A DNA stretch of 64,000 nt, from positions 1-64,000 of the forward strand of contig NZ_SGXJ01000003.1 of NCBI RefSeq assembly GCF_004216905.1, written 5' to 3'. The DNA is from Kribbella sp. VKM Ac-2569. GTDB taxonomy: Bacteria; Actinomycetota; Actinomycetes; Propionibacteriales; Kribbellaceae. The position numbers were made by a program, and so were the translations under genes. Below are positions 1 to 64,000 of this stretch, piece by piece (within the stretch, counting starts at the first letter, position 1; each line of letters begins with the position of its first letter). Below the pieces are notes generated by a model, which searched no databases, was not told the DNA's origin, and saw only the letters and a list, made by a program, of their open reading frames with translations.

Positions 1-2
1 AA

Positions 3-83
3 CGCCGCCTCGCCCGCATCGTCTTCAACCACCTCACTACCGACCAACCCACCGCGAGAACCACCCTCGCAGCCGCGGCTTGA
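3..83 (+). CDS. C-terminal end of an upstream gene (partial, unknown)
   Basis: The reading frame is open from the window edge for 26 codons and ends in TGA, 14 bases before the next gene. The residues read as a plausible protein tail with an Ala-rich end (LAAAA). Nothing identifies the family, and a chance open frame is possible in DNA this GC-rich. Confidence 0.3.
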   Translation, partial: RRLARIVFNHLTTDQPTARTTLAAAA

Positions 84-97
84 CATAGGAGAAACTC

Positions 98-712
98 ATG
101 GAGCGCGTTCTGGAGTGGATCGACGAGGGTACGGCGCTGTGCCGCGGAGCACTGGGCGACCTGGAGGCGCCGTCGTTGCTGCCGGGCTGGTCGCGACGGC
201 ATGTCGCGGCCCATTTGTCGCTGAACGCCGAGGCGCTGGGGAACCTGGTGGAGTGGGCCCGGACCGGTGAGGAGCGCCCGATGTATCCGTCGCGCGAGGC
301 GCGGGACGGGGACATCGAAGCCGGTACGTCGAAGTCGGCCGATGAGCTGCGGGCGTGGTTCGAGGCGGCGACGGCCGGACTGAACGCGTCGATGGCGACG
401 CTCACGGACGCGCAGTGGCAGGCACAGGTCCGCACGTCGCGGGGTGAGCCGATGCCGGCGACCAGGATCCCCTGGATGCGCTCCCGCGAGGTGATGATCC
501 ACGCGGTCGACTTCGGCACCGGCCTCACCTTCGCCGACCTCCCCACAGACTTCCTCGAAGCCCTGTGCGAAGACATCCGCACCGAACGCGGCGACGTACC
601 CGAGGTTCACGGCCCCCTCCCCGAGATCGCCGCCTACTTGGCCGGCCGCCCCTACGCGGAGGTGTCCTTCGCGGACGGGAACCCCGCGACACCACTCCCG
701 CCCTGGCTCTAA
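98..712 (+). CDS. Maleylpyruvate isomerase-family, mycothiol-dependent (DinB superfamily) protein
   Basis: A 204-residue protein of the mycothiol-dependent maleylpyruvate isomerase/DinB fold, a four-helix bundle using a metal and mycothiol as cofactor. The N-terminal part has the family pattern LLPGWSRRHVAAHLSLNAEAL (residues about 27-47), which carries the first metal His. A second family motif, MRSREVMIHAVDFGTG (about 126-141), supplies further ligands. The start has a Shine-Dalgarno (AGGAGA) just upstream. The real substrate is unknown: most actinobacterial members are not true maleylpyruvate isomerases and act in thiol-dependent detoxification or isomerisation. No aromatic-pathway genes adjoin it here, so only the family is assigned. 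Confidence 0.85.
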   Translation: MERVLEWIDEGTALCRGALGDLEAPSLLPGWSRRHVAAHLSLNAEALGNLVEWARTGEERPMYPSREARDGDIEAGTSKSADELRAWFEAATAGLNASMATLTDAQWQAQVRTSRGEPMPATRIPWMRSREVMIHAVDFGTGLTFADLPTDFLEALCEDIRTERGDVPEVHGPLPEIAAYLAGRPYAEVSFADGNPATPLPPWL

Positions 713-737
713 GCGGTCTGCGGTGGAAGTTCAAGAC

Positions 738-1298
738 TCATTTCACGATGCGGTAGCGGAGGTGGGTTACGTCGCGGGCGGGGAGCTGGCGGACTTGTTC
801 GAGCTCGATGTATTCGGCTGGGAGGTTGTCGAAGAGGCGGCGGCCCTGGCCGAGGAGGACGTTGACGACGTGCAGTTCGAGCTCGTCGAGGAGACCGGCG
901 CGGAGCAGGGACTGGGCCGCGCCGGCACCGTGGACCATCACGTCCCGGTCGCCGGCGGCGGCCAGCGCCTGGGCGGCGCAGTCGGCGACGTCGGAAACGT
1001 AGACAGCGCTCCCCGCCGGTACGTCGTCCTCGGCGACGTGGTGGGTGAGGATGAACATCGGTACGCCGTCGTGGTGGTCGCCGTTCCAGCGGCCGGCGTG
1101 CTCATAGGTACGCCGGCCCGCGATCAGCGCGCCGGTCGCGAGCGACTCGCGGACCACCTGCCCGCTCGGTCCGTCGGAGTGGCGGTCGTCGAGCCAGTTG
1201 AACAGGCGGAACCCGCCGCGTCCCATCGGGTTCTCGGGACTGTCGTCCGGGCCGACCACGAAACCGTCGAGCGACATGGACATGTAGAGCCGGATCAT
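738..1298 (-). CDS. Dihydrofolate reductase family protein (RibD C-terminal domain)
   Basis: A 186-residue single-domain protein of the RibD-C/DHFR-like family: NAD(P)H-binding reductases, usually of unknown substrate. It has the family opening MIRLYMSMSLDGFV, a central TYEHAGRW segment, and the nucleotide-loop region VMVHGAGAAQSLLRAGLLDEL. AGGAGG lies six bases before the ATG. Its start overlaps the stop of the upstream oxidase gene in an ATGA, so the two are translationally coupled and form the end of the AraC-oxidase-reductase unit. A role reducing the oxidase product or a pteridine/flavin-like compound is inference. Confidence 0.85.
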   Translation of the reverse strand: MIRLYMSMSLDGFVVGPDDSPENPMGRGGFRLFNWLDDRHSDGPSGQVVRESLATGALIAGRRTYEHAGRWNGDHHDGVPMFILTHHVAEDDVPAGSAVYVSDVADCAAQALAAAGDRDVMVHGAGAAQSLLRAGLLDELELHVVNVLLGQGRRLFDNLPAEYIELEQVRQLPARDVTHLRYRIVK

Positions 1299-2527
1299 CT
1301 CGGACCTCCTAGGGATTGGGGGAAATGAAACACGTTGGCGGGGTCGTACTTGGCCTTGAGGTCGCGGAGACGGGGGTAGTTCGAGCCGTGGTAGGCGGTG
1401 GGCCAGTCGATCAGATCCGGGTCGGGGAAGTTGGGATAGACGGCCCCGGAGGCGTATGCGTGGGCGATGGACCAGGAGCGACGTACGGCGTTCCGGTCGG
1501 AGCCGGCGTGCTCCAGGAGAAAGCGCTCACTGCGGTGCGCGAAGGCTGTCGCGTCGACGGGGATGCGGTTGTAGGCGCCGCCCATGGGGGTGAAGTTGAG
1601 TTCGCAGCCGGCGTTGAGGAGTTGGGCGATGGCATCCGGCGGCAGCGGGTTACGGAAGAACTCGGACTTGCTGTGGATGATGCGGTTGTCCGGATCGACT
1701 TCCGAGAGGCTGGCCTTGAGCGCGGGCCAGGACAGGTCGGAGCGGAGGTCGATCTCGGGGGCGAGGGTGGCGAGGGGGCCGGGGTCGAAGGTGGTGAGGG
1801 TGGCGCCGAAGACCTGCACTTGGTCGGCGTTCACGGTCAGGCTGGCGGTGAGGTCGTCCGGTGCGTCGGGAGCCCAGGACTGCCAGGCGGCGATCACTTC
1901 CGCGGCGTGACGACGCGGCCAGGTGAGCTTGAAGCGGGTCGCAGCTGGTGACGGTACGGCGGTGAAGACGAGAGACGTGACTACGCCGAACTGACCGCCG
2001 CCCGCGCCGCGCAGCGCCCAGAACAGGTCGGCGTCTCGCTCCGCGTCACAAGTGACGACGTTGCCGTCCGCAAGTACGACGGTCGCGGCGACGAGGCGAT
2101 CGCAGGTCAGCCCGTATCGCCGCCCGAGCAACCCTAGCCCGCCGCCCAACGTCAACCCCACGATCCCAACCGTCGGCCCACACCCCGCCGGAATCGTCAG
2201 CCCATACTCGTGCAATCCCCGGTAGACGGAAGCCAGCCGAGCCCCCGCCCCGATCGTCGCCAGCGCCTCGGTGGGCTCGACTGTGATCGTCGAGAGTGCC
2301 GAGAGGTCGAGCATGAGGCCGGTGGTGGAGGAGCGGGCGGCGAAGCAGTGGCCCCCGCCGCGGGGGGTTACGGGGAGGTTGGTGGAGCGCGCATAGGAGA
2401 GCGCCTCGATCACGTCGGAAGTTGAGGAGCACCGTGCGATCGCCGCGGGTCGGATATCGTCGTACTGCGGCAGCGCGGGCTTCCGCAATACGTCGTACAG
2501 CGTGTGGTCAGGCCCGATCAGGTCCAT
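1295..2527 (-). CDS. FAD-binding oxidoreductase, berberine-bridge-enzyme-like
   Basis: A 410-residue flavoprotein of the PCMH (FAD_binding_4) plus BBE family. The FAD domain shows PRGGGHCFA (about residues 55-63), whose His is the usual covalent flavin attachment site, and VGIVGLTLGGGLGLLGRRYG. It ends with the BBE signature YDPANVFHFPQSL. Such enzymes oxidise alcohols, sugars or alkaloid-like amines using O2. The gene starts inside the last 20 bases of the AraC-type gene and overlaps the downstream reductase by four bases, giving a three-gene unit. No signal peptide is seen. The substrate cannot be told from sequence. Confidence 0.88.
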   Translation of the reverse strand: MDLIGPDHTLYDVLRKPALPQYDDIRPAAIARCSSTSDVIEALSYARSTNLPVTPRGGGHCFAARSSTTGLMLDLSALSTITVEPTEALATIGAGARLASVYRGLHEYGLTIPAGCGPTVGIVGLTLGGGLGLLGRRYGLTCDRLVAATVVLADGNVVTCDAERDADLFWALRGAGGGQFGVVTSLVFTAVPSPAATRFKLTWPRRHAAEVIAAWQSWAPDAPDDLTASLTVNADQVQVFGATLTTFDPGPLATLAPEIDLRSDLSWPALKASLSEVDPDNRIIHSKSEFFRNPLPPDAIAQLLNAGCELNFTPMGGAYNRIPVDATAFAHRSERFLLEHAGSDRNAVRRSWSIAHAYASGAVYPNFPDPDLIDWPTAYHGSNYPRLRDLKAKYDPANVFHFPQSLGGPR

Positions 2528-3356
2528 GGGCTGACGTTAGGACGCGGCGGCCGGTCTGCGCTTGAACGAAACGGGCGTACCACTCGGCGAGGAACGGCCG
2601 GTACGACGCCGAGTGGTCGTGGCCGCAGTCGCAGCGATCGGCCTTGTCGCCGAGCAGTTCGCGCGGGGTCACGCCGGTCAGCCGCACACACTCCCGGGTC
2701 AGATGCGCGTGGTCGGCGTACCCGGTCTCGGCCGCGAGATCCGACAGCCCGCTCCCGAACCCGGCCTGCGCCAACGCCAGGTACCCCTGGAACCGCAGCG
2801 TCCGCTGCAACGCCTTCGGCCCGACCCCCGTCGCCGTCAGGCACCGCCGCCGCAATTGGCTCTCCGACAACGCCAACTTGTCCGCCAGAGGAGCAATCCC
2901 GGTCGGCTCCCACGGCATCAACAGCCGTACCATCTCCGCCACCACCGGATCCGGCCGAAGCGGCCGTCCGGCCAGGTACCGCTGCACCGCGAGCAACGCC
3001 GCCTGCGGATCAGCCGCATCGGCCACCGCCGACCCGAGAGCGTCCGCCGCAGGACCCCACAGCTCCACGGCACAATCGACCAGTTCGTCCGCCGGTACGC
3101 CGAGCATCGGCGTCCCCGCACCCGGCATGAACCGCACGCCGACGATCGTCGTCCGCGGCGGAATCACCTGCAGATGCGCCCGGGTCAGTGGCCCGATCAG
3201 CCGCGGTACGCCGCCGATCGGGCAGTGCAGCTCGACCCCACCCGTCGGCAGATCACGTTGCGGGTAGGGCTGCGATCCGGTGCGCTGGATCCAGACCGTA
3301 CGGACGAGACCGGCCAGTGCGGGCACCGGCGGGCTCTCGTCGTACGTCTGCTCCAT
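2508..3356 (-). CDS. AraC-family transcriptional regulator
   Basis: A 282-residue regulator: an N-terminal sensor half resembling the DUF6597-type AraC sensor domain (PTGGVELHCPIGG, about 38-50), then a C-terminal double helix-turn-helix (about 165-250; SESQLRRRCLTATGVGPKALQRTLRFQGYL, then LAAETGYADHAHLTRECVRLTGVTP). The ATG at 3356 was chosen because GGAGGAT lies just upstream (3362-3368) and the sensor domain begins there. The frame stays open far upstream, but only as antisense to kup. Its stop lies 20 bases inside the berberine-type oxidase gene, so it probably controls its own unit. Confidence 0.88.
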   Translation of the reverse strand: MEQTYDESPPVPALAGLVRTVWIQRTGSQPYPQRDLPTGGVELHCPIGGVPRLIGPLTRAHLQVIPPRTTIVGVRFMPGAGTPMLGVPADELVDCAVELWGPAADALGSAVADAADPQAALLAVQRYLAGRPLRPDPVVAEMVRLLMPWEPTGIAPLADKLALSESQLRRRCLTATGVGPKALQRTLRFQGYLALAQAGFGSGLSDLAAETGYADHAHLTRECVRLTGVTPRELLGDKADRCDCGHDHSASYRPFLAEWYARFVQAQTGRRVLTSAHGPDRA

Positions 3357-3376
3357 GCGGCTAATCCTCCATGGGT

Positions 3377-5332
3377 CTACAACTCGATGTGCGAGCCGAT
3401 GATGACCGTGCGGTCGCGGGGGAGACCGAAGTGTTCGGCGGCGTCGGCGGTGATGTGCGAGGTGGCGAGGAACAGCTGCTTGCGCCAGCCCGCCATCGTG
3501 GCGGCCTTGCCCCGGCGGAGCTCGATCTTGGACAGGAAGTACGACGCCTTGTCGAGATCGAGCGGACCTTCGGACTCGTCCGGCTCCAGCTGCGCCAGGG
3601 CAGCCGGTACGTCGGGGGACTCCGTGTACCCGAACTTGATCGTGACGTGCGTGATCCCGTCGTCGCCGTACCCGAGTTCGTTGACCGTGACCCGCTCGTC
3701 CTCGGCGATCCGCGGCACCGGCTCCGTGTCGATCGCCACGATCACCACGTGCTCGTGCCGGACCTGGTTGTGCTCGACGTTCGCCCGCAGAGCGAGCGGA
3801 GCGCTGACGCCGCCGCGGTTCAGGAAGATCGCCGTCCCCGGGACCGTGCGGATCGGCATCTTGCCGGAGCGCAACTGGTCGATGAACTCCTGCAGCGAAC
3901 CCTCGGCGCGCTCCCGCTCGGCCGTCACGACCTCGCGGCCGCGCTGCCAGGTGGACATCACGGTGAACGCGGTGAGCGCGATCAGCAGCGGCAGCCACGC
4001 GCCGTGCACGAGCTTGGTCAGGTTCGCGGCGATGAACAGCAGGTCGACCGCGAGCAGCGGGACCGCACCGAGCGCGATCACCCACTTCGGGACGTTCCAG
4101 CGGTAGTGCGCGACGTAGAAGAACAGCAAGGTGGTGATGCTGATCGTGCCGGTCACCGTCATGCCGTACGCGTACGCCAGGGCCGCCGAACTGCGGAACG
4201 CGAAGATCAGCGTGAGGACCGAGGCGAACAACAGCCAGTTCACGAACGGGACGTAGATCTGGCCCACCGTCGTCGCCGAGGTGTGCGTCACCCGGAGCCG
4301 CGGCAGGTACCCGAGCCGGGCGGCCTGTGACGCGACCGAGTAGGCGCCGGTGATCACCGCCTGGGACGCGATCACAGTCGCCGCCGTCGCCAGCAGCACC
4401 AGCGGCAGCCGGCCCCATTCCGGGACGAGCAGGAAGAACGGACTGCTGATGTTGCTGTTGTCCTTGAGGATCAGCGCGCCCTGCCCGAGGTAGCTGAGCG
4501 TGCAGGCCGGGAAGACCAGGAACACCCACCCGCGACTGATCGCGCGGCGGCCGAAGTGGCCCATGTCGGCGTACAGCGCCTCGGCGCCGGTGACCGCGAG
4601 CACGATCGCCGCGAGCGCGAAGAACGCGATGTGGAAGTGCCCGGCCAGGAACCCGATCGCGTACGTCGGGGACAGCGCCTCGAGGATCGCCGGGTGCTCG
4701 ACGATGCCGCCGATCCCCAAGGCGCCGATGATCGTGAACCAGGCGATCATCACCGGCCCGAAGACCCGGCCGACCGACTCGGTCCCGCGGCGCTGGACCA
4801 GGAACAGCACGATGATGATCACCGCGGTGATCGGTACGACGTACTCGGCCAGCGACGGCTGGACGACCTTGAGTCCCTCGACCGCGGACAGCACCGAGAT
4901 CGCCGGGGTGATCATGCCGTCGCCGAAGAACAGCGACGCCCCGAACAGGCCGACGGCCGCCAGGACGGTCGCAGCCCGGCGGCGCCCCGGGTGCGTGGAA
5001 CGCCAGCGGCGCAGCAGCGTGATGAGCGCCATGACGCCGCCCTCGCCGTCGTTGTCGGCGCGCATCGCGAGCAGGATGTACGTGACGGTGACGATGATCA
5101 TCACCGACCAGAAGATCAGCGACACCACGCCGTACACGTTGTGGTTGCTGACCGGCACCGGGTGCGGGTCCGCGGGGTTGAAGACCGTCTGCAGCGTGTA
5201 GAGCGGGCTGGTCCCGATATCGCCGAAGACCACACCGAGTGCGCCGACGATCACCGCGAGCTTGGCCGTGTTGTGGGCGGTCGGCGCGGGTGCCTGCGCA
5301 GCGTCCGCCGTTTCCGCCTGCTGATCCGTCAC
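3377..5332 (-). CDS. kup: Potassium uptake protein, KUP/HAK/KT family
   Basis: A 651-residue Kup K+ transporter, proton-coupled potassium uptake in the cytoplasmic membrane. The hallmark VFGDIGTSPLYTLQTVF follows a short polar N-terminus. About twelve hydrophobic helices fill residues 30-450, followed by a roughly 190-residue cytoplasmic tail typical of the family. Full length for the family. The start is GTG with GGGG close upstream. It ends 20 bases before the AraC gene on the same strand, but function suggests independent transcription from the 76-base gap shared with the divergent MFS gene. Confidence 0.95.
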   Translation of the reverse strand: MTDQQAETADAAQAPAPTAHNTAKLAVIVGALGVVFGDIGTSPLYTLQTVFNPADPHPVPVSNHNVYGVVSLIFWSVMIIVTVTYILLAMRADNDGEGGVMALITLLRRWRSTHPGRRRAATVLAAVGLFGASLFFGDGMITPAISVLSAVEGLKVVQPSLAEYVVPITAVIIIVLFLVQRRGTESVGRVFGPVMIAWFTIIGALGIGGIVEHPAILEALSPTYAIGFLAGHFHIAFFALAAIVLAVTGAEALYADMGHFGRRAISRGWVFLVFPACTLSYLGQGALILKDNSNISSPFFLLVPEWGRLPLVLLATAATVIASQAVITGAYSVASQAARLGYLPRLRVTHTSATTVGQIYVPFVNWLLFASVLTLIFAFRSSAALAYAYGMTVTGTISITTLLFFYVAHYRWNVPKWVIALGAVPLLAVDLLFIAANLTKLVHGAWLPLLIALTAFTVMSTWQRGREVVTAERERAEGSLQEFIDQLRSGKMPIRTVPGTAIFLNRGGVSAPLALRANVEHNQVRHEHVVIVAIDTEPVPRIAEDERVTVNELGYGDDGITHVTIKFGYTESPDVPAALAQLEPDESEGPLDLDKASYFLSKIELRRGKAATMAGWRKQLFLATSHITADAAEHFGLPRDRTVIIGSHIEL

Positions 5333-5408
5333 GTCCCCGGACGATACCCGCCCGGGGAGCTAGGGCTGTGCATGTCGAGCATTCCGCCGCGACTCCGACG
5401 TACCCGGT

Positions 5409-6656
5409 ATGACAGCCGAACGAGTACTGCGGACCTACCTCACGCTGGTCGTGGTGTCGACGGGTGCGTCGTCGATGATCTGGGGCATCAACACGTTGTT
5501 CCTGCTCGACGCCGGACTGAGCATCGGCAAGACGTTCGCCGCGAACGCGTTCTTCACCGCCGGCATGGTGCTGTTCGAGGTGCCGACCGGTGTTGTCGCG
5601 GACACGGTCGGGCGGCGTACGTCGTACCTCCTCGGCACGGCCACCCTGATCGGGACCACGCTGCTCTACCTGGCGCTGTGGCAGACGCACGCGCCGTTCG
5701 TGCTCTGGGCGGTGGTGTCGATGCTGCTCGGTCTCGGGTTCACGTTCTTCAGCGGCGCGACCGAGGCCTGGCTGGTCGACGGGCTGCAGGCGACCGGGTA
5801 CGTCGGGTCGCTGGACGCGGCGTTCGCGAAGGGACAGGTGGCGAGCGGGATCGCGATGCTGGGCGGCACGATCGGCGGTGGAGTGCTGGCGCAGCTGACG
5901 AACCTGGGGATGCCGTACGTCGTTCGCGCGTTGTTGCTGATGGCCACGTTCGTGGTCGCGTGGCGGTCGATGCGGGACATCGGCTTCACCCCGGCGCCGC
6001 GGACGTCGGTGCGGGTCGAGATGGCCGGGATCGTCCGGGCGTCGGTCCGGCACGGGCTGCTCAACCGGCGGGTCCGCTGGGTGATGCTGGCCGGACCGTT
6101 CACGGCTGGGGTGAGTGTCTACGGCTTCTACGCCGCGCAGCCGTACCTGCTGCAGCTGTACGGGCACTCCGGCTCGTATGCGATCGCCGGTCTGTCGGCC
6201 GGGATCGTCGCCGGTGCGCAGATCGCCGGCGGTGCGTCCGCGTCGTACGTCTCGCGTCTGATCCACGACCGGATCGGGATCCTGATCGGAGCGATCGTCG
6301 CGTCCGGGATAGTGATCGCGGTGATGGGAGTGGTGACGTCGTTCGGGGTGGCGCTGGTGCTGCTGATGGTGTGGGGCACCTTGTTCGCCGCGATGTCGCC
6401 GGTGCGGCAGGCGTACCTGAACAGTCACATCCCGTCGGCGCAGCGGGCGACGGTGCTGTCGTTCGACAGTCTGCTCGGCTCGGCCGGTGGGGTCGTGATC
6501 CAGCCGACGCTCGGTCGCTCCGCGGACGTCTGGGGTTACGGCCCGGCGTACCTGGTGTCGGCGGCGATCCAGGCGCTGGCGGTGCCGTTCCTCGGGCTGG
6601 CGCGGCGGAAATCTGTCGAACGTGCGGTCGATGAACCTCTAGCCTTGCGGGCGTGA
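5409..6656 (+). CDS. MFS transporter (probable exporter)
   Basis: A 415-residue major facilitator with about twelve membrane segments. The loop 2-3 signature is [18 protein letters not shown]. The small linker at residue 195-210 ([14 protein letters not shown]) separates the two six-helix halves. The overall pattern matches bacterial drug/metabolite exporters. No good Shine-Dalgarno is seen before the ATG. Its TGA overlaps the GTG of the next gene (GTGA), so the exporter and the chloramphenicol-phosphotransferase-like kinase are co-translated. The pair resembles an export-plus-inactivation resistance unit, which is inference. Confidence 0.88.
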
Positions 6657-7180
6657 CGGCTCGACTGATCATCATCAACGGTGGGTCCAGTTCCGGGAAG
6701 ACCGGGATCGTGCGGTGTCTGCAGGCGGTGCTGCCGGAGCCCTGGCTGGGGTTCAGCGTGGACGACTTCGTGGACGCCCTGCCCGCCGTGATGGATGGTG
6801 GCATTGAGATCGGGCCGGCCGGCGAGGTGTCGGTCGGGCCCGCGTTCCGGGAGCTGGACGCGGCCTGGACCGCCGGGATCGTGGCGATGTGCCGGGCCGG
6901 TGGCCGGGTGATCGTCGACGACGTGTTCCTCGGCGGCGCCGACTCACAGCAGCGCTGGCGGAGCGCGATCGGCGACGTCGAAACAGTCTTCGTCGGCGTC
7001 CACTGCGCTCCGGAGATCGCCGCGGGCCGCGAACTCGCGCGCGGCAACCGCGCCCGCGGCATGGCCGAGCAGCAGGCGTACGTCGTCCACGAGGGCGTCA
7101 CGTACGACGTCGAGGTGGACAGCTCGCACGCCGAATCCGTCGACTGCGCCCGGACGATCGCCACCTACCTCGCTCCGTAG
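6653..7180 (+). CDS. Chloramphenicol phosphotransferase-like P-loop kinase
   Basis: A 175-residue small kinase of the CPT family (chloramphenicol 3-O-phosphotransferase of Streptomyces venezuelae). The Walker A is GGSSSGKT at residues 10-17. A Walker-B-like strand is VIVDDVFL at about 86-93. The lid-type segment [12 protein letters not shown] follows near 126-137. CPT-like proteins phosphorylate small molecules, and many homologues are not proven to act on chloramphenicol. The GTG start overlaps the stop of the MFS exporter, which supports a shared resistance or self-protection role, but the substrate is unproven. Confidence 0.85.
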
Positions 7181-7229
7181 TGGATCCGTAGTCGCCACGG
7201 ATGCCCGCTGCGGGCCGCCGGCGGGATCT

Positions 7230-7252
7230 TCGTCGTACCGGAAACACGACGA
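7230..7252. promoter_or_regulatory. Inverted repeat before the doxX-like gene
   Basis: TCGTCGT and ACGACGA are separated by nine bases and end five bases before the Shine-Dalgarno of the DoxX gene. It could be an operator (a TetR gene lies just downstream) or a 5'-UTR hairpin. No second copy was found by eye. Confidence 0.3.
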
Positions 7253-7266
7253 CGAAGGAGAAGCTC

Positions 7267-7641
7267 ATGAGTACGACGGTGACGACCCGCCGGACCGTCC
7301 GTCCGCGGACCGTGGCGCTGTGGGTGGTGCAGGCGGTACTGGCCGCGCTGTTCGTGATGGCGGCCGTGCCGAAACTGACAGGCGACCCGCTGATGGTCGA
7401 CATGTTCGCCGAGATCGGTGCCGGGCAGTGGCTGCGGTACGTGGTCGGAACGCTCGAACTCGCCGGGGCGATCGGTCTGCTGATCCCGCGACTGTGCCGG
7501 CTGGCCGCGCTCGGTCTCGTCGGGCTGATGGTCGGCGCCAGCGCCACCAACCTCTTCCTGTTCGGGGCGTCGCCGGCGATCCCGCTGGCCTACCTGGCGG
7601 TCGCCGCAGCCGTGGTCTGGTTCCGCAGGCCCGCCAGGTGA
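7267..7641 (+). CDS. DoxX-like four-helix membrane protein
   Basis: A 124-residue DoxX-family integral membrane protein with four hydrophobic helices (about 17-35, 50-70, 73-93, 96-116) and the family feature LFVMAAVPKLTGDP after helix 1. The ATG at 7267 is chosen for its AAGGAGAAGCTC leader; the open frame extends further upstream without a site. DoxX proteins often partner redox or thiol-stress systems. Here it stands before a TetR regulator on the same strand, which may control it. Confidence 0.85.
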   Translation: MSTTVTTRRTVRPRTVALWVVQAVLAALFVMAAVPKLTGDPLMVDMFAEIGAGQWLRYVVGTLELAGAIGLLIPRLCRLAALGLVGLMVGASATNLFLFGASPAIPLAYLAVAAAVVWFRRPAR

Positions 7642-7707
7642 CCGTCGACGACGGCGAGGGCGGACTGAACGAGTCCCGTAGCTGAACCTGCTGGTACATT
7701 TGAGGGC

Positions 7708-8298
7708 GTGCTGACGGCGAAGGGTGCGGCGACGCGGGACCGGATCGTGGCGGCGGCCGCGGCCGAGATTCGCGAGCGCGGGATCAGTTCGGTGAAGCTG
7801 GACGACATCGGCCGGCGCAGCCGGACCGGCAAGAGTCAGCTCTTCCACTACTTCCCCGACGGCAAGGAACAGTTGCTGCTCGCGGTCGCCGAGCGCGAGG
7901 CCGAGCAGGTGCTCGAGGACCAGGAGCCGCACCTCGGGCAGCTGACCAGCTGGGACGCGTGGCACGACTGGCGTGACGCCGTCGTCGAGAAGTACCGGCG
8001 GCAGGGCGTGAACTGCCCACTCGGCGTACTGATCACCGAGATCGGCCGGCACACCCCGGCCGCGCAAGCGGTGACCGCTCAGTTGCTCGCGCAGTGGCAG
8101 CATCGGCTCGAACTCGGCATCGAAGAGATGAAGGCGGCGGGCGAGATCCGTGCCGCTGTGGATCCCGCCCGCGCCTCGGCCGCCCTGATCGCCGCGATCC
8201 AGGGCGGCGTCGCGATCCTCATGTCCTCGGGAACGTCGACGCATCTGGAGTACGCGCTCGACCTGTGCCTGGACTACCTGCGGACTAACGCCAGTTGA
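7708..8298 (+). CDS. TetR/AcrR-family transcriptional regulator
   Basis: A 196-residue TetR-type repressor. The N-terminal HTH covers about residues 5-52 (RDRIVAAAAAEIRERGISSVKLDDIGRRSRTGKSQLFHYF), with a ligand domain after it (TetR_C_16/LmrA-like). The GTG start lies ten bases after a TACATT that could be a -10 box, so the message may be nearly leaderless. Its last 14 bases overlap the convergent aldo/keto reductase gene. Likely targets are the upstream doxX-like gene or the aldo/keto reductase; no shared operator was recognised. Confidence 0.88.
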   Translation: MLTAKGAATRDRIVAAAAAEIRERGISSVKLDDIGRRSRTGKSQLFHYFPDGKEQLLLAVAEREAEQVLEDQEPHLGQLTSWDAWHDWRDAVVEKYRRQGVNCPLGVLITEIGRHTPAAQAVTAQLLAQWQHRLELGIEEMKAAGEIRAAVDPARASAALIAAIQGGVAILMSSGTSTHLEYALDLCLDYLRTNAS

Positions 8299-9388
8299 CG
8301 ACCGGCGGCCGGTAGCCGGCCGGCTTGTCGGCGACCTTCGCACCAGGGCTGATGATCCAGTTCTGATACTCCGGCGTGAACATCCGGTAGACCGACGACG
8401 GCGGTACGGCGCTCGCGTCGTCGAGGGCCGCGCGCAACTCGGCCGGCAACTCGAACCCGAGGGCCGCGATGCTGGACTCCAACTGCTCGGGGCGGCTCGC
8501 GCCGACGATCGCGGATGCGACTCCTGGTTGCGTGGCGGCCCAGTTGACCGCGACCTGCGCCATCGTCACACCGAGCTTGTCGGCCACGTCGCGCACCGTC
8601 GTCAGCAGATCCCACTGCCGGTCCGACCAGGTTTGCCCAGCCGCGCCGTCGCCGGTGAGCCGGCCCTCGCCGGCCATCTGCTTGGCGTCGTCGCGCTCGT
8701 ACTTCCCGGTCAGGAAGCCGCCGCCGAGCGGGCTCCACGCGGTGACACCCAGTCCGAGTTGCTGTGCGACCGGTACGTGCTCGGTCTCGATCGTCCGCTC
8801 GACCAGCGAGTACGGCAGTTGCAGGCTGACCATCGGCGTCAGCGAATGTGCGTCGGCGAGAGTCTGCGCGCGAGCGGCGTACCAGGCGGGTACGTCGGAC
8901 AACCCGGCGTACCTGATCTTGCCGGCGCGGGCAAGGTCGTCGAGGGTTCGCAGTACTTCGTCGACAGGGGTGATGCGGTCCCACGTGTGCAGCAGGAACA
9001 GGTCGACGTAGTCCGTGCCGAGTCGGCGCAGGGACTCGTCCAGCGCGCGGATCAGGTGCTTGCGGCTGTTGCCGCCCGCGTTCGGGTCGCCGGAGTCGAC
9101 ACTGTTGGTCGCCTTCGTGGTGAGCACCATCCGCTCCCGGACGCCTGCCTCGGCGATCAGCCGGCCGAGGATCCGTTCGCTCTCACCCGCGGTGTAGAAG
9201 TCGGCGGTGTCGATGAAGTTGCCGCCGGCCTCGATATAGGCCCGGAAGATCGCCCGCGCCTCGTCCTCGGTCTTGCCGTACGGCGCGTGGAAGCCGGCTT
9301 GCCCGAAGTTCATGGTGCCCAGTGCGAGCCGGCTGACACGCAGCCCCGACCGCCCGAGCAGGTAGTAGTCGTCAAGTGCCATACCCAC
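8285..9388 (-). CDS. Aldo/keto reductase
   Basis: A 367-residue NADPH-dependent aldo/keto reductase, TIM-barrel, of the YajO/Gfo6-like group. The catalytic tetrad is visible: Asp and Tyr in FIDTADFYTAGESE, Lys in VLTTKAT, His in LFLLHTWD. Cofactor-binding sequence lies in SAIVGASRPEQLESS near the C-terminus. Two starts are possible, GTG at 9388 or ATG at 9382; GAGGAA is better spaced for the GTG. The 3' end overlaps the TetR gene by 14 bases. The C-terminal MFTPEYQNWIISPG extension is usual in this subgroup. Substrate unknown. Confidence 0.9.
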   Translation of the reverse strand: MGMALDDYYLLGRSGLRVSRLALGTMNFGQAGFHAPYGKTEDEARAIFRAYIEAGGNFIDTADFYTAGESERILGRLIAEAGVRERMVLTTKATNSVDSGDPNAGGNSRKHLIRALDESLRRLGTDYVDLFLLHTWDRITPVDEVLRTLDDLARAGKIRYAGLSDVPAWYAARAQTLADAHSLTPMVSLQLPYSLVERTIETEHVPVAQQLGLGVTAWSPLGGGFLTGKYERDDAKQMAGEGRLTGDGAAGQTWSDRQWDLLTTVRDVADKLGVTMAQVAVNWAATQPGVASAIVGASRPEQLESSIAALGFELPAELRAALDDASAVPPSSVYRMFTPEYQNWIISPGAKVADKPAGYRPPVVNWR

Positions 9389-9461
9389 AGCGTTCCTCGC
9401 GAAAAATGGACCGGCAAGTACAAAGCTGCGGGCGGTGGTGGTGCATGAAAGGATTTTGAGC

Positions 9462-11408
9462 GTGCGCTTGTCTGAGGAGCAACGGAGTGAGCTGGAGCGG
9501 TTGGCGGAGTTCGTGCTGCCGGGGGAGGGATGGGCGGCGGCGGAGTTCGTCGAGCGGGTGCTGACGGAGGATCGGCCGGACTGGGTCGGGCGGGTCGGGC
9601 GTGCGCTGGCGGACGAGGCGGATGTGGACCGGGCCTGGTTGGTGCGGCTGATTGCGCAGGGGTTCTACGCGGAGCCGGCGACCTGGAAGACGGTCGGGTG
9701 GTGGAGTGGTGAGTTTGCGCCGGTGCAGACCGAGTTGCGGGTGACGCCTTGGGACGGGCTGGGGGAGCGGTACGACTGTGTGGTGGTCGGCTCGGGTGCC
9801 GGTGGGGGTGCGGCGGCTCAGGTGCTGGCGGAGTCGGGACGGTCGGTGCTGGTCGTCGAGCTGGGCAGCTACCCGTCGACGGAGTCGCTGGCGCGCGACC
9901 ATCTGCGGAATCCGCGGTCGGTGGCGGGTCTGCCGGCGGTGACGGATCCGGATCCGGCGGGGCGGCCGCGGGTGTCGGTGGTGGACGGTGTGCGAAGCGA
10001 GGTGCTGCCTCCCGACGGTGGGTGGGGGAACAACGCGTTCACGGTCGGCGGCGGCACGCGGGTGTACGGCGCGCAGGCGTGGCGGTTCGTGCCGCAGGAC
10101 TTCCGGATGGCCACGACGTACGGCGTACCAGAGGGAAGTGCACTCGCCGACTGGCCGATCTCGTACGACGAGCTGGAGCCTTACTACTCGTTGGCGGAGC
10201 AACGGTTCGGGGTGAGTGGTGGTGGAGTGGACCCGTGGCATGGGCCGCGGTCGATCCCGCTGCCGATGCCGCCGCTGCCACGCACCGGGCCAGCTGACCT
10301 GTTAGCGGGAGCCGCCGAGCGTCTCGGCTGGGGGACTCTCGACGTACCGCTGCTGATCAACTCGGTCGACTACCAAGGGCGCTCCGGGTGTGTGCGGTGC
10401 GGCCAGTGCGTCGGGTTCGCCTGCCCGGTGGAAGCGAAGGCCGGAACGCACAACACGGCGCTGCCTGCAGCGCTCGCGACCGGGAACTGCACGCTGGTCA
10501 CCGAGACGACGGTCGAGCGACTCGTCACCGATGCGACCGGCCGGGTCGTCGGCGTCGCGCTGGTCGCGAGCGACGGGTACGGCGGGATTTGGCGACGGAC
10601 TGTTTCGTGCGAGGAGGTGGTGGTCGCGGCGGGCGCTTCGGAGACGCCGCGGCTGCTCCTGAACAGCGCGCACGACGGCGAGCCGAACGGGATAGGCAAC
10701 AACCAGGATCAGGTCGGCCGGTATCTGCAGGCGCATGTGTACGCCGGAGCGGTCGGGCTGTTCGAGGACGAGGTGGTCGATCTCGTCGGGCCCGGTGTCT
10801 CGATCGCGACCTGCGACTTCCGGCACGGGAACGACGGGATCGTCGGCGGCGGCATGCTCGCCAACGAATTCGTGCCGACGCCCGCGTCGGCGTACGACTA
10901 TCTGACCGGCGCCGGGCTGATCCCGCCCGCCGGTGCGGAGAGCGTGCAGGCGATGCGGCGTGAGGTACGGCGGATGCTCCGGGTGGTCGGCCCGATCCAG
11001 GAGGTCACGTCGGCGGAATCACGTGTCCGCGTCGATCCGTCCGTCGTCGACCGGTTCGGCAATCCGGTGGTGGTGACGAGCGGGTCGATCCATCCCGAAG
11101 ACGTCCGCGCGCATCGCTTCATGAGTGCGAAGGCCAAGGCCTGGCTCGAGGAAGCGGGCGCGATCCGGACGTCCGTCGGCGAGGTCGGCACCGTCGGGTC
11201 CGCCAGTACTGGGCAGCATCAGGCGGGGACCTGCCGGATGGGCAACGACCCGGCCCGATCGGTCACCGATCCACGCGGCCGGGTATGGGGCCACGACAAC
11301 CTCTGGATCACCGACGCCTCCGTCCACGTCACCAACGGCGGCGTCAATCCAGTCCTCACCGTCCTAGCAGGCGCCCTGCGAATCGCCGACGGCATCGTCG
11401 TGCCGTAA
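9462..11408 (+). CDS. GMC oxidoreductase with gluconate-dehydrogenase-subunit-3-like N-terminus
   Basis: A 648-residue flavoprotein. Residues 1-90 resemble gluconate 2-dehydrogenase subunit 3 (LSEEQRSELERLAEFVLP), and the rest is a GMC oxidoreductase. The FAD motif is VVVGSGAGGGAAAQVL (about 108-123), GGGTRVYGAQAWR follows, and the C-terminal SVHVTNGGVNPVLTV carries the catalytic His/Asn pair. A CVRCGQCVGFAC cluster sits in the middle, as in many alcohol-oxidising GMC enzymes. GTG at 9462 was preferred because AAAGGA lies eight bases before it; an in-frame GTG at 9435 has no site. No signal peptide. It probably oxidises a sugar or alcohol; acceptor unknown. Confidence 0.88.
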   Translation: MRLSEEQRSELERLAEFVLPGEGWAAAEFVERVLTEDRPDWVGRVGRALADEADVDRAWLVRLIAQGFYAEPATWKTVGWWSGEFAPVQTELRVTPWDGLGERYDCVVVGSGAGGGAAAQVLAESGRSVLVVELGSYPSTESLARDHLRNPRSVAGLPAVTDPDPAGRPRVSVVDGVRSEVLPPDGGWGNNAFTVGGGTRVYGAQAWRFVPQDFRMATTYGVPEGSALADWPISYDELEPYYSLAEQRFGVSGGGVDPWHGPRSIPLPMPPLPRTGPADLLAGAAERLGWGTLDVPLLINSVDYQGRSGCVRCGQCVGFACPVEAKAGTHNTALPAALATGNCTLVTETTVERLVTDATGRVVGVALVASDGYGGIWRRTVSCEEVVVAAGASETPRLLLNSAHDGEPNGIGNNQDQVGRYLQAHVYAGAVGLFEDEVVDLVGPGVSIATCDFRHGNDGIVGGGMLANEFVPTPASAYDYLTGAGLIPPAGAESVQAMRREVRRMLRVVGPIQEVTSAESRVRVDPSVVDRFGNPVVVTSGSIHPEDVRAHRFMSAKAKAWLEEAGAIRTSVGEVGTVGSASTGQHQAGTCRMGNDPARSVTDPRGRVWGHDNLWITDASVHVTNGGVNPVLTVLAGALRIADGIVVP

Positions 11409-11496
11409 CGACAGGACGTAGTCCTACACGCACACGCTGCGGCGCGCGTGAGCCAGCCGCGAACTGCCCCGGATCGCCGGCCACCTCCTGTCGTTA
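11406..11496. terminator. Possible bidirectional terminator between convergent genes
   Basis: TAACGACAGGA at 11406-11416 is repeated as an exact inverted copy at 11486-11496, enclosing a GC-rich segment that can form smaller stems. It spans the whole gap between the convergent GMC and VOC genes. No U-tract follows, as is usual in actinobacteria. Confidence 0.4.
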
Positions 11497-11506
11497 GCGC
11501 ACGCAA

Positions 11507-12022
11507 TCAGCCGACGCGGGAGATGCCTACTCCGCTGCGGGCTTCGCGGCCGTACTTCGTGATTTCGGCGGGGAGGTTCAGCCGGGAGATGCCGGTCTTG
11601 TTGCGGTCCTCGTCGGTGAGGAGGTCGGCCGGGATGATCCAGACGATCTCGAACTCGAGGCCGTCGGGGTCCTTGCCGTAGAGCGACTTCGTGGTCCCGT
11701 GGTCGGACGCGCCGACCAGGGCGCCGTGCTCGCTCAGCGTGCCGGACAGGTCCTCGAGATCGCCGAGGGTGTCCACCTCCCAGGCCAGGTGGTAGAGCCC
11801 GACCGTCGCCCGCCCGGCGCCCGACGGTCCGGCCTGCGACCCGAGCTGGAACAGGCCCAGGTCGTGGTCGTTGCTCGATCCGGGCGCCCGGAGGAACGCC
11901 GCGCCGGGGATGGCGTCGCCGGTCTCGGTGTACCCGAAGCCGAGGACGTCTCGGTAGAACGCGACGCTCGCCGCGACGTCGCGCACGTACAGGACCGCGT
12001 GGTTCAACCGGAAGATCGCCAT
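11507..12022 (-). CDS. VOC family protein (glyoxalase/extradiol dioxygenase fold)
   Basis: A 171-residue vicinal-oxygen-chelate protein with two beta-alpha-beta-beta-beta modules. The start LNHAVLYVRDVAASVAFYRDVLGF gives the first His ligand, YHLAWEV the second, and YGKDPDGLEFEIVW the Glu ligand. It is most like the catechol-2,3-dioxygenase-related glyoxalase group. The ATG lies 13 bases from a MarR-like palindrome, suggesting regulation by a compound-sensing regulator encoded elsewhere. The reaction cannot be assigned. Confidence 0.88.
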   Translation of the reverse strand: MAIFRLNHAVLYVRDVAASVAFYRDVLGFGYTETGDAIPGAAFLRAPGSSNDHDLGLFQLGSQAGPSGAGRATVGLYHLAWEVDTLGDLEDLSGTLSEHGALVGASDHGTTKSLYGKDPDGLEFEIVWIIPADLLTDEDRNKTGISRLNLPAEITKYGREARSGVGISRVG

Positions 12023-12034
12023 ACCAGCGATGTT

Positions 12035-12050
12035 AGTTGAAGCCTCAACT
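12035..12050. promoter_or_regulatory. MarR-like operator before the VOC gene
   Basis: AGTTGAAGCCTCAACT is a 14-of-16 palindrome located 13 bases upstream of the VOC gene start. Half-sites AGTTGA/TCAACT resemble MarR-type boxes. The cognate regulator is not adjacent. Confidence 0.45.
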
Positions 12051-12062
12051 TATTTCCAGTGG

Positions 12063-12740
12063 CTAGCGCCGGCGGCGAGGTTTCCTCGGCCGGGCAGGCT
12101 GCTTGGAAGGCTGGGCCGCGGGCTTCTTCTTCGGCTGTTTGGGAGTCGCAGGACCGCGGGTGCTGTTGTTGGTCCGGCCGCGGACGATGCCGATGAAGTG
12201 CTCGACCAGTTCGCTGGTCTCGGCCTCCGGCCAGCTCAGCGCGACCTGCGACTCCGGTACGCCGGTCAGCGGTCGGTAGGTCAGGTCCTTCCGGTGGTGC
12301 AGCCGGGCCAGCGACTGCGGCACCACCAGGAGCCCGGTCCCCATGGCAACCAGCTCGATCGCGTCGCCGGTCCGGGCCGGGCGCTCGTCGATCAGCCGGC
12401 CGGGTGGACGGTCCCAGTCGAGTACGTCGTCCTGCGGATGCAGCATCAGCTCGTCGGCGAGGTCGTCGACGGTGACCTCTTCGGCCGCGGTGATCAGGTG
12501 ATCCTTGGGCACCACGACGACCGTCTGCTCGACGTACAGCGGGATCGCGTGCAGTCCGGTGCGGTCGATCGGGAGCCGCAGGAGGACCGAGTCGGCGTCG
12601 CCCCGGCGTACCAGATCAGGCGCCTCGACGGCGGAGACCTGGATGAGTTCGAGCGGGACGCGGGGGAGTCGCTCCGTCCAGATCCGAACCCATTTGGCGG
12701 GTGTCACGCCGGGGACGTAGCCCAGCCGGAATCCGGTCAC
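12063..12740 (-). CDS. LysR substrate-binding-domain protein lacking the DNA-binding domain
   Basis: A 225-residue protein made of a LysR-type effector-binding domain only, starting directly with VTGFRLGYVPGVTPAKWVRIW. The sequence PLELIQVSAVEAPDLVRRGDADSVLLRLP matches the first half, and TGDAIELVAMGTGLLVVPQSLARL the hinge/second half of the periplasmic-binding-like fold. The first 60 or so residues with the winged HTH are absent. It ends in a basic tail (KKKPAAQPSKQPARPRKPRRRR, about residues 204-225). It is divergent from and 33 bases from a DUF5997 gene, a recurrent actinobacterial pairing. GTG at 12740 is chosen because the domain begins there. Confidence 0.8.
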   Translation of the reverse strand: MTGFRLGYVPGVTPAKWVRIWTERLPRVPLELIQVSAVEAPDLVRRGDADSVLLRLPIDRTGLHAIPLYVEQTVVVVPKDHLITAAEEVTVDDLADELMLHPQDDVLDWDRPPGRLIDERPARTGDAIELVAMGTGLLVVPQSLARLHHRKDLTYRPLTGVPESQVALSWPEAETSELVEHFIGIVRGRTNNSTRGPATPKQPKKKPAAQPSKQPARPRKPRRRR

Positions 12741-12773
12741 GGCTCTGAGGTTACCGGGCGTTACGCTGCTGCC

Positions 12774-13148
12774 ATGACGGCGCGCAAGACATCCCAGACG
12801 ATGAAGCCAGCGACTGCGGCGAAGAAGCTGGATGTGTACCTCCCGGCCACGCCTGCGGAGTTCCAGGAGGGTGTTGTGTCGCGGGACGAGCTCAACGCGC
12901 TGCAGGCGGACCCGCCCGAGTGGTTGCGGGAGCTCCGGCGTACCGGGCCGCACCCGCGCTCGGTGGTGGCGGCCAGGCTCGGTGTCTCGATCGGTGGCCT
13001 GGCTCGCGCCGGGATCACCGAGGCGCTGACCACGGACGACATCGAGGCCATCCGCGACGAGAACCCGGACTGGCTCGAGCACGAACGCGCGACCCAGGCG
13101 GAGGTCCGCCGGCAAGAGGCCGAGCTGAAGAAGAAGCCGCGCCGGTAA
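12774..13148 (+). CDS. DUF5997 family protein
   Basis: A 124-residue conserved actinobacterial protein of unknown function. It begins with a Lys/Thr-rich head (TARKTSQTMKPATAAKKLDVYLPATP) and has a predicted helical core with a helix-turn-helix-like stretch, VVAARLGVSIGGLARAGITE (about 64-83). The charged C-terminus ends in KKKPRR. The ATG at 12774 follows the 33-base divergent gap to the LysR-like gene. Since that partner lacks its DNA-binding domain and this protein has an HTH-like segment, a split two-protein regulator is possible, but this is inference. Confidence 0.75.
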   Translation: MTARKTSQTMKPATAAKKLDVYLPATPAEFQEGVVSRDELNALQADPPEWLRELRRTGPHPRSVVAARLGVSIGGLARAGITEALTTDDIEAIRDENPDWLEHERATQAEVRRQEAELKKKPRR

Positions 13149-13158
13149 TCGTCAGGCG

Positions 13159-13890
13159 TCAGGTGATCCGGACCCGGAGGCGGCGGAAGCCTCTGCCCTT
13201 GCTCTCCATCTTGACGACCTCCATGCGGCCGATCAGGGCGGTCGAAGCGACGTGCGTGCCGCCGTCGGCCTGGGTGTCGAGCCCGGCGATGTCGACGATC
13301 CGGACGATCTCGATATCGGGCGGGAGCAGATTGGTCGCCGTCCGGATGATGTCCGGGATTGCGAACGCCTCCTCGCGCGGGAGGTTACTGACGGTGATCC
13401 GGCGGTCGGTGCGGATCTCCGCATTGACCGCTTCGGCGACCCGGTCCTTGAAGTCCGGCGGTACGTCGGCCAGATCGAAGTCCATCCGCGCCGACAGCGG
13501 TTCCATGTTCCCGCCCGTGACGAGCGCGCCGAAGTCGCGGAACACCACCCCGGTCAGCACATGCAGCCCGGAGTGCGTCCGCATCAGCTGAGTACGCCGC
13601 TCGTCGTCGAGCGCCCCGCGCACCGCAGTCCCAACCGCCGGCACCGGGTCGTCCTCGTGCGGCACCAGGTACAGGTCGTCACCCTTGGTCGTCCCAATGA
13701 TCCGCGTCCGTACGCCGCCCCACAGCAGCACACCCTGATCCGGCGGCTGCCCGCCGCCGCCCGGGTAGAACGCGGACCGGTCGAGCACGATCCCGCGCTC
13801 CGGATCCACGCCGACGACCGTCGCGTCCCATTCGCGGACCGAGGCGTCGTCGAGGTCGAGCCGATGGGTGTGCCCGTGCTGGTCGCTCAC
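13159..13890 (-). CDS. Alanyl-tRNA editing protein, AlaX-like
   Basis: A 243-residue free-standing homologue of the AlaRS editing domain, which deacylates mischarged tRNA(Ala). The substrate/Zn motif HSGLHVL (about residues 107-113) is the family HxxxH. The second half-site reads ADGGTHVAS where the family usually has CGGTH, so the normal Cys ligand is Asp here. The FYPGGGGQPPDQG motif is conserved near residue 44. The GTG start at 13890 overlaps the stop of the upstream aminotransferase (GTGA), giving translational coupling; the frame runs further upstream only as antisense sequence. Confidence 0.85.
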   Translation of the reverse strand: MSDQHGHTHRLDLDDASVREWDATVVGVDPERGIVLDRSAFYPGGGGQPPDQGVLLWGGVRTRIIGTTKGDDLYLVPHEDDPVPAVGTAVRGALDDERRTQLMRTHSGLHVLTGVVFRDFGALVTGGNMEPLSARMDFDLADVPPDFKDRVAEAVNAEIRTDRRITVSNLPREEAFAIPDIIRTATNLLPPDIEIVRIVDIAGLDTQADGGTHVASTALIGRMEVVKMESKGRGFRRLRVRIT

Positions 13891-15050
13891 GACCGCTCCA
13901 CGAGTTCCGTGAACGCGTCCAAGGCGTGGCGGATGTTCTCGACCGAGTTCGCGTAGGAGAAGCGGAGGTGGTTCTCGCCGTAGATGCCGAACGACGTACC
14001 GGGGAGGCACGCGACCCCGGCCTCGTCGAGCAGCCTGTCCGACAGGGTCGCTGCCGACACGCCGAGCTCGCTGATGTTCGGGAACGCGTAGAACGCTCCA
14101 CCCGGTTCCACACACGACACACCCGGTACGGCGTTCAGCCCGGAGACGATCACCTCGCGCCGTTCGCGGAACGCCTCGAGCATCCGGTCGACGTCGTCCC
14201 ACGGTCCTTCGAGGGCGGCGATCGCGGCGTGCTGGCTGAACGCCGACGTACACGACACCGAGTTGATCATCAGCCGCGTCACCGGCTCCACCAGCGGCTC
14301 CGGGAACACGCCGAAGCCGAGTCGCCAGCCCGTCATCGCGAACGTCTTGGACCAGCCGTCGAGGAGGACGGTCCGCGACGCCATGCCGTCGACGTCGAGC
14401 ACGCTGTGGTGCTGTCCGTCGTACCGCAGCGCCCAGTAGACCTCGTCGCTCAGGACGACGAGGTCGTGTTCGATCGCGATCTCGGCGATCGCCTGCAGCT
14501 GTTCGGGGGTCGACGCGCTGCCGCACGGGTTGTGCGGGGAGTTGAGGATCAGCAGCTTGGTCCGGTCCGTCACCAGCGACCGCAGTTCCTTGGGGTCGAT
14601 GACGAAGCCGTTCTCTTCGCGCAGCGGCACCGGCACCGGCTTCGCGCCGGCGAAGGACGCGATCGACGCGTACATCGGGAACCCGGGGTCCGGGTAGAGG
14701 ACCTCGTCGCCCTCCTCGCAGAGCGCCAGGATCGTGAAGAACATGATCGGCTTCGCGCCGGGTGTGATCAGCACCCGGTCGGGGGTCGTGCGCAGCCGGC
14801 CGGTGCGGTCGAGGAAGTCCGCGACCGCGGTCCGCAGCTCGGGAATGCCGGGCGCCGGCACGTAGTGCGTGAACCCCTTGTCCAGGGCCTGCTGCGCGGC
14901 GGCGATCACGTGCGACGGCGTGTCGAAGTCCGGTTCGCCGATCTCGAGGTGCACGATCTCGCGACCCCGGGCCTCGAGGGCCTTCGCCTTGGCGAGCACC
15001 TCGAACGCCGACTCGGTTCCCAGTCGGTCCATCCGTTGAGCAAGTCTCAC
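13887..15050 (-). CDS. Pyridoxal-phosphate-dependent aminotransferase, class I/II
   Basis: A 387-residue fold-type I aminotransferase of the aspartate-aminotransferase-like group. LEIGEPDFDTPSHV binds substrate near the N-terminus, ILNSPHNPCGSA is the Asn-Pro-rich cofactor loop, LSDEVYWALRYDG carries the PLP Asp and Tyr, and LDGWSKTFAMTGWRLG has the Schiff-base Lys. A conserved Arg that binds the substrate carboxylate is in LRFSYANS. GTG start. It is coupled to an AlaX-type editing gene, which would fit an enzyme handling alanine or a similar amino acid, but the amino donor cannot be read from sequence. Confidence 0.9.
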   Translation of the reverse strand: MRLAQRMDRLGTESAFEVLAKAKALEARGREIVHLEIGEPDFDTPSHVIAAAQQALDKGFTHYVPAPGIPELRTAVADFLDRTGRLRTTPDRVLITPGAKPIMFFTILALCEEGDEVLYPDPGFPMYASIASFAGAKPVPVPLREENGFVIDPKELRSLVTDRTKLLILNSPHNPCGSASTPEQLQAIAEIAIEHDLVVLSDEVYWALRYDGQHHSVLDVDGMASRTVLLDGWSKTFAMTGWRLGFGVFPEPLVEPVTRLMINSVSCTSAFSQHAAIAALEGPWDDVDRMLEAFRERREVIVSGLNAVPGVSCVEPGGAFYAFPNISELGVSAATLSDRLLDEAGVACLPGTSFGIYGENHLRFSYANSVENIRHALDAFTELVERS

Positions 15051-15081
15051 GGCCCAAGCCTAGGCCTGCGAGGATTGCTAC

Positions 15082-15957
15082 GTGGCACGGGTAGCGGTTA
15101 CCGGAAGCAGTGGCAAGCTCGGCAGGGCCGTCGTGGATCACCTGGCGGACCGCGGTTGGGACGTGGTCGCACTCGACCAGGCCGTACCGGCACGGGCAGA
15201 TGTGACGTCGACGCGCGTGGACCTGTCCGATTTCGGCCAGACCTACGAGGCGATCGCCGGGATCGACGACCGGCACGACGGCGTCGACGCGGTCGTGCAT
15301 CTCGCCGCGATCCCGGCGCCGGGCCTGCGGCCGAACGCGGCGACGTTCCACAACAACATGACCGTGACGTACAACGTGTTCTCGGCGGCGCTGCGGGCCG
15401 GCGTCCGGAACATCGTGTGGGCGTCGAGCGAGACCGTGCTGGGTCTGCCGTTCGACGAGTTCCCGCCGTACGTCCCGGTCGACGAGGACTATCCGCCGCG
15501 GCCGAACAGCACGTATTCGCTGGTCAAGACGCTCGAGGAGGAGCTGGCCCGTCAGCTGTGCCGGTGGCATCCGGACCTGAAGCTGATCGGGCTCCGCTTC
15601 TCCAACGTGATGTACCCCGAGGACTACACACGGTTCCCGGCGTTCGACGCGGACGCCCACGCCCGCAAGTGGAACCTCTGGGGCTACATCGACGCCCGCG
15701 ACGGCGCACAGGCCGTCCGCAAGGCGCTCGAGTACGGCGTGACCGGGACGGACGTGTTCATCGTCGCGAACGCCGACACGGTGATGTCCCGGCCGAACGA
15801 GGAGCTTCTCGCCGAGGTGTTCCCCGGCGTACCCGTGAAGCGCCCGTTCGGCCCGAACGAGACGTTGCTGTCGATCGAGAAGGCGCGCCGCCTGCTCGGT
15901 TACGAACCGGAGTTCTCCTGGCGGGGCCCGAACGGGAACAGCGTGTCCGGGTCGTAG
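15082..15957 (+). CDS. NAD-dependent epimerase/dehydratase (extended SDR)
   Basis: A 291-residue extended short-chain dehydrogenase. The Rossmann motif is VTGSSGKLGRAVV at residues 6-18. The catalytic Ser lies in WASSETVLG and the YxxxK is YSLVK. Similarity in pattern (HLAAIPAPG, YIDARDGAQAV) is to uronate dehydrogenase-like and UDP-sugar epimerase-like SDRs. GTG start. The last 58 bases overlap the convergent berberine-type oxidase gene, an unusually long convergent overlap. Substrate probably a sugar; unproven. Confidence 0.87.
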   Translation: MARVAVTGSSGKLGRAVVDHLADRGWDVVALDQAVPARADVTSTRVDLSDFGQTYEAIAGIDDRHDGVDAVVHLAAIPAPGLRPNAATFHNNMTVTYNVFSAALRAGVRNIVWASSETVLGLPFDEFPPYVPVDEDYPPRPNSTYSLVKTLEEELARQLCRWHPDLKLIGLRFSNVMYPEDYTRFPAFDADAHARKWNLWGYIDARDGAQAVRKALEYGVTGTDVFIVANADTVMSRPNEELLAEVFPGVPVKRPFGPNETLLSIEKARRLLGYEPEFSWRGPNGNSVSGS

Positions 15958-17279
15958 GTCGACCGTACGTCGGCCAGCCGCGCGAACGTGTCCGCCGGCC
16001 ACGACCTCTCGTACGACCCCGGCAGGTCGAAACCGCCGGAGAAGTTCACCGTGGTCTCCTCGCCCACCCACGGCTCGAGCCGCCCGAGAATCCCGTCGAC
16101 CGTTGCCGGAAGCACCTTTTCGAACAGGCTCGGATCCGGTACGCCGATCATCGTCAGCGTGCACGCCCCGCTGCGCCCGCCGACCGCGCTGCCCTCGGGG
16201 ACGTCGCGCTCCGTCGCGCCGCCGAGGTGCCGGAGCTCGACCGCGATCAACGGGATCTGCTGCTCCGGGCCGGCCACGTCCAGGAACGCGGCGACGAACT
16301 CGGCATCCAGTTCGTCCAGCATCAGCCCGCGGTCCCACGACGGCGTCGGGTCCTTCGGGTCGTTGTGGATCAGCGCGATGTCGCTCGCCGGCATCTCGCC
16401 GACGGCGTCGATCAGCGCCGGAGCGGCGTCGCGGATCGGCTGGAAGAGCCGCTTGCCGTCGGCCGCGTCACCGATGTACGCGAAACGCACGCTCAGCACC
16501 GTCTTGCCGCGCAGCGGTTCGGGGATGAACTCGAGCGGCGGCAGCCGCAGGATCACGACCGACGAGTTCGCGCTCTCCGGCAGCGCGTTCGTCCACTCGG
16601 CCCAGGTGGTCAGCGCGGACGCGATGTGTTCCGCGTCGAAGAACACCGAACCGCCGTACAGGGTGCGCAGCTCGACGAGCCCGAAGTCCATCGCGGTGAC
16701 GATGCCGAAGCCGCCCTTGCCGCCGCGCAACGCCCAGAACAGATCCGGGTGCTCGGTCTCGCTCGCGGTCACCACTTCGCCGGCCGCCGTCACGACCCGG
16801 AACTCACGCGCCCAGTCGGACGAGAAACCGTACGTCCGGGCGAGCGGGCCGAGGCCGCCGCCGAGCGTGTACCCGATGCAGCCGACCGCGTCGGACGCGC
16901 CCGTGATCGGTGCCAGCCCGTACGGCGCGGCCGCCGCGATCACCTCGGCCCACTGGGTGCCCGCGGCGATGTGCGCGACCTGTGCCTCGGCGTCCACGCT
17001 CACGCCGGTCATCCGCTTGGTGGTCACCACGATCCCGTCCTGCATCGGGTTCGGGATGCCGTGGCCGGTCGCCAGCACCCGGACCGGCGTACCGGTCTCG
17101 GCCGCGGCGCGGACCACCGCGACGGCGTCGGCCTCGGACATCAGCCCGACCACGACGTCCGGCGTGTGCGTCACCGCCAGGTTGAACCCGGACAGCTCCT
17201 CGTCGTACCCCTCGTCACCCGGTGTCAGCACCGGTCCGGCGACCTCGCCCCGCAGCCGGTCGATCAACGTGTCAGTCAC
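15900..17279 (-). CDS. FAD-binding oxidoreductase, berberine-bridge-enzyme-like (second copy)
   Basis: A 459-residue PCMH/BBE flavoprotein, a paralogue of the enzyme at 1295-2527 but divergent. The flavin His is in LATGHGIPNPMQDG, the FAD loop is CIGYTLGGGLGPLARTYG, DLFWALRGGKGGFGIVT follows, and the BBE end is STYDPDTLFPFG. GTG at 17279 is preferred: GGAGGGG lies nine bases upstream of it, whereas the ATG at 17288 directly abuts that site. No signal peptide. The 3' end overlaps the convergent SDR gene by 58 bases. Substrate unknown. Confidence 0.85.
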   Translation of the reverse strand: MTDTLIDRLRGEVAGPVLTPGDEGYDEELSGFNLAVTHTPDVVVGLMSEADAVAVVRAAAETGTPVRVLATGHGIPNPMQDGIVVTTKRMTGVSVDAEAQVAHIAAGTQWAEVIAAAAPYGLAPITGASDAVGCIGYTLGGGLGPLARTYGFSSDWAREFRVVTAAGEVVTASETEHPDLFWALRGGKGGFGIVTAMDFGLVELRTLYGGSVFFDAEHIASALTTWAEWTNALPESANSSVVILRLPPLEFIPEPLRGKTVLSVRFAYIGDAADGKRLFQPIRDAAPALIDAVGEMPASDIALIHNDPKDPTPSWDRGLMLDELDAEFVAAFLDVAGPEQQIPLIAVELRHLGGATERDVPEGSAVGGRSGACTLTMIGVPDPSLFEKVLPATVDGILGRLEPWVGEETTVNFSGGFDLPGSYERSWPADTFARLADVRSTYDPDTLFPFGPRQENSGS

Positions 17280-17485
17280 GTTCTTCATCCCCTCCCAGAA
17301 GCCCTGCCCTGGAGGTTTCCACACACCGGGGTCAGGGTGTTAGCAGGGCCCGAAACACGCCTGGAAGGGGGGCCGACTCGACGGTAACGGCCGCGGACTG
17401 AAAACCTGTGCCAGCGACACCTGTCTCCTGCGATCCAGGGGAGAGGTCTGTCCGCAAAGCTCAGGGTGAGACACGGAGGCGGTCG

Positions 17486-20400
17486 ATGTTCAAGCGTATC
17501 GCAATAGTGAACCGGGGTGAAGCCGCGATGCGGCTCATCAACGCGGTCCGCGAAGTCAACGCCGAAGGCGGTGACCCGATCGAGACCGTGGCCTTGTTCA
17601 CCGACGGCGAGCGGACGGCGACCTTCGTGCGCGCGGCGGACATCACGTACCCGCTCGGCCCGGCGTCGGCCCGGCCGTACCTGGACCTGGCGGTCCTGGA
17701 GCGCGCGCTCCGCGAGACCGGGGCGGACGCCGCCTGGGTCGGCTGGGGGTTCGTCGCCGAGGATCCGGCGTTCGCGGAGCTGTGCGACCGGATCGGCGTG
17801 ACCTTCATCGGCCCGTCGGCGGAGGCGATGCGCAAGCTCGGCGACAAGATCGGCTCGAAGCTGATCGCCGAGGAGGTCGGCGTACCGGTCGCGCCGTGGA
17901 GCCGCGGAGCGGTCGAGTCGCTGGACGCGGCGCTCGCGGCGGCCGAGCGGATCGGGTACCCGTTGATGCTCAAGGCAACGGCCGGCGGCGGTGGCCGCGG
18001 CATCCGGGTGGTCCGTTCCGCGGACGAGCTCTCCGACGCGTACGCGCGGACCAGTGACGAGGCGGCCCGTGCGTTCGGCAGCGGCGTGGTGTTCCTGGAG
18101 CGCCTCGTCACCGGCGCGCGGCACGTCGAGGTCCAGGTGATCGCGGACGGCGAAGGTACAGCGTGGGCGCTCGGCGTCCGGGACTGCTCGGTGCAGCGCC
18201 GCAACCAGAAGGTGATCGAGGAGTCCGCGTCACCGCTGCTGTCCGCGTCCCAGGTCGACGACCTGAAGGCGTCGGCCGAGCGGCTGGCGATCGCGGTCGG
18301 GTACCGGGGCGCCGCGACGGTCGAGTTCCTGTACCACCCGGGGGAGAAGTCGTTCGCGTTCCTCGAGGTGAACACCCGGCTCCAGGTCGAGCACCCGATC
18401 ACCGAGCTGACCACCGGGTTCGACCTGGTGAAGGCCCAGCTGCACGTCGCGTCCGGCGGCCGCTTGGAGGGCGCGCGGCCGATCGAGAGCGGCCACGCGG
18501 TCGAGGCCCGCCTGAACGCCGAGGACCCGGACCGCGACTTCGCGCCGTCGCCCGGGCGGATCGTCGTACTCGACCTGCCCGCAGGGCCTGGCATCCGGGT
18601 CGACACCGGCGTGAGCGCGGGGGACAGCATCCCGGCGGACTTCGACTCGATGATCGCGAAGATCATTGGGTACGGACGGACGCGCGAGGAGGCGCTCGCG
18701 CGGCTGCGACGCGCGATGCAGGCCACGACCGTCCTGATCGAGGGCGGCGCGACCAACAAGAGCTTCATCCTCGAGCTGCTCGACCAGCCCGAGGTGATCG
18801 ACGGCAGTGCCGACACCGGCTGGATCGACCGCGTGCGCGGTGAGGGCCGTCTGGTCTCGCACCGGCACTCCGGCATCGCCCTGGTCGCGGCCGCGATCGA
18901 GGGGTACGAGGACGCCGAGCAGGTCGAGCGCACCCGGTTGTACGAGACCGCGCACGGCGGCCGCCCACAGGTCCAGCACGAGGTCGGTCGCGCGATCGAC
19001 CTGAAGCTGCGCGGCGCGAGCTACCGGGTGACGGTGGCGCGGATCGGTCCAGAGCGGTTCCGGGTCGGCGTCGGCAACGGCAACGACCACCTCAAGGTGG
19101 TGGACGCCGAGCTGGAGCGGCTGGACGAGTACAGGAGCCGGCTGGTCGTCGGCGGGCAGCGGTTCCGCCTGGTGACCGCGACCCACGGCCCAGTGCATCT
19201 GGTCGAGGTCGACGGCGTCACCCACCGCGTGAGTCGTGACGAGGGCGGCGTACTGCGTTCGCCCGCGCCGGCGCTCGTGGTGGCGACGCCGGTGCAGACC
19301 GGTGCCGAGATCGAGGCCGGCGCTCCGGTGCTGGTGCTCGAGAGCATGAAGATGGAGACGGTGCTGTATGCGCCGTTCAAGGCGACCGTGAAGGAGCTGC
19401 TGGTCTCGACCGGCAGCCAGGTGGAGACGGGCGCACCCCTGCTCCGGCTGGAGCCGGTGGCGGACGACTCGGCCGCGGAGGAGGCCGCTCCGGTGCAGAA
19501 CGGCGTACAGCTGGATCTGCCGAACGGGTCCGGGGAGAAGTCGGCGGCCGAGCGGCTGGAGCGCGGGCTGGACGATCTGCGGAGCATGCTGCTCGGGTTC
19601 GACATCGACCCGCAGGACGAGGGCGGCATGCTGGCCGATTACCTCGCCGCACGGTCCGAGCTCGCTCATCAGCGTTCCGGGCCGCCGATCGGTCTGGAGA
19701 TCGAGCTGCTGACGGTGTTCGCGGACTTCGCCGAGCTGAGCCGCAACCGGCCGGCCGGGACGGACACCACCCTCGAGAACCGCGTGCACAGCCCGCGCGA
19801 GTACTTCTACACCTACCTGCAGAGCCTGGATCCGGATCGCGGCGCCCTGCCGGGCGAGTTCCAGGCCCGGCTGACGCGCGTGCTGAGCCACTACGGGGTG
19901 ACCGGGCTGGAGCGGAGCCCCGAGCTGGAGGAGGCGGTCTTCCGGATCTTCCTGGCGCAGCAGCGCTCGAGTCCCGACGTAGTGCTGGTGACGTCCGTGC
20001 TGCAGCGGTGGATCGCCGAGCCGCTGCCGGAGGCGCCGCTGGACGAGTGCGTGCACGAACTGCTGGACCGGCTGGTGCTGGCCACGCAGCTGCGGTTCCC
20101 GGTCGTCGGCGACCTGGCCCGGAGCGTGCGGTTCCGGTGGTTCGACCAGCCGCAGGTCGACGCCGAGCGGGCGTCGATCATCGCGGGCGTGGGCGACGAG
20201 GTCGCCGACCTCGCGACGCACCCGGACTCGCCGGAGCGGCAGCGGCGCATCGACGCGCTGGCCGCGATCCCGGAGCCGATCGTCCGGTTCCTGGCCCAGC
20301 GGCTGGAGGGCGGCTGGGGCGAGCGCGAGCCGATGCTCGAGGTGCTCGTCCGGCGGCACTACCGCGAGTACGAGCTGCACGACCTGCGCGAGTTCGCGGT

Positions 20401-23002
20401 CGACGGGCGGCCGTTCGCGACCGCCGACTACTCGATCGACGACCGCCCGAGCCACCTCGTCACGACGGTCGGGACGGTCGCCGAGCTGGCTGACCAGGAC
20501 AGCGGCCTGTCACGCGCGCTGACCGATCGGATCGACGCCCGTACGGCGGGCCACGAGGCCGTCGTCGAGCTCTACCTGTACGGCCCGGACCTGCCCGATT
20601 CGCAGCAGGACGCCGCGGACCTGTACCGCCGGATGGTCGCCGACCTGCCGGTCGCCCAGCGGGTACGCCGGATCTCGGTCGCGGTCGCCCCGGGACAGGG
20701 CCGACCGGTCTCGTACTTCACGTACCGCCCGGCCGGCGGGTCGATGACCGAGGACGACAACGTCCGCGGCGTGCACCCGATGGTCGGCCGCCGCCTGAAC
20801 CTCTGGCGGCTGCGCGACTTCCGCATCACCCGCCTCGACGCGCCGGAGGACGTGCTCCTCTACTACTGCGTCGCCCGCGACAACGAGGCCGACCGACGGC
20901 TCGTCGCGCTGGCACAGGTCCGCCAGTTCGTCGTGGCCCGCGACGAGGACGGACAGGTCACGTCCCTGCCGCACGCGGAGCGCGCGATCGCGAACTGCCT
21001 GGAGGCGATCCGCCGGGCCCGGACCGCCCGCGGTGCGGCCGGCGCCAAGCTGGACATGAACCACGTCTGGGTGCAGATCTGGCCGGTGGTCGACGTCCAG
21101 GTCGACGAGGTGACCGCGCTGCAGCGCAACATCGCCCCGATGACCGCGGGCGCCGGGATCGAGGAGGTCCTGGTGCAAGGCGACGTGGTCGCGCCGGACG
21201 GCTCGATCAACCCGGTCGCGGCCCGGTTCTACTACCAGCACGGCGCCGGCGTCGTGACGTCGATCGAGCAGCCGCCGACCGGGCGGTTGCTGCCGCTCGA
21301 CGACTACGCGCAGAAGGTGCAGCGGTCCCGGCGGCGGAACACGATCTACCCGTACGAGGTCAGCGGCATGGTCGCCGGTCAAGGCGGCTCGTTCGTCGAG
21401 CACGACCTCGACGACGCCGGCCACCTGGTCCCGGTCGAGCGGGCGAAGGGCCTGAACAAGGCCGGCATCATCGTCGGCATCGTCACCACGCCGACCACGC
21501 GGTACCCCGACGGCGTCACCCGGGTCGCGATGAGCGGCGACCCGACGATGGCGCTCGGTGCGGTGGCCGAGGCGGAGTGCTCACGGATCATCGCGGCCCT
21601 CGACCTGGCCGAGCAAATGAGGGTGCCGGTCGAGTGGTACTCGCTGTCCGCGGGCGCCCGGATCTCGATGGACTCCGGCACCGAGAACATGGACTGGGTC
21701 GCGAAGGCGCTGAAGCGGATCGTCGAGTTCACCCAGGCCGGCGGCGAGATCAACGTCGTGGTCGCGGGGATCAACGTCGGCGCGCAGCCGTACTGGAACG
21801 CCGAGGCGACGATGCTGATGCACACCAAGGGCATCCTGGTGATGACGCCGGACAGCGCGATGGTGCTGACCGGCAAGCAAACGCTGGACTTCTCCGGCAG
21901 CGTGTCGGCCGAGGACAACTTCGGCATCGGCGGCTACGACCGGGTGATGGGCCCGAACGGGCAGGCGCAGTACTGGGCTCCGGACCTGAAGGGCGCCCGG
22001 GACGTGCTGATGACGTACTACGACCACACGTACGTCGCACCGGGGGAGAGCGGTCCCCGGCGGGCTCTCACGAACGACCCGGCCGACCGGGACGTCACGC
22101 CGTACCCGCACGACGTCGCGGGCAGCGACTTCAAGACGATCGGCGAGATCTTCTCGGCGGCGACGAACCCGGACCGGAAGAAGGCGTTCGACATCCGCAC
22201 GCTCATGCGGGCCGTCACCGACCAGGACCACCCGGTGCTGGAGCGCTGGGCCGGGATGGCCGACGCCGACACCGCGGTCGTGCAGGACGCGCGGCTCGGC
22301 GGGTTCCCGGTGTGTCTGGTCGGGATCGAGTCGCGGTCGGTGCCGCGGCGCGGCTTCCCGCCCACCGACGGGCCGGACACGTACACCGCCGGCACGCTGT
22401 TCCCGCGGTCGTCGAAGAAGGTCGCGCGGGCGATCAACTCGGCCAGCGGGAACCGGCCGCTGGTGGTGCTGGCGAATCTGTCCGGGTTCGACGGGTCACC
22501 GGACTCGATGCGGAACCTGCAGCTCGAGTACGGCGCCGAGATCGGGCGCGCGATCGTGAACTTCCGCGGGCCGATCGTCTTCTGCGTCGTCTCGCGCTAC
22601 CACGGCGGCGCGTTCGTGGTGTTCTCGAAGTCGCTGAACCCGTCGATGACGGTGCTCGCGGTGGAGGGATCGTTCGCCTCGGTGCTCGGCGGCGCGCCGG
22701 CCGCAGCGGTGGTGTTCGCGGCCGAGGTGGACGCGCGGACCGCCGCGGATCCGCGGGTTGCGTCGCTGGCCGAGCGGGTCGGCGAGGCCGCCGGCGCGGA
22801 ACGGGCGGCGCTGGCCACGGAGCTCGCGGACGTGCGAACCGTCGTACGGGCAGAGAAACTGGGCGAGGTCGCGACCGAGTTCGACCGGGTGCACAGCATC
22901 GAGCGGGCCCGCGAGGTCGGGTCCGTCGACGCGGTGATCAGTGCCCGCGAACTGCGTCCGAAGTTGATCGAGGCAATCAATGCCGGGGTACCGGGAGTGT
23001 GA
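17486..23002 (+). CDS. Single-chain acyl-CoA carboxylase (biotin carboxylase-BCCP-central-carboxyltransferase)
   Basis: An 1838-residue biotin enzyme predicted to make malonyl-CoA or a related acyl-malonyl-CoA. Domains in order: biotin carboxylase (1-450; RIAIVNRGEAAMRL, ATP loop GGGGRG near 166, EVNTRLQVEHPITE); BT and BCCP (about 490-670), with the biotinylated Lys622 in ESMKMET; a roughly 600-residue helical middle region with GVHPMVGRRLNLWRL, like the central domain of eukaryotic ACC; then a fused carboxyltransferase (about 1250-1838) with GGAFVVFSKSLNP. Most actinobacterial carboxylases are split into alpha and beta chains, so this layout is unusual. ATG at 17486 follows GGAGG by six bases. 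It stands alone on a long divergent promoter region. Confidence 0.92.
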   Translation: MFKRIAIVNRGEAAMRLINAVREVNAEGGDPIETVALFTDGERTATFVRAADITYPLGPASARPYLDLAVLERALRETGADAAWVGWGFVAEDPAFAELCDRIGVTFIGPSAEAMRKLGDKIGSKLIAEEVGVPVAPWSRGAVESLDAALAAAERIGYPLMLKATAGGGGRGIRVVRSADELSDAYARTSDEAARAFGSGVVFLERLVTGARHVEVQVIADGEGTAWALGVRDCSVQRRNQKVIEESASPLLSASQVDDLKASAERLAIAVGYRGAATVEFLYHPGEKSFAFLEVNTRLQVEHPITELTTGFDLVKAQLHVASGGRLEGARPIESGHAVEARLNAEDPDRDFAPSPGRIVVLDLPAGPGIRVDTGVSAGDSIPADFDSMIAKIIGYGRTREEALARLRRAMQATTVLIEGGATNKSFILELLDQPEVIDGSADTGWIDRVRGEGRLVSHRHSGIALVAAAIEGYEDAEQVERTRLYETAHGGRPQVQHEVGRAIDLKLRGASYRVTVARIGPERFRVGVGNGNDHLKVVDAELERLDEYRSRLVVGGQRFRLVTATHGPVHLVEVDGVTHRVSRDEGGVLRSPAPALVVATPVQTGAEIEAGAPVLVLESMKMETVLYAPFKATVKELLVSTGSQVETGAPLLRLEPVADDSAAEEAAPVQNGVQLDLPNGSGEKSAAERLERGLDDLRSMLLGFDIDPQDEGGMLADYLAARSELAHQRSGPPIGLEIELLTVFADFAELSRNRPAGTDTTLENRVHSPREYFYTYLQSLDPDRGALPGEFQARLTRVLSHYGVTGLERSPELEEAVFRIFLAQQRSSPDVVLVTSVLQRWIAEPLPEAPLDECVHELLDRLVLATQLRFPVVGDLARSVRFRWFDQPQVDAERASIIAGVGDEVADLATHPDSPERQRRIDALAAIPEPIVRFLAQRLEGGWGEREPMLEVLVRRHYREYELHDLREFAVDGRPFATADYSIDDRPSHLVTTVGTVAELADQDSGLSRALTDRIDARTAGHEAVVELYLYGPDLPDSQQDAADLYRRMVADLPVAQRVRRISVAVAPGQGRPVSYFTYRPAGGSMTEDDNVRGVHPMVGRRLNLWRLRDFRITRLDAPEDVLLYYCVARDNEADRRLVALAQVRQFVVARDEDGQVTSLPHAERAIANCLEAIRRARTARGAAGAKLDMNHVWVQIWPVVDVQVDEVTALQRNIAPMTAGAGIEEVLVQGDVVAPDGSINPVAARFYYQHGAGVVTSIEQPPTGRLLPLDDYAQKVQRSRRRNTIYPYEVSGMVAGQGGSFVEHDLDDAGHLVPVERAKGLNKAGIIVGIVTTPTTRYPDGVTRVAMSGDPTMALGAVAEAECSRIIAALDLAEQMRVPVEWYSLSAGARISMDSGTENMDWVAKALKRIVEFTQAGGEINVVVAGINVGAQPYWNAEATMLMHTKGILVMTPDSAMVLTGKQTLDFSGSVSAEDNFGIGGYDRVMGPNGQAQYWAPDLKGARDVLMTYYDHTYVAPGESGPRRALTNDPADRDVTPYPHDVAGSDFKTIGEIFSAATNPDRKKAFDIRTLMRAVTDQDHPVLERWAGMADADTAVVQDARLGGFPVCLVGIESRSVPRRGFPPTDGPDTYTAGTLFPRSSKKVARAINSASGNRPLVVLANLSGFDGSPDSMRNLQLEYGAEIGRAIVNFRGPIVFCVVSRYHGGAFVVFSKSLNPSMTVLAVEGSFASVLGGAPAAAVVFAAEVDARTAADPRVASLAERVGEAAGAERAALATELADVRTVVRAEKLGEVATEFDRVHSIERAREVGSVDAVISARELRPKLIEAINAGVPGV

Positions 23003-23023
23003 TCTCTCGCCTACTCTGGATGA

Positions 23024-25144
23024 GTGCGTACCGACAGGGGCGGTCGCAGTTGGGCTCGGTCGTTGATCACGTTCATCGGCGTGAGCGCGCTTTCCGGTGC
23101 GCTGGCGGCGGGGCTCGCGGTCCCGTTCGCCGGCTTCGCCGGACGTGGCGCGGCTGAGGTCGCGGACTCCGTTCAGAGCCTGCCGCGGGAGCTCGACATC
23201 GATCCGGTGGCCGTCCGCAGCCGCATCCTGGCGGCGGACGGCACCCTGGTCGCGACGCTGTACGAGCAGAACCGCGTGCCGGTGCCGCTGACTGCGGTCA
23301 GCCCGATCATGCGCAAGGCGATCGTGGCGATCGAGGACTCCCGGTTCTACGACCACGGCGCGCTCGACCTGAAGGGCACGCTGCGCGCGATGGTGCGCAA
23401 CCAGACCGAGGGCGAAGTGCAGCAGGGCGGATCCAGCATCACCCAGCAGTACGTGAAGATGAGCCTGGTCGAGAAGGCGCGCACCGCGGCCGAGCGGCAG
23501 CAGGCCACCGAGGTCTCGTACGAACGCAAGATCGCCGAGCTGCGGTACGCGATCGCGATCGAGAGCCAGCTGTCCAAGGACGAGATCCTCGGGCGGTACC
23601 TGAACCTGGCGAACTTCGGCGACGGCACGTACGGAATCCAGACCGCGGCCCAGCACTACTTCCGGACCACGGCCGACAAGCTGACGCTCCCGCAGGCCGC
23701 ACTGCTGGCCGGGCTGGTGAAGAACCCGTCGGGCTACGACCCGACCAACGACCCGGTCCGCTCCAAGGCTCGTCGCGACGTGGTGATCAAGCGGATGCTC
23801 GAACTCGGCGTGATCACGGTGGGCCAGGCGAACCAGGCGCTCCGGACACCGGTGATCGACCTGGCGAAGGTCGAGCCGGTGCCGAACGGGTGTGCCAACT
23901 CGCGGTACCCGTTCTACTGCGACTACGTGGTCTCCAAGCTGCTCGCCAACCCGGCGCTCGGCGCGACCGTCAAGGACCGCGACCACTACCTGAAGACCGG
24001 CGGCCTGCTGATCCGGACCTCGATCGACCCGAAGATCCAGGCCGCGGCGCAGGTGTCGATCGACAAGCACACCAAGCGCAACGACTCCGCGATCGCCGCG
24101 ATCAGCGTCGTCGAGCCCGGCACCGGCCTGGTGAAGGCGATGGTGCAGAGCCGCCCGTACGGCAACGGGCGCTTTCACACGAACTACAACTACAACGTCG
24201 AGAAGTCGTACGCCGGCGGGTACGGCGGGTTCCAGAACGGCTCGACGATGAAGGCGTTCACGATCGCGGCGGCGCTGTCCAGGGGCATCCCGATGGACTA
24301 CCGGATCAACTCGCCGGACCAGATCGACCTGCGCAGCAAGAAGTTCCGGACCTGCAAGGGCTGGACGCGCGACCCGACGTACCAGCCGCAGAACTCGACG
24401 CGCAGCGGCAACCTGACGATGGTCGAGGCCGCGCGGTACTCGACGAACACCTACTTCCTGCAGCTGTCGCAGCGGACCGGGCTGTGCTCGATCGCGACGA
24501 TCGCGGCCAAGCTCGGGATGTACAACGCGCAGACGCTGCAGCCGCTCGATCAGGTGATCTCGATGACGCTCGGGGTCGGGTACGTGACGCCGCTGATGCT
24601 GTCGAACGCCTACGCGACGTTCGCGGCGCGCGGGAAGTACTGCGAGACGCTGGTCGTCACGTCGGTGCGGGACAAGTCCGGGCGTCCGGTCCCCGGTCCC
24701 GGATTCAACTGCAAGCAGGTCCTCCCGCGGGCGGTCGCCGACGGCGTGAACCGGGTGCTGAGCGCGGTGATGATGCCGGGCGGGACCGGCGGCCGGCTGC
24801 GCTTCGGCACCCGCGACATGGCGGGCAAGACCGGAACGATCCAGCAGAACCTGGCCGTCTGGTACGCCGGTTACACCCCGAACCTGGCCGCCGCCGCGGT
24901 GGTCGCGGACGCGAACCTGCCGTACACGAACCTGATGTACCGGCACACGCTGAACGGCAAGGACATCGCCGACCCGACCGGCTCCGGCACCGCCGGCCCG
25001 CTCTGGCAGACCGCGATGCAGGGCGCCCTCCGCGGGCTCCCGGTCGAACGCTTCGTCGCGCCGCCGAAGAAGCTGATCGGCGACCCGAACCCGAAGCCGG
25101 CCGAGCCCGAGAAGAAACCGGCGCCCAAGCCGAAGCCGCGCTAA
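23024..25144 (+). CDS. Penicillin-binding protein, bifunctional transglycosylase/transpeptidase (class A)
   Basis: A 706-residue cell-wall synthase. It has an N-terminal membrane anchor (about 12-38) and a GT51 glycosyltransferase domain (about 60-240; catalytic Glu in AIEDSRFYDHGALD, then QGGSSITQQYVK). The penicillin-binding transpeptidase domain spans about 340-660, with SxxK in GSTMKAFT, SxN in YSTNTYF and KTG in MAGKTGTIQ. The Pro/Lys-rich tail is typical of actinobacterial class A PBPs. The GTG start lies 21 bases after the carboxylase stop, and a TACTCT about ten bases upstream may be a -10 box. It acts outside the membrane on lipid II. Confidence 0.93.
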   Translation: MRTDRGGRSWARSLITFIGVSALSGALAAGLAVPFAGFAGRGAAEVADSVQSLPRELDIDPVAVRSRILAADGTLVATLYEQNRVPVPLTAVSPIMRKAIVAIEDSRFYDHGALDLKGTLRAMVRNQTEGEVQQGGSSITQQYVKMSLVEKARTAAERQQATEVSYERKIAELRYAIAIESQLSKDEILGRYLNLANFGDGTYGIQTAAQHYFRTTADKLTLPQAALLAGLVKNPSGYDPTNDPVRSKARRDVVIKRMLELGVITVGQANQALRTPVIDLAKVEPVPNGCANSRYPFYCDYVVSKLLANPALGATVKDRDHYLKTGGLLIRTSIDPKIQAAAQVSIDKHTKRNDSAIAAISVVEPGTGLVKAMVQSRPYGNGRFHTNYNYNVEKSYAGGYGGFQNGSTMKAFTIAAALSRGIPMDYRINSPDQIDLRSKKFRTCKGWTRDPTYQPQNSTRSGNLTMVEAARYSTNTYFLQLSQRTGLCSIATIAAKLGMYNAQTLQPLDQVISMTLGVGYVTPLMLSNAYATFAARGKYCETLVVTSVRDKSGRPVPGPGFNCKQVLPRAVADGVNRVLSAVMMPGGTGGRLRFGTRDMAGKTGTIQQNLAVWYAGYTPNLAAAAVVADANLPYTNLMYRHTLNGKDIADPTGSGTAGPLWQTAMQGALRGLPVERFVAPPKKLIGDPNPKPAEPEKKPAPKPKPR

Positions 25145-25476
25145 AGGGGCCTGAGGTCCGTTCCCGGAACCCAGGTGATCTGCCCGTCCTCGTCGCGGAA
25201 CCGCCCCAGCCAGACCCCCTTGTCACGGATCCAGACGTCCAGCTTGCCGGTCGACCAGGTCGCCCGCTGCACCTGCTGGGCAGGATCGACGTGCCGTACG
25301 GCGTCCGCGGCCCGAGGACCGTGGGCGTCGTACTGCACGTCGAGATCGGCGGCGAGCTCGCGCGCCTGCCCCTCGTCGTCGATCCCTGTTGCACGCCACC
25401 CGTTGACCGCACCGTCCCAGACGCCGAACCTGTTGGATCCGTCGTCGGACGGCCGAACCGTGAACCGACCAAGCAT
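25141..25476 (-). CDS. Small hypothetical protein under a LexA box
   Basis: A 111-residue protein not recognised as a known family. It has a predicted small beta-rich body with several Trp (VWDGAVNGWRATG, LDVWIRDKGVWLGRF, ITWVPGTDL), no membrane segment and no signal peptide, and is acidic overall. Its 3' end overlaps the PBP stop by four bases. The notable point is its promoter: a perfect actinobacterial LexA half-site pair lies about 20 bases upstream of the ATG, so it is likely DNA-damage induced. Function unknown; a repair or cell-division-checkpoint role would be inference from regulation only. Confidence 0.7.
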   Translation of the reverse strand: MLGRFTVRPSDDGSNRFGVWDGAVNGWRATGIDDEGQARELAADLDVQYDAHGPRAADAVRHVDPAQQVQRATWSTGKLDVWIRDKGVWLGRFRDEDGQITWVPGTDLRPL

Positions 25477-25496
25477 GTTTTCAGATTACCGCTTCA

Positions 25497-25512
25497 TCGA
25501 ACATATGTTCTA
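25497..25512. promoter_or_regulatory. LexA (SOS) box
   Basis: TCGAACATATGTTCTA matches the actinobacterial SOS box TCGAAC-N4-GTTCGA at 14 of 16 positions, counting any base in the spacer. It lies 20 bases before the start of the minus-strand hypothetical gene and has the same half-sites as the box before dnaE2. Confidence 0.75.
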
Positions 25513-25566
25513 GTCTTGATCCGGGCGGGAGGTGTGTGCGATAGGCGACAGCGTCGGTCAGCGCCG

Positions 25567-25791
25567 TCAGTTGCGGTAGCGGAAGATGATCCGGCCCCGG
25601 GTCAGGTCGTAGGGGCTGAGCTCCACGAGGACGCGGTCCTCGGGGAGGATCTTGATGTAGTTCTTCCGGATCTTTCCGCTGACGTGCGCGAGGACCTTGT
25701 GCCCGTTGGTGAGTTCGACCCGGAAGTTGGCGTTGCGGAGGCACTCGACGACGGTGCCCTCGACCTCGATACCGCCTGCTGCTCTGGACAT
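25567..25791 (-). CDS. infA: Translation initiation factor IF-1 (paralogue)
   Basis: A 74-residue OB-fold IF-1. It shows [53 protein letters not shown], the almost invariant IF-1 core. It binds the 30S A-site region during initiation. It differs from the usual form at the N-terminus ([11 protein letters not shown]) and has CLRNAN where ALPNA is normal. It sits apart from the usual rpmJ-rpsM-rpsK neighbourhood and two bases downstream of a GNAT gene on the same strand, so it is probably a second, conditionally expressed copy rather than the housekeeping infA. Confidence 0.93.
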
Positions 25792-25793
25792 CG

Positions 25794-26549
25794 TCAGACC
25801 GCCTGTCCCGGCCGGCGGACCAGTTCCAGACTGCAGCCCGTACGGCGTGCGCCGAGTCCCTCGAACAGCGCCAGTGCGGCCGTGTTGGTCTCGTCGACCT
25901 CCGCCGTGGCAGCTTCGAATCCCCAACTGTGCAAGCCGTCCAGCACGTGATCGAGCAATGCCCGGGCGATGCCGTGCCGTTGCTCGGCCGCAAGTACCGC
26001 GATCAGCCCGATGCGCGGGCGCCGGGTCATCGTGGCCACCCGGACCATCCCGACGTACCGACCGTCCCGCACCGCGACCGTGTAGTTCGACGGGTCGATC
26101 GGCCTCGTGCCGCCTTGCCAGGGCAGCACCTCCGCGGGCATCGTGTGCCAGCCGACGGTGGACTCGACCTCGTCGCGAATCGCCTGATCCAACTCACGTA
26201 GTGGAACCTCGTCGGCGGTCGTGATGGTCACCCCCGACGGCACAGTCGCGCGGGAGGGGCCGGTGGATACGACGAACTCCGATTCGCGGCGCGCTGTCGT
26301 GAATCCCGCGAGTACCCAATTGGTCAGGAGGTCGTGGTCGGTCTCGTCGACCACTGTGTACTGCGGCTGGTCAGCCACCATGGCGGCGGCGAGCCGGTTG
26401 AAGACCGTGTCGCGCCAGGTGTCGATGCTGAGGAAGGTCCGGCCGTCGAGGCGCCGCGTCGCGTGACCGCGGCCGACGACCAGGTCGTTCTCGATCGCGT
26501 GCCACTGGTTGTCGGCGACGCGAGAGATCGTGAAAGGCACAGTGTCCAT
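25794..26549 (-). CDS. GNAT-family N-acetyltransferase
   Basis: A 251-residue protein with the GNAT fold in its C-terminal half (about 120-250): [39 protein letters not shown] includes the acetyl-CoA-binding Q/RxxGxA loop, and [23 protein letters not shown] is the typical last strand. The N-terminal half resembles a degenerate second GNAT. AAAGGAAA precedes the ATG. It is two bases upstream of the IF-1 gene. Its leader carries an 18-codon ORF and a hairpin (see 26601-26657 and 26559-26584), suggesting expression controlled at the ribosome. Possible substrates are an antibiotic or a ribosomal protein; undetermined. Confidence 0.85.
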
Positions 26550-26558
26550 AGGTGTTTC

Positions 26559-26584
26559 CTTTCGGGAGTGCTTCTCGAGGCGCT
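26559..26584 (-). promoter_or_regulatory. Hairpin between the upstream ORF and the GNAT ribosome binding site
   Basis: On the minus strand CGGGAGCGC and GCACTCCCG can form an eight-pair stem with one mismatch around an eight-base loop. It ends next to the GNAT Shine-Dalgarno. Together with the short ORF upstream it has the layout of a translational or transcriptional attenuator. Confidence 0.45.
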
Positions 26585-26600
26585 CCCGGCGACACCTACG

Positions 26601-26657
26601 TCAATCGCCCGCCCGTGACCACGGGAAGGGGAGCACCCACTGCGCTACTGCGTTCAT
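26601..26657 (-). CDS. 18-residue upstream ORF (putative leader peptide)
   Basis: The reading frame encodes MNAVAQWVLPFPWSRAGD and is preceded by GGAGGTG eight bases from the ATG, the strongest ribosome site in this region. It ends 51 bases before the GNAT start on the same strand. Two Trp and a Pro-Phe-Pro run are features that can slow ribosomes. A regulatory leader peptide is more likely than a functional product; no homologue is known to me. Confidence 0.5.
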   Translation of the reverse strand: MNAVAQWVLPFPWSRAGD

Positions 26658-27186
26658 CGGGGCATCACCTCCAGGCGTGTTGTCACGGACCACGGCACGG
26701 TACCAGTCGGCTCACCGCACCAGCCAGCCATTTACGGGGCAAGGTGCCGAGGGGGCACGCCATGGAGTCCTCCGTGCGCAGCGGGTATTTCTGTGAATTG
26801 ATGATCTGGATTGTTGCGGCGAATAGTGCCGAAAGCCATTGAAACAACAAGTAGATCAACGCTCGGCGGCGATTTGATTTATCCTCCGTAACGTCTTGTG
26901 CGAGTCGATTCCCGCGCGTAGATTCACAAACGATCCGTTGGCTACGGCGGGGTGCTGCTTCGTTTGTGCACAGCCGGCCGCGAAGGGTCTGGGGAAAGAC
27001 GTTCTGGGGGCGCCAAGACGCTCACGTCGAGTACTGCTGCATTGCTGTGCCGTCGGGCCGCTTCGCATGCTCGCCTGACGGTCTTGGAGACCGGATGACC
27101 ACGTTCATCGGGCATTCAGCGCGCGGGCCGCCGCGGTCGGTCGCGTTCACTTATCAGCAGATCATTTCGATCGGGGCGGATTTCTC
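26658..27186. other. Gene-poor intergenic stretch of lower GC
   Basis: Apart from the leader ORF to its left and one copy of a 26-base repeat, no gene is supported here. The part around 26790-26900 is visibly richer in A+T than its neighbours (for example GATTTGATTTATCC), as is the promoter region of the secreted protein up to 27186. It probably holds promoters for both flanking genes. Confidence 0.5.
26710..26735. repeat. 26-base direct repeat, copy 1
   Basis: Matches 27749-27774 at 25 of 26 bases, in the same orientation (both contain GCTCACCGCACC and GCCAGCCATTTAC). The copies bracket about 1.0 kb containing the small secreted protein gene. It could mark the ends of an inserted segment or be two sites for the same regulator. 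Confidence 0.6.
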
Positions 27187-27687
27187 ATGAAACGATTGTT
27201 TGCGTTACTTTCTGCATCACTTCTTGCGCTCTTCGCATTCGCAACGACCGCGCAGGCGGTCAGCCCGCACTTCGTCAGTGCCAGCGCCCAGCTGAGCGGC
27301 ACCAACCTGGTGGTCAACTTCAAGGAAGCCGGGCTCGGCACCAACCAGCAGATCACCTATGTCGCCGGCGCGGACTCGACCGTGACCTACGTCTGCGTGA
27401 ACCGCGGCGGGTCCAACCCGAGCGCCTCGAACAAGACCACGATCAGTGGCCCGGTGAGTGCGACCGGATTGTTCAGTTCCGGCAAGAACGGCCAGGTGAC
27501 TGCGTCGCTCACGCTCAACCCACCAGGATCCGGCGGCTTCTCGTGCCCATCTGGGCAAAGCCTTCAGATCGCACAGGTCAGCTACGCCAACGTGACCATC
27601 AGTGACACAACGAACGGCGTCACCGAGCCGATCGCAGGCACCTTCGACACCGGATGCCTACTGCCGAACGTCCGTGGCGCCTGCTAG
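27187..27687 (+). CDS. Small secreted protein, unknown
   Basis: A 166-residue protein with a clear Sec signal peptide: KR after the Met, a hydrophobic core LFALLSASLLALFAFATT and a cleavage site AQA|VS near residue 24. The mature part is Ser/Thr/Gly/Asn-rich, probably all beta, with four Cys (YVCVN, FSCPS, TGCLL, final GAC) that could form two disulfides. No enzymatic motif is seen. Similar small secreted proteins are common in soil actinobacteria. It lies between two copies of a 26-base repeat in a region of lower GC; recent acquisition is possible. Confidence 0.75.
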   Translation: MKRLFALLSASLLALFAFATTAQAVSPHFVSASAQLSGTNLVVNFKEAGLGTNQQITYVAGADSTVTYVCVNRGGSNPSASNKTTISGPVSATGLFSSGKNGQVTASLTLNPPGSGGFSCPSGQSLQIAQVSYANVTISDTTNGVTEPIAGTFDTGCLLPNVRGAC

Positions 27688-27748
27688 ACCCCGAAACCAG
27701 TTCCCAGGAGGATCGGTCCGCTCCGGCCGGTCCTCCGTCGGCGAACCC

Positions 27749-27774
27749 GCTCACCGCACCTGCCAGCCATTTAC
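27749..27774. repeat. 26-base direct repeat, copy 2
   Basis: Second copy of the element at 26710-26735 with one mismatch (A to T at position 13). It ends one base before the stop codon of the minus-strand alpha/beta hydrolase gene. Confidence 0.6.
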
Positions 27775-27775
27775 T

Positions 27776-28615
27776 TCAGACTGGTTGCCGGGCCGATTCG
27801 AAGAAGGCGATCAGTTCGTCGGCGAGAGGGCTCGGGGCGACCAGCGGGGCGAAGTGGCCGACGCCCGGCAGTTCACGGATGTGTACGTCGGTGACGTACC
27901 GGGCGATGTACCGTGCCGCGTCGGTGAACCAACTGTCGAGCAGAGTCTGTCCGCCCCGTAGAAGCAGGACCGGTACGCCGATCGTCCTGAGCGCCGCGGG
28001 GTCAGTGGAGCGCGGGCCCTCGTAGGCCGCGTCACCCTGGATGAACCGGAGCATCGCCGGGACGCAGTCGGCCCATCGTTCGGAGAAGTCCATCTTCTCC
28101 AAGGCGGCGGTCTCGTCGTCGGTGCAGATCCACGGGGCGAACGCGCGCACCGCATCGACAAGCCGCCCTTCGGCGGTCGCCGTACCCACCTTCGCCAGGG
28201 CAGCGAACGTCCGGGCGCGGTCATCTTCTCGCATCACCGACATCACGCCAGGCTCGTAGGCGGCGACGGCAGCCACGGATCCGCTGCGCGCGGCCGTCCC
28301 GAGCACCCATGCTCCGCTGCCCGACCAGCCGACCAGGCAGACCGGCTCTCCGATGCTCTCCACGAACGCGGTGATGTCTTCCTCCAGGCACACGGGCGAG
28401 TGGTCCGGGTTGTCACCCGACAGCCCGCGGCCGCGGGTGCTGGGCACGTAGCAGGTGAATCGGTCGGTGAGGTGGGGGAGGAGCGCCTCCCAGGCGAGGT
28501 CGCCGTCACCGATCCCGCCGTGGACCAGCACCAGCGCCGGCCCCTGGCCCAGTACTCGCCCGGCGATGTCGGTGCCGTCCGCGGAGACGGCTCGGTGGAT
28601 CTGCTCGTCAGTCAT
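27776..28615 (-). CDS. Alpha/beta hydrolase
   Basis: A 279-residue alpha/beta hydrolase. LVHGGIGDGDLAWE forms the oxyanion region, GWSGSGAW the nucleophile elbow (Ser near residue 97), and VGHFAPL the catalytic His. The acid is probably in the LLLRGGQTLLDSWF segment. GGAGGGG lies six bases before the ATG. The gene follows a LuxR-type regulator on the same strand after a 118-base gap and may be its target. Substrate unknown: an ester, lactone or epoxide are all possible. Confidence 0.88.
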   Translation of the reverse strand: MTDEQIHRAVSADGTDIAGRVLGQGPALVLVHGGIGDGDLAWEALLPHLTDRFTCYVPSTRGRGLSGDNPDHSPVCLEEDITAFVESIGEPVCLVGWSGSGAWVLGTAARSGSVAAVAAYEPGVMSVMREDDRARTFAALAKVGTATAEGRLVDAVRAFAPWICTDDETAALEKMDFSERWADCVPAMLRFIQGDAAYEGPRSTDPAALRTIGVPVLLLRGGQTLLDSWFTDAARYIARYVTDVHIRELPGVGHFAPLVAPSPLADELIAFFESARQPV

Positions 28616-28733
28616 GATGGTCCCCTCCTGAACAGGTGCGTGTACCGAGACGGTAGGTCGCGCGCGGCTGCCCCGGCATCGGTGCGATTGACCAACTGCC
28701 GGCGGCCGGTCTACGCGGTTGTGCGTAGCCGCG

Positions 28734-30359
28734 TCACCGGCCGGCTGTCAGCCCGTGGTCGATGGCGTAGCGCGCGGCCTGCGTCCGCGAGGCGACACCG
28801 ATCTTGTGGAAGGCGTTCGTCAGATGCCGCGCGACCGTGCGGTCGCTGATGTGCAGCGCCTGGCCGATCTCCCGGTTGGAGCGGCCGTCTGCCACGAGTG
28901 ACAGCACCTCGCACTCGCGTCCGGTCAACCCGTCGGGCGAGCCGGGCGCCTGCCGGTAGGCTCCCAGCCGCTCGAACGTCGTCTCGGCCCGCGCGACCTC
29001 CGCGGCGGCGGACGTCTCGTCGCCGAGGGCACGATAGGCGACAGCGAGCCGGACACAGATCGCGGCCGCGTCGTACGCCGCGCCGAGCTCGTGCCAGCGC
29101 CGGCACGCGTCGCGAAGTACCGGAAGAGCCTCCTCGGCGCGATCCTGGGCCAGCAGCACCGCGCCGCGTGCCGTGGCCGCCATCGCCTCCAGCCCCGACG
29201 TGGCGTACCTCGATGCCGTCGCTGCGAGCTCCGAGGCTGCGTCCGACGCATCGTCCAGCCGGCCCGCGGCGATCGCGATCTCGACTGCGGCAGACCAGAG
29301 CGGGGACCGGCGCAACGGGTCGGCGCCGGCTGCGGCCACAGCCGAGCGAACCGCCGTAGCGGCGGCCACAGGCTGGTTCTTCCGGAGCTGCAACAGCGCA
29401 CGTCCCGGCTGCGGGTCCCGCCCGCGGGCATGTGCCTCGTCGTACGCATCGGCGGCGCTCGGGTCGCCACGCAGCCGGCGTACCTCGGCTACCACGTACC
29501 AGGCCTCCGCTGCGTAGTCGATCCGGTTGACGTCCAGGTCCACCGCGACCCGCAGCGCGGTTCGCTCGGCCTCGTCCCACTCGCCGCGGAGCAACTGAAG
29601 TTGGGCCCGGTGCACCGCGCACAAGCCTCCGAACGCGACGGCGGCGGGGAAGCCGGCCAGCCACTGCTCGGTCAGGCCGATCCAGCGGCTCATCCGGCGG
29701 ATGTCGGCGACCTCGTGACAGGTCGCGATGGTGTGGCAGTAGAGGGTGCCCGATGCGAACGGGTCGAGCCTGCCGTCCAGGACGGTGACCATCGCCTCGT
29801 CGAGCAACTTCAGCCCGTCGGCCACCTGGCCGGACCTGATCAGGGCGCGGCCTTCGCCGTTCAGGCCCAGAGCCACCAGGTCGGGCTGGCCGAGCCAGTG
29901 GCCGAGATCCTGTGTCCGCCGAGCCGCATCCGCCGCCGCTCCGGGCCGGCCGGCCTGCAGGTTCGCCTCCACCTCCGTCAGGTGCAGCAGGTATCCGTGC
30001 ACCTTGCACTCGGGTACTCCCTGCAGCAGACGTCCGGCGCGGCCGATCCAGCCCATGCCCTGTGGCTCGTCGCCGCGTCCCAGGTGCAAGATGCCCAGCA
30101 CCATGGCGGTCCATGCTGCCTCGATCGGCCGGGAGCCGGCCAGGAAGGCGTCGCACGCAGCGGCGTTCAACCGCAGGGTGTCCTCGATCCGGCCGAGCCA
30201 CCACGCGGCGTCGGCGTACGCGGCGAGATCGTCCGCGGTGAGATCGTCCGCGGTGAGCCGCTCGGTCCCGACCACGTCGAAGAGCGCCGCGGCGGTGGCC
30301 CAGTCCGTTGCCGTGTAGGCCTGCCGCGCCAGGGTGAGGTTGTCCGTGTGCTCGTCCAC
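28734..30359 (-). CDS. LuxR-family regulator with TPR-like sensor region
   Basis: A 541-residue transcription factor. Residues 1-460 are a helical repeat region (TPR/MalT-like; many AALxxLG-type helices). Residues 478-540 are a LuxR HTH (LTGRECEVLSLVADGRSNREIGQALHISDRTVARHLTNAFHKIGV). There is no ATPase domain, unlike full LAL regulators. It begins with GTG 56 bases from the LexA box shared with dnaE2. An in-frame 15-base tandem duplication near the start gives LTADDLTADDL. The alpha/beta hydrolase gene downstream is a likely target. Confidence 0.85.
   Translation of the reverse strand: MDEHTDNLTLARQAYTATDWATAAALFDVVGTERLTADDLTADDLAAYADAAWWLGRIEDTLRLNAAACDAFLAGSRPIEAAWTAMVLGILHLGRGDEPQGMGWIGRAGRLLQGVPECKVHGYLLHLTEVEANLQAGRPGAAADAARRTQDLGHWLGQPDLVALGLNGEGRALIRSGQVADGLKLLDEAMVTVLDGRLDPFASGTLYCHTIATCHEVADIRRMSRWIGLTEQWLAGFPAAVAFGGLCAVHRAQLQLLRGEWDEAERTALRVAVDLDVNRIDYAAEAWYVVAEVRRLRGDPSAADAYDEAHARGRDPQPGRALLQLRKNQPVAAATAVRSAVAAAGADPLRRSPLWSAAVEIAIAAGRLDDASDAASELAATASRYATSGLEAMAATARGAVLLAQDRAEEALPVLRDACRRWHELGAAYDAAAICVRLAVAYRALGDETSAAAEVARAETTFERLGAYRQAPGSPDGLTGRECEVLSLVADGRSNREIGQALHISDRTVARHLTNAFHKIGVASRTQAARYAIDHGLTAGR
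30226..30255. repeat. 15-base tandem duplication inside the LuxR gene
   Basis: AGATCGTCCGCGGTG occurs twice head to tail and keeps the frame, duplicating five residues (DLTAD). It looks like a recent slippage event. Confidence 0.8.
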
Positions 30360-30414
30360 CCGCCGCGTCCCCTCGACTTACCAGCAGGCTACCTCCCGGG
30401 ATTCGGGGCTCCGG

Positions 30415-30430
30415 TCGAACCTATGTTCTA
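30415..30430. promoter_or_regulatory. LexA (SOS) box before dnaE2
   Basis: TCGAACCTATGTTCTA lies 32 bases upstream of the dnaE2 start and 55 bases from the divergent LuxR gene. DnaE2 is a known LexA target in actinobacteria, which supports reading this motif, and the like one at 25497, as real LexA sites. Confidence 0.85.
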
Positions 30431-30462
30431 ATATGTTCCTAGGTGATGTTCGGGAGTGGCGC

Positions 30463-33400
30463 ATGGGCTACCAAAATCCGCCGATCAAGTGGTCGGAGCT
30501 GGAGCGCAAGCTGTCCGATCGCTCCCGCCCGGGCAGCCACGGCGGCCGACCGGTGACGGGCGACGGCGGAGACAGCCCGGCGTGGTCGCAGCATCGCGGG
30601 CCGTATGTGCCTTCGAAGGTTCTGGCCGCCCGGCCCGAGCATTCGGTGCCGTACGCCGAGCTCCACGTCCACTCGAACTTCTCCTTCCTGGACGGCGCCT
30701 CGCAGCCGGAGGACCTGGTCGAGGCCGCCGTCCGGCAGGGGCTGCACGCGCTGGCGCTGACCGATCACGACGGGTTCTACGGCGCGGCCCGGTTCGCCGA
30801 GGCCGCGGCGGCGTACTCGCTGCCGACCGTGTTCGGGGCGGAGCTGTCCCTGGGGCTGACCGGCCCGCAGAACGGGGTGGCCGACCCTGAAGGCAGTCAC
30901 CTGTTGGTGCTGGCCGAGGGGCAGGAGGGGTACCACAAGCTGGCCGGTGAGATCACCGAGGCGCAGTTGAAAGGCGGAGAGAAGGGGAAGCCGGTCTACT
31001 CGCTGGAACGGCTGGCTGACAAGGGGCGTGACGCCTGGGTGATCCTGACCGGGTGCCGTAAGGGACTGGTCCGGCAGGCGCTGGAGCTCGGCGGGCGTGC
31101 CGACGGTCCGGCGGCGGCCGGTCGCGAGCTGGACCGGCTGACCGCGCTGTTCGGCAAGGACCGGGTGGTCGTCGAGCTGATCGACCACCACGTCCCCGCC
31201 GACACCACCCGGAACCGGGTCCTGGCCGGCCTGGCCGCCGACCGCGGCCTCCCGGTAGTTGCCACGAACAACGTTCATTACGCGACCCCGGCCCAGCACA
31301 AGCTGGCTGCCGCGCTGGCCGCCGTACGGGCGCGTCGCGACCTGGACACGATGGACGGCTGGCTGCCGTCGAGCGGGATGGCGTTCGTGCGCTCCGGCGC
31401 GGAGATGACCGCCCGCTTCCAGCGGTACGACGGGGCGGTGGCGCGCTCGGTGACGCTGGCGGACCAGCTCTCGTTCGACCTCGCCCGGGCGAAGCCGAAG
31501 CTGCCGCTGCGCGACGTACCCGACGGTCACACCCCGATGTCGTGGTTGCGGCACCTGACCTTCGAGGGCGCCGCGAAGCGGTACGGAACCCGCAAACAAC
31601 GCCCGGATGCGTACGAGCGATTGAAGCGCGAGTTGGCGGTGATCGAGGAGAAGGAGTTCCCGGGGTACTTCCTGATCGTGGAGGACATCGTCCGGTTCGC
31701 ACACGACAACGGGATCCTCTGTCAGGGCAGGGGATCGGCGGCGAACTCCGCGGTCTGCTACGCGCTCGGGATCACCGCGGTGGACAGCATCCTCTACAAC
31801 CTGCCGTTCGAGCGGTTCCTGGCCACCACGCGCGCGGAGGAGCCGGACATCGACGTCGACTTCGACTCCGGACGCCGCGAGGAGGTGATCCAGCACGTCT
31901 ACGAGAAGTACGGCCGGCACAACGCGGCCCAGGTGGCGAACGTGATCTCCTACCGCCCGAAGTCCGCCGTACGGGACATGGCCAAGGCACTCGGGTACTC
32001 CGTCGGTCAGCAGGACGCGTGGTCGAAACAGGTGGACGGCTGGAGCCCGGAGATCACGTCGACCGAGCACGACATCCCGCCGCAGGTGGTGGGGATGGCG
32101 ACCGAGCTGCTGAAGTTCCCGCGGCACCTGGGGATCCACTCCGGCGGGATGGTGCTGACCGAGCGTCCGGTCGGCGAGGTGGTGCCGATCGAGCACGCCC
32201 GGATGGAGAACCGCACGGTCCTGCAATGGGACAAGGACGACTGCGCGTGGATGGGGCTGGTGAAGTTCGACCTGCTCGGGCTCGGCATGCTGGCCGCGCT
32301 GCAGTACTGCCTGGACATGGTCCGCGAGCAGCTCGGGGAGTCGTGGGAGCTGCACACGATCCCGCGGGAGGAGGCCGGGGTCTACGACCAGCTCTGCCAC
32401 GCGGACTCGGTGGGCGTGTTCCAGGTGGAGTCCCGTGCGCAGATGGCGACCCTGCCGCGGCTGAAACCGCGGCGGTTCTACGACCTGGTCACCGAGATCG
32501 CGCTGATCCGGCCCGGCCCGATCCAGGGCGGCGCCGTGCATCCGTACATCCGCCGCCGGACCGGGGAGGAGCCGATCACCTACCTGCACCCGAAGCTGGA
32601 GCCGGTGCTGGAGCGGACCATGGGCGTGCCGCTGTTCCAGGAGCAGCTGATGCAGATGGCGATGGCGGTCGGCGAGATCGACGGCGACGAGGCAGACCTG
32701 CTGCGCCGCGCGATGGGCTCCAAACGCGGCATCGAGAAGATCTCGTCCCTGAAGGACAAGCTGTACGCCGGGATGGCGGGCAACGGGATCACCGGGGAGC
32801 TGGCCGACGAGATCTACGCCAAGATCGAGGCGTTCGCGAACTTCGGGTTCGCCGAGTCGCACTCGATCAGCTTCGCGCTGCTCGTCTACTCCAGCACGTG
32901 GCTGCGGCTGCACTACCCGGCCGCGTTCCTGGCCGCACTGCTCCGGGCGCAGCCGATGGGGTTCTACTCACCGCAGTCCCTGGTCGCCGACGCCCGCCGG
33001 CACGGCGTCGAGGTACGGCGTCCGCACCTGCATCTCTCGGGGATCGACGCGGGGCTCGAGTTGCTGGTCGACGGGCAGGAGCGGACCGGGCCGACCGGGT
33101 TGGACGAGTGCTTGGCGGACCCGCAGCCGTTGGTGGGCCCGTTCGATCCGAAGGCGCCGTTCGACACCACAGTGCATCGCCGGGACGGTGTGTTCGCGGT
33201 CCGGCTCGGGCTGGCCGAAGTACGCACGGTCGGGGAGAAGGGCGCGAAGCTGATCGTCGAGGAGCGGGAGCGGGGCGGGCCGTTCACCGAGATGGCCGAC
33301 CTGGTCCGGCGTACCGGGATCACCGCGGCACAGGTCGAGGCGCTGGCGACCGCGGGGGCGTTCGACTGCTTCGGGCTCGACCGGCGGCAGGCGTTGTGGG

Positions 33401-33894
33401 AGGCGGGCCGGGCCGCCGAGGAGCGTCCGGGGCAGCTGGCCGGGATCACCGCGGCCGGTCCGCCGCCGACGTTGCCCGGGATGAGCGACATCGAGGCCGA
33501 TATGGCGGACCTGTGGTCCACCTCGATCACCACCGAGAGCCATCCGATGCAACGGGTCCGCGACCGGCTCCGCGCCGACGGCATCCTGTCGGCGGCTGAG
33601 TTGAAAGCGGTCCCGAACGGCGCCCGCGTCCGGGTCGCCGGCGTGGTCACCCACCGCCAACGCCCCGCGACTGCCTCTGGCGTTACGTTCATGAACCTCG
33701 AGGACGAGACCGGCATGGCGAACATCGTCATCACCGTCGGCTGCTGGCACCGCCACGCCGCCGTGGCCCGCAACGCCGCCGCCATGATCATCCGTGGCCG
33801 CGTAGAACGCGCCGGCGAAGTAACCAACCTCTCCGCCGACCACCTCCAACGCCTCCCGCTAGCCGCCCGCACCAAATCCCGCGACTTCCGCTGA
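30463..33894 (+). CDS. dnaE2: Error-prone DNA polymerase III alpha subunit, DnaE2
   Basis: A 1143-residue C-family polymerase of the SOS-mutagenesis type. The PHP domain opens with YAELHVHSNFSFLDGASQPEDL (about 61-82). The palm has EEPDIDVDFDSGRREEVIQHVYEKYG with the catalytic Asp pair, followed by PKSAVRDMAKALG. Helix-hairpin-helix and OB domains follow, the OB near residues 1040-1110 (GARVRVAGVVTHRQRP). It lacks the beta-binding tail of replicative DnaE1. ATG at 30463 follows GGGAG by six bases. DnaE2 normally works with ImuA' and ImuB; neither is next to it here, so they are either elsewhere or absent. Confidence 0.95.
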   Translation: MGYQNPPIKWSELERKLSDRSRPGSHGGRPVTGDGGDSPAWSQHRGPYVPSKVLAARPEHSVPYAELHVHSNFSFLDGASQPEDLVEAAVRQGLHALALTDHDGFYGAARFAEAAAAYSLPTVFGAELSLGLTGPQNGVADPEGSHLLVLAEGQEGYHKLAGEITEAQLKGGEKGKPVYSLERLADKGRDAWVILTGCRKGLVRQALELGGRADGPAAAGRELDRLTALFGKDRVVVELIDHHVPADTTRNRVLAGLAADRGLPVVATNNVHYATPAQHKLAAALAAVRARRDLDTMDGWLPSSGMAFVRSGAEMTARFQRYDGAVARSVTLADQLSFDLARAKPKLPLRDVPDGHTPMSWLRHLTFEGAAKRYGTRKQRPDAYERLKRELAVIEEKEFPGYFLIVEDIVRFAHDNGILCQGRGSAANSAVCYALGITAVDSILYNLPFERFLATTRAEEPDIDVDFDSGRREEVIQHVYEKYGRHNAAQVANVISYRPKSAVRDMAKALGYSVGQQDAWSKQVDGWSPEITSTEHDIPPQVVGMATELLKFPRHLGIHSGGMVLTERPVGEVVPIEHARMENRTVLQWDKDDCAWMGLVKFDLLGLGMLAALQYCLDMVREQLGESWELHTIPREEAGVYDQLCHADSVGVFQVESRAQMATLPRLKPRRFYDLVTEIALIRPGPIQGGAVHPYIRRRTGEEPITYLHPKLEPVLERTMGVPLFQEQLMQMAMAVGEIDGDEADLLRRAMGSKRGIEKISSLKDKLYAGMAGNGITGELADEIYAKIEAFANFGFAESHSISFALLVYSSTWLRLHYPAAFLAALLRAQPMGFYSPQSLVADARRHGVEVRRPHLHLSGIDAGLELLVDGQERTGPTGLDECLADPQPLVGPFDPKAPFDTTVHRRDGVFAVRLGLAEVRTVGEKGAKLIVEERERGGPFTEMADLVRRTGITAAQVEALATAGAFDCFGLDRRQALWEAGRAAEERPGQLAGITAAGPPPTLPGMSDIEADMADLWSTSITTESHPMQRVRDRLRADGILSAAELKAVPNGARVRVAGVVTHRQRPATASGVTFMNLEDETGMANIVITVGCWHRHAAVARNAAAMIIRGRVERAGEVTNLSADHLQRLPLAARTKSRDFR

Positions 33895-33929
33895 CCAATC
33901 CAGAGCCCCCTGGCGGCTACGGTCTGGGG

Positions 33930-34505
33930 ATGGATGTCGACTGGGGTGCCGAGGTTGTTGATCAGATCGAGGCGCACTGGCAGGAGCGGCTCAGGCCTCG
34001 GCTGGAGGGGCTGACCGACGAGGAGTATTTCTGGGAGCCGGTGGCCGACTGCTGGACGGTGAGTCGGCGCGGGCACAGTTCGGCGCCGATCTCCTTCGGG
34101 GCGGGCGAGTTCACGATGGACTACGCCGAGCCGCCGTACGAGCGGGAGCCGGTGACGACGATCGCCTGGCGGATCGCGCACTTGATCGGTGGGCTGGCGT
34201 CGACGAACGCGAAGCAGTTCGGGCGTACGGCGGTCACCGAGCAGACGTTCTGTTACGCGGGGACTGCTGAGGAGGCGTTGCGGCAGCTTGATGCGGAGTA
34301 CCGGATGTGGATCGACGGCGTACGCCGGATGGGTACTGCGGGACTCGCGGAGCCGCAGGGGGAGCCGCCCGCGTTCGCGCACGCACCAATGGCGAAGAAG
34401 ATGCTGTACGAGAACGTCGAGCTGATCCACCACGGCGCGGAGATCTGCCTGCTCCGGGATCTGTATCTGCGCATCGGTGTCGGATCGGGCGTGGGGAGTT
34501 CGTAG
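33930..34505 (+). CDS. DinB family protein
   Basis: A 191-residue DinB/YfiT-like four-helix-bundle protein. Family features are an N-terminal helix, then LTDEEYFWEPVADCWTVS, AWRIAHLIGGL with the first metal His, and the C-terminal LIHHGAEICLLRDLYL with further His ligands. Such proteins bind a metal and often a low-molecular-weight thiol. It follows dnaE2 by 35 bases on the same strand and could share its transcript, though the name similarity to SOS dinB is historical and does not by itself imply a repair role. Confidence 0.85.
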   Translation: MDVDWGAEVVDQIEAHWQERLRPRLEGLTDEEYFWEPVADCWTVSRRGHSSAPISFGAGEFTMDYAEPPYEREPVTTIAWRIAHLIGGLASTNAKQFGRTAVTEQTFCYAGTAEEALRQLDAEYRMWIDGVRRMGTAGLAEPQGEPPAFAHAPMAKKMLYENVELIHHGAEICLLRDLYLRIGVGSGVGSS

Positions 34506-34557
34506 CAGGGGTGAGCGGCTGCTGACGAGAGTGGCCGTCCTATCCGAGGAGAGCGTG

Positions 34558-35136
34558 ATGACTGCTAGCTATACGTTCGACGTCTTTTCCAGTCTCGATG
34601 GGTTCGGGGCGCACACCGGTGACTGGGGTGGGTATTGGGGGAAGCAGGGGCCGGAGTTCCTCGAGCGGCGGCTGGGTTTGTACGCCGAGGAGATGCGGAT
34701 GGTGTTCGGGGCCACCACGTACCGGGCGCATGCGGAGATGCTGGCGGCGAGTGCCGACGGGGACGAGGTTCGTGATGCGTGGGTCACCCGGATGCGGGAG
34801 CTGCCCGCGACGGTGGTGTCGAGCACGTTGCGGGAGCCGCTCGACTGGCCGGACGCGACGGTGGCGAGCGGAGATGCCGTCGAGATCGTTGCACGGCTGA
34901 AGGAAGAGTCCAACGTGCCGTTGCGGTCGCACGGCAGCTTGTCGCTGAACCGGGCGCTGCTGGCCGCCGGCCTGGTCGATCGCGTTCAGGTGACGGTGTT
35001 CCCGGTGATCACCGGACAGACCGGGGCGGATCCGGTCTTCGGCGGCGCGGCCGACTTCGACCTCGAACTGCTCGAGGCCCGCACCCTCGACGGCAACACC
35101 CAGGAGCTCATCTACCGTCCCACGCTGCATGCCTGA
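34558..35136 (+). CDS. Dihydrofolate reductase family protein (RibD C-terminal domain)
   Basis: A 192-residue RibD-C/DHFR-like reductase related in fold to the one at 738-1298. Visible features: FDVFSSLDGFGAHTGDWGG, VFGATTYRAHAEML, PLRSHGSLSLNRALLAAGLVDRVQVTVFPVITG (nucleotide-binding and dimer region). ATG at 34558 is chosen for GAGGAGA upstream; the frame is open further back without a site. Its end overlaps the convergent flavoprotein gene by 25 bases. Substrate unknown. Confidence 0.85.
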   Translation: MTASYTFDVFSSLDGFGAHTGDWGGYWGKQGPEFLERRLGLYAEEMRMVFGATTYRAHAEMLAASADGDEVRDAWVTRMRELPATVVSSTLREPLDWPDATVASGDAVEIVARLKEESNVPLRSHGSLSLNRALLAAGLVDRVQVTVFPVITGQTGADPVFGGAADFDLELLEARTLDGNTQELIYRPTLHA

Positions 35137-36233
35137 GCGTCGTGCTGGAGTTTTCGGCGGGTCCAGAAGGGGGTTGGGTGGGGGAGGGCTACGTCGTAGT
35201 AGTCCGCTCGGGTGGACAGGTAGGTGGTGCACTCGGTGTTTCGGGTGGACTCGTAGGACGTGAGGGGAGTGGCGTCGGCGGGGTGGGTCAGTAGGTGGGC
35301 GACTGTTGTTGCTGCGGCTTCGGCGGTGCGGAGAGCTCGGGGTACGCCGCTGCCGGAGATCGGGTCGACGGCGAGCGCGGCGTCACCGACTGCGAGCCAG
35401 GGGCGTGTGTCGCCCTGCCGGACCAGCCGATGGCTGGCAGCCGAGTACACCCGCGGAGTGGTCGGCAGTCGTGCGCCGTCGACGCGGAGTGCGGTTGCGG
35501 TGGTGGATTGGAGGTGGCTGCGCCAGGGCGCTGAAGCGGTGAGGTTGTCGCGGCGGCAGATGTCGGCGTCGGTCATGAACATGCCGACCATCACGTTCCC
35601 GGGAAGCGGTGCCGTGTACCACCAGCCGTCGGCGACCGACTCGATCAGCAGGTACTGCTCGGCGGTGACGTCCACGCCGCTCCATTGAGCGGTGATCCCG
35701 ACCAGGCGGTCGAAGGCGATCCGCCGGGCGCCGAGCGACCGCCCGACGGTGGCCGAGCGGCCGGTCGCGTCGATGAGCACCCGACCCGTGATCCGGCGGC
35801 CGTTGGAGCAGGTGAGTTGCCACGTGCCGTCGTACCGGGAGTCGATGAGGGACGTGCCGAGGGACACCGATGCGCCGGCCTCGGCTGCCGCGTCGAAGAG
35901 CATCCGGTCGAACAACCGGCGATCAACGTGCCAGCCGCTGTCATAACCACTCTCGAGATGCGAATGCGCGGCCGGTTCCGTGCTGCTCCAGATGCTCCGG
36001 GTACCCCACGACGGCAAGGGGCCCAAGGCAACGAACCGCTCCCACACTCCGAGGTCGCGCAACAACGGTTGGATGCTCGGAGCAAGCGTTTCGCCGACGC
36101 GCGGCCGGTCGAAGCGGCTCCGCTCCAGCAACGCGACACTGTGTCCGGCCCGCGCCAGTCGCAGGGCGGTCGCTGCGCCGGCGGGGCCTCCGCCGGCGAC
36201 AACGACGTCGTACGTCGTGACCGTGTTGGTCAT
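35112..36233 (-). CDS. LodB-like FAD-dependent oxidoreductase (predicted CTQ maturase)
   Basis: A 373-residue flavoprotein with the dinucleotide motif VVVAGGGPAGAATALRLA (about 10-27), the middle VLIDATGRSATVGR, and the second FAD motif WLAVGDAALAVDPISGSG. It belongs to the tryptophan-halogenase/geranylgeranyl-reductase-like group that contains LodB. In Marinomonas mediterranea, LodB is required to form the cysteine tryptophylquinone of LodA. The gene starts one base after the stop of the LodA-like gene, so the two are made together. That tight coupling, more than sequence alone, supports the maturase role. Its 3' end overlaps the reductase gene on the other strand by 25 bases. Confidence 0.82.
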   Translation of the reverse strand: MTNTVTTYDVVVAGGGPAGAATALRLARAGHSVALLERSRFDRPRVGETLAPSIQPLLRDLGVWERFVALGPLPSWGTRSIWSSTEPAAHSHLESGYDSGWHVDRRLFDRMLFDAAAEAGASVSLGTSLIDSRYDGTWQLTCSNGRRITGRVLIDATGRSATVGRSLGARRIAFDRLVGITAQWSGVDVTAEQYLLIESVADGWWYTAPLPGNVMVGMFMTDADICRRDNLTASAPWRSHLQSTTATALRVDGARLPTTPRVYSAASHRLVRQGDTRPWLAVGDAALAVDPISGSGVPRALRTAEAAATTVAHLLTHPADATPLTSYESTRNTECTTYLSTRADYYDVALPHPTPFWTRRKLQHDAQACSVGR

Positions 36234-36234
36234 G

Positions 36235-39200
36235 TCAGCAGCCGCAACCGCGCAGGCACTTGCGAAGTGCGTCGAGGTCGAACCCGAGCCGCCGCAGCCG
36301 CTCGATCAGCTTCTCGTCGATGACCCCGTCCTTGAACAGGCAGGACAACCATTCGCAGAACGAATCACTGACCGGAGGAACCGATGGGGTGTCGCCGCCA
36401 CGCCACACGGCCGCGGTGAGCGTACGTTCCCGCGTGAACGGCCGACCCACGCGAGTACGGCCGCGAGCGCGCACGCGGATCCGGTAGACACCGGGCAGCG
36501 TCGTACCGAAGCTTGCCGCGAACTCACCAGCCGCGACCTGATCCAGGACAAGCGTTGCCAGCGACCCGTCCGGGCGCGTGACGTCGGCCCAAACGGACGG
36601 ATCGCCGTCGACCGGTACGCCGGACTGCGTGAGCGTCGCGTTGATCGTCACCTGGGCGCCGGGTTCGAAGGATCGCTGGTCGGCCGAGGAACGCAGCGAC
36701 ACGTTCGAGTAGGAGTGCACCACCAGGCTGTACGGAAGACCACGCCGCCCCGGCTGCTCGCCGCCCGCCGGCTCGTTCGCCACTTCGAAGGCCCGCTCGA
36801 ACTCGAACGGGCGCCGAGCGGGTGGAGCCGATCGCACCGGCTGGTTGGCACGGCCGCGGAGGATCGACAGGTCGACGCCATCGGAGTCATCAGGGGTCCT
36901 CCCGGTATGCGGTCGCCCGATCGTCAGTAGTGCGTGCCAGGTCCCGGCCTGGTCGAAACGGCCCGGCCGGAGCTGGACGGGCAGGGTGATCCGGTAGTAC
37001 GCGACGCCGTCGCCGGTCACGTACCGCATCGCCGGCTCCGCCTGCGCGCGCCACGGTTCGATCAGCAGCCCGTTCGGCGTCTGGAGCCGGAAGTCGACGG
37101 CCTCCGGACGCGGCGTCAGCAGAACGACGTCCACGCCCGAGTCCCCGTCGGAGAGCTGGAACGGAATGCGGTGCACCGCGCCGACACTCAACTCACCGTC
37201 CGGGTCGAGCACCACCTCGGCGTTGCTGATCCCCGCCAGCACCTGCAGGAAGTACTTCTGCAACAGGAACCTGTTGTCGGTGGTGATCGCGCCGGTCACC
37301 AGCAGGTACCCGCCGTTGTTGCCGGAGATCGTCTGCAACGCGGGCACGCTGATGTTCTGCGGCTGTCCGAGCCCGACGGCGTACGTGCGCTCGTTGATCT
37401 GCGCGGCGACGTCGGAGATCGCGCGGGGGCTGTTCTCGATCCCGTCGGTGAGGACGACCAGCGATTTCACGTCGTACGGCGGTGCCGCGTCGAGCAGCGC
37501 GCGGCCCTCGAAGATGCCGTCGCCGATGGAGGTCGCGCCCTGCGGATCGAGGCCGGTGCCGTTGATCGTGTCGTGGGTCGCGTTGCGGTTCACATCGGAC
37601 AGCCCGCCCGCGCCGAGCTCGAGGACGGACTGCAACGGCTGCGCGTCCTCGTTGTAGCGGACGATCCCGACACCGTCGCCTTCGAGCATCAGGTCGACGA
37701 AGATGTTCGCGGCCTGCTGCAGCGCCACATGTTTGCTCTGACCGTCGCCGCGGTCCTCACTCATGCTGCCCGAGCGGTCGAGCACGAGTGCAGTGGCTGC
37801 CGTTTTACGCGCAACTGTGTTGCCGGTGACTGTCACATCCCAGGTCTGACCGGACGCGGCCTCGCGGACCGTGAGCACTTGCGGCGGAATGGACGACGGC
37901 GCCACGCCGGTCCGGTACACGACCCACAGCCGAGCGGTCGCTACGCCGTTGGGCGCGGTCGGGCCAACCGTGACCGAGGTCGTGGCGGCGACCAACTGAG
38001 GATGCGCCGGCGCACCACCAGGCGCGTAGTCGAGCGTGACGGCGGATCCGGGCGAGAGCACCTCGAAGCTGATCGCCAGCGCGGCCTCGCGCACCATGCC
38101 CATCGGCCCCTGCGGTACGTCGATGAAACGCAACTCCGGCGTAAGCAGCGTGATCGACGACTCGTCGCAGTGCTCGACCTCGACGTGCTCGGCCCCTTGC
38201 TCGACGACGAACCCGAGCGTGTGCCACAGCGTCACCATGTCGTCCATGCTCGCGACGTCGCGATCCCAGCGGGCCTGGCTGCCGGTGTCCTGCGCGATCA
38301 CGTCGTTCGGCCGCGGGACCGGCCACCAGTTGTCACCGCACGCCTTGAAGTCCGCGTGCCACGGCAACGCCATCGCCTGGCTGATCGTGCCGGCGGTGGA
38401 CGTGATCCGGAACGCCCCGGCGTACGACGTCTCGATGATCGGCCGGTCGCCCGCGGACAGCCCGCCGGCCTCGATACCGGGGAAGAACGCGCCGCCGACA
38501 CAGGCCTCGAGGGCGGCGCGATCCATGCCGTCCGGGGTCAGGTCGGTCTGCGGTGCCGGTACGCCGGTCCAGTCCGCGGTGTAGTTGCCCGCCTGCCAGC
38601 GCTGCATGTGCGCGTACTGGGTCGGCGTCAGCGCGGAGTCACCGCCGTTGAGCCGGGGCATGTCGCCGGGCGGTCGCAGCCGCGCGAAGATCGCGTCGAC
38701 GAGTGGCTGCGACGTCACCGGATCCGGCCAGCTGTGTGCGCCGAAGATCCCTTCCACCCACCGCATGTCGCGGGCGCGCTGCAGGATCGGGTAGACGTCG
38801 TTCGTGTACGACGTCGTGGTCGGCGCCGGCACGAGTCCGAGGTCGATCATGTGCTGCAGGACCCGGTCGTAGAGCGTAGTCACACTGTCCTGGTGCGGCG
38901 CGAACTTCGGTGGCGCGACGATCGCCCAGGCGCCCTCGACCGGTGGCGTCGAGTTGTCCGAGCGCAAGGTGATCGTCGCGGTCACCGGTCCGTCCGACAC
39001 GTCGTCGTACCAGCCGGCGTTTCCCCAGAAGCTGCCGATCACGTTGCCGGCCGGTGACGCGGCGGCGCCGTGCCCGCCGAGGACGAGCAGGTGGTTGTCG
39101 TCGTCGCTGCGGATCTCGCCGAGCGGCACGGTCACCGACGGTTCGCCGGAGAAGTCGATCGTGCCGGTGTCGAAGAGCTCTCGCTGATCGGGTCCGGTCA

Positions 39201-39525
39201 GGGTCCGCGCGCCCGGGTCGATCGTGAGCTGACCGATCGGCTCGCTGTTGCCGCGGTTCGGGTGCGCGGCCTTGGCGTTCACCAGGTGAACGGTCCACGA
39301 GATCTCGGCGGAGGCGTCGTCGAGTTCCTCGACGCTGCCGTCGTCGTGGTGCGCGAAGATCCGGAAACGTGCCGCCTGCCGTTTGACGCGGCACTGGGCG
39401 TCCTTGAATCCGCCCGGTGGTTCCGGTCGCTCGCCGAGGTGCTCAGGTCCGACGAAGAACTCGTCCGGACTGTTGCCGACCCGGGCGATGCCGATCGCCG
39501 GATGGATCTTGTACGTCGTGGCCAT
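36235..39525 (-). CDS. LodA-like CTQ-dependent oxidase fused to a von Willebrand A domain
   Basis: A 1096-residue protein. Residues 1-490 match the LodA/GoxA quinoprotein oxidases: YKIHPAIGIARVGNSPDEFFVGPE at the start, and MALPWHADFKACGDNWWPVPRP (385-406), in which Cys396 is the expected cysteine of cysteine tryptophylquinone and Asp392 matches the Asp four residues before it in LodA. Trp434 in VTLWHTLGFVVEQG is the probable Trp partner. These enzymes oxidise amino-acid amines with O2, giving H2O2 and ammonia. Residues about 575-770 are a VWA domain with a full MIDAS (DRSGS 583-587, Thr665, Asp694). A beta domain (about 930-1040) and a Cys-rich tail (Cys1057, 1062, 1090, 1094, 1096) follow. 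No signal peptide. GGGGGAG precedes the ATG. Confidence 0.88.
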   Translation of the reverse strand: MATTYKIHPAIGIARVGNSPDEFFVGPEHLGERPEPPGGFKDAQCRVKRQAARFRIFAHHDDGSVEELDDASAEISWTVHLVNAKAAHPNRGNSEPIGQLTIDPGARTLTGPDQRELFDTGTIDFSGEPSVTVPLGEIRSDDDNHLLVLGGHGAAASPAGNVIGSFWGNAGWYDDVSDGPVTATITLRSDNSTPPVEGAWAIVAPPKFAPHQDSVTTLYDRVLQHMIDLGLVPAPTTTSYTNDVYPILQRARDMRWVEGIFGAHSWPDPVTSQPLVDAIFARLRPPGDMPRLNGGDSALTPTQYAHMQRWQAGNYTADWTGVPAPQTDLTPDGMDRAALEACVGGAFFPGIEAGGLSAGDRPIIETSYAGAFRITSTAGTISQAMALPWHADFKACGDNWWPVPRPNDVIAQDTGSQARWDRDVASMDDMVTLWHTLGFVVEQGAEHVEVEHCDESSITLLTPELRFIDVPQGPMGMVREAALAISFEVLSPGSAVTLDYAPGGAPAHPQLVAATTSVTVGPTAPNGVATARLWVVYRTGVAPSSIPPQVLTVREAASGQTWDVTVTGNTVARKTAATALVLDRSGSMSEDRGDGQSKHVALQQAANIFVDLMLEGDGVGIVRYNEDAQPLQSVLELGAGGLSDVNRNATHDTINGTGLDPQGATSIGDGIFEGRALLDAAPPYDVKSLVVLTDGIENSPRAISDVAAQINERTYAVGLGQPQNISVPALQTISGNNGGYLLVTGAITTDNRFLLQKYFLQVLAGISNAEVVLDPDGELSVGAVHRIPFQLSDGDSGVDVVLLTPRPEAVDFRLQTPNGLLIEPWRAQAEPAMRYVTGDGVAYYRITLPVQLRPGRFDQAGTWHALLTIGRPHTGRTPDDSDGVDLSILRGRANQPVRSAPPARRPFEFERAFEVANEPAGGEQPGRRGLPYSLVVHSYSNVSLRSSADQRSFEPGAQVTINATLTQSGVPVDGDPSVWADVTRPDGSLATLVLDQVAAGEFAASFGTTLPGVYRIRVRARGRTRVGRPFTRERTLTAAVWRGGDTPSVPPVSDSFCEWLSCLFKDGVIDEKLIERLRRLGFDLDALRKCLRGCGC

Positions 39526-39550
39526 TCTTTTCTCCCCCTGAGTCAGTGCG

Positions 39551-40087
39551 CTAGCTGGTTCTTGTACGTGCGCCGCGGTCGAGCATGCTGCGGAGGCGGC
39601 GCAGGACCTGGTCGGTGAACAGGCCGGCCAGGCAGCCGGTCAGCACGAGTACGGCGACCGCGGCGCTGGACGTGCTGTCGTCGCCGATGCTGAGCAGACC
39701 GGTGTTGACGGCGATCACCCCGACCGAACCGAGCAGGGCGGACCACAGCGGCCGCATCACGTACCACGCGACCGGATGATCCGGCGCGGCGTTGCGAGCG
39801 AACGCCATGCTCTGCTGGATCACGCTGCCGACCGCTCCGGCGGCAGCGCCGACGATCAGCAGACTCATGTTCAGCGTGATCGCGAGGTGCGCGACAGACT
39901 GGCTGGCGACCCGGTGCGGTCCGACGGTTTCCTGAGCCGCGACGAGCCGCTCCGCGAGACCGTACGCCGCAACGAGACACGGCAGGGCAACGACGGCTTC
40001 GGTGATGTTGATAGCGACGATCACGCGCCGCGTAGACCGCCGTACGGTCCTGGTCCGCTTCCGCTGTGGCCCGAGTGTGTTGCTCAT
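39551..40087 (-). CDS. Small integral membrane protein upstream of the LodA-like gene
   Basis: A 178-residue membrane protein with a basic N-terminus (RKRTRTVRRSTRRV) and four predicted helices (about 25-48, 68-95, 113-138, 148-165). It was not recognised as a known family. The ATG at 40087 has GGAGG seven bases upstream. It precedes the LodA-VWA gene by 25 bases on the same strand, so it is likely the first gene of a three-gene CTQ unit. It may anchor or export the oxidase, which itself lacks any signal peptide. This is inference from position. Confidence 0.72.
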   Translation of the reverse strand: MSNTLGPQRKRTRTVRRSTRRVIVAINITEAVVALPCLVAAYGLAERLVAAQETVGPHRVASQSVAHLAITLNMSLLIVGAAAGAVGSVIQQSMAFARNAAPDHPVAWYVMRPLWSALLGSVGVIAVNTGLLSIGDDSTSSAAVAVLVLTGCLAGLFTDQVLRRLRSMLDRGARTRTS

Positions 40088-40157
40088 GACAGTTCCTCCC
40101 CTACACGGACGGAGTCGTCCGCGGCGGGCGGCGATACATTCGAATCCAGGAGGAGCC

Positions 40158-40598
40158 ATGACAGTCGACGTACTGACCGAGATCGTGATCGACCGTCCGG
40201 TGGAGGCGGTGGCGGAGTACGTCGGCGATCCGTCGAACGCGCCGCAGTGGTACGCGAACATCGAGTCGGTGGTCTGGCAGACGGACCCACCCGTCGAGGT
40301 GGGGTCGCGGATGGACTTCGTCGCGCACTTCCTGGGGCGGCGGCTGGCCTACACGTACGAGGTGGTGGAGCTGGTCCCGGGCCGGCGGCTGGTGATGCGG
40401 ACGGCGCAGGGGCCGTTCCCGATGGAGACCAGCTACGAGTGGTCGCCGGTGGGGGAGGCAGCGACCCGGATGACGTTGCGGAACCGCGGTGAGCCGAGCG
40501 GGTTCGCAGGGGTCGCGGGGCCGTTGATGGCGGCGGCGATGCGGCGGGCGAACGGCAAGGACCTTACGCGGTTGAAGGAGCTTCTCGAGGCACGGTGA
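40158..40598 (+). CDS. SRPBCC (START/Bet v1-like) family protein
   Basis: A 146-residue SRPBCC-fold protein, likely binding a hydrophobic ligand. It has the typical opening DVLTEIVIDRPVEAVAEYVGDPSNAPQWYANIESVVW and a central EVGSRMDFVAHFLGRRLAYTYEVVELVPGRRLVMRTA. AGGAGG lies just before the ATG. It is divergent from the membrane-protein gene of the CTQ unit with a 70-base gap. No catalytic residues can be pointed out; many such proteins are polyketide-cyclase-like or of unknown role. Confidence 0.85.
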   Translation: MTVDVLTEIVIDRPVEAVAEYVGDPSNAPQWYANIESVVWQTDPPVEVGSRMDFVAHFLGRRLAYTYEVVELVPGRRLVMRTAQGPFPMETSYEWSPVGEAATRMTLRNRGEPSGFAGVAGPLMAAAMRRANGKDLTRLKELLEAR

Positions 40599-40671
40599 GA
40601 CGGCCGGCGGCGGTCGCGGCGTCCCGGACTCGCGACCGACCGCACCGTCGCGTCGAAGGTGCTGCTGGGCC

Positions 40672-41172
40672 TCAGCGGCGATACACAGCGCTGAGGTTGC
40701 CCTCGGGATCGACCGATTCGAGGATCGCGCCGGTGATCTCGGCGAGCTGGGTGATCTGCTCGGGCGTGAGTACGTCGATCACGTGCTGGCGGACCGTCTC
40801 GACATGACCGGGCGCGGTCGCGCGGATCTTCTTCCAGCCGGCCGCGGTCAGCCGCGCGTTGGTGGCGCGGGCGTCCTCCGGGCAGGGAAACCGCTCGACG
40901 ATCCCGCGGTCCTCGAGGCGCTTCACCACGTGTGACAGCCGGGGGAGCGTGGCGTTGGTCCGCTGCGCCAGCGCGGTCATCCGCAGCGTCCGCTTCGGCG
41001 CCTCGGACAGCATCGCCATCACGTAGTACTCGTAGTGCGTCAGCTCGGCGTCCCGTCGCAGCTGCGAGTCGAGGACACCGGGCAGCAGCTCGAGTACGGC
41101 GGCCAGCCGCACCCAGGCCGTCATCTCCGCGTCGTCCAGCCACCGTGTGCTCACGAAAACATTCTGCCACAC
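40672..41172 (-). CDS. MarR-family transcriptional regulator
   Basis: A 166-residue winged-helix repressor. The HTH and wing lie at about 62-115 (LRMTALAQRTNATLPRLSHVVKRLEDRGIVERFPCPEDARATNARLTAAG). Helices at both ends form the dimer domain. The start is uncertain: GTG at 41172 directly touches a perfect 20-base palindrome, and GTG at 41154 would give 160 residues; neither has a clear ribosome site, so the message may be leaderless. Divergent from an F420-reductase-like gene with two copies of the same operator between them, so it most likely represses both. Confidence 0.9.
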   Translation of the reverse strand: MWQNVFVSTRWLDDAEMTAWVRLAAVLELLPGVLDSQLRRDAELTHYEYYVMAMLSEAPKRTLRMTALAQRTNATLPRLSHVVKRLEDRGIVERFPCPEDARATNARLTAAGWKKIRATAPGHVETVRQHVIDVLTPEQITQLAEITGAILESVDPEGNLSAVYRR

Positions 41173-41192
41173 ATGGTTGTAGCTACAACCAT
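41173..41192. promoter_or_regulatory. MarR operator 1
   Basis: ATGGTTGTAGCTACAACCAT is a perfect 20-base palindrome right before the MarR start codon. Core half-sites TGGTTG and CAACCA recur at 41207. Confidence 0.8.
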
Positions 41193-41206
41193 CTCACGCT
41201 ATCGTG

Positions 41207-41225
41207 ATGGTTGAAGGTACAACCA
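41207..41225. promoter_or_regulatory. MarR operator 2
   Basis: ATGGTTGAAGGTACAACCA has the same TGGTTG-N6-CAACCA core as operator 1, 34 bases away centre to centre, and ends 12 bases before the reductase start codon. Two sites about three helical turns apart suit cooperative autorepression and repression of the divergent gene. Confidence 0.75.
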
Positions 41226-41237
41226 AAAGGAGCGAGT

Positions 41238-41810
41238 ATGACGCACGTCAGCATCATCGGCAGCGGGAACATGGGACAGGCGATCGCGGCCGTCGTCGCC
41301 AAGGGCGGCAACACCGTCGAGCTGTTCAACTCCACCGACAAGGACAAGCCGGTCACCGGCGACGTCGTGATCCTCGCGACGCCGCACCCGGCGTACGACC
41401 AGGTGCTCGCCGATCGCGCCGACCAGTTGGCCGGCAAGATCGTCGTCGACATCAGCAATCCGCTGAACTTCGAGACCTTCGACTCGCTGGTGGTTCCCGC
41501 GGACGGCTCCGCGGCCGCCGAACTCGCCACGCGGCTCCCGGACTCCAAGGTGCTGAAGGCCTTCAACACAAACTTCGCCGCGACCATCGCGACCGGGAAG
41601 GTCGGCGAGGCGCCGACGACCGTTCTGATCGCGGGTGACGACGCGGACGCCAAGGCACAGCTGGCCGGGATCGTCTCCGCCGGCGGCCTGAAGGCCGTCG
41701 ACGCCGGTGCCCTGAAGCGCGCGCGTGAGCTCGAAGCCGCCGGCTTCCTCCAGCTCACCCTCGCCGTCGGTGAGAAGGCCTCCTGGACCGGCGGTTTTAA
41801 CCTCGTCTAG
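41238..41810 (+). CDS. NADPH-dependent F420 reductase-like protein
   Basis: A 190-residue protein of the NADP-oxidoreductase, coenzyme F420-dependent family. The Rossmann motif is HVSIIGSGNMGQAIAAVVAKGG (residues 3-24). VVILATPHPAYDQVL and KIVVDISNPLNF follow the family pattern, as does KVLKAFNTNFAATI. It would move hydride between NADPH and F420 or a related substrate. GGAG precedes the ATG. It is controlled by the divergent MarR. Its stop codon TAG shares the palindrome CTAG with the stop of the convergent LysE gene. Confidence 0.87.
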   Translation: MTHVSIIGSGNMGQAIAAVVAKGGNTVELFNSTDKDKPVTGDVVILATPHPAYDQVLADRADQLAGKIVVDISNPLNFETFDSLVVPADGSAAAELATRLPDSKVLKAFNTNFAATIATGKVGEAPTTVLIAGDDADAKAQLAGIVSAGGLKAVDAGALKRARELEAAGFLQLTLAVGEKASWTGGFNLV

Positions 41811-42439
41811 CGCAGGAGGGCGAGGCGGACGCCGAGTCCGATGAAGATGCCGCCGGTGGCGGTGTCGATCCGGCGCCGGGCGGTACGGCGGGTGCGCAGC
41901 CAGTTCCCGATCCGCCCGGCCAGCAGGCCGACCGTCCCGTCGACCAGGAACTCCAGCACGATCAGGATCGCCCCGAGCACCGCGAACTGCAGCCATACCT
42001 GGCCGTGGGACGGCACCACGAACTGCGGCAGGAAGGCGATCGTGAACGTGACCATCTTCGGGTTCAGCAGGTTGGTGGTCAGCCCGGTCAGGTACGCCTT
42101 CCGTCCGGACATCGCGGCGTCGCCGGCCGGCCCGTCGTCGACGGCGTCGTTGCGGTGCCGGATCATCTGCACGCCGAGATAGACCAGGTACGCCGCACCG
42201 ACGATCCGGACCGCGGTGAACGCGACCGGCACCGCCGCGAACAACGCGGCCAACCCGGCCGCGGCCACCGCGACGTGCACAGCCTCACTCGTCGCCACCC
42301 CAGCCGTCGCCAGCAGACCGGCCCGCGGCCCGCTGCGCATCCCGCAGCCGAGGATGAACAGCATGTCCGGTCCGGGCGTGATCATCGCGATCGTCGTGGT
42401 CAGCAGAAACGCGAGCAGAAGATGCTGGTCGATCGGCAT
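41807..42439 (-). CDS. LysE/RhtB-family amino-acid exporter
   Basis: A 210-residue LysE-type exporter with six predicted helices. The family opening is LLLAFLLTTTIAMITPGPDMLFILGCGMRSGPRAGL and the conserved NLLNPKMVTFTIAFLPQFV follows at mid-length. It expels amino acids or homoserine lactones across the membrane. The ATG at 42439 begins the family homology; the frame is open further upstream only as antisense. The last four bases overlap the convergent reductase gene. No regulator adjoins the start. Confidence 0.88.
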   Translation of the reverse strand: MPIDQHLLLAFLLTTTIAMITPGPDMLFILGCGMRSGPRAGLLATAGVATSEAVHVAVAAAGLAALFAAVPVAFTAVRIVGAAYLVYLGVQMIRHRNDAVDDGPAGDAAMSGRKAYLTGLTTNLLNPKMVTFTIAFLPQFVVPSHGQVWLQFAVLGAILIVLEFLVDGTVGLLAGRIGNWLRTRRTARRRIDTATGGIFIGLGVRLALLR

Positions 42440-42474
42440 ACTCCGATCGTCGCACGCAGAGGTGACCACATGGT

Positions 42475-42488
42475 GGCAAGCGCTTACC
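42475..42488. promoter_or_regulatory. LacI/ROK-like operator before the BNR gene
   Basis: GGCAAGCGCTTACC is a near palindrome around AAGCGCTT (12 of 14), like sites of sugar-sensing LacI-family repressors. It lies 33 bases before the BNR gene and 36 bases from the LysE start. No LacI gene is in the window. Confidence 0.35.
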
Positions 42489-42521
42489 GATGAGACGTCG
42501 GGTCTGCCAGACTGAGTGGCC

Positions 42522-43817
42522 ATGGATGCGGCTCGGGTGATCAACGACAACGGTGCTTGGTGCTGGTTCCAGGATGAGCGGGCGGTGGTGGATCCGGATG
42601 GCGGAGTGCTCGTCGTCGGATCGATCGCCGCGCCGGAGGGGCCTGGGGGAGACGCGCGGGCCGGCAATGTCGAGCTGACCGTGGTGGAGTTGCGCACCGG
42701 CTCGGTCGAGGTCGTCGTACTGCATGAGCGGTTCGAGGCCGACGACCATGATGTGCCGGCGTTGTGGCGCCGCAGGGACGGGCGCTGGCTGGCCGTGTAC
42801 ACGAAGCACAAGACCGACGACCTGACGCGGTGGCGGGTGAGCGAGCCGGGCGATCCGCGGAAGTGGGGGCCGGAGCAGACGTTCGACTGGAGCGAGTTCA
42901 CCGGCGGCCGCGGCGTCACGTACTCGAACCTGCACGAACTCGACGGCCGGTTGTACTGCTTCGCGAGAGCGGTCAACGACGACCCGTGCGCACTGGTGTC
43001 CGACGACGACGGCGACACCTGGACGTACGCCGGGAAACTCTTCACCCGCCCGAAGATCGGCTACGTCAACGGCTACACCCGCTACGTGTCCACGCCGACG
43101 CGAGTGGATCTCATCACGACGGATCACCATCCGCGCGACTACAACAACTCGATCTACCACGGGTACCTGGAGGCAGGTGCGCTGCACCGGACCGACGGGA
43201 CCGTGGTGGACGAGATCGCGCTGGACGCCGACGCGCCGTCGCAGGTGGAACTGACCACGGTCCTCGCCGCGGACTCGGTCTGGGACGGCGAGCCGATGAC
43301 GCACTGCTGGACCGTCGACATCCGCCGCGCCGACGACGGCACCCTCGCGGCCATTCTGCTGGCCCGCCACGACGCCCCGGAAACGCCAGAGAGCTCTTTC
43401 GCGCGTGAGCACCCGGTGCCGGATCACCGCTTCTTCTATGCGCGGCTCGCTCCGGGCGGGACCTGGCAGGTACAGCAACTGGCCAAGGCTGGGCACGGTC
43501 TGCTGCTGCACGAGAACGACTACACCGGCCTGGTCGCGATCGACCCGTACGACCTCGACTCGCTCTACGTCTCGACCCCGATCGATCCCCGCGATGGTGC
43601 CGCACTGAAGCACCACGAGATCTTTCACGCCCGTACGGCGGACGGTGGGACGACGTGGGCGTGGACACCGGTCACCGAGAACTCGACCGCCGACAACCTC
43701 CGCCCGATCGTCGCGCCGGGTGATGCCAGTCGCGTGCCGCTCCTGTGGTTCCGCGGGGAGATGACCGCATCGCAGCACTACAACTGCGAGGTCGTCCTCC
43801 TCGACCAACCCAGGTAA
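42522..43817 (+). CDS. BNR repeat-containing protein (BNR-4 family)
   Basis: A 431-residue predicted beta-propeller. Asp-box-like segments such as SDDDGDTWTYAGKL (about 165-178) and RTADGGTTWAWTPV (about 371-384) are visible. The family pattern with HDVPALWRRRDGRWLAVYTKH and NDNGAWCWFQDERAVV matches BNR-4 proteins linked to polysaccharide or glycoside metabolism. No signal peptide, so it is predicted to be cytoplasmic. The ATG at 42522 was used; GTG at 42516 is also possible and no clear ribosome site is seen. A LacI-like site upstream would fit sugar control. Substrate unknown. Confidence 0.8.
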   Translation: MDAARVINDNGAWCWFQDERAVVDPDGGVLVVGSIAAPEGPGGDARAGNVELTVVELRTGSVEVVVLHERFEADDHDVPALWRRRDGRWLAVYTKHKTDDLTRWRVSEPGDPRKWGPEQTFDWSEFTGGRGVTYSNLHELDGRLYCFARAVNDDPCALVSDDDGDTWTYAGKLFTRPKIGYVNGYTRYVSTPTRVDLITTDHHPRDYNNSIYHGYLEAGALHRTDGTVVDEIALDADAPSQVELTTVLAADSVWDGEPMTHCWTVDIRRADDGTLAAILLARHDAPETPESSFAREHPVPDHRFFYARLAPGGTWQVQQLAKAGHGLLLHENDYTGLVAIDPYDLDSLYVSTPIDPRDGAALKHHEIFHARTADGGTTWAWTPVTENSTADNLRPIVAPGDASRVPLLWFRGEMTASQHYNCEVVLLDQPR

Positions 43818-43818
43818 C

Positions 43819-43913
43819 GCGACCTTGGGCTCCGGCCAACCACGCAGCGGCGACCTTGGGCGCCGGTCAACCAAATGACGGCGATGAAAATGGTTGGTGG
43901 GTGCTCAAGGTCG
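43819..43913. repeat. Two 24-base direct repeats and an inverted third copy
   Basis: Copies at 43819-43842 and 43850-43873 share GCGACCTTGGGC and CAACCA (22 of 24 identical, period 31). A third, inverted and weaker copy at 43891-43913 can pair with the second (18 of 23). The stem-loop follows the BNR gene and probably ends its transcription; the doubling is unusual. Confidence 0.6.
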
Positions 43914-43959
43914 GGTTCGAGGCGGCCGGGCGCGCGCGTGAGGGAGTCTCGGTTGGGTA

Positions 43960-43978
43960 GATGGTAACGAACGGTATT
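43960..43978. promoter_or_regulatory. Motif shared with the TetR promoter, before the MFS gene
   Basis: GATGGTAACGAACGGTATT matches the reverse strand of 45715-45733 at 15 of 19 bases. It overlaps a TATTAT (43975-43980) that sits eight bases before the MFS start codon, so a bound repressor would block the promoter. Confidence 0.45.
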
Positions 43979-43988
43979 ATGTCGTTCC

Positions 43989-45116
43989 ATGGGTGTTCCG
44001 GTGCGGCGGTTGTGGGTGGCGGTGCTGTGTGGGTATCTGGCGTTCGGGGCGGCCTTGCAGGCGTTGCCGTCGTACGTGCCGGAGAAGTTCGGCGGCGGAG
44101 CGCTGGCGAGCGGGACCGCGGTCGGGATCGCGTTCCTCGCGACCGCGTGTGGCCGGCCGTTCGCGGGGTGGCTGGCTGACGCGGGCTGGTCGCGGCCGGT
44201 GGTCGTCGCCGGGGGAGTGCTGGCGGCTCTTGGGGGCCTCGGGCAACTGTTGGCGCCGAACTTGGGTGTGTTGCTGCTTGCTCGTCTGGTGATGGGTGCG
44301 GGTGAGGCGGCGCTCTTCTCGGCCGCATTGCCCTGGGTTCTGGCGGGTACGCGGATGGCGCAGCGTGGTCGGCTTGCGGGCTGGTTCGGCCTGTCGATGT
44401 GGGGCGGTCTTGCTGCCGGCCCACTACTCGGAACTCTTGTTGGAGATCGGGTTTGGTGGGCGGTTGTTGCGCTGTCCGCCGCATCGGCCGTCCTGGTGCT
44501 GACGACGCGGCGTGATCCGGCTCGGGGTGAGCCGTTGGCACGGATCCGGGGGATCCGGGATCTGGTGCCGCGCGGCGTCCCGTTGCCAGGGGCAATTATT
44601 GGGCTGGCGGCCTACTGCTACGGCACGGTGGCGGCGCTCCTCGTGCTGCGGTTGCGGGCCGACGGGATCGGTGTCGACGACGTCGCGCTGGCGGTGTTTG
44701 CGGCGGCCTTCCTGGTGGTGCGGTTCGCCGGGAGTCCGCTGGTCGATCGGTACGGCGGGCGCGTGGTCGCGGCCTCGACCGTCGCCGTGGAGATCGTCGC
44801 GCTGATCGGGATCGCGCAGGCGAATGGGCCGGTCGGCGCAACGATCTTCACCGCGCTGGCCGGGTTCGGGTTGGCGTTGGTCTACCCGGCCTGCGTCTCG
44901 ATGACGCTGGACCGGGTGCGGGGTTTGCGGCCCGGAGTGTCGATGGGTGTGATGACGTCGTTCTGGGATCTCGGCGTGATGACCGCGGGTCCGCTCGGTG
45001 GATTCGTCGCCGAGCAGGCTGGGTTCCGTACGGCGTTCCTGGTGGCCGCGGGCGCGGGACTCTCCTGCGTCGTCGTACTGCTCAGAATGCCGCGTCGAGC
45101 AGCGTCTCCACGATGA
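43989..45116 (+). CDS. MFS transporter
   Basis: A 375-residue major facilitator with about twelve hydrophobic helices. The loop motif GRPFAGWLADAGWSRPVVVAGG lies after helix 2 and the mirror motif VRFAGSPLVDRYGGRVVAAST in the second half. It resembles bacterial drug/sugar-efflux proteins. The ATG is eight bases after a TATTAT box, so the mRNA is probably leaderless. The 3' end overlaps the convergent TetR gene by 35 bases, and a motif shared with the TetR promoter region suggests that TetR controls this exporter. Confidence 0.88.
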   Translation: MGVPVRRLWVAVLCGYLAFGAALQALPSYVPEKFGGGALASGTAVGIAFLATACGRPFAGWLADAGWSRPVVVAGGVLAALGGLGQLLAPNLGVLLLARLVMGAGEAALFSAALPWVLAGTRMAQRGRLAGWFGLSMWGGLAAGPLLGTLVGDRVWWAVVALSAASAVLVLTTRRDPARGEPLARIRGIRDLVPRGVPLPGAIIGLAAYCYGTVAALLVLRLRADGIGVDDVALAVFAAAFLVVRFAGSPLVDRYGGRVVAASTVAVEIVALIGIAQANGPVGATIFTALAGFGLALVYPACVSMTLDRVRGLRPGVSMGVMTSFWDLGVMTAGPLGGFVAEQAGFRTAFLVAAGAGLSCVVVLLRMPRRAASPR

Positions 45117-45669
45117 CCCGCGCCTCCGCGCCCAGCCCGGGATCCTGGTCCACCGCGCTGATCAGCGTCGCACCCTCCAGTACGACGACCAATTGCCGCG
45201 CCGATGCCTTCGGATCACGCGCTCCGGCCTCGCTCAGCAGGCGCTCGAAAAGCGAGCGGTAGAAGGCGAGATGATCCTGCGCGAGCCGCTGCGGCGCACC
45301 CTCCTGCCCGCGATCCTCGGTGGCTGCGTTCATCATCGCGCAGCCGCGGAACCCGGCTTCGGCGTACCAGCTCGCGACCAGGTCGAAGACCACGAGAATG
45401 CGCTCTCTCGCGTTCCCGCCGGCTCGCTCGACGGCCTCGTTGTGCCACGCGCGGACCCGCTGCGTGCGGTCGGTGAGCACCGCCTCGACCAGCCCCTCCT
45501 TGGAGCCGAAGTTCTTGTAGATGGTGAGTTTGGACGCGCCCGCCGCCTCGACGACCTCGTTGATCCCGGCCGCATGGATCCCGCGCCGGCCGAACACGTC
45601 CGCCGCCGCCTTCAGGATCCGGGCCTTCGTCGCCTCGGGATCCAGCCGTTCCCCAGCCTTGACCGGCAT
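45082..45669 (-). CDS. TetR/AcrR-family transcriptional regulator
   Basis: A 195-residue TetR-type repressor. The HTH is in ARILKAAADVFGRRGIHAAGINEVVEAAGASKLTIYKNFGSKEGLVEAVL (about 16-65), with a TetR_C ligand domain after it. ATG at 45669 is chosen because GGAGGTGG lies seven bases upstream; the ATG at 45696 has no site. It is divergent from a beta-lactamase-family gene and convergent with an MFS gene. Both have a related operator-like motif at their promoters, so it likely regulates itself and both neighbours. Confidence 0.9.
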   Translation of the reverse strand: MPVKAGERLDPEATKARILKAAADVFGRRGIHAAGINEVVEAAGASKLTIYKNFGSKEGLVEAVLTDRTQRVRAWHNEAVERAGGNARERILVVFDLVASWYAEAGFRGCAMMNAATEDRGQEGAPQRLAQDHLAFYRSLFERLLSEAGARDPKASARQLVVVLEGATLISAVDQDPGLGAEARVIVETLLDAAF

Positions 45670-45714
45670 CGGGCCACCACCTCCACGCTCCACCATACCG
45701 AGCTGGACCTAGTT

Positions 45715-45733
45715 AAGAACGATCGGTACCATC
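45715..45733. promoter_or_regulatory. Shared TetR motif in the TetR/serine-hydrolase promoter region
   Basis: On the minus strand GATGGTACCGATCGTTCTT, related to 43960-43978. It overlaps TACCAT (45727-45732), a likely -10 of the serine-hydrolase gene eight bases from its ATG. Confidence 0.45.
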
Positions 45734-45740
45734 AACTCTC

Positions 45741-46862
45741 ATGTGGACAGCAGCGGGATACGAGGACGTCGCCGGCGCGTTCGAGCGGAACTTCACCGAG
45801 CGCGGCGAACTGGGCGCGGCGTTCGCGGCGTACCACCGGGGCGAGCTGGTGGTCGACCTGTGGGGCGGTACGGCGGACCCGGACACCGGCCGACCATGGG
45901 ATCGCGACACCGTGCATCTGATGTTCTCCGGAACCAAGGGACTCACCAGCGCGTGCATCCTGCTGCTGGCGCAGCGCGGTCAACTCCAGCTGGACGATCC
46001 GGTCAGCCGCTACTGGCCCGAGTTCAGTGCCGAGGGCAAGGAACGTACGACGATCGCGCAGGTGCTGTCCCACCAGGCCCGGCTGGCGTGGGTCGAGGCC
46101 GGGTACGCCGACCTGTTCGACCACGACGCGATGGCGGCGCACCTGGCTGCGCAGGCGCCGGCGTCCGATCCGCGCGCCGGGTTCATGTATCACGCGGTGA
46201 CCTGGGGCTGGCTGCTGGACGAGCTGGTACGGCGAGTGGACGGACGAACCGTGGGCCAGTTCTTCGCCGACGAGTTCGCTGCACCGCTGGGCCTCGAGGT
46301 GTGGATCGGCCTGCCGGAGGAACTGCACTGGCGGGCGGCGACGATGGTCGCGCCGGACGGCGTCCTCGTCGACGGGCCGTGGAGCGAGCTGAACCGGCCG
46401 AATCCGCTGTGGATCCCGGGCTCGGAGAAGATCTGGAACAGCGTCGAGTACCGCACCGCCGGACTAGCAGCGGTCGGCGGCTACGCGACGGGTCGCGGGA
46501 TGGCGCGTTTCTACGCGTCGATGCTCGGCGAGGTGGACGGCGTCCGCGTCCTGACGCCGGCGACCGTCGAGCTCGGACGCCGCGAGCTCCGGCGTGGCGC
46601 CGAGCCGAACTGGGGAACCCCGATGGCGTACGGCGCAGGCTACGAACTGCAGACCGGCGACGGGCGGATGGGCGACCAGCCCGACGCCTTCGGCCACGCC
46701 GGAGCGGGCGGCTCGCGACACGGCGCCTGGCCGGGTCGCGAGACCGCCTTCTCCTACCTGATGAACGAGGTATGCGTCGGTCCGGACGACCGATCGCTCA
46801 CCTTGCTTGCGGCGTTGTCGGGATCTGCACTCAGCCGAGGTAGTCGCGCCACGGACCGGTGA
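45741..46862 (+). CDS. Beta-lactamase-family serine hydrolase (esterase EstB-like)
   Basis: A 373-residue class C beta-lactamase-like hydrolase. The SxxK is in MFSGTKGLTSACI (Ser about residue 63). The second motif is YHAVTWGWLLDEL with its Tyr, and a GHAGAGGSRHGAWPG segment stands for the third. WGGTADPDTGRPWDRDT is typical of the EstB/carboxylesterase VIII branch. No signal peptide, so it is more probably a cytoplasmic esterase than an antibiotic-degrading enzyme. The mRNA looks leaderless. It overlaps the convergent PhoX-type gene by 32 bases and is divergent from its likely TetR regulator. Confidence 0.87.
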   Translation: MWTAAGYEDVAGAFERNFTERGELGAAFAAYHRGELVVDLWGGTADPDTGRPWDRDTVHLMFSGTKGLTSACILLLAQRGQLQLDDPVSRYWPEFSAEGKERTTIAQVLSHQARLAWVEAGYADLFDHDAMAAHLAAQAPASDPRAGFMYHAVTWGWLLDELVRRVDGRTVGQFFADEFAAPLGLEVWIGLPEELHWRAATMVAPDGVLVDGPWSELNRPNPLWIPGSEKIWNSVEYRTAGLAAVGGYATGRGMARFYASMLGEVDGVRVLTPATVELGRRELRRGAEPNWGTPMAYGAGYELQTGDGRMGDQPDAFGHAGAGGSRHGAWPGRETAFSYLMNEVCVGPDDRSLTLLAALSGSALSRGSRATDR

Positions 46863-48273
46863 TGGCCAGCGTGATACCCGGCGTCTGGATGTTGACGAAG
46901 AGCACCTTGCCGTCCGCGGAGAACGTCGGGCCGGTGAACTCGGAGTCGTTCAGCATGTTCCGGGCGATGGCGTACGCCGGACCGCCCGGCGTCGCGCTCA
47001 GCACGTGGCTGCTGGCGTTGCCGTCCTCGGCGAGCACCAGCGAGCCCCACGGCGTCACGGTGACGTTGTCCGGGCTGTCGAAGTTGTAGTCGTCGTACTT
47101 CGCGTCGGCGCCCTTGTCCGCGGCGGCGTTGTCCGGGAAGTACGTGACCAGCTGGATGGTCTTGGCGTCGTAGTTGTAGAACCAGACCATGCCGTCGTGC
47201 GGGACCGCGTCGGCGGGCAGGTCGGCGGTGCCGGACTCGGCGTACGAGTTCACGACGTACACGCCCTGCTTGGTGCCGTAGACGCCCTCGAACTTCTTGC
47301 CGCGGGTGATCTGGCCGTCGGTGAACTGCTTGCGCACCGACGTCGTTGCGCCGTCGCGGTCCGGTACCGGGACCCACGCGACCCGGAACGGGCGAAGCAG
47401 CTGGGCCGACGTCAGGTAGGCGACGTCCGGGATCGGCTTGCCGTCGTCACCGAGGATGGCCAGCGCCTCGAGGGTGCCGAAGTCCTTGTTCTGCAGGTCC
47501 TGCCAGCTGTCCGGGCCGACCTTGTAGCCGCGCGGCGCCGACCAGCGGTAGAACGTGCCGTTCGGGCCGGAGGCGTCCTCGGACAGGTAGATGTGGGTCC
47601 GGTCCTCGTCGATCGCGAGCGCCTCGTGGGCGTACCGCCCAAGCGCCTTCAGCGGCACCGGGTGCGCGGTCTTACCGTCGCCCCAGACCTCGAAGACGTA
47701 CCCGTGGTCCTTCAGCCGGGTGGTGCCGTTGGCCTTGTTCTCGGTCTCCTCGCAGGTCATCCAGGTGCCCCACGGCGTCGGGCCGCCGGCGCAGTTCGTC
47801 AGGGTGCCGGAGATGCCGACCCACTCGCCGAGGTTGGCGCCGTCCTTGTCGACGTCGATGACGGTGCAGCCGCCGGCCGCTCCGACGCCGGTGTCGTACA
47901 CCGTGCCTTCGATCTGCGGTACGCCGAGCTCGCCGGCGCTGCTGATCTCGTGGTTCTGGATCAGCCGGTAGTGGTTCCCGGTGTTGAACACGGCGGTTCC
48001 GTCGTGGGCGTTCGGCGTCGCCTGGCCACTCTTCAGCTTGGTCTCACCGGCCTTGGTGACGACCTTGTACTTGAAGCCGGCGGGCAGCGCCAGGAGGCCC
48101 TTCGGGTCGTCGAGCAGCGGCGGGAAGGGCTTGTGCTGCGGGAACGGCGAACGGTCGCCGTGCGAGGCCGGCGCGGCCTCGGCGAGCGTCGGCACGGCGC
48201 CGACGGTGGTGAAGCCGACCCCGGCGGCGCCGACGGCGGCACCTCGGAGGACGGAACGACGATCGACAGACAT
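46831..48273 (-). CDS. Tat-exported PhoX/DUF839 family protein
   Basis: A 480-residue protein of the PhoX-like (DUF839) beta-propeller family, which includes Ca/Fe-dependent alkaline phosphatases. The Tat signal is DRRSVLRGAAVGAAGVGFTTVGAVPTLAEA, near residues 4-33. Family motifs are LIQNHEISS, TPWGTWMTCEETE, ALGRYAHEALAIDEDRTHIYLSEDA and DNVTVTPWGSLVLAEDG. The ATG at 48273 has AAGGAG nearby and starts the Tat signal. An in-frame ATG at 48357, inside a repeated hairpin element, would add 28 residues and bury the Tat signal. Extracellular phosphoester hydrolysis is likely, but the catalytic set is not fully traced. Confidence 0.88.
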   Translation of the reverse strand: MSVDRRSVLRGAAVGAAGVGFTTVGAVPTLAEAAPASHGDRSPFPQHKPFPPLLDDPKGLLALPAGFKYKVVTKAGETKLKSGQATPNAHDGTAVFNTGNHYRLIQNHEISSAGELGVPQIEGTVYDTGVGAAGGCTVIDVDKDGANLGEWVGISGTLTNCAGGPTPWGTWMTCEETENKANGTTRLKDHGYVFEVWGDGKTAHPVPLKALGRYAHEALAIDEDRTHIYLSEDASGPNGTFYRWSAPRGYKVGPDSWQDLQNKDFGTLEALAILGDDGKPIPDVAYLTSAQLLRPFRVAWVPVPDRDGATTSVRKQFTDGQITRGKKFEGVYGTKQGVYVVNSYAESGTADLPADAVPHDGMVWFYNYDAKTIQLVTYFPDNAAADKGADAKYDDYNFDSPDNVTVTPWGSLVLAEDGNASSHVLSATPGGPAYAIARNMLNDSEFTGPTFSADGKVLFVNIQTPGITLAITGPWRDYLG

Positions 48274-48351
48274 GGCTGACTCCTTGGACGGGACGTTGCC
48301 GCGATCCTTCACGGTGACGGCCGACGGACGGCAAACAGAATCTGAACAACT

Positions 48352-48463
48352 GGTCATGGGGCCTCCCGTCCTGGACTGAGGAGCGGAGGGAGCGAAGCGA
48401 CCGGAGCGACGAGGGAAGGACGGGAGTTACAGCCCCATGACCCGCCGCGCCGGAGGCGTGGCA
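48352..48463. repeat. Repeated hairpin element, copy 1
   Basis: An element of about 112 bases with 11-base terminal inverted repeats (GGTCATGGGGC at 48352-48362, GCCCCATGACC at 48432-48442). It has an inner stem CTCCCGTCCT/AGGACGGGAG (48363-48372 with 48417-48426) and a conserved GC-rich tail. Copy 2 is at 62844-62937. The inner stem differs between copies by paired changes that keep it base-paired. Copy 1 has an extra 18 or so bases in its loop region (GGAGCGAAGCGACC). Confidence 0.8.
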
Positions 48464-48518
48464 GTTGTACCGTCTGCAACGAATCGACTGGGGGAGACGT
48501 CTACTGTGGGAGGTGATC

Positions 48519-48920
48519 ATGATGCGCAGTGTGACGACCGTGCTGGCGGCAGCCGTACTTTTGGTTGCGTGTGGCAATGAATCCGTGACTGGAGGGCAAC
48601 CGTCGATGACGCCGAGCAGTAGTGGCAGCAGCAGTAGTTCCGAGCCGGCGAGCCCGGGCGGCAGTGTGGTCGACCAAGCCAAGGCTGACCTCACCAAGCG
48701 GCTGGGGGTGGACGCGGCGCAGGTGACCGTCGTCAGCTCCGAGGACGTCACCTGGCCCGACGGGAGCCTCGGCTGCCCGGAGCCGGGAATGCGTTACACC
48801 CAGGCGCTGGTGCCGGGGAACCGGACGGTCCTCGAGGTCGGCGGGCAGCAGTACAACTACCACTCCGGCGGTCACCGGCCGCCGTTCCTTTGTGAGCAGC
48901 CGCAGCCGCCGAGCCGTTGA
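48519..48920 (+). CDS. Lipoprotein, unknown function
   Basis: A 133-residue lipoprotein. The signal is MMRSVTTVLAAAVLLVACG with the lipobox LVAC, so it is lipidated on Cys and held on the outer face of the membrane. A Ser/Pro/Gly-rich linker follows, then a small domain (about 58-125; AKADLTKRLGVDAAQVTVVSSEDVTWPDGSLGCPEPGMRYTQAL) found in many environmental bacteria without known function, with two Cys likely paired. GGAGGTG lies upstream of two adjacent ATGs; the second (48522) is equally possible. Confidence 0.82.
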   Translation: MMRSVTTVLAAAVLLVACGNESVTGGQPSMTPSSSGSSSSSEPASPGGSVVDQAKADLTKRLGVDAAQVTVVSSEDVTWPDGSLGCPEPGMRYTQALVPGNRTVLEVGGQQYNYHSGGHRPPFLCEQPQPPSR

Positions 48921-49040
48921 AAACTTTCCGGACAACCGGGTGTATCAACCCGCACCGAGGGTGACTCCGCAGAAGTGGGGGGAAGCCTTCGGGCCGCTGC
49001 AGGGGGGAGGGCGGCACGGGGGCACGCAAGAGGGGGAGCT

Positions 49041-49089
49041 GACGCGGTGCGAGCGTCCGGGCGGTCAGGCCGGAAAACCGCACCGCGTC
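49041..49089. terminator. Bidirectional terminator between convergent genes
   Basis: GACGCGGTGCG (49041-49051) and CGCACCGCGTC (49079-49089) form a perfect 11-pair stem. A smaller TCCGG/CCGGA stem can form in the loop. It sits between the lipoprotein and the convergent subtilase gene. Confidence 0.6.
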
Positions 49090-49105
49090 GGCGCGTTGTT
49101 CAGTT

Positions 49106-50374
49106 CTAGCCGAGTGATGCCAGTGCGTCGCCGGCCCGCAGGACCGGCCCGGTGCCCGGCTCGGGCTGCGTGAGCGCGAACGCCAGCAGCGCGTCCGCCG
49201 CCTGCTTGGCGCTCTCACCGGTGACTGACATCCGGCCGGCGATCAGACCGGCCACGAGCGGCGTCGCGAACGACGTACCGCTCCACCGGGCCATGCCCGC
49301 GAACGAGCGCACTTGGCCGGTGTTCGGCGGTTCGGTGCACTCGTAGTCGCCGGTCAGGAACGCGTTCACCAGGTGCTCGCCCGGTGCGTAGACGTCGACC
49401 CAGCCACCGAAGTTGCTGAACGACGCCCGGTCCCGCCCGTTGTCCGCCAGCGCACCGACGCCGACGGCCTCGGGGAACGCGGCCGGCCAGAAGTAGTCCC
49501 TGGACGACTCGTTGCCCGCCGCGGCGACCAGCGTGAGCCCGTTGACGCGGTTCAGCCGGGTCTGTACGAAGACGTCCAGAGCGAGCGGCGCCAGGTCGAA
49601 CCGGGTCCGGGTCCCCGCCGAGAGGCTGATGATGTCGGGCGCCAGATCGAGGATCTCGTCCAGTGCCTGCGCGAGATCGAACTCCCACATCGCACCGGCC
49701 GCGGTGAAGTAGCTCTTCACCACGATCTCCACGTTGCGCGCGATCGCCCGCATCACGCCGGCGATGAAGGTCCCGTGTCCGGCGTACGGCTTGATGTGCC
49801 CGGCCGGGTCGAACGCGTTCTCCGGATCGCCGGTCACCCCGGTCAGCCAGTACGCCGCCGGTGCGTCGGACCAGCCCACATCGAGTACGACGACCTTCAC
49901 CCCGCGACCGTCCGCGGCGCCCGCGGACAGGAACGGTGTGGGCAGCACCGGGTCCGGCGGAGTACCGGGCGTTACCTCCTCGGGCTCGGTCGCCGGGCAC
50001 GGGCTGACGCTCGGCGTGACGTAGAACAGGTGCTCCGGTGTGACGACACCGCGTCCGAGCCGCAGGTCGGCGTACTTCAGGAATCGTTGGGTGAGTGAAC
50101 GATCTTCCGGGGCTTCGGGCGGCACGCGGTCCGGCAGCAGCAGCCGGGTGACGCCGCCGATCCCGCCGTCGTCAGGGCGCCCGCCCTGGAAGAGCTCGAT
50201 CACTCGCGGGACGTCCTTGTCGCGGACCAGGACCGCTCCGGTGCGGTACAGGTAGTCGGCCCCCTCCGACCGCTTCTCCCAGTCCTCCGGAAACACCGCG
50301 ACCTGACCCTCGAATGCTCTGAGAATCAGCTCGATCTGAGCAATGTACTTTCGCTCGGTCGTTTGATTTTCCAT
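49106..50374 (-). CDS. Subtilase (S8 family serine peptidase), cytoplasmic
   Basis: A 422-residue subtilisin-fold protease with a complete triad: Asp165 in VVVLDVGWSD, His200 in YAGHGTFIAGV, Ser368 in SGTSFATPLVAG, and the oxyanion Asn288 in AAAGNES. Residues 1-145 form an N-terminal region with no signal peptide or membrane helix, so it appears intracellular, unlike most subtilases. The N-terminal region may inhibit the enzyme or dock partners. It is divergent, with a 48-base gap, from a TPR-CHAT gene that is followed by a sigma factor. The arrangement suggests a regulated proteolytic switch. Start by ATG; the ribosome site is weak. Confidence 0.9.
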   Translation of the reverse strand: MENQTTERKYIAQIELILRAFEGQVAVFPEDWEKRSEGADYLYRTGAVLVRDKDVPRVIELFQGGRPDDGGIGGVTRLLLPDRVPPEAPEDRSLTQRFLKYADLRLGRGVVTPEHLFYVTPSVSPCPATEPEEVTPGTPPDPVLPTPFLSAGAADGRGVKVVVLDVGWSDAPAAYWLTGVTGDPENAFDPAGHIKPYAGHGTFIAGVMRAIARNVEIVVKSYFTAAGAMWEFDLAQALDEILDLAPDIISLSAGTRTRFDLAPLALDVFVQTRLNRVNGLTLVAAAGNESSRDYFWPAAFPEAVGVGALADNGRDRASFSNFGGWVDVYAPGEHLVNAFLTGDYECTEPPNTGQVRSFAGMARWSGTSFATPLVAGLIAGRMSVTGESAKQAADALLAFALTQPEPGTGPVLRAGDALASLG

Positions 50375-50410
50375 TTCCTTACATCCCCCCTGGACAGTCG
50401 AAATGCCCGA

Positions 50411-50416
50411 TACTAT
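50411..50416 (+). promoter_or_regulatory. -10 box for a leaderless CHAT transcript
   Basis: TACTAT lies six bases before the CHAT start codon, placing the transcript start at or next to the ATG. The 48-base divergent gap leaves little room for anything but overlapping promoters, so the CHAT and subtilase genes are likely co-regulated. Confidence 0.5.
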
Positions 50417-50422
50417 TCCAGA

Positions 50423-53017
50423 ATGCCGACGGCAGGGGGGAGTGCCGAGGCGGCAGAGAATCTGCTGCCTCTTGCGTTGTCACGCCCGCACGACGCGATC
50501 GCGTCGGCGCGGACGCTGCTGGCCGGTGCGCCGGCGGCGGTGGAGGCGTCGATCGCACACCAGGCCTGGGGCATCGGTCTGCGGCAGCTCGGCGACGTGA
50601 CCACGGCCGTCCGCGAGTTGCGCACCGCGCTGCGGCTGGCGGAGCGGTCCGGGCGGTCGGAGCGACAGGCGGATGTCCTTGCCACGTTGGGCGCAACGCT
50701 CGGCCGGGCGGGCCGGAGTCGGGAGGGTCTGGCGCGGCTCGATCGTGCGGTCGACCTCAGCCGCGGTGCGTTGACCGGGCGCGTGCTGTTGCGGCGTGCC
50801 GACGTACTGCTGGTGCTTGGGCGGCATCGCGAGGCGCTCGACGATCTGCGGTCCGCGATCACGCGGTTGCGACGTTCGGGCGATCAGGTCTGGGAGGCGC
50901 GGTCGCGCAACTATCGCGGATTCATCCAACTCGCTTTGGGCTCTACGTTGCGCGCGGACGCGGATTTCGCTGTTGCGGAGAAGTTGTACGCCGCGACGGG
51001 TCAGGAGTTCGAGTACGCCGAGGCCCGGCAGAATCGTGGATTGGTCGCGTTCTCGCGGGGCGATCTGCCGGCGGCGCTGCGATACCTGGACGAAGCCGGC
51101 CGCCGGTTCGCGGCAGTCGGTGTGGTCTGGCCGGACCTGGCGATCGACCGGTGCGGTGTATTGCTCGCGGCCGGTCTCAGTACGGAGGCGCTGGCCGAGA
51201 TGGATCAAGCCATCGCGGGCGAGGGCGGTACGGCGACCAAACGCGGGGAGCTGTTGTTCGCGGCCGCGACTGCTGCGTTGGCGGCGGGGGATCCGGCGGC
51301 GGCACGGGAGCATGCGGATCGGGCGCGGCGGTTGTTCTCGGCGCAGCGCCGGGAGTGGTGGTCGGTGCGCTCGTCGATGGTGCTGCTGGAGGCGCGCTAT
51401 CAGTCGGGAGAACGTGGAGAGCGGTTACTTCGGCGCGTGAGCGCGGTGGCTGGTCGGCTGGACGCGTTGGGTGCGTCTGAGGCGTCGGCTGCGCATTTGC
51501 TGGCGGGGCGGTTGGCGTTGGCCGAGGGGCGGGCACGGGCCGCGGATCGGCAACTGGAGTTGGCCGGACGGCACAGCAAGGACGCGCCGCCGATCGCCCG
51601 GAGCGCGGCGTGGTTGGGGAAGGCCTTGCGGGCCGAGGCGCGTAGTGACGTGCGGGGGATGTTGTCGGCATGCGCTCGCGGGCTGGATGCGTTGGACGAG
51701 CATCGGCTGGCGATGGGCGCGACCGAGCTGCGGGCGTTGTCGACGGGTCACGGTGCCGAGTTGGCGGGGCTGGCGCTGCGGGACGCGTTGCGGCGTGACG
51801 ATCCGCGGCGGTTGCTGAGTTGGGGTGAGCGGTGGCGGGCGACGGCGCTCGGGGTGCCACCGGTGCGTCCGCCGGACGACGAGCAACTCGTCGGAGAACT
51901 CGCGGCGCTGCGGGACGTCGTACGGCGGTTGGATGCGTCGCCCGATCTGTCGCTGGAGAAGGAACGCCGGCGTTTGGAGAAGGCGGTCCGAGACCGAGCA
52001 CTACGCGCCACCGGCGGGGCAAATCGGATCGCGCTTCGGTTCGACGTTGACGAGCTGGTGGGGGTGTTGGGCGAGACTGTGCTTGTCGAGCTGGTTGAGG
52101 TTGGGGGTGTGTTGCACGCGGTGGTGGTGCGGGACGGGCGGATCACGAAGCACGAGGTCGGTCCGTTGGCTGCGGCGGCGCTAGAGGTTGAGCGTTCGCG
52201 ATTCCGCCTGCGTCGTCTGGCTCACGGCCGACCACACGGTCGACCTCAGGGTGGACCGTCTCTCGAGGTGTTGGGGGCGCGGTTGGGGGACGCGATTCTC
52301 GGGTCTGCTCAGGAGCTGTTGGGGGATCGGCCTGTGGTGATGGTGCCGCCCGGCAGGTTGCACGCGTTGCCTTGGGGACTGGTGCCCGTGTTGGCTGATC
52401 GGGCCGTGAACGTGGTGCCGTCGGCGGCGACCTGGTTGCGCGCGCGGCAGGTGCGGCCGCCGTCGGATCATCGTGTCGTGCTGGTGCTCGGGCCGGGCTT
52501 GTCGGCGGGCCGCGCCGAGGTCATGCAGCTGGCGAAGCAGTACCCGGACGCCACAGTGCTGACGGACGGCGACGCGACCGCGGAGAAGGTACTGCGGGAA
52601 CTCGACGGTGCCTGGATCGCGCATATCGCGGCGCACGGCACGTTCCGCTCGGACAGTCCGTTGTTCTCGTCGTTGCGGCTCGACGACGGGCCGCTGACCG
52701 TGTACGACTTCGAGCGGTTGCATCGAGCGCCGTACCGGATGGTGTTGTCCAGTTGCGATTCCGGGCTGGCGAAGCCGGTCGGCGCGGACGAGCTGCTCGG
52801 GTTGAGCAGCAGCCTGATCCCGTTGGGTGCGGCGGGCATTCTGGCGAGCGTCGTACCGGTGAACGACCCGGCAACCGCTCCCTTGATGCTCGCGATGCAC
52901 GAGAACCTGCAGGCAGGTCAATCGTTGGCGGCCGCGTTCGCCGCGGCTCGTCTGGAGGCGCGGGGTGATCCGGTGGCCGATGCCGCTGGTTGTTCGTTCG
53001 TCGCACTCGGAGCTTGA
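50423..53017 (+). CDS. TPR-CHAT protein (caspase-like protease)
   Basis: An 864-residue protein. Residues 1-470 are a helical repeat array (TPR-like, for example LATLGATLGRAGRSREGLARLDRAV and NRGLVAFSRGDLPAALRYLDEAGRRFA). Residues about 535-864 are a CHAT domain, the caspase/separase-related cysteine protease fold. The catalytic pair is His738 in HIAAHGTF and Cys778 in VLSSCDSG, both intact. TPR-CHAT proteases act in programmed responses such as gasdermin cleavage and the type III-E CRISPR Craspase. Here the partners are a divergent subtilase and a downstream ECF sigma factor. ATG at 50423 follows a TACTAT -10 box; no signal or membrane segment. Confidence 0.9.
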   Translation: MPTAGGSAEAAENLLPLALSRPHDAIASARTLLAGAPAAVEASIAHQAWGIGLRQLGDVTTAVRELRTALRLAERSGRSERQADVLATLGATLGRAGRSREGLARLDRAVDLSRGALTGRVLLRRADVLLVLGRHREALDDLRSAITRLRRSGDQVWEARSRNYRGFIQLALGSTLRADADFAVAEKLYAATGQEFEYAEARQNRGLVAFSRGDLPAALRYLDEAGRRFAAVGVVWPDLAIDRCGVLLAAGLSTEALAEMDQAIAGEGGTATKRGELLFAAATAALAAGDPAAAREHADRARRLFSAQRREWWSVRSSMVLLEARYQSGERGERLLRRVSAVAGRLDALGASEASAAHLLAGRLALAEGRARAADRQLELAGRHSKDAPPIARSAAWLGKALRAEARSDVRGMLSACARGLDALDEHRLAMGATELRALSTGHGAELAGLALRDALRRDDPRRLLSWGERWRATALGVPPVRPPDDEQLVGELAALRDVVRRLDASPDLSLEKERRRLEKAVRDRALRATGGANRIALRFDVDELVGVLGETVLVELVEVGGVLHAVVVRDGRITKHEVGPLAAAALEVERSRFRLRRLAHGRPHGRPQGGPSLEVLGARLGDAILGSAQELLGDRPVVMVPPGRLHALPWGLVPVLADRAVNVVPSAATWLRARQVRPPSDHRVVLVLGPGLSAGRAEVMQLAKQYPDATVLTDGDATAEKVLRELDGAWIAHIAAHGTFRSDSPLFSSLRLDDGPLTVYDFERLHRAPYRMVLSSCDSGLAKPVGADELLGLSSSLIPLGAAGILASVVPVNDPATAPLMLAMHENLQAGQSLAAAFAAARLEARGDPVADAAGCSFVALGA

Positions 53018-53096
53018 TGTATCAGCAGTCGTCCGGATCGCTCTGTACCAGTAAGAGAGGTGTTGCTGAGCGGTCCGGTGAGGAAGGGGAGGCGGC

Positions 53097-53681
53097 GTGC
53101 GGGACGATTCGACAGTCGTCGACCTGGTCACCAGGGCCAGGGGCGGCGAGAAGAATGCGTGGGACGAACTGGTGGAGCGGTATGCGCCGCTCGTCTATTC
53201 GGTGTGCCGGCGATGCCGGCTGGCGCAGCCGGATATCGACGACGTCGGACAGAGCGTGTGGCTGCGGCTCGTCGAGCACCTGCCGGGTCTGCGCGAGCCG
53301 GCCGCGTTGCCGGGCTGGATCGCGACGACGACCCAGCGCGAGTGCTTTCGGCTGATCCGTGCGACCAGCCGGGTCGAACCGGTGGACTTCGTGCAGGCGC
53401 CCGACGTTCCTGAACAGGCGATCGCCGAGGAAGAAGTACTGCGGCACGAACGCAAGACGATCCTGCGCACCGCGTTCGCGGAACTCTCGCGGCGCTGCCA
53501 GGTTCTGCTCGGGCTGCTGATGCAGGACCCACCGGCGCCGTACGACGAGATCAGCCGGCGGCTCCAGGTGCCGATCGGCAGCATCGGCCCGAACCGGGCC
53601 CGCTGCCTGACCCGGCTACGACAGACTCCCGCGCTGGCACGGCTGGCGGCGGATGGACCCGATGACAGGACGAGGGGGTGA
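53097..53681 (+). CDS. ECF-type RNA polymerase sigma factor
   Basis: A 194-residue sigma-70-family factor of the ECF group. Region 2 is in WDELVERYAPLVYSVCRRCRLAQPDIDDVGQSVWLRLVEHL (about 22-62). Region 4 is in ILRTAFAELSRRCQVLLGLLMQDPPAPYDEISRRLQVPIGSIGPNRARCLTRL (about 122-174). GGGGAGG precedes the GTG start. It follows the TPR-CHAT gene by 79 bases and precedes a small unknown gene by ten. No typical membrane anti-sigma gene is nearby, so control may be through the module's own proteins, for example proteolysis. That is inference. Confidence 0.9.
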   Translation: MRDDSTVVDLVTRARGGEKNAWDELVERYAPLVYSVCRRCRLAQPDIDDVGQSVWLRLVEHLPGLREPAALPGWIATTTQRECFRLIRATSRVEPVDFVQAPDVPEQAIAEEEVLRHERKTILRTAFAELSRRCQVLLGLLMQDPPAPYDEISRRLQVPIGSIGPNRARCLTRLRQTPALARLAADGPDDRTRG

Positions 53682-53691
53682 GAGAACCGTG

Positions 53692-54150
53692 ATGGATCCG
53701 GACTGGCACGACGACGAGAAGCTGATCGAAGCCCTACGCGACGCGCTGGCGTCCGCGGACGAAGTTCCGTCCGCCTTCGTCGAAGCCGGCAAGGCGGCGT
53801 TCGCATGGCGGACCATCGACGCCGAACTGGCGGCGCTCACCTACGACTCCGCACAGGATCCGCTGGACGCGCTGGCGATCCGCTCGGAGAGCGCGATCTT
53901 GCGTTCTCTCACGTTCGCCTCGGACGGCTGGACGGTCGAGCTCGAGCTGACGCCGAACGCCGTCCTGGGCCAGCTCGACCCACCCGAGGTCGGCCTGGTC
54001 ACGGCCCGCGGCGACGGCGGCAAGCTGGCAGAAGCGGAGATCGACGAACTCGGCTTCTTCGTTCTCGGCCCGCCGCCGAACAATCCCTACCGCCTGGTCT
54101 GCACGACGCAGTCCGGTACGACGATCCTGACCGGCTGGATCACGCCCTAG
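53692..54150 (+). CDS. Small protein of the CHAT/sigma module, unknown
   Basis: A 152-residue soluble protein. The N-terminal 55 residues are a helical stretch with the motif FVEAGKAAFAWRTIDAELAALTYDSA. The remainder looks like a beta domain (WTVELELTPNAVLGQLDPPEVGLVT, FFVLGPPPNNPYRLVC). No membrane segment or zinc motif is seen. It lies ten bases after the sigma factor gene on the same strand and so is surely co-transcribed. A soluble regulator of the sigma factor or a substrate/activator of the proteases is possible. The start at 53692 follows GAGAGA. Confidence 0.78.
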   Translation: MDPDWHDDEKLIEALRDALASADEVPSAFVEAGKAAFAWRTIDAELAALTYDSAQDPLDALAIRSESAILRSLTFASDGWTVELELTPNAVLGQLDPPEVGLVTARGDGGKLAEAEIDELGFFVLGPPPNNPYRLVCTTQSGTTILTGWITP

Positions 54151-54159
54151 GTTCGCTGC

Positions 54160-54591
54160 TCAGGCGGCGAACACCTGGGAGTCGTCCGCGAACGCCTTGA
54201 ACTCCAGTGCGTTCCCGGCCGGGTCGAGGAAGAACATCGTCCACTGCTCGCCGGTCTGGCCCTGGAACCGCACGTACGGCTCGATGACGAACTCGGTGCC
54301 GGCCGCCTTCAGCCGCTCGGCGAAGGTCTGGAACTCGTCGACGGTGAGGATCAGCCCGAAGTGCGGCACCGGTACGTCGTGGCCGTCGACCGGGTTGTGG
54401 ATCCGCTGCGCGCGCTCGGGCGCGACGTGGGTGACGAACTGGTGGCCGCGCAGATTCCAGTCGATCCAGGTGTCGGAGCTGCGGCCCTGTTCGAGGCCGA
54501 GCACCTCGCCGTAGAAGTGCCGCGCCGCGTCCAGGTCGTCGACCGGAATCGCGAGATGAAACCGGGGGATGGGCGAGTCGAGAACAGTCAT
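54160..54591 (-). CDS. VOC family protein (glyoxalase-like)
   Basis: A 143-residue vicinal-oxygen-chelate protein. It opens with [47 protein letters not shown] (metal His), has [13 protein letters not shown] with a second His, and [15 protein letters not shown] with the Glu ligand. ATG at 54591 is used; longer open frame upstream lacks homology. It follows the IclR gene by eight bases on the same strand and is the last gene of the amidohydrolase-IclR-VOC unit, so it may act on an intermediate of the adjacent ring-degradation pathway. Confidence 0.87.
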
Positions 54592-54599
54592 ACCACCAT

Positions 54600-55421
54600 T
54601 CAAGCAGTCGTTTCGTCCCGCTGCTCGATCTCGACGTGTGGGCGCGACTGCCACAGGGCCCACTCCGCGCTGACGTCACCCGCCGTACGTAGCAGCAACG
54701 GCAGATGGTCATGCAGCAGTGTTTCGACCGAGGTCTCGGCTGCGTGCACGGTTACGTTCATCGCGGCTCGCACCGTGCCGGTGCCGTCGCGTACCGGTGC
54801 GGCGACCGAGCGGACGCCCGGCGCGAGTTCCTCGTCGGCCAGTGCCCAGCCGCGCGCCCGGATCTCGGTCAGCTCGTCACGCAGTTGTTCCGCGGTCCGG
54901 CCGATGTACGGCGGGAGTCCGGCGCGGCTCGGCTGCGCGAGAACGTCAGCGAGTGCGTTGGGGGAGAGCGCCGAGAGCAGGACCTTGCCCTGTGATGTCT
55001 GCGCGGCCGGGAATCTGGTGCCGATGTCGACCCGCAACGCGATCAGCTTCGGCACCGACACGCGGGCGACGTACACGATGTCCGAGCCGTCGAGCTGCGC
55101 CATCGACGAGGACTCGCCGGTGCGTGCGACGAGGGTCTCGAGGTGCGGCTTCGCGATGTCCCACAGGCCGAGCGAACCGACGTACGCCATCCCGAGCGTC
55201 AGCACCTTGGGCGTGAGCTGGAACGAGCCGCCGGTAGTGCGGACGAAGCCGAGTTCCTCCAGCGTCAGCAGCAGCCGGCGCGCGGTCGGCCGGGCCAGGC
55301 CGGCCGCGGCCGCGACCTCGGTGAGCGACATCGTGCGGTGGTCCACGTCGAAGCAGGCGAGCACGTCCAGCCCGCGAGCCAGTGACTCGACGAAGTCCGG
55401 ACCTGCACCACGGCCTGCCAT
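54600..55421 (-). CDS. IclR-family transcriptional regulator
   Basis: A 273-residue IclR regulator of the PcaR/PobR-like branch, which governs aromatic degradation. The winged HTH is near residues 12-72 ([48 protein letters not shown]), followed by the GAF-like effector domain ([41 protein letters not shown]). AGGAGG lies seven bases before the ATG. It is 22 bases downstream of the amidohydrolase gene. Two matching palindromes in the divergent promoter region are its likely operators. Confidence 0.9.
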
Positions 55422-55443
55422 CTGTCGTCCTCCTGTTGGTTGG

Positions 55444-56892
55444 CTACGGCTCACCGAAGATGGTGCCACGCGCCTCGCTGGTGGAGTCGGACTTGTACGC
55501 CGTGTACTGGTACGGATTGTCGAGCACCTCGCCCTCCGGCAGCTCCGGATTCATCCCGCTCAGCCAGGCCTCCTCGCCGAGCGCCGACCGCAAGTGGTCG
55601 ACGGTCGCCTCGACCTCCCGTCGTACGGCGGGCAGGTCGCAGCCCACCAACTGATGGTTGTGCTTGACCACGCGGCCGTCGACGATCACCGTGTGCACGT
55701 CACCGCGCTGGGCCTGGAACGCCACCTGGCCGTACGGGTTGATCAGCGGGAACGACACCGGTGACGCGTCGTTCTTGATCAGGATCACGTCGGCCTTCTT
55801 GCCGGGTTCGAGGCTGCCGAGGTCGTCACGGCCGAGCGCGCGGGCACCGCCGCGGGTCGCCCAGTCGACGACGTGTTCGGCCCGCAGATGGCTGTGTGTC
55901 ACGGTGGCGCCGTTCATGTGCGCCTCCAGGTGTTCGCGGGCCCGGTCCGCGCCGAGTGTGGTCCGCATCGCGCTGAACAGGTCGCCGCTCCACCACACGC
56001 TGGTGTCCATCGACAGCGACACCGGGATGTTGTGGCGGCGTACCTGCCAGGTCGGCGGGTAGCCCTGGCCGGCGCTCTGCTCGGACTCGGTGGAGACCGA
56101 GATCGAGCCGCCGGTCGCGGCGATCCGCTGGTACGAGTCCGTGGTGAGGGTGGCCGCGTGGACATAGATGTTCTGCGGCGTCATGAAGCCGTTCTCGTGC
56201 ATCAGCTTGATGCCGTTGTCGTTGGTCGCACCCCAGACGCCGGCATGGGTAGTGACGCCGACCCCGAGCTCCCGCGCGACCTCGAACGCGGACCGCTCCG
56301 GGAAGGCCGGATCACCGGTCACGTCGAACGCCAGCTGCAGACCGAGCTGCCCGTCGTCCCGCAGCCGTTCCAGGAACGCGCGCACCGACGGATCCGCGGT
56401 CCACTCCCACGGCCCGGCCTGGATGTTGCCATAGGCAAGGACAAACCGCCCGGGTACGGCGCGCAACGCGTCCGCCGCGGCCTCGGCGTGCTCGACGCTC
56501 TGCAGCCCGTGCGACCAGTCGACCGTGGTCGTGACGCCGGCCTCGAGCGACTCCCACGCCGACGTCAGGTTGCCCGCATGGATGTCCTCCGGCCGGAAGA
56601 TCTTGCCGTGCTCGAGGTAGTACCAGACGAAGTACTGCGTGAGCGTCCAGTCGGCGCCGTACGCGCGCATCGCGGTCTGCCACATGTGCCGGTGCGTGTC
56701 GATCATGCCCGGCATCACGATGCCGCCGGACGCGTCGACGACCTGGGTTCCTTCGGGTACGTCGAGCCGTTGGCCTGGTTGCCCGACGGCCGCGATCCGG
56801 TCGCCGTCGATCAGTACGTCGCCGTCCGCGACGACCGTGTGCTGGTCGTCCATCGTCAGCACGGTCCCGCCCTGCAACAGCACTGTGGTCAT
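55444..56892 (-). CDS. Amidohydrolase-family metal-dependent hydrolase
   Basis: A 482-residue amidohydrolase of the cytosine-deaminase/chlorohydrolase (ATZ/TRZ-like) type. The metal motif here is DTHRHMWQ (residues about 65-72) in place of HxH. A THAGV and a VHAATLT supply later His ligands, and LSMDTSVWWSGD the Asp region. It ends in a second strand domain (VHTVIVDGRVVKHNHQLV). GGAGG precedes the ATG. It is the first gene of a minus-strand unit and divergent from a ring-cleavage operon, so it probably feeds a deaminated or dehalogenated ring compound into that pathway. This is inference. Confidence 0.88.
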   Translation of the reverse strand: MTTVLLQGGTVLTMDDQHTVVADGDVLIDGDRIAAVGQPGQRLDVPEGTQVVDASGGIVMPGMIDTHRHMWQTAMRAYGADWTLTQYFVWYYLEHGKIFRPEDIHAGNLTSAWESLEAGVTTTVDWSHGLQSVEHAEAAADALRAVPGRFVLAYGNIQAGPWEWTADPSVRAFLERLRDDGQLGLQLAFDVTGDPAFPERSAFEVARELGVGVTTHAGVWGATNDNGIKLMHENGFMTPQNIYVHAATLTTDSYQRIAATGGSISVSTESEQSAGQGYPPTWQVRRHNIPVSLSMDTSVWWSGDLFSAMRTTLGADRAREHLEAHMNGATVTHSHLRAEHVVDWATRGGARALGRDDLGSLEPGKKADVILIKNDASPVSFPLINPYGQVAFQAQRGDVHTVIVDGRVVKHNHQLVGCDLPAVRREVEATVDHLRSALGEEAWLSGMNPELPEGEVLDNPYQYTAYKSDSTSEARGTIFGEP

Positions 56893-56913
56893 CGATGCCT
56901 CCAAGGAGTTGCC

Positions 56914-56927
56914 CGGACATACGTCCG
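56914..56927. promoter_or_regulatory. IclR operator, site 1
   Basis: CGGACATACGTCCG is a near-perfect palindrome, 22 bases before the amidohydrolase start codon. It matches site 2 at 12 of 14 positions. Confidence 0.6.
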
Positions 56928-56991
56928 TATGACGGTCAACGGGGCGGTCACGCTCACTATCTGAGCGCTGCACGGTGGTGTCAAGAGGCTG

Positions 56992-57021
56992 TTGACAGGT
57001 CATGCGAGAGAGATCGAGACT
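56992..57021 (+). promoter_or_regulatory. Probable promoter of the ring-cleavage operon
   Basis: TTGACA at 56992-56997, then 18 bases, then GAGACT at 57016-57021 as a weak -10. The predicted start of transcription falls in operator site 2. Confidence 0.4.
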
Positions 57022-57024
57022 GAT

Positions 57025-57040
57025 GCGGACAGATGTCCGC
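57025..57040. promoter_or_regulatory. IclR operator, site 2
   Basis: GCGGACAGATGTCCGC is a palindrome with seven-base arms, overlapping the likely transcription start of the CoA-transferase operon. It shares CGGACA and GTCCG with site 1. Confidence 0.65.
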
Positions 57041-57056
57041 AGATCCGGGAGGTCGT

Positions 57057-58184
57057 GTGAAGGGTCCCTTGTCCGGGCTGCTGGTGGCCGACTTCTCGCG
57101 GATCCTGGCCGGTCCGTACGCGACCATGCTGCTCGCCGACCTCGGGGCCGACGTGGTCAAGGTCGAGTCGCCCGGCGGTGACGACACCCGGTCCTGGCAG
57201 CCGCCGGTCCGCCACGGCATCTCGACGTACTACCTCGCGGTGAACCGGAACAAGCGGTCGATCGCGCTCGACCTGAAGGACCCGTCGGACCTGGCGGCGG
57301 CGCAGGAACTGGCGCGGCGCGCGGACGTTCTGGTGGAGAACTTCCGGCCGGGCGGGCTGGCGCGCTTCGGGCTCGACTACGAGACAGTTGCTGAGGGCAA
57401 CGCTGGCCTGATCTACGCGTCGATCAGCGGCTTCGGGTCGGGGCCGGGCGGCGCCGAGCTGCCGGGGTACGACCTGATCGTGCAGGCGATCTCCGGGCTG
57501 ATGAGCCTGACCGGCGCTCCGGACGGCGAACCGTTCCGCGCCGGCATCTCGGTGTTCGACGTGATGGCCGGACTGCACGCGACGATCGGGGTGCTCTCCG
57601 CCCTCAACCTGCGGCACGAGACCGGGCGGGGTCAGCACGTCGAGGTGAACCTGTTGTCGTCGGCGCTGTCCGGGCTGGTGAACCAGTCGAGTGCGTACGT
57701 CGCGGGTGGCGTCGTACCGCTGCGGATGGGGAACAGCCATCCGAGCCTGTTTCCGTACGAGCCGCTACCGTGCGCGGACGGGGAGCTGATCATCACGGCC
57801 GGGAACAACGGGCAGTTCCGCAAGCTGGTGAAGGTTCTCGGCGTACCGGAGCTGGCCGACGATCCGCGGTTCGACCGGAACGAAAAGCGGACCGCGCATC
57901 GTGACGAGTTGCGGCCGTTGCTCGTGGCGCGGCTGATGACGCGGACCAAGCTGGAGTGGTTCCGGGACATCATCGCGGCCGGGGTCCCGTGCGGCCCGAT
58001 CAACACGGTCGACGGTGGGGTGGCGTTCGCCGAGGACATCGGGCTGGACCCGGTGGTGACGGTCGGCGAGATCCCGACGGTCCGCAACCCGATCACGTTC
58101 TCGGACAGCGCAGCGTCGTACCGTCTGCCGCCGCCCGACCTGGACGAACACGGCGCCGAGTTGAGGAAGTGGTTGTCCGAATGA
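57057..58184 (+). CDS. CoA transferase, CaiB/BaiF family (class III)
   Basis: A 375-residue class III CoA transferase. Features: VADFSRILAGPYATMLLADLGADVVKVE at the start, then RNKRSIALDLKDP, DVLVENFRPGGLARFGLDY with the catalytic-Asp region GYDLIVQAISGLMSLTG (Asp about residue 143), and GHHVEV-like GRGQHVEVNLL. It moves CoA onto a carboxylic acid. GTG at 57057 was chosen: GGGAGG lies four bases before it, and homology starts there; an ATG at 57033 would add eight residues. Its TGA overlaps the next gene's ATG, starting a five-gene operon. Confidence 0.87.
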   Translation: MKGPLSGLLVADFSRILAGPYATMLLADLGADVVKVESPGGDDTRSWQPPVRHGISTYYLAVNRNKRSIALDLKDPSDLAAAQELARRADVLVENFRPGGLARFGLDYETVAEGNAGLIYASISGFGSGPGGAELPGYDLIVQAISGLMSLTGAPDGEPFRAGISVFDVMAGLHATIGVLSALNLRHETGRGQHVEVNLLSSALSGLVNQSSAYVAGGVVPLRMGNSHPSLFPYEPLPCADGELIITAGNNGQFRKLVKVLGVPELADDPRFDRNEKRTAHRDELRPLLVARLMTRTKLEWFRDIIAAGVPCGPINTVDGGVAFAEDIGLDPVVTVGEIPTVRNPITFSDSAASYRLPPPDLDEHGAELRKWLSE

Positions 58185-58972
58185 GCACCGAACCTGCTGT
58201 GCCGTCGTTCCCGACGTCGCTCGGTACGTCGACGGCCGACGAGATCCGGCTGCTCGGGCAGGATCTCACGGCCGATCTGATGGGCAAGGTGGGCTTCGGC
58301 GAGCTGGCGTTCTGGCTGGTCGCGTTGCGCCGGCCGACGCCGTCGGAGACCCGGGTGTTCGAGGCGGTCCTGGTCGCGCTGGCCGACCACGGCTTCACGC
58401 CGACGGCGATCGCTGCCCGGCTGACGTATTTGTCCGCGCCGGACTCGCTCCAGGGTGCGCTCGCTGCCGGTCTGCTGGGCGGGGGATCGCGCTTTCTCGG
58501 TGTGACCGAGGACTGCGGAATGTTCCTGCACGAGGCCCTTGAAGGACATGAGCTGCCGACCGATGAGGCCGGGTGGGACGAGTTCGCGCTCGAGGTCGTG
58601 CGCGGGGTCCAGGGGAAGTACATTCCGGGGCTCGGGCATCCGGTGCACAAGGTGCAGGATCCGCGTACGCCGGTCCTCATCGGCATCGCCCGCGAGGAAG
58701 GTCTGGAAGGCCCGCATCTCGAGCTCTTCCAGGCGATCGGTCGCGTGCACGATCAGGTGCTGGGTCGCAAGCTCCCGTTGAACGGCGCCGGTGTGTGCGG
58801 TGCGGCGCTCGCCGACCTCGGGCTGCCGGTCGAGTTGCTGCGTGGATTCGCCTTGCTGGCAAGGGCTGCGGGACTGCTCGGCCAGATCGCCGAGGAACGC
58901 CGCCGGCCGATCGGCATGGACGCCTACCTGACTGTCGATCGCAACGCCGTGTACGTCGATCCGGAATCCTGA
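58181..58972 (+). CDS. Citrate synthase-fold protein, citryl-CoA lyase-like
   Basis: A 263-residue protein, about two thirds the length of citrate synthase, related to citryl-CoA lyase. Family signatures: LMGKVGFGELAFWLVALRRPTPSETRVFEAVLVALADHG, then KYIPGLGHPVHKVQDPRT, in which the His of GHPVHK matches the catalytic region, and NGAGVCGAALADLGLP near the end. It would cleave or form a C-C bond at a CoA-activated hydroxy acid. Overlap with the CoA-transferase gene (ATGA) suggests that the two act in sequence: CoA activation, then cleavage. Confidence 0.83.
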   Translation: MSTEPAVPSFPTSLGTSTADEIRLLGQDLTADLMGKVGFGELAFWLVALRRPTPSETRVFEAVLVALADHGFTPTAIAARLTYLSAPDSLQGALAAGLLGGGSRFLGVTEDCGMFLHEALEGHELPTDEAGWDEFALEVVRGVQGKYIPGLGHPVHKVQDPRTPVLIGIAREEGLEGPHLELFQAIGRVHDQVLGRKLPLNGAGVCGAALADLGLPVELLRGFALLARAAGLLGQIAEERRRPIGMDAYLTVDRNAVYVDPES

Positions 58973-58983
58973 AGGAGCACCAC

Positions 58984-59847
58984 ATGGCCACAGTCGCCGC
59001 GGTGATCGCCTCCACGCATCATCCGTTCTACTACCGGGCCAGTACCGCGACAGGCGCCGATCGCCCGCCGTTCGCCGACGCGTGGGTGGCGAAGATCGAG
59101 GCCTTCCGGGAGACCCTGACGAAGGCGCGGCCGGACATCCTGGTGATGGTCGGCAGCGATCACTTCCACCAGTTGTGGCTGGACAACATGCCGCAGTTCC
59201 TGGTCGGCAAGGCGCCGTACTTCGACGCGAACTGGTACAACGAGGAACGCGAGTTCGGGCTGCCGCGGATGCGGCTGGCCGGGGACGAGCAGCTCGCCGG
59301 GCACATCCTGCGGAACGGGCTGGACGCCGGGTTCGATCTTGCCTTCAGCAACGAACTGCGGATCGACCACAGCATCACCTGCCCGATCATCACGCTCCGC
59401 CCGGATGCTGACCTGCCGATCGTGCCGATCTACACCAACATCTTCGCACCGCCGTTGCCGCGACCCGGACGGTTCGTCGAGCTCGGCCGGACGATCCGGC
59501 AACTGGTGGAGTCGTGGCCGATCGACAAGCGGGTCGCGATCATCGGCACGGGGCATCTGTCGCTCGAGCTCGGCGGGCCGCGGCAGTTCGGTGCGCACGG
59601 GCCGGACCCGGAGTTCGACCGCAAGGCGGTGGACTGGATCGCGAGCGGCGACCTCGACGGGTGCCTGGCGGAGGTGACGCTGGACAGCCTGCATCTCCCG
59701 GGCAACGCGACACACGGCTTCATGGACTTCATGTTGATGATGGGCGTCGCGGGGGCCGGAGCGAAGGCAGATCACGTGGACTCGCTCGACCTGTTCCACA
59801 CAATGGAGGCGTACTTCACCTGGTACCCGAACGGAGTGCCGGCATGA
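58984..59847 (+). CDS. Class III extradiol dioxygenase, LigB-type catalytic subunit
   Basis: A 287-residue LigB-fold ring-cleavage dioxygenase, non-haem Fe(II). Possible iron ligands are His12/His13 in ASTHHPFYY and His60/His62 in GSDHFHQLW, with a Glu near the C-terminus. IIGTGHLSLELGG carries the conserved GTGHLS motif with the catalytic His. It is most like the protocatechuate 4,5-/gallate dioxygenase group. GGAGC precedes the ATG. The stop overlaps the start of the small LigA-type subunit gene, a usual arrangement for two-subunit enzymes. Its substrate is a catechol-type diol. Confidence 0.87.
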   Translation: MATVAAVIASTHHPFYYRASTATGADRPPFADAWVAKIEAFRETLTKARPDILVMVGSDHFHQLWLDNMPQFLVGKAPYFDANWYNEEREFGLPRMRLAGDEQLAGHILRNGLDAGFDLAFSNELRIDHSITCPIITLRPDADLPIVPIYTNIFAPPLPRPGRFVELGRTIRQLVESWPIDKRVAIIGTGHLSLELGGPRQFGAHGPDPEFDRKAVDWIASGDLDGCLAEVTLDSLHLPGNATHGFMDFMLMMGVAGAGAKADHVDSLDLFHTMEAYFTWYPNGVPA

Positions 59848-60203
59848 GCAAGTACCTATTGAACAAGTTCCTCTACACCGTCGACCGGGATCCGGACCTG
59901 GTCGAGCGCTACCGCGAAGACGCCGCGGGGACGGTCGACTGGTGGGAGCGCGAACTGGCCAACCAGGTGTTGAACTGTGCGGTCGCGGAGAAGTCCACCT
60001 GGCTTGCCTTCACCGACGAGGAGCGGACAGCGCTGCGGGAGCATGACCACGTCAAGCTGTTCGAGCTCGGGGCGCATCCGTTCCTGACGCTGACGTTGTT
60101 CATCGCGATGTTCGAGCGGGACCACGGGCCGCTCGAGTATCAGAAGGCGTACGGGCGCGCGCTGCAGCATCATGCGCTGCCGTATCCGGACATCGCTACC
60201 TGA
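59844..60203 (+). CDS. LigA-type small subunit of the extradiol dioxygenase
   Basis: A 119-residue helical protein of the LigA family, alpha subunit of protocatechuate 4,5-dioxygenase. The pattern LLNKFLYTVDRDPDLVERYREDAAG at the start and LTDEER-like FTDEERTALREHDHVKLFELGAHPFLTLTL match the family. It caps the active site of the LigB subunit. The ATG overlaps the LigB stop by four bases, so the two subunits are co-translated. Confidence 0.85.
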   Translation: MSKYLLNKFLYTVDRDPDLVERYREDAAGTVDWWERELANQVLNCAVAEKSTWLAFTDEERTALREHDHVKLFELGAHPFLTLTLFIAMFERDHGPLEYQKAYGRALQHHALPYPDIAT

Positions 60204-60212
60204 GGAGACCGC

Positions 60213-61178
60213 GTGCGAGCCGCTGTCCTGCACACCCATGGCGAGCCGCCGTCCCACGCCGAACATCCGGATCCCGTGGCCGGCGAAGGAGTCTCGGTCG
60301 TCCGCGTCACCGCCGCCCCGATCGTGCCACTCGACCTGCTGTGCGCATCCGGTACGTCGTACTTCGGCCCGCCGGCGCTGCCGTACGTACCGGGTGTGCA
60401 AGGCGTCGGCGTGGTGGAGGAATCCGCGACAGTTGCCCCCGGCACGCGAGTGTTCTTCGCAACCTCGGCCGGGATGGCCGCAGGGGATGGGAGTCTCGCG
60501 GAGCGGGCCGCCGTACCGGATCGCGACCTGATCGTGCTGGACGCACCGGTGCGGGACGCGGCAGTGGCCGCGATCGGACTGTCCGGAGTTGCCGGGTGGA
60601 TGATGTTGACCTGGCGAGCTCGGATGCAAGTGGGCGAGCGGGTGCTGGTGTTGGGCGGTGGTGGCGCGGTCGGGCAGGTGGCGATCGGGGCGGCCCGAGT
60701 GCTCGGGGCATCGCAGGTCGTGGCCGTCGTACGGTCGGATGCATCGCGGGAGCGGGCGCTGGCGGCAGGTGCTGACGAGGTGGTTGCTCTGAGCACCGAT
60801 GTCGACGAGTTGACGGCCCGGCTGGGTGAGCCGACGTACGACGTGGTGATCGACTCGGTGTTCGGTGTCGCAGCGACGGCTGCCTCGCGGGCACTCGCTC
60901 CGGGCGGGCGCCTGGTGAACCTCGGTGGCTCGTTGAATGACGAGGCGGTCTTCTCGTCGGCCGTTCTGCGGAGCAAGACGGCGAGCATCCTCGGCTACAC
61001 GAACAACGCAATCACCACCGATCAACGCCGCGATGCGCTCACCGCCGTACTCCAACACGCCTCCACCGGCGAGATCACCGTCGCCTACGAAACCGTCACC
61101 CTCGCCGACATCACCCCCGCCTGGACCCGCCAATCCACCGGCAACACCGTCGGCCGCCTGGTCCTCACCTTCCCTTGA
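60213..61178 (+). CDS. Zinc-type alcohol dehydrogenase/quinone oxidoreductase family protein
   Basis: A 321-residue medium-chain reductase of the quinone-oxidoreductase group. The N-terminal GroES-like half lacks zinc-binding Cys residues. The Rossmann motif is VLVLGGGGAVGQVAIGAARVLGA (about 142-164). GAGGAG lies five bases before the GTG. It is nine bases after the LigA-type gene and closes the operon. It may reduce an enone or quinone product of ring cleavage; inference from position. Confidence 0.86.
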   Translation: MRAAVLHTHGEPPSHAEHPDPVAGEGVSVVRVTAAPIVPLDLLCASGTSYFGPPALPYVPGVQGVGVVEESATVAPGTRVFFATSAGMAAGDGSLAERAAVPDRDLIVLDAPVRDAAVAAIGLSGVAGWMMLTWRARMQVGERVLVLGGGGAVGQVAIGAARVLGASQVVAVVRSDASRERALAAGADEVVALSTDVDELTARLGEPTYDVVIDSVFGVAATAASRALAPGGRLVNLGGSLNDEAVFSSAVLRSKTASILGYTNNAITTDQRRDALTAVLQHASTGEITVAYETVTLADITPAWTRQSTGNTVGRLVLTFP

Positions 61179-61848
61179 TGTGGGTGATCAGACCGTAGGC
61201 CTGCGCATCTTCGGCGGTGAGGACGCGGCCGGTTTCGAGGTCTGTGGCGACCTCGTCCGCTGGGCGGCCGGATGCGTGGGCGATGAGGTCTCGGAGCCGG
61301 GCGGACTGAAGGTCGTGTTCTTCGGAGAGCGTGGCGAGTTCGTCGGCGGTGCCCTCGGCGGTGAAGCGGGGCGCGGACAGGACGAACGTGGCGTGGCGGT
61401 GGGCCTCGCGTTGTTCGGCGGCGGAGAGTACGGCGATCGCGGGGCCGCGGACCGTGCCGCGGGCGATGACGTTGACGGGGGCGGTGATCAGGTCGATCGC
61501 GGCGGCGACCGAGAGCGCTGCCTCCAGGTCGGACTCGGTCGACGACAGGTGGAGCGTGACCGGGTCGTTGCCCTGGGCATTCAGTAGGAGCAGCTGCGAC
61601 GCGACGTGGTTCGCCAGCGTGTCGTCGAGGCGGCCGCCGATCAGGATCACCCGCTCCGCCAGCAGCCGATCGGCCAGCTCCCGCTCGAGCGTGATCGACG
61701 TCGGCTCGTACCAGGACGGCAGGATCGGCTGCGGCGCCGGCCGCTCCGGTGTCCCAGGCCGTGGGATCCCAGGAATCTCCGGCCAAGGCCGCCCTGGAAC
61801 CCCTGGCTGACCCGGGACGGTGGCGTCCGACTGCTGTTCGACGTACAT
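61165..61848 (-). CDS. ClpP-fold protein without catalytic residues (pseudo-ClpP)
   Basis: A 227-residue protein. A Pro-rich N-terminal arm (residues 10-47; GQPGVPGRPWPEIPGIPRPG) leads into a ClpP/crotonase fold: ERVILIGGRLDDTLANHVASQLLLLNAQG, then VNVIARGTVRGPAIAVLSAAEQREA. In ClpP the catalytic Ser lies in GQAASMAA, but here the same place is Gly135. The catalytic His (IMIHQP) is Ser158 and the catalytic Asp is Gly207 (ETGRVLTAEDAQAYGLITH). All three are missing. A structural role in a ClpP ring, as for cyanobacterial ClpR, is possible. AAGGAGG lies nearby upstream of the ATG. Its 3' end overlaps the reductase gene by 14 bases. Confidence 0.82.
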   Translation of the reverse strand: MYVEQQSDATVPGQPGVPGRPWPEIPGIPRPGTPERPAPQPILPSWYEPTSITLERELADRLLAERVILIGGRLDDTLANHVASQLLLLNAQGNDPVTLHLSSTESDLEAALSVAAAIDLITAPVNVIARGTVRGPAIAVLSAAEQREAHRHATFVLSAPRFTAEGTADELATLSEEHDLQSARLRDLIAHASGRPADEVATDLETGRVLTAEDAQAYGLITHIKGR

Positions 61849-61913
61849 GTGTGTCCTCCTTCGACACCTCCACCCTGAGGCAGCAGGCGACTGGGGAGAA
61901 GGCTGTTCCGCTG

Positions 61914-62849
61914 TCAGCAGACGGAAAGCCCAGCGATCGCGGCGATGACCTTGTCCCAGAAGGCGTCCCGGTCGAGGTCGACGGCGATCTGTGCGTTCGC
62001 GGGGCGGCCGGTGTAGCCGTCCAGATCCACGACCGTCGCGCCGGCGGTCCACTCGCCGGCGGTTTCGATCACCAGATTCGCCTCGACGCACCGGACGATC
62101 GCAGGATCGATCACCCGCGCCACCGCGACCGGATCGTGCAGCGGCGGCGCCTCGAACCCGAACAGCTCCCGGTACGTCGACGCGAAGAACGTCATCCACT
62201 CGCTGCAGATCCGCGCCAACGGCGACCCGATCGCCTCGAGCCGCGCGAGTACGTCGTCCGTCACGAGCGCCTGATGTGTCACGTTCAAGCCACACATCGT
62301 GAACGGAACGCCCGATCGAACCACCACGTCGGCCGCCTCCGGATCGACGTACGCGTTGGCCTCGGCAAGCGGCGCGATGTTGCCACGCTCGGTGGACCCG
62401 CCCATCCAGACGATCTCGGTGATGTTCGCGGCCAGACCAGGTTCATCGACGAGCAGCCGCGCGATGTTCGTCAACGCGCCGGTCGCGACGATCGTTGCCG
62501 GTTTCGAGCGCAGTACGTCGACCAGCAGCTCGTGCGCCGAGTACGGCGACTCCGGGACCGACGGCTCGTCCGTGAACTGCGGACCGTCGAGCCCGGTGCG
62601 GCCGTGGACGTCGTCGGCGATGCGCAACCGGCGTACCAACGGCCGATCGGCGCCCCGCGCGACGGGGATGTCGGATGCACCCGCGAGGGAGAGGACGCGG
62701 CGCGCGTTCACGGTGCATTTGTCGACGGTCTGGTTGCCGGCCACGGTCGTCACGGCGAGGAGTTCGACGGCCGGATCGGCGACCGCGAGCAGGATCGCCA
62801 GCGCGTCGTCGTGGCCGGGATCGCAGTCGAGGATGAGAGGCCCGGTCAT
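61914..62849 (-). CDS. Nucleoside hydrolase (IUNH family)
   Basis: A 311-residue inosine-uridine-preferring nucleoside N-ribohydrolase. The Ca-binding signature DCDPGHDDALAILLA is at residues 8-22. The family pattern VTTVAGNQTVDKCTVNARRVLSLAG is complete, with VATGALTNIARLL and WMGGSTERGNIAPLAEANAYVDPEAADVV. It splits nucleosides into base and ribose. The gene's GGGAGG ribosome site and ATG lie inside one arm of a hairpin element (62844-62937), which would hide them in the mRNA. It is upstream of the ClpP-like gene by 65 bases on the same strand. Confidence 0.92.
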   Translation of the reverse strand: MTGPLILDCDPGHDDALAILLAVADPAVELLAVTTVAGNQTVDKCTVNARRVLSLAGASDIPVARGADRPLVRRLRIADDVHGRTGLDGPQFTDEPSVPESPYSAHELLVDVLRSKPATIVATGALTNIARLLVDEPGLAANITEIVWMGGSTERGNIAPLAEANAYVDPEAADVVVRSGVPFTMCGLNVTHQALVTDDVLARLEAIGSPLARICSEWMTFFASTYRELFGFEAPPLHDPVAVARVIDPAIVRCVEANLVIETAGEWTAGATVVDLDGYTGRPANAQIAVDLDRDAFWDKVIAAIAGLSVC

Positions 62850-62937
62850 GGGGCCTCCCGGCCTGGACTGAGGAGCGGAGCGACGAGGGAAGGCCGGGAG
62901 TCACAGCCCCATGACCCGCCGCGCCGGAGGCGTGGCA
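62844..62937. repeat. Repeated hairpin element, copy 2
   Basis: A 94-base copy of the element at 48352. Terminal arms GGTCATGGGGC (62844-62854) and GCCCCATGACC (62906-62916) are identical to copy 1. The inner stem CTCCCGGCCT/AGGCCGGGAG (62855-62864 with 62891-62900) has two compensating changes. It lies between the divergent nucleoside hydrolase and ftsH genes and includes the hydrolase start codon. Confidence 0.8.
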
Positions 62938-63025
62938 TCAAGACAGCCATGCGACAGGGTACGACGGCCGCTCAAGCTGGGAGTTGTTGCTGGGTCCGTG
63001 GGGATTCAGGTCCTATGTTGGCTTC

Positions 63026-64000
63026 ATGAGCGAGAAGGAGCCGCCGGCGAAGGACGAGTCCAGCGCCGACCGGGGCCAGGGTGCCGACCAGGGTGACCGG
63101 AAGAACGACGGACCGCAGCGGCCGCACAAGCCCTGGCGGACCGAGGGACTGCCGGCCGGGCACGGTGACGACGACAAGCCTCGCCGGCCGCGGTGGTGGA
63201 AGTGGGGCGCGTGGATCGTCGGCGGGTACCTGGTGCTCTTCCTGCTCACCACGATGCAGGACCAGATGTCCGGCGGCGAGCAGACCATCGCCTACACCGA
63301 CTTCACCGTGCAGGTGCAGAAGCAGAACGTCGCCGAGATCTTCTCCCGCGGCGACACCATCGAGGGCCGGCTGAAGCAGGCTGCGGAGGTGCCGGGCAAG
63401 AGCGGGTCGACGTACACGAAGTTCACCACCGAGCGGCCGACGTTCGCCAACGACAACCTGTACGGCGACCTGCAGAAGGGCGGCGCGACAGTCCGGGCGA
63501 CGCCGGTGGTCGCGCAGCGCGGCGTGCTGTTGAACCTGCTGATCTCGCTCGGCCCGTTCATCCTGATCGCCGCGTTCTACTTCTGGCTGTTCCGGCGGAG
63601 CCGGGCCGGTGGTGGACTGGGCGGCGGTCTGGGCGGTCTGCTCGGCGGCGGTGGCCAGCAGAAGAAGCCGGTCGACCCGAGCACCGTGCGGGTCACGTTC
63701 GCGGACGTCGCGGGGATCGACGAGGTCGAATCCGAGATCGAGGAGGTCGTCGACTACCTCAAGGACCCGGAGAAGTACCGGCGGCTCGGGGCGCGGGCGC
63801 CGAAGGGCGTGCTGCTGGCCGGCGCGCCCGGGACCGGGAAGACGCTTCTCGCACGGGCGACCGCGGGTGAGGCGGGGGTGCCGTTCTTCTCCGCGAGTGC
63901 CTCGGAGTTCATCGAGATGATCGTGGGCGTCGGTGCGAGCCGGGTGCGGGAGCTGTTCGGCGAGGCGCGGAAGGTGGCGCCGGCGATCATCTTCATCGAC
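63026..64000 (+). CDS. ftsH: ATP-dependent zinc metalloprotease FtsH (5' part, cut by window edge)
   Basis: The first 325 residues of FtsH, the membrane AAA+ protease. A long charged N-terminal tail (1-56) precedes TM1 (about 61-79, [15 protein letters not shown]), the extracytoplasmic domain, and TM2 (about 172-192, [22 protein letters not shown]). The linker is Gly-rich, then [28 protein letters not shown] opens the AAA domain. The Walker A is GAPGTGKT and IIFID starts the Walker B. The Zn motif HExxH lies beyond the window. ATG at 63026 follows TATGTT by seven bases, so the mRNA may be leaderless. Confidence 0.93.

Follow-up and report, generated by a model that had tools for sequence, protein, structure and literature searches.

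A conserved four-gene module of actinobacteria with two proteases, an ECF sigma factor and a small protein: a candidate protease-triggered sigma switch

Introduction

Do two proteases of different class, an ECF sigma factor and a small soluble protein that lie side by side in an actinobacterial genome work together, and if so, which of them acts on which? The question is raised by a locus of Kribbella sp. VKM Ac-2569 (GCF_004216905.1, NZ_SGXJ01000003.1:1-64000). The whole stretch of 64,000 nucleotides that was analysed is called the window here, and the four genes occupy its positions 49,106 to 54,150. An initial annotation, made from the sequence, had taken them for one module and had proposed, as a reasonable model, a cascade in which one protease activates the other or releases sigma from its small partner. 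We have followed this up by a survey of related loci and by comparisons of sequence and predicted structure.

Results

Composition of the gene set

All four open reading frames were confirmed by their coordinates and by family matches. They are listed with two copies of a promoter-like motif and with a structured RNA at the left edge of the set, a neighbour that the first reading of the sequence had missed.

48941..48967, plus strand: the other copy of the promoter motif (TGTATCA-N17-CTC), preceding the small RNA
48970..49095, plus strand: structured small RNA, convergent with the 3' end of the subtilase gene
49106..50374, minus strand: S8 subtilase, 422 aa; Pfam S8, E=2e-21; triad D165/H200/S368
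50423..53017 (ATG at 50423), plus strand: TPR-CHAT cysteine protease, 864 aa; CHAT, E=3e-28, and TPR; dyad H738/C778
53018..53043, plus strand: promoter-like motif before the sigma operon, TGTATCA-N16-CTC; candidate for an autoregulated ECF promoter
53097..53681, plus strand: ECF sigma factor, 194 aa; sigma2 and sigma4 with a GSIGPxRxRCL motif
53692..54150 (alternative ATG at 53653), plus strand: small soluble partner protein, candidate anti-sigma factor

The two protease genes had been described as facing each other, but they are divergent and lie back to back, with 48 bp separating their start codons. Their catalytic residues are intact, as had been claimed, and are kept throughout the homologues compared, the S8 triad in 66/66 and the CHAT dyad in 65/65. 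The Pfam and NCBIfam scans of the two proteases found TPR, CHAT and S8 only, and neither SAVED nor Lon. Membrane spans and export signals were assessed by hydropathy and not by a dedicated signal-peptide predictor. No membrane span was seen in either the sigma factor or the small protein, in agreement with the proposed lack of a membrane anti-sigma factor. The claim that both proteases lack export signals held for the subtilase, where none was seen; the hydropathy of CHAT was borderline, but its AlphaFold model (pLDDT 92) is one continuous TPR-CHAT fold.

The CHAT gene was also said to lead into the sigma gene. The two are indeed adjacent; since a motif of its own for the sigma operon follows directly after the CHAT stop, this order need not mean read-through. 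Just before the CHAT ATG (50405-50425), Kribbella has a −10 sequence resembling TATCAT/TACTAT, which suggests that the CHAT transcript is leaderless and starts from a housekeeping promoter.

The sigma factor matched TIGR02937 with 67.6 bits (cut-off 42.9) over residues 21-176 and also matched Sigma70_r2, while the Pfam sigma4 models stayed below significance on the protein of the window. The small protein matched no Pfam or NCBIfam family. Its start is more probably the ATG at 53692, 10 bp past the sigma stop, because conservation begins there.

The four genes form a module

As the small protein belongs to no named family, it was chosen as the probe with which loci were searched. In GTDB genomes it led to 23 loci from Kribbella, Labedaea, Nonomuraea, Microbispora, Kutzneria, Virgisporangium and Streptosporangium, and in all of them (23/23) the four genes lay within a few kb. 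Another 20 Kribbella loci also had the complete quartet; one duplicates a locus of the first set, so that 19 were distinct and the total came to 42 distinct loci. These co-occurrence counts refer to loci found via the small protein, and the reverse check covered the genus and 14 additional genomes. Of 38 Kribbella genomes, 31 contain both the small protein and CHAT, and the other 7 contain neither. A phylum sample of 396 genomes gave a small-protein match in at least 33, an undercount since nine candidates were scored per genome, and the quartet was complete in 21 of the 35 loci fetched.

The gene order varied between loci. The subtilase can be divergent from CHAT-sigma-small, or CHAT can be divergent from subtilase-sigma-small, or sigma-small can converge on CHAT, past which the subtilase lies. 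In almost every locus the small protein is encoded immediately after sigma. The claim of a four-gene module is strongly supported by the 42 distinct loci, the co-loss within the genus and the sub-pairs that are kept when the set is split. Chance neighbourhood of genes without a common function has a negligible probability: homologues stand together far more often than chance would give, the co-loss and the co-evolution described below speak against it as well, and nothing was found that counts for it.

Three loci deserve mention on their own. One of the 20 additional Kribbella loci is a second, diverged complete module in the genome of the window (L044, G000:C1 at about 1.881 Mb), whose gene order differs and which lacks the strict promoter motif. 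A sigma-CHAT-subtilase set that is more distant, and in which the small protein was not detectable, is present at L119 (G199:C3). Locus L064 (NZ_LT559118.1) lies on an 11.85 Mb Nonomuraea record that is titled 'plasmid I' in a plasmid collection but whose size suggests a chromosome.

The quartet consists of two co-evolving pairs

Where the quartet was split, in distant actinobacteria, it mostly fell into two pairs, sigma with the small protein and CHAT with the subtilase. In the genomes with a split set, CHAT and the subtilase mostly lay together at another place: a subtilase adjoined CHAT in 8 of the 12 loci fetched for CHAT matches, and some of the other loci were at contig ends. A sigma gene was not detected beside the small protein in four loci (L075, L077, L097 and L103). 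CHAT was not found in the genomes of two sigma-small pairs (G419 and G423, the latter a fragmented assembly), nor in the fragmented assembly G306, where the small protein alone was seen.

The same pairs emerged from pairwise distances, which correlated with r=0.95 for sigma and the small protein and with r=0.93 for CHAT and the subtilase; the four cross pairs gave 0.77-0.80. The trees were compared with groups picked after the distances had been seen, so the AU p values are somewhat optimistic: the sigma-small tree set the Kribbella main module apart from the second Kribbella type and rejected one clade of the two (p=1.6e-6), and the CHAT-subtilase tree grouped the main module with the second Kribbella type and rejected its clade with the other genera (p=4e-5). 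Because the distances match within the pairs and the trees conflict between them, we read the protease pair and the sigma pair as units that were probably swapped as wholes, each with tight internal contact. On this evidence, the small protein, which adjoins and co-evolves with sigma, is a candidate anti-sigma factor, and a cascade between the two co-evolving proteases is plausible.

A promoter motif accompanies the sigma gene

The motif [CT]GTATCA-N16/17-CTC stands ahead of the unit that contains sigma in 16 of the 17 main-type loci of Kribbella, which are related and hence not 17 independent cases. In the other genera, on which the weight of the finding rests, 20 of 45 loci have it. Shuffled upstream regions gave an expectation of 0.04 per set, and wrong spacings gave 0 and 4 matches. 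The second module type had the motif in 0/12. As it precedes sigma in Kribbella and the subtilase-sigma-small operon elsewhere, the motif tracks the sigma gene and no fixed neighbour; in Kribbella it does not stand directly before either protease gene. The copy at 53018-53043 looks like an autoregulated ECF promoter and is regarded as a candidate for one.

In one other genus of the class, a second motif site was seen before a gene read from its sequence as a LuxR-like ATPase regulator (L086, L087 and L091). The gene adjoins the module, is convergent with CHAT and may be one of the targets of sigma there.

A genome-wide regulon could not be derived from the motif alone, with 5 matches in the window's own genome against 5 for a reversed control pattern. 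Most of the other single sites examined lay inside genes. Most Kribbella genomes have a pair of sites about 8.7 kb apart, set before genes for a UDP-glucose dehydrogenase and a Wzz-like protein. An exopolysaccharide regulon of the module was considered and rejected: the site pair accompanies a third sigma paralogue, encoded next to the exopolysaccharide genes, and G003, G008 and G028, which have the quartet without the third sigma, had no site pair listed. Since the site pair tracks the third sigma, it is not claimed as a target of the module. In the window's own genome the exopolysaccharide cluster (L156/L157, G000:C1:657000-692000) has two motif sites, its own sigma paralogue and a short relative of the small protein in which the linker arginine is missing; these probably make up a sigma circuit of their own, free of CHAT. 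The predicted targets of the module that find support are the sigma operon and the small RNA only.

A structured small RNA at the module edge

The 126 bp after the motif copy at 48941-48967 contain no evident gene and are conserved in Kribbella 3' of the subtilase. The predicted RNA has a first stem-loop with GGGGGGAG in its loop, a G-rich linker and a long terminal hairpin, and RNAfold gave z=-3.7. In an alignment of 17 sequences, two long helices had 95% of their cells paired, and 9 of 28 pairs showed changes on both sides. None of 500 shuffles reached this level, and the slid-structure controls were all far lower. Of the 38 Kribbella genomes, 24 gave matches to a covariance model of the RNA, almost always a single one that lay at the edge of the module; the 7 genomes that lack the module gave none. 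Two weak extra matches lay elsewhere in G015. No Rfam family matched at its gathering score, and the weak matches below were meaningless. Related module types have shorter sequences with the same GGGGGGAG box and a hairpin.

The proteases and the linker of the small protein

The model of CHAT has no separate sigma-binding domain. Its top structural matches were Csx29 (Z 30-32), separase (Z 28) and DdvA (Z 24, 642 residues aligned), and of the matches listed by the sequence search DdvA was the sole protein with a CHAT domain and a known structure. Besides the catalytic dyad, D755 and D815 are conserved, the latter in 64/65. Separase cleaves after arginine, and by its position D815 may correspond to the aspartate that binds the P1 arginine in separase. 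The catalytic domain of the subtilase resembles ordinary subtilisins, intracellular ones included, and its N-terminal ~150 residues appear to be a prodomain-like region. A conserved arginine between this region and the catalytic domain, as a possible site for CHAT, was looked for and not found. The subtilases of L093 and L101 carry short peptide repeats (QGNPAY and YPGGTP) ahead of the catalytic domain.

The small protein was modelled with a pLDDT of 86 as two N-terminal helices and a strand, followed by a low-confidence linker and a C-terminal beta-sandwich. The structural matches were generic Ig/FN3-like folds only, came from the C-terminal half and had Z below 8. Profile and fold searches listed no match to Csx30, to CalpT or to known anti-sigma domains.

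The linker (residues 67-83) varies in length and sequence, and apart from one arginine no position in it is conserved above about 50%. This residue, Arg77 when counted from the ATG at 53653 and Arg64 from the ATG at 53692, was kept in 60/61 sequences of the alignment and in 79/80 of a larger set, mostly as [GAP][VTL]R[GAST], with the caveat that MAFFT may favour the alignment of an arginine within a gappy region. The one sequence without it, L105, belongs to a genome that gave no CHAT match. Among 16 CHAT-independent paralogues compared, which are encoded beside the exopolysaccharide cluster, the linker was shorter and the arginine was not conserved, though several had some arginine nearby. 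Taken together, the conserved linker arginine, its loss or lack of conservation without CHAT, and D815 of CHAT make Arg77 the best candidate for a CHAT cleavage site. This is a prediction from sequence comparison, and the arginine could instead be structural. This residue, its behaviour without CHAT and close precedents lend indirect support to the earlier proposal that a protease releases sigma from the small protein.

Discussion

A proposed protease-triggered sigma switch

Our preferred reading, to which we give a probability of about 0.55, is a cytoplasmic switch in which CHAT cuts the small anti-sigma protein and thereby frees the ECF sigma factor. At rest, the small protein would hold the co-transcribed sigma inactive. 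A cue would switch on the TPR-CHAT protease, which the subtilase would serve as a dedicated partner or activator; this is the least certain step. CHAT would then cut the small protein after Arg77, a site proposed from its conservation, so that the N-terminal helices are parted from the beta-sandwich. The free sigma may transcribe its own operon from the TGTATCA-N16/17-CTC motif and, in Kribbella, may drive the adjacent small RNA from the same motif. The full picture, an actinobacteria-wide and CRISPR-free switch with two proteases, a CHAT cut at arginine, exchangeable pairs and a sigma-driven Kribbella RNA, is tentative and falls somewhat short of even odds.

In place of this switch, the TPR-CHAT protein itself might bind sigma as anti-sigma factor and sensor, in the manner of DdvA and DdvS, with the small protein as an accessory or co-activator and the subtilase inactivating the complex. 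The structural relation to DdvA (8rot/8rw5, Z 24, 642 aligned), which, of the solved structures listed, also gave the best sequence match to the CHAT domain, speaks for such an arrangement. We consider it unlikely, however, as sigma co-evolves far more with the small protein (0.95) than with CHAT (0.77), occurs together with the small protein without CHAT in several loci, and stands beside a CHAT that has kept its full catalytic dyad. About equally improbable is a two-step cascade in which CHAT merely activates the subtilase and the subtilase cuts the small protein. It would fit the tight pairing of CHAT and S8 and the long prodomain-like N-terminus of the latter, and some type III CRISPR systems have a proteolytic cascade that runs below SAVED-CHAT (PMC11229360). 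Against it, no conserved Arg that might serve CHAT as a site was found between the prodomain-like region and the catalytic domain of S8. A P1 arginine is also better suited to a CHAT/separase-type protease than to most subtilases.

The locus had further been read as a possible immunity or cell-fate switch, and these parts of the proposal found no support. An abortive or cell-death defence, in which one protease or both would be the effectors and sigma would do no more than raise their expression, seems less probable still than the two preceding alternatives. CHAT and subtilase proteases are known in defence and death systems, and in several genera the subtilase lies inside the operon with the sigma motif; in Kribbella, however, the motif is not directly before the protease genes. 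The module is present in 31/38 species of the genus, its flanks are ordinary metabolic genes, and there was no close PADLOC match. No Cas family, Cas7-11/gRAMP included, was found among the neighbours scanned in the window, and a CRISPR or defence-island context was likewise rejected for them. Immunity is not favoured over stress or development by these findings.

Comparison with known systems

The exact quartet has no named counterpart in the literature searched, as the initial annotation had supposed, but its logic is known from CRISPR-associated modules. In the type III-E Craspase, Csx29 cuts Csx30 and relieves CASP-sigma (PMC10028731). Craspase and the present module share the TPR-CHAT fold with its His/Cys dyad and the ECF sigma factor, and the soluble protein that restrains sigma until it is cleaved has a candidate equivalent here in the small protein. 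The latter has 152-165 residues and no detectable relation to Csx30, and the subtilase as usual CHAT partner and the module's own small RNA are features of the present system. The N-terminal part of Csx30 alone did not inhibit CASP-sigma (PMC10028731), so the position that a releasing cut requires is uncertain.

The CalpL/CalpT/CalpS system follows the same logic of protease, soluble anti-sigma and ECF sigma factor; there CalpL, a SAVED-Lon protease activated by cA4, cuts CalpT (PMC11417357), whereas the module has CHAT and a subtilase and neither SAVED nor Lon. In Myxococcus, where DdvS controls a CBASS-CRISPR island (PMC12288465), a TPR-CHAT fold is tied to an ECF sigma factor as it is here (8rot, 8rw5). 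DdvA, however, is a transmembrane anti-sigma factor, whereas the CHAT protein of the module is modelled as soluble and a separate small protein stands beside sigma. A CHAT protease is also part of the SAVED-CHAT that heads a proteolytic cascade in type III CRISPR (PMC11229360), while the module lacks SAVED and has a subtilase as its second protease. Separase likewise combines a helical array with a CHAT-type catalytic domain that follows it (Z 28), but it is eukaryotic, acts on cohesin and works without a sigma factor.

The release of sigma from a soluble inhibitor by a cytoplasmic protease is known mainly as an output of type III CRISPR. If our reading is correct, the same logic would exist as a free-standing, widely inherited regulatory module of actinobacteria, and a new structured RNA would be added to those known. 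For CHAT proteases outside CRISPR it would predict both a concrete substrate and the site of the cut, and it would hint at the source from which the CRISPR versions were recruited.

Follow-up and report, generated by a model that had tools for sequence, protein, structure and literature searches.

A mobile palindromic element inserts at start codons in Kribbella and probably keeps the interrupted genes translatable through a coupling frame of its own

Start codons are among the worst sites for a DNA insertion. Here, we describe a palindromic, non-coding-sized, mobile element of about 100–120 bp from the soil-dwelling genus Kribbella, where it targets start codons, mostly RTGAC or a close variant. 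It carries a Shine–Dalgarno-like ribosome site (SD), a start codon and a small coupling frame, and comparison of its copies makes it likely that the interrupted gene is kept translatable by translational coupling and that the hairpin of the element is no switch. Two copies lie in the window, the stretch of 64,000 nucleotides of Kribbella sp. VKM Ac-2569 that was analyzed (contig NZ_SGXJ01000003.1), and one of them holds the start of a nucleoside hydrolase gene.

The hydrolase start lies in two nested perfect stems, an outer one of 11 bp and an inner one of 10 bp, with exact arms. All features given here are on the minus strand. The insert of approximately 101 bp occupies 62844–62945, with ends uncertain by a few bases, and is preceded by ATGGC (62946–62950), the original start codon region and now the start of an upstream frame. 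Following the strand, the element contains a small upstream hairpin, GCCACGC-CTCCG-GCGCGGC, with one A.C mismatch (62918–62936), the 5' outer arm GGTCATGGGGC (62906–62916), the 5' inner arm CTCCCGGCCT (62891–62900), a conserved loop that is 18 bp, a multiple of three, shorter here than in most copies (62865–62890), the 3' inner arm AGGCCGGGAG (62855–62864), which contains most of the ribosome site, and the 3' outer arm GCCCCATGACC (62844–62854) with the new start codon (hydrolase ATG at 62847–62849). The inner arms pair with each other, and 62844–62854 pairs exactly with 62906–62916. The ribosome-site-like GGGAGG (62854–62859) is supplied by the element, is present in most Kribbella copies and has five of its six bases inside the inner stem. 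The original prediction, made from the sequence of the window, had placed the hydrolase ATG in an arm of the terminal stem and GGGAGG in the inner stem, and both placements are correct. The identity of the gene (61914–62849, an ORF of 311 aa) is upheld by its match to PF01156 (E 1e-98); its divergent neighbor is an FtsH-type protease gene. Overlooked at the time was a frame of 34 aa (62846–62950) that crosses the whole element and ends on a TGA (62846–62848) overlapping the hydrolase ATG, and the same frame is found in copies genus-wide.

In isolation the hairpin is unremarkable. Its fold z-score is only -1.67, for which reason folding energy alone was dropped as proof of its significance, and perfect inverted repeats of 11 bp within 90 bp number 11 in the GC-rich window, compared with 4 to 14 in 20 first-order random sequences. 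The hairpin is beyond chance because it recurs, with 28 copies in the genome and arms that change together across copies.

Empty sites reveal what was inserted and where. Among the 19 genomes with a close ortholog, the hydrolase locus is filled in the genome of the window (G000), G029 and G034 and empty in the other 16, which include G017, G024, G022, G032 and G026. Empty sites read ...TACCCTGGCGC-ATG-GCC-AGA-CCT, and filled sites read ...GGCGC-ATGGCTGTA-TTGATGCC...GGGAGGCCCC-ATG-ACC-CGG-CCT; at the junctions, ...GGCGC-ATGGCC has become ...CGC-ATGGC-[element]-ATGACC. To account for the filled state, the hydrolase gene tree requires three changes, of which well-supported branches force at least two, and therefore either insertion at the same codon recurred or copies were lost. 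When 23 other loci of G000 were compared with their orthologs (up to three genomes each), 21 had at least one element-free ortholog, and these comprise 18 insertions on the start codon, two in early codons (L005 at about codon 5 and L023, MutY, at about codon 10) and a single intergenic one. The latter is the other copy in the window (L010, 48352–48474), upstream of a PhoX-like gene. Altogether, 25 of the 28 copies in G000 are at gene starts, the exceptions being L010, L019 and the decayed L028. Hence, the earlier proposal that a mobile palindrome had supplied the start of the gene is strongly supported by the dispersed copies, the empty sites and the old start codon, which is retained as the start of the upstream frame.

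Old copies decay, judging by two orthologs in G017: that of L002 resembles a footprint (ATGACCGTACTGACC), and that of L013 (L156) has an internal deletion after which the frame, as read from the sequence, still ends on ATGA. Where the 5' junction is RTGA or TTGA (n = 111), its TGA closes an upstream frame of at least 150 codons in 65 cases, versus 5 and 31 in the other two frames, a distribution that fits insertion at ATGA-coupled gene pairs and would be expected with coupled operon junctions as frequent targets. RTGRC-like pentamers, a candidate target-site duplication, are found on both flanks of the element; depending on the locus, the 3' pentamer agrees with the target or with the arm, and it often differs from the target. 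Terminal inverted repeats of the MITE type are absent from the alignment, in which the 5' arm begins approximately 30 bases inside the 5' junction and the ends are not inverted copies of each other. At several loci the first bases of the 3' flank differ from those of empty orthologs, as if a few target bases had been overwritten.

A search of G000 with a 101-base query gave 29 matches, and a covariance model built from 58 copies gave 28. This model detected the family in 28 of 38 Kribbella genomes, at 1 to 64 matches per genome, and not in the other 10; the family search covered the genus Kribbella only and scored at most 22 candidates per genome in the first round and at most 93 in the covariance round. 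In a class-wide sample of 296 genomes, 10 besides G000 gave weaker matches. Repeats with the same loop, a like small hairpin and other arms occur in Virgisporangium, Thermocatellispora, Nonomuraea, Actinomadura and Actinoallomurus, and the string GGAGG-CCCC-ATGAC was not found in the repeats of other genera at the 33 loci picked by loop pattern or at 20 more that were inspected. One copy, compared with plasmids and phages at blastn sensitivity, had no match. The downstream ORFs of 27 copies in G000 (26 and the hydrolase) were scanned, and all except those at L002, L004 and L028 (24 ORFs) have a Pfam match. They include a PdxT-type SNO protein, a HhH-GPD base-excision protein (MutY-like), a complex I membrane subunit, FecCD, GH67, a DUF2264 protein, Cons_hypoth95 (RsmD-type) and diacylglycerol kinase, with no common pathway apparent. 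Because the genes at the insertion sites are unrelated, the copies do not mark a regulon.

A typical copy ends at its 3' side in GGGAGGCCCCATGACC, a new ribosome site followed by a start, so that the gene behind it receives an SD-like GGGAGG and a new ATG or GTG. From the old start codon, a small frame of roughly 34–42 aa leads through the two arms and the loop to its stop, a TGA that shares bases with the new ATG (ATGA). We divided 161 distinct copies into 136 that face an ORF of at least 100 aa (gene-facing), 18 whose ORF is shorter than 60 aa, and 7 that belong to neither class, their ORFs being intermediate in length or open; this frame count excludes copies whose 3' arm was not recognizable or whose upstream sequence was too short. 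Start, TGA overlap and open frame (at least 36 codons) are preserved together in 134 of 136 gene-facing copies versus 11 of 18 others (Fisher p 2.8e-6, with independence overstated, given that many copies are mutually orthologous). The two gene-facing exceptions are L072 (ATGGCC, no TGA) and L222 (start lost). New start codons in the gene-facing copies are ATG in 122, GTG in 13 and GCG in 1, and the start codon has been lost in 5 of 18 non-gene copies versus 1 of 136. In 120 of the 136, a purine follows ATGACC.

Substitutions point the same way. Only copies 111 bases long were used for the substitution and pair counts, 124 in total, of which 106 are gene-facing and 15 are not, and among 592 substitutions in the 106 gene-facing copies none creates a stop, versus 13.4 expected by permutation, a comparison in which orthologs inflate independence; for unique substitutions only, the count is 0 versus 2.3 expected (P 0.05). 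Frameshifted but compensated versions (MTVLNAAPPARGSWGC) retain the small frame, and 133 of 136 gene-facing copies have core lengths that are congruent modulo 3. Part of this intactness of start and frame is inherited from the consensus.

The stems are conserved as pairs. In an alignment of 58 of 105 diverse copies, the proportion of paired cells is 97.3%, both sides have changed in 79 cells versus a shuffled mean of 21, 13 of 28 base pairs covary with changes on both sides, and there are only two one-sided standard changes. Covarying arms, the pairing of SD and ATG predicted by the fold model and the attenuator-like position of a small frame ahead of the gene are what could be expected of a regulatory RNA switch, in which the stem would hide both signals until it was opened by a ligand, by temperature or by stalling within the small frame. 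A ligand- or temperature-sensing switch was the other possibility raised by the original prediction, and we now regard it as highly improbable: the host genes share neither function nor pathway, no Rfam family matches the window, and the element is absent from most orthologs. In addition, the outer stem is paired as well without a gene behind it (98.8% of 165 cells) as with one (98.4% of 1166 cells). Given this equality, it is most likely not as a gene switch that the hairpin is maintained, and several non-gene copies, L210 and L270 among them, have lost the ATG and kept the pairing. The non-standard cells of the 124 equal-length copies are also not those expected from selection on a sense-strand helix, with G.U (8) rarer than A.C (80, or 21 without one widespread polymorphism). 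Selection on the stem at the RNA level was likewise judged weak as a cause of the covariation, because wobble intermediates are nearly absent. The stem data fit correction or selection of the palindrome in DNA and not a sense-strand RNA switch; most likely, the hairpin is kept for mobility of the element, or by arm-to-arm correction of the DNA palindrome, rather than for regulation.

The concern behind the switch proposal, that SD and ATG are both paired if the mRNA begins upstream of the element, is a fair one. The frame itself suggests an answer, in that translation from the old ATG through the hairpin would open it. At the hydrolase locus, transcription would begin at or near the old ATG and the transcript would probably be leaderless, with TACCCT (62956–62961), five bases before the ATG, as a possible -10 hexamer; relatives, both empty and filled, have a similar hexamer at this distance. 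A sigma-70 promoter and terminator scan at the locus gave no match. Ribosomes loaded at the old start would translate the small frame (34 codons at the hydrolase) and unwind the hairpin that otherwise would hide the new SD and ATG. They would then stop at the TGA of ATGA and restart the real gene at the overlapping ATG by translational coupling, helped by GGGAGG. In this way the element would mend at the level of translation the gene that it breaks, and insertion would be tolerable because the small frame and the new start would restore translation by coupling.

The same copies could be regarded as a neutral mobile repeat that inserts at random RTGAC sites, with copies within genes being lost and the small frame and start arising by chance without function. 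The target motif does look like a gene start common in actinobacteria, 18 of 161 copies are intergenic and the related repeats of other genera are without SD and ATG. However, the start and the frame have decayed where no gene follows the copy but not in copies at genes, and the insertions at codon 5 (L005) and at about codon 10 (L023) would break their genes unless the new start were used, which makes this explanation very unlikely. As for the origin of the element, its palindromic form, dispersal and single-copy insertions would suit a REP/RAYT-type repeat or a MITE derived from an insertion sequence, mobilized by a resident Y1 transposase, IS110 or reverse transcriptase. We consider this origin unlikely. 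Although REP/RAYT repeats are also short dispersed palindromes, no element-bearing genome among the 38 examined has a Y1 transposase; Y1_Tnp is found in one of the 38, and that genome is without the element. Reverse transcriptase (RVT_1) is present in seven, three of them without the element, and IS110 is absent from the element-rich G013, G017, G024 and G034 but present in the element-free G003 and G031. All three candidates were rejected as the mobilizer, given that none tracks the element across the 38 genomes. Furthermore, a search of G000 with the left-end pattern revealed no longer parent, as all 20 exact matches lie in known copies.

The start-codon element may owe its choice of site to its own arm. 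L066, L072 and L084 end in ATGACA, ATGGCC and ATGAGT, respectively, and the 5' arm of each is altered to fit, with one G.T in L084. Empty orthologs read ATGACA for L066, ATGGCC or ATGGCT for L072, and GTGAGT or GTGAGC for L084; of eight L066 orthologs, one has ATGAGT and four have ATGACC or ATGACT, and of eight L072 orthologs one (L346) is itself filled. The arm likewise matches an atypical target, ATGATC/T, in L024 and L027. At the hydrolase, L002, L006 and L025, targets that were ATGGCC or ATGAGC now read ATGACC. One tentative and rather doubtful interpretation is that the 5' arm (GGTCAT) acts as a base-pairing guide, whereby a single-strand or guided transposition system would pick start codons (RTGACC) by pairing and heteroduplex mismatches would be repaired either way. 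Such a guide would explain both the five atypical targets with matching 5' arms and the other targets that were changed to ATGACC, but these data would be accounted for equally by selection or by correction between the arms at a later time.

The closest known system is the MIRU (mycobacterial interspersed repetitive unit), with which we claim likeness and not membership on a comparison by description only. According to a 2025 review (PMC12548453), MIRUs seem to be mobile and to insert at start codons, and the ORF within them is coupled to the gene at -4 nt, likely limiting the damage; translational coupling through hairpins and -4 overlaps is documented there as well, and in bacteriophage f1 VII/IX the upstream frame passes through a hairpin and has a -4 nt overlap with the next start. 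The Kribbella element is similarly a short dispersed repeat, apparently mobile, with insertion at start codons (18 of 21 loci and the hydrolase) and an internal ORF whose stop overlaps the gene start (134 of 136). Unlike MIRUs, it belongs to another genus, has its new SD and ATG paired within a strong nested palindrome, and has a conserved loop of its own that is shared with repeats of other actinobacterial families. With f1 VII/IX it has in common the hairpin-crossing upstream frame and the -4 nt overlap, but there the gene pair is fixed and here the cassette is mobile. Rickettsia palindromic elements, described in a review (PMC10969869) as palindromes of approximately 150 bp with a conserved peptide, are also tolerated at genes, but they fuse in frame inside the protein, whereas the frame of the Kribbella element is separate and stops over the gene start. 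A search of the literature on Kribbella repeats, palindromes and insertion sequences found no report of the element; subscription papers, including the original MIRU paper, were outside that search.

The element thus appears to be a mobile element specialized in start codons by means of its own ribosome site, start codon and coupling frame, with a palindrome that pairs with the very site it enters, and it is apparently a separate, independent example of the MIRU principle. Because the family copies seen in other genera have different arms without these signals, one can follow how a plain repeat became a specialist for gene starts. For annotation, the N-termini of dozens of genes per genome are shifted in some species. 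The insertions also offer natural replicates with empty-site controls for the study of translational coupling.

Some further observations concern the locus and the wider family. The divergent ftsH-type gene (window 62990–63029) has TATGTT six bases before its ATG and, like the hydrolase, may be leaderless. A 65-aa match to the hydrolase N-terminus with 81% identity at G002:C1:3590572-3590763 is possibly a gene fragment. The loop common to the wider actinobacterial repeat family is CTTCCCTCGTCGCT...CTCCTCAGTCCAG, accompanied by a small 5' hairpin and other arms (non-Kribbella loci within L200–L275; L318–L337). Related repeats form tandem arrays in Thermocatellispora, and at L335–L337 (G278) the loop of a related repeat contains an extra perfect inverted repeat, AAGATCGC...GCGATCTT. 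At L046, L210, L265 and L282, a copy is nested within the loop of another copy, after GGTCGCT.
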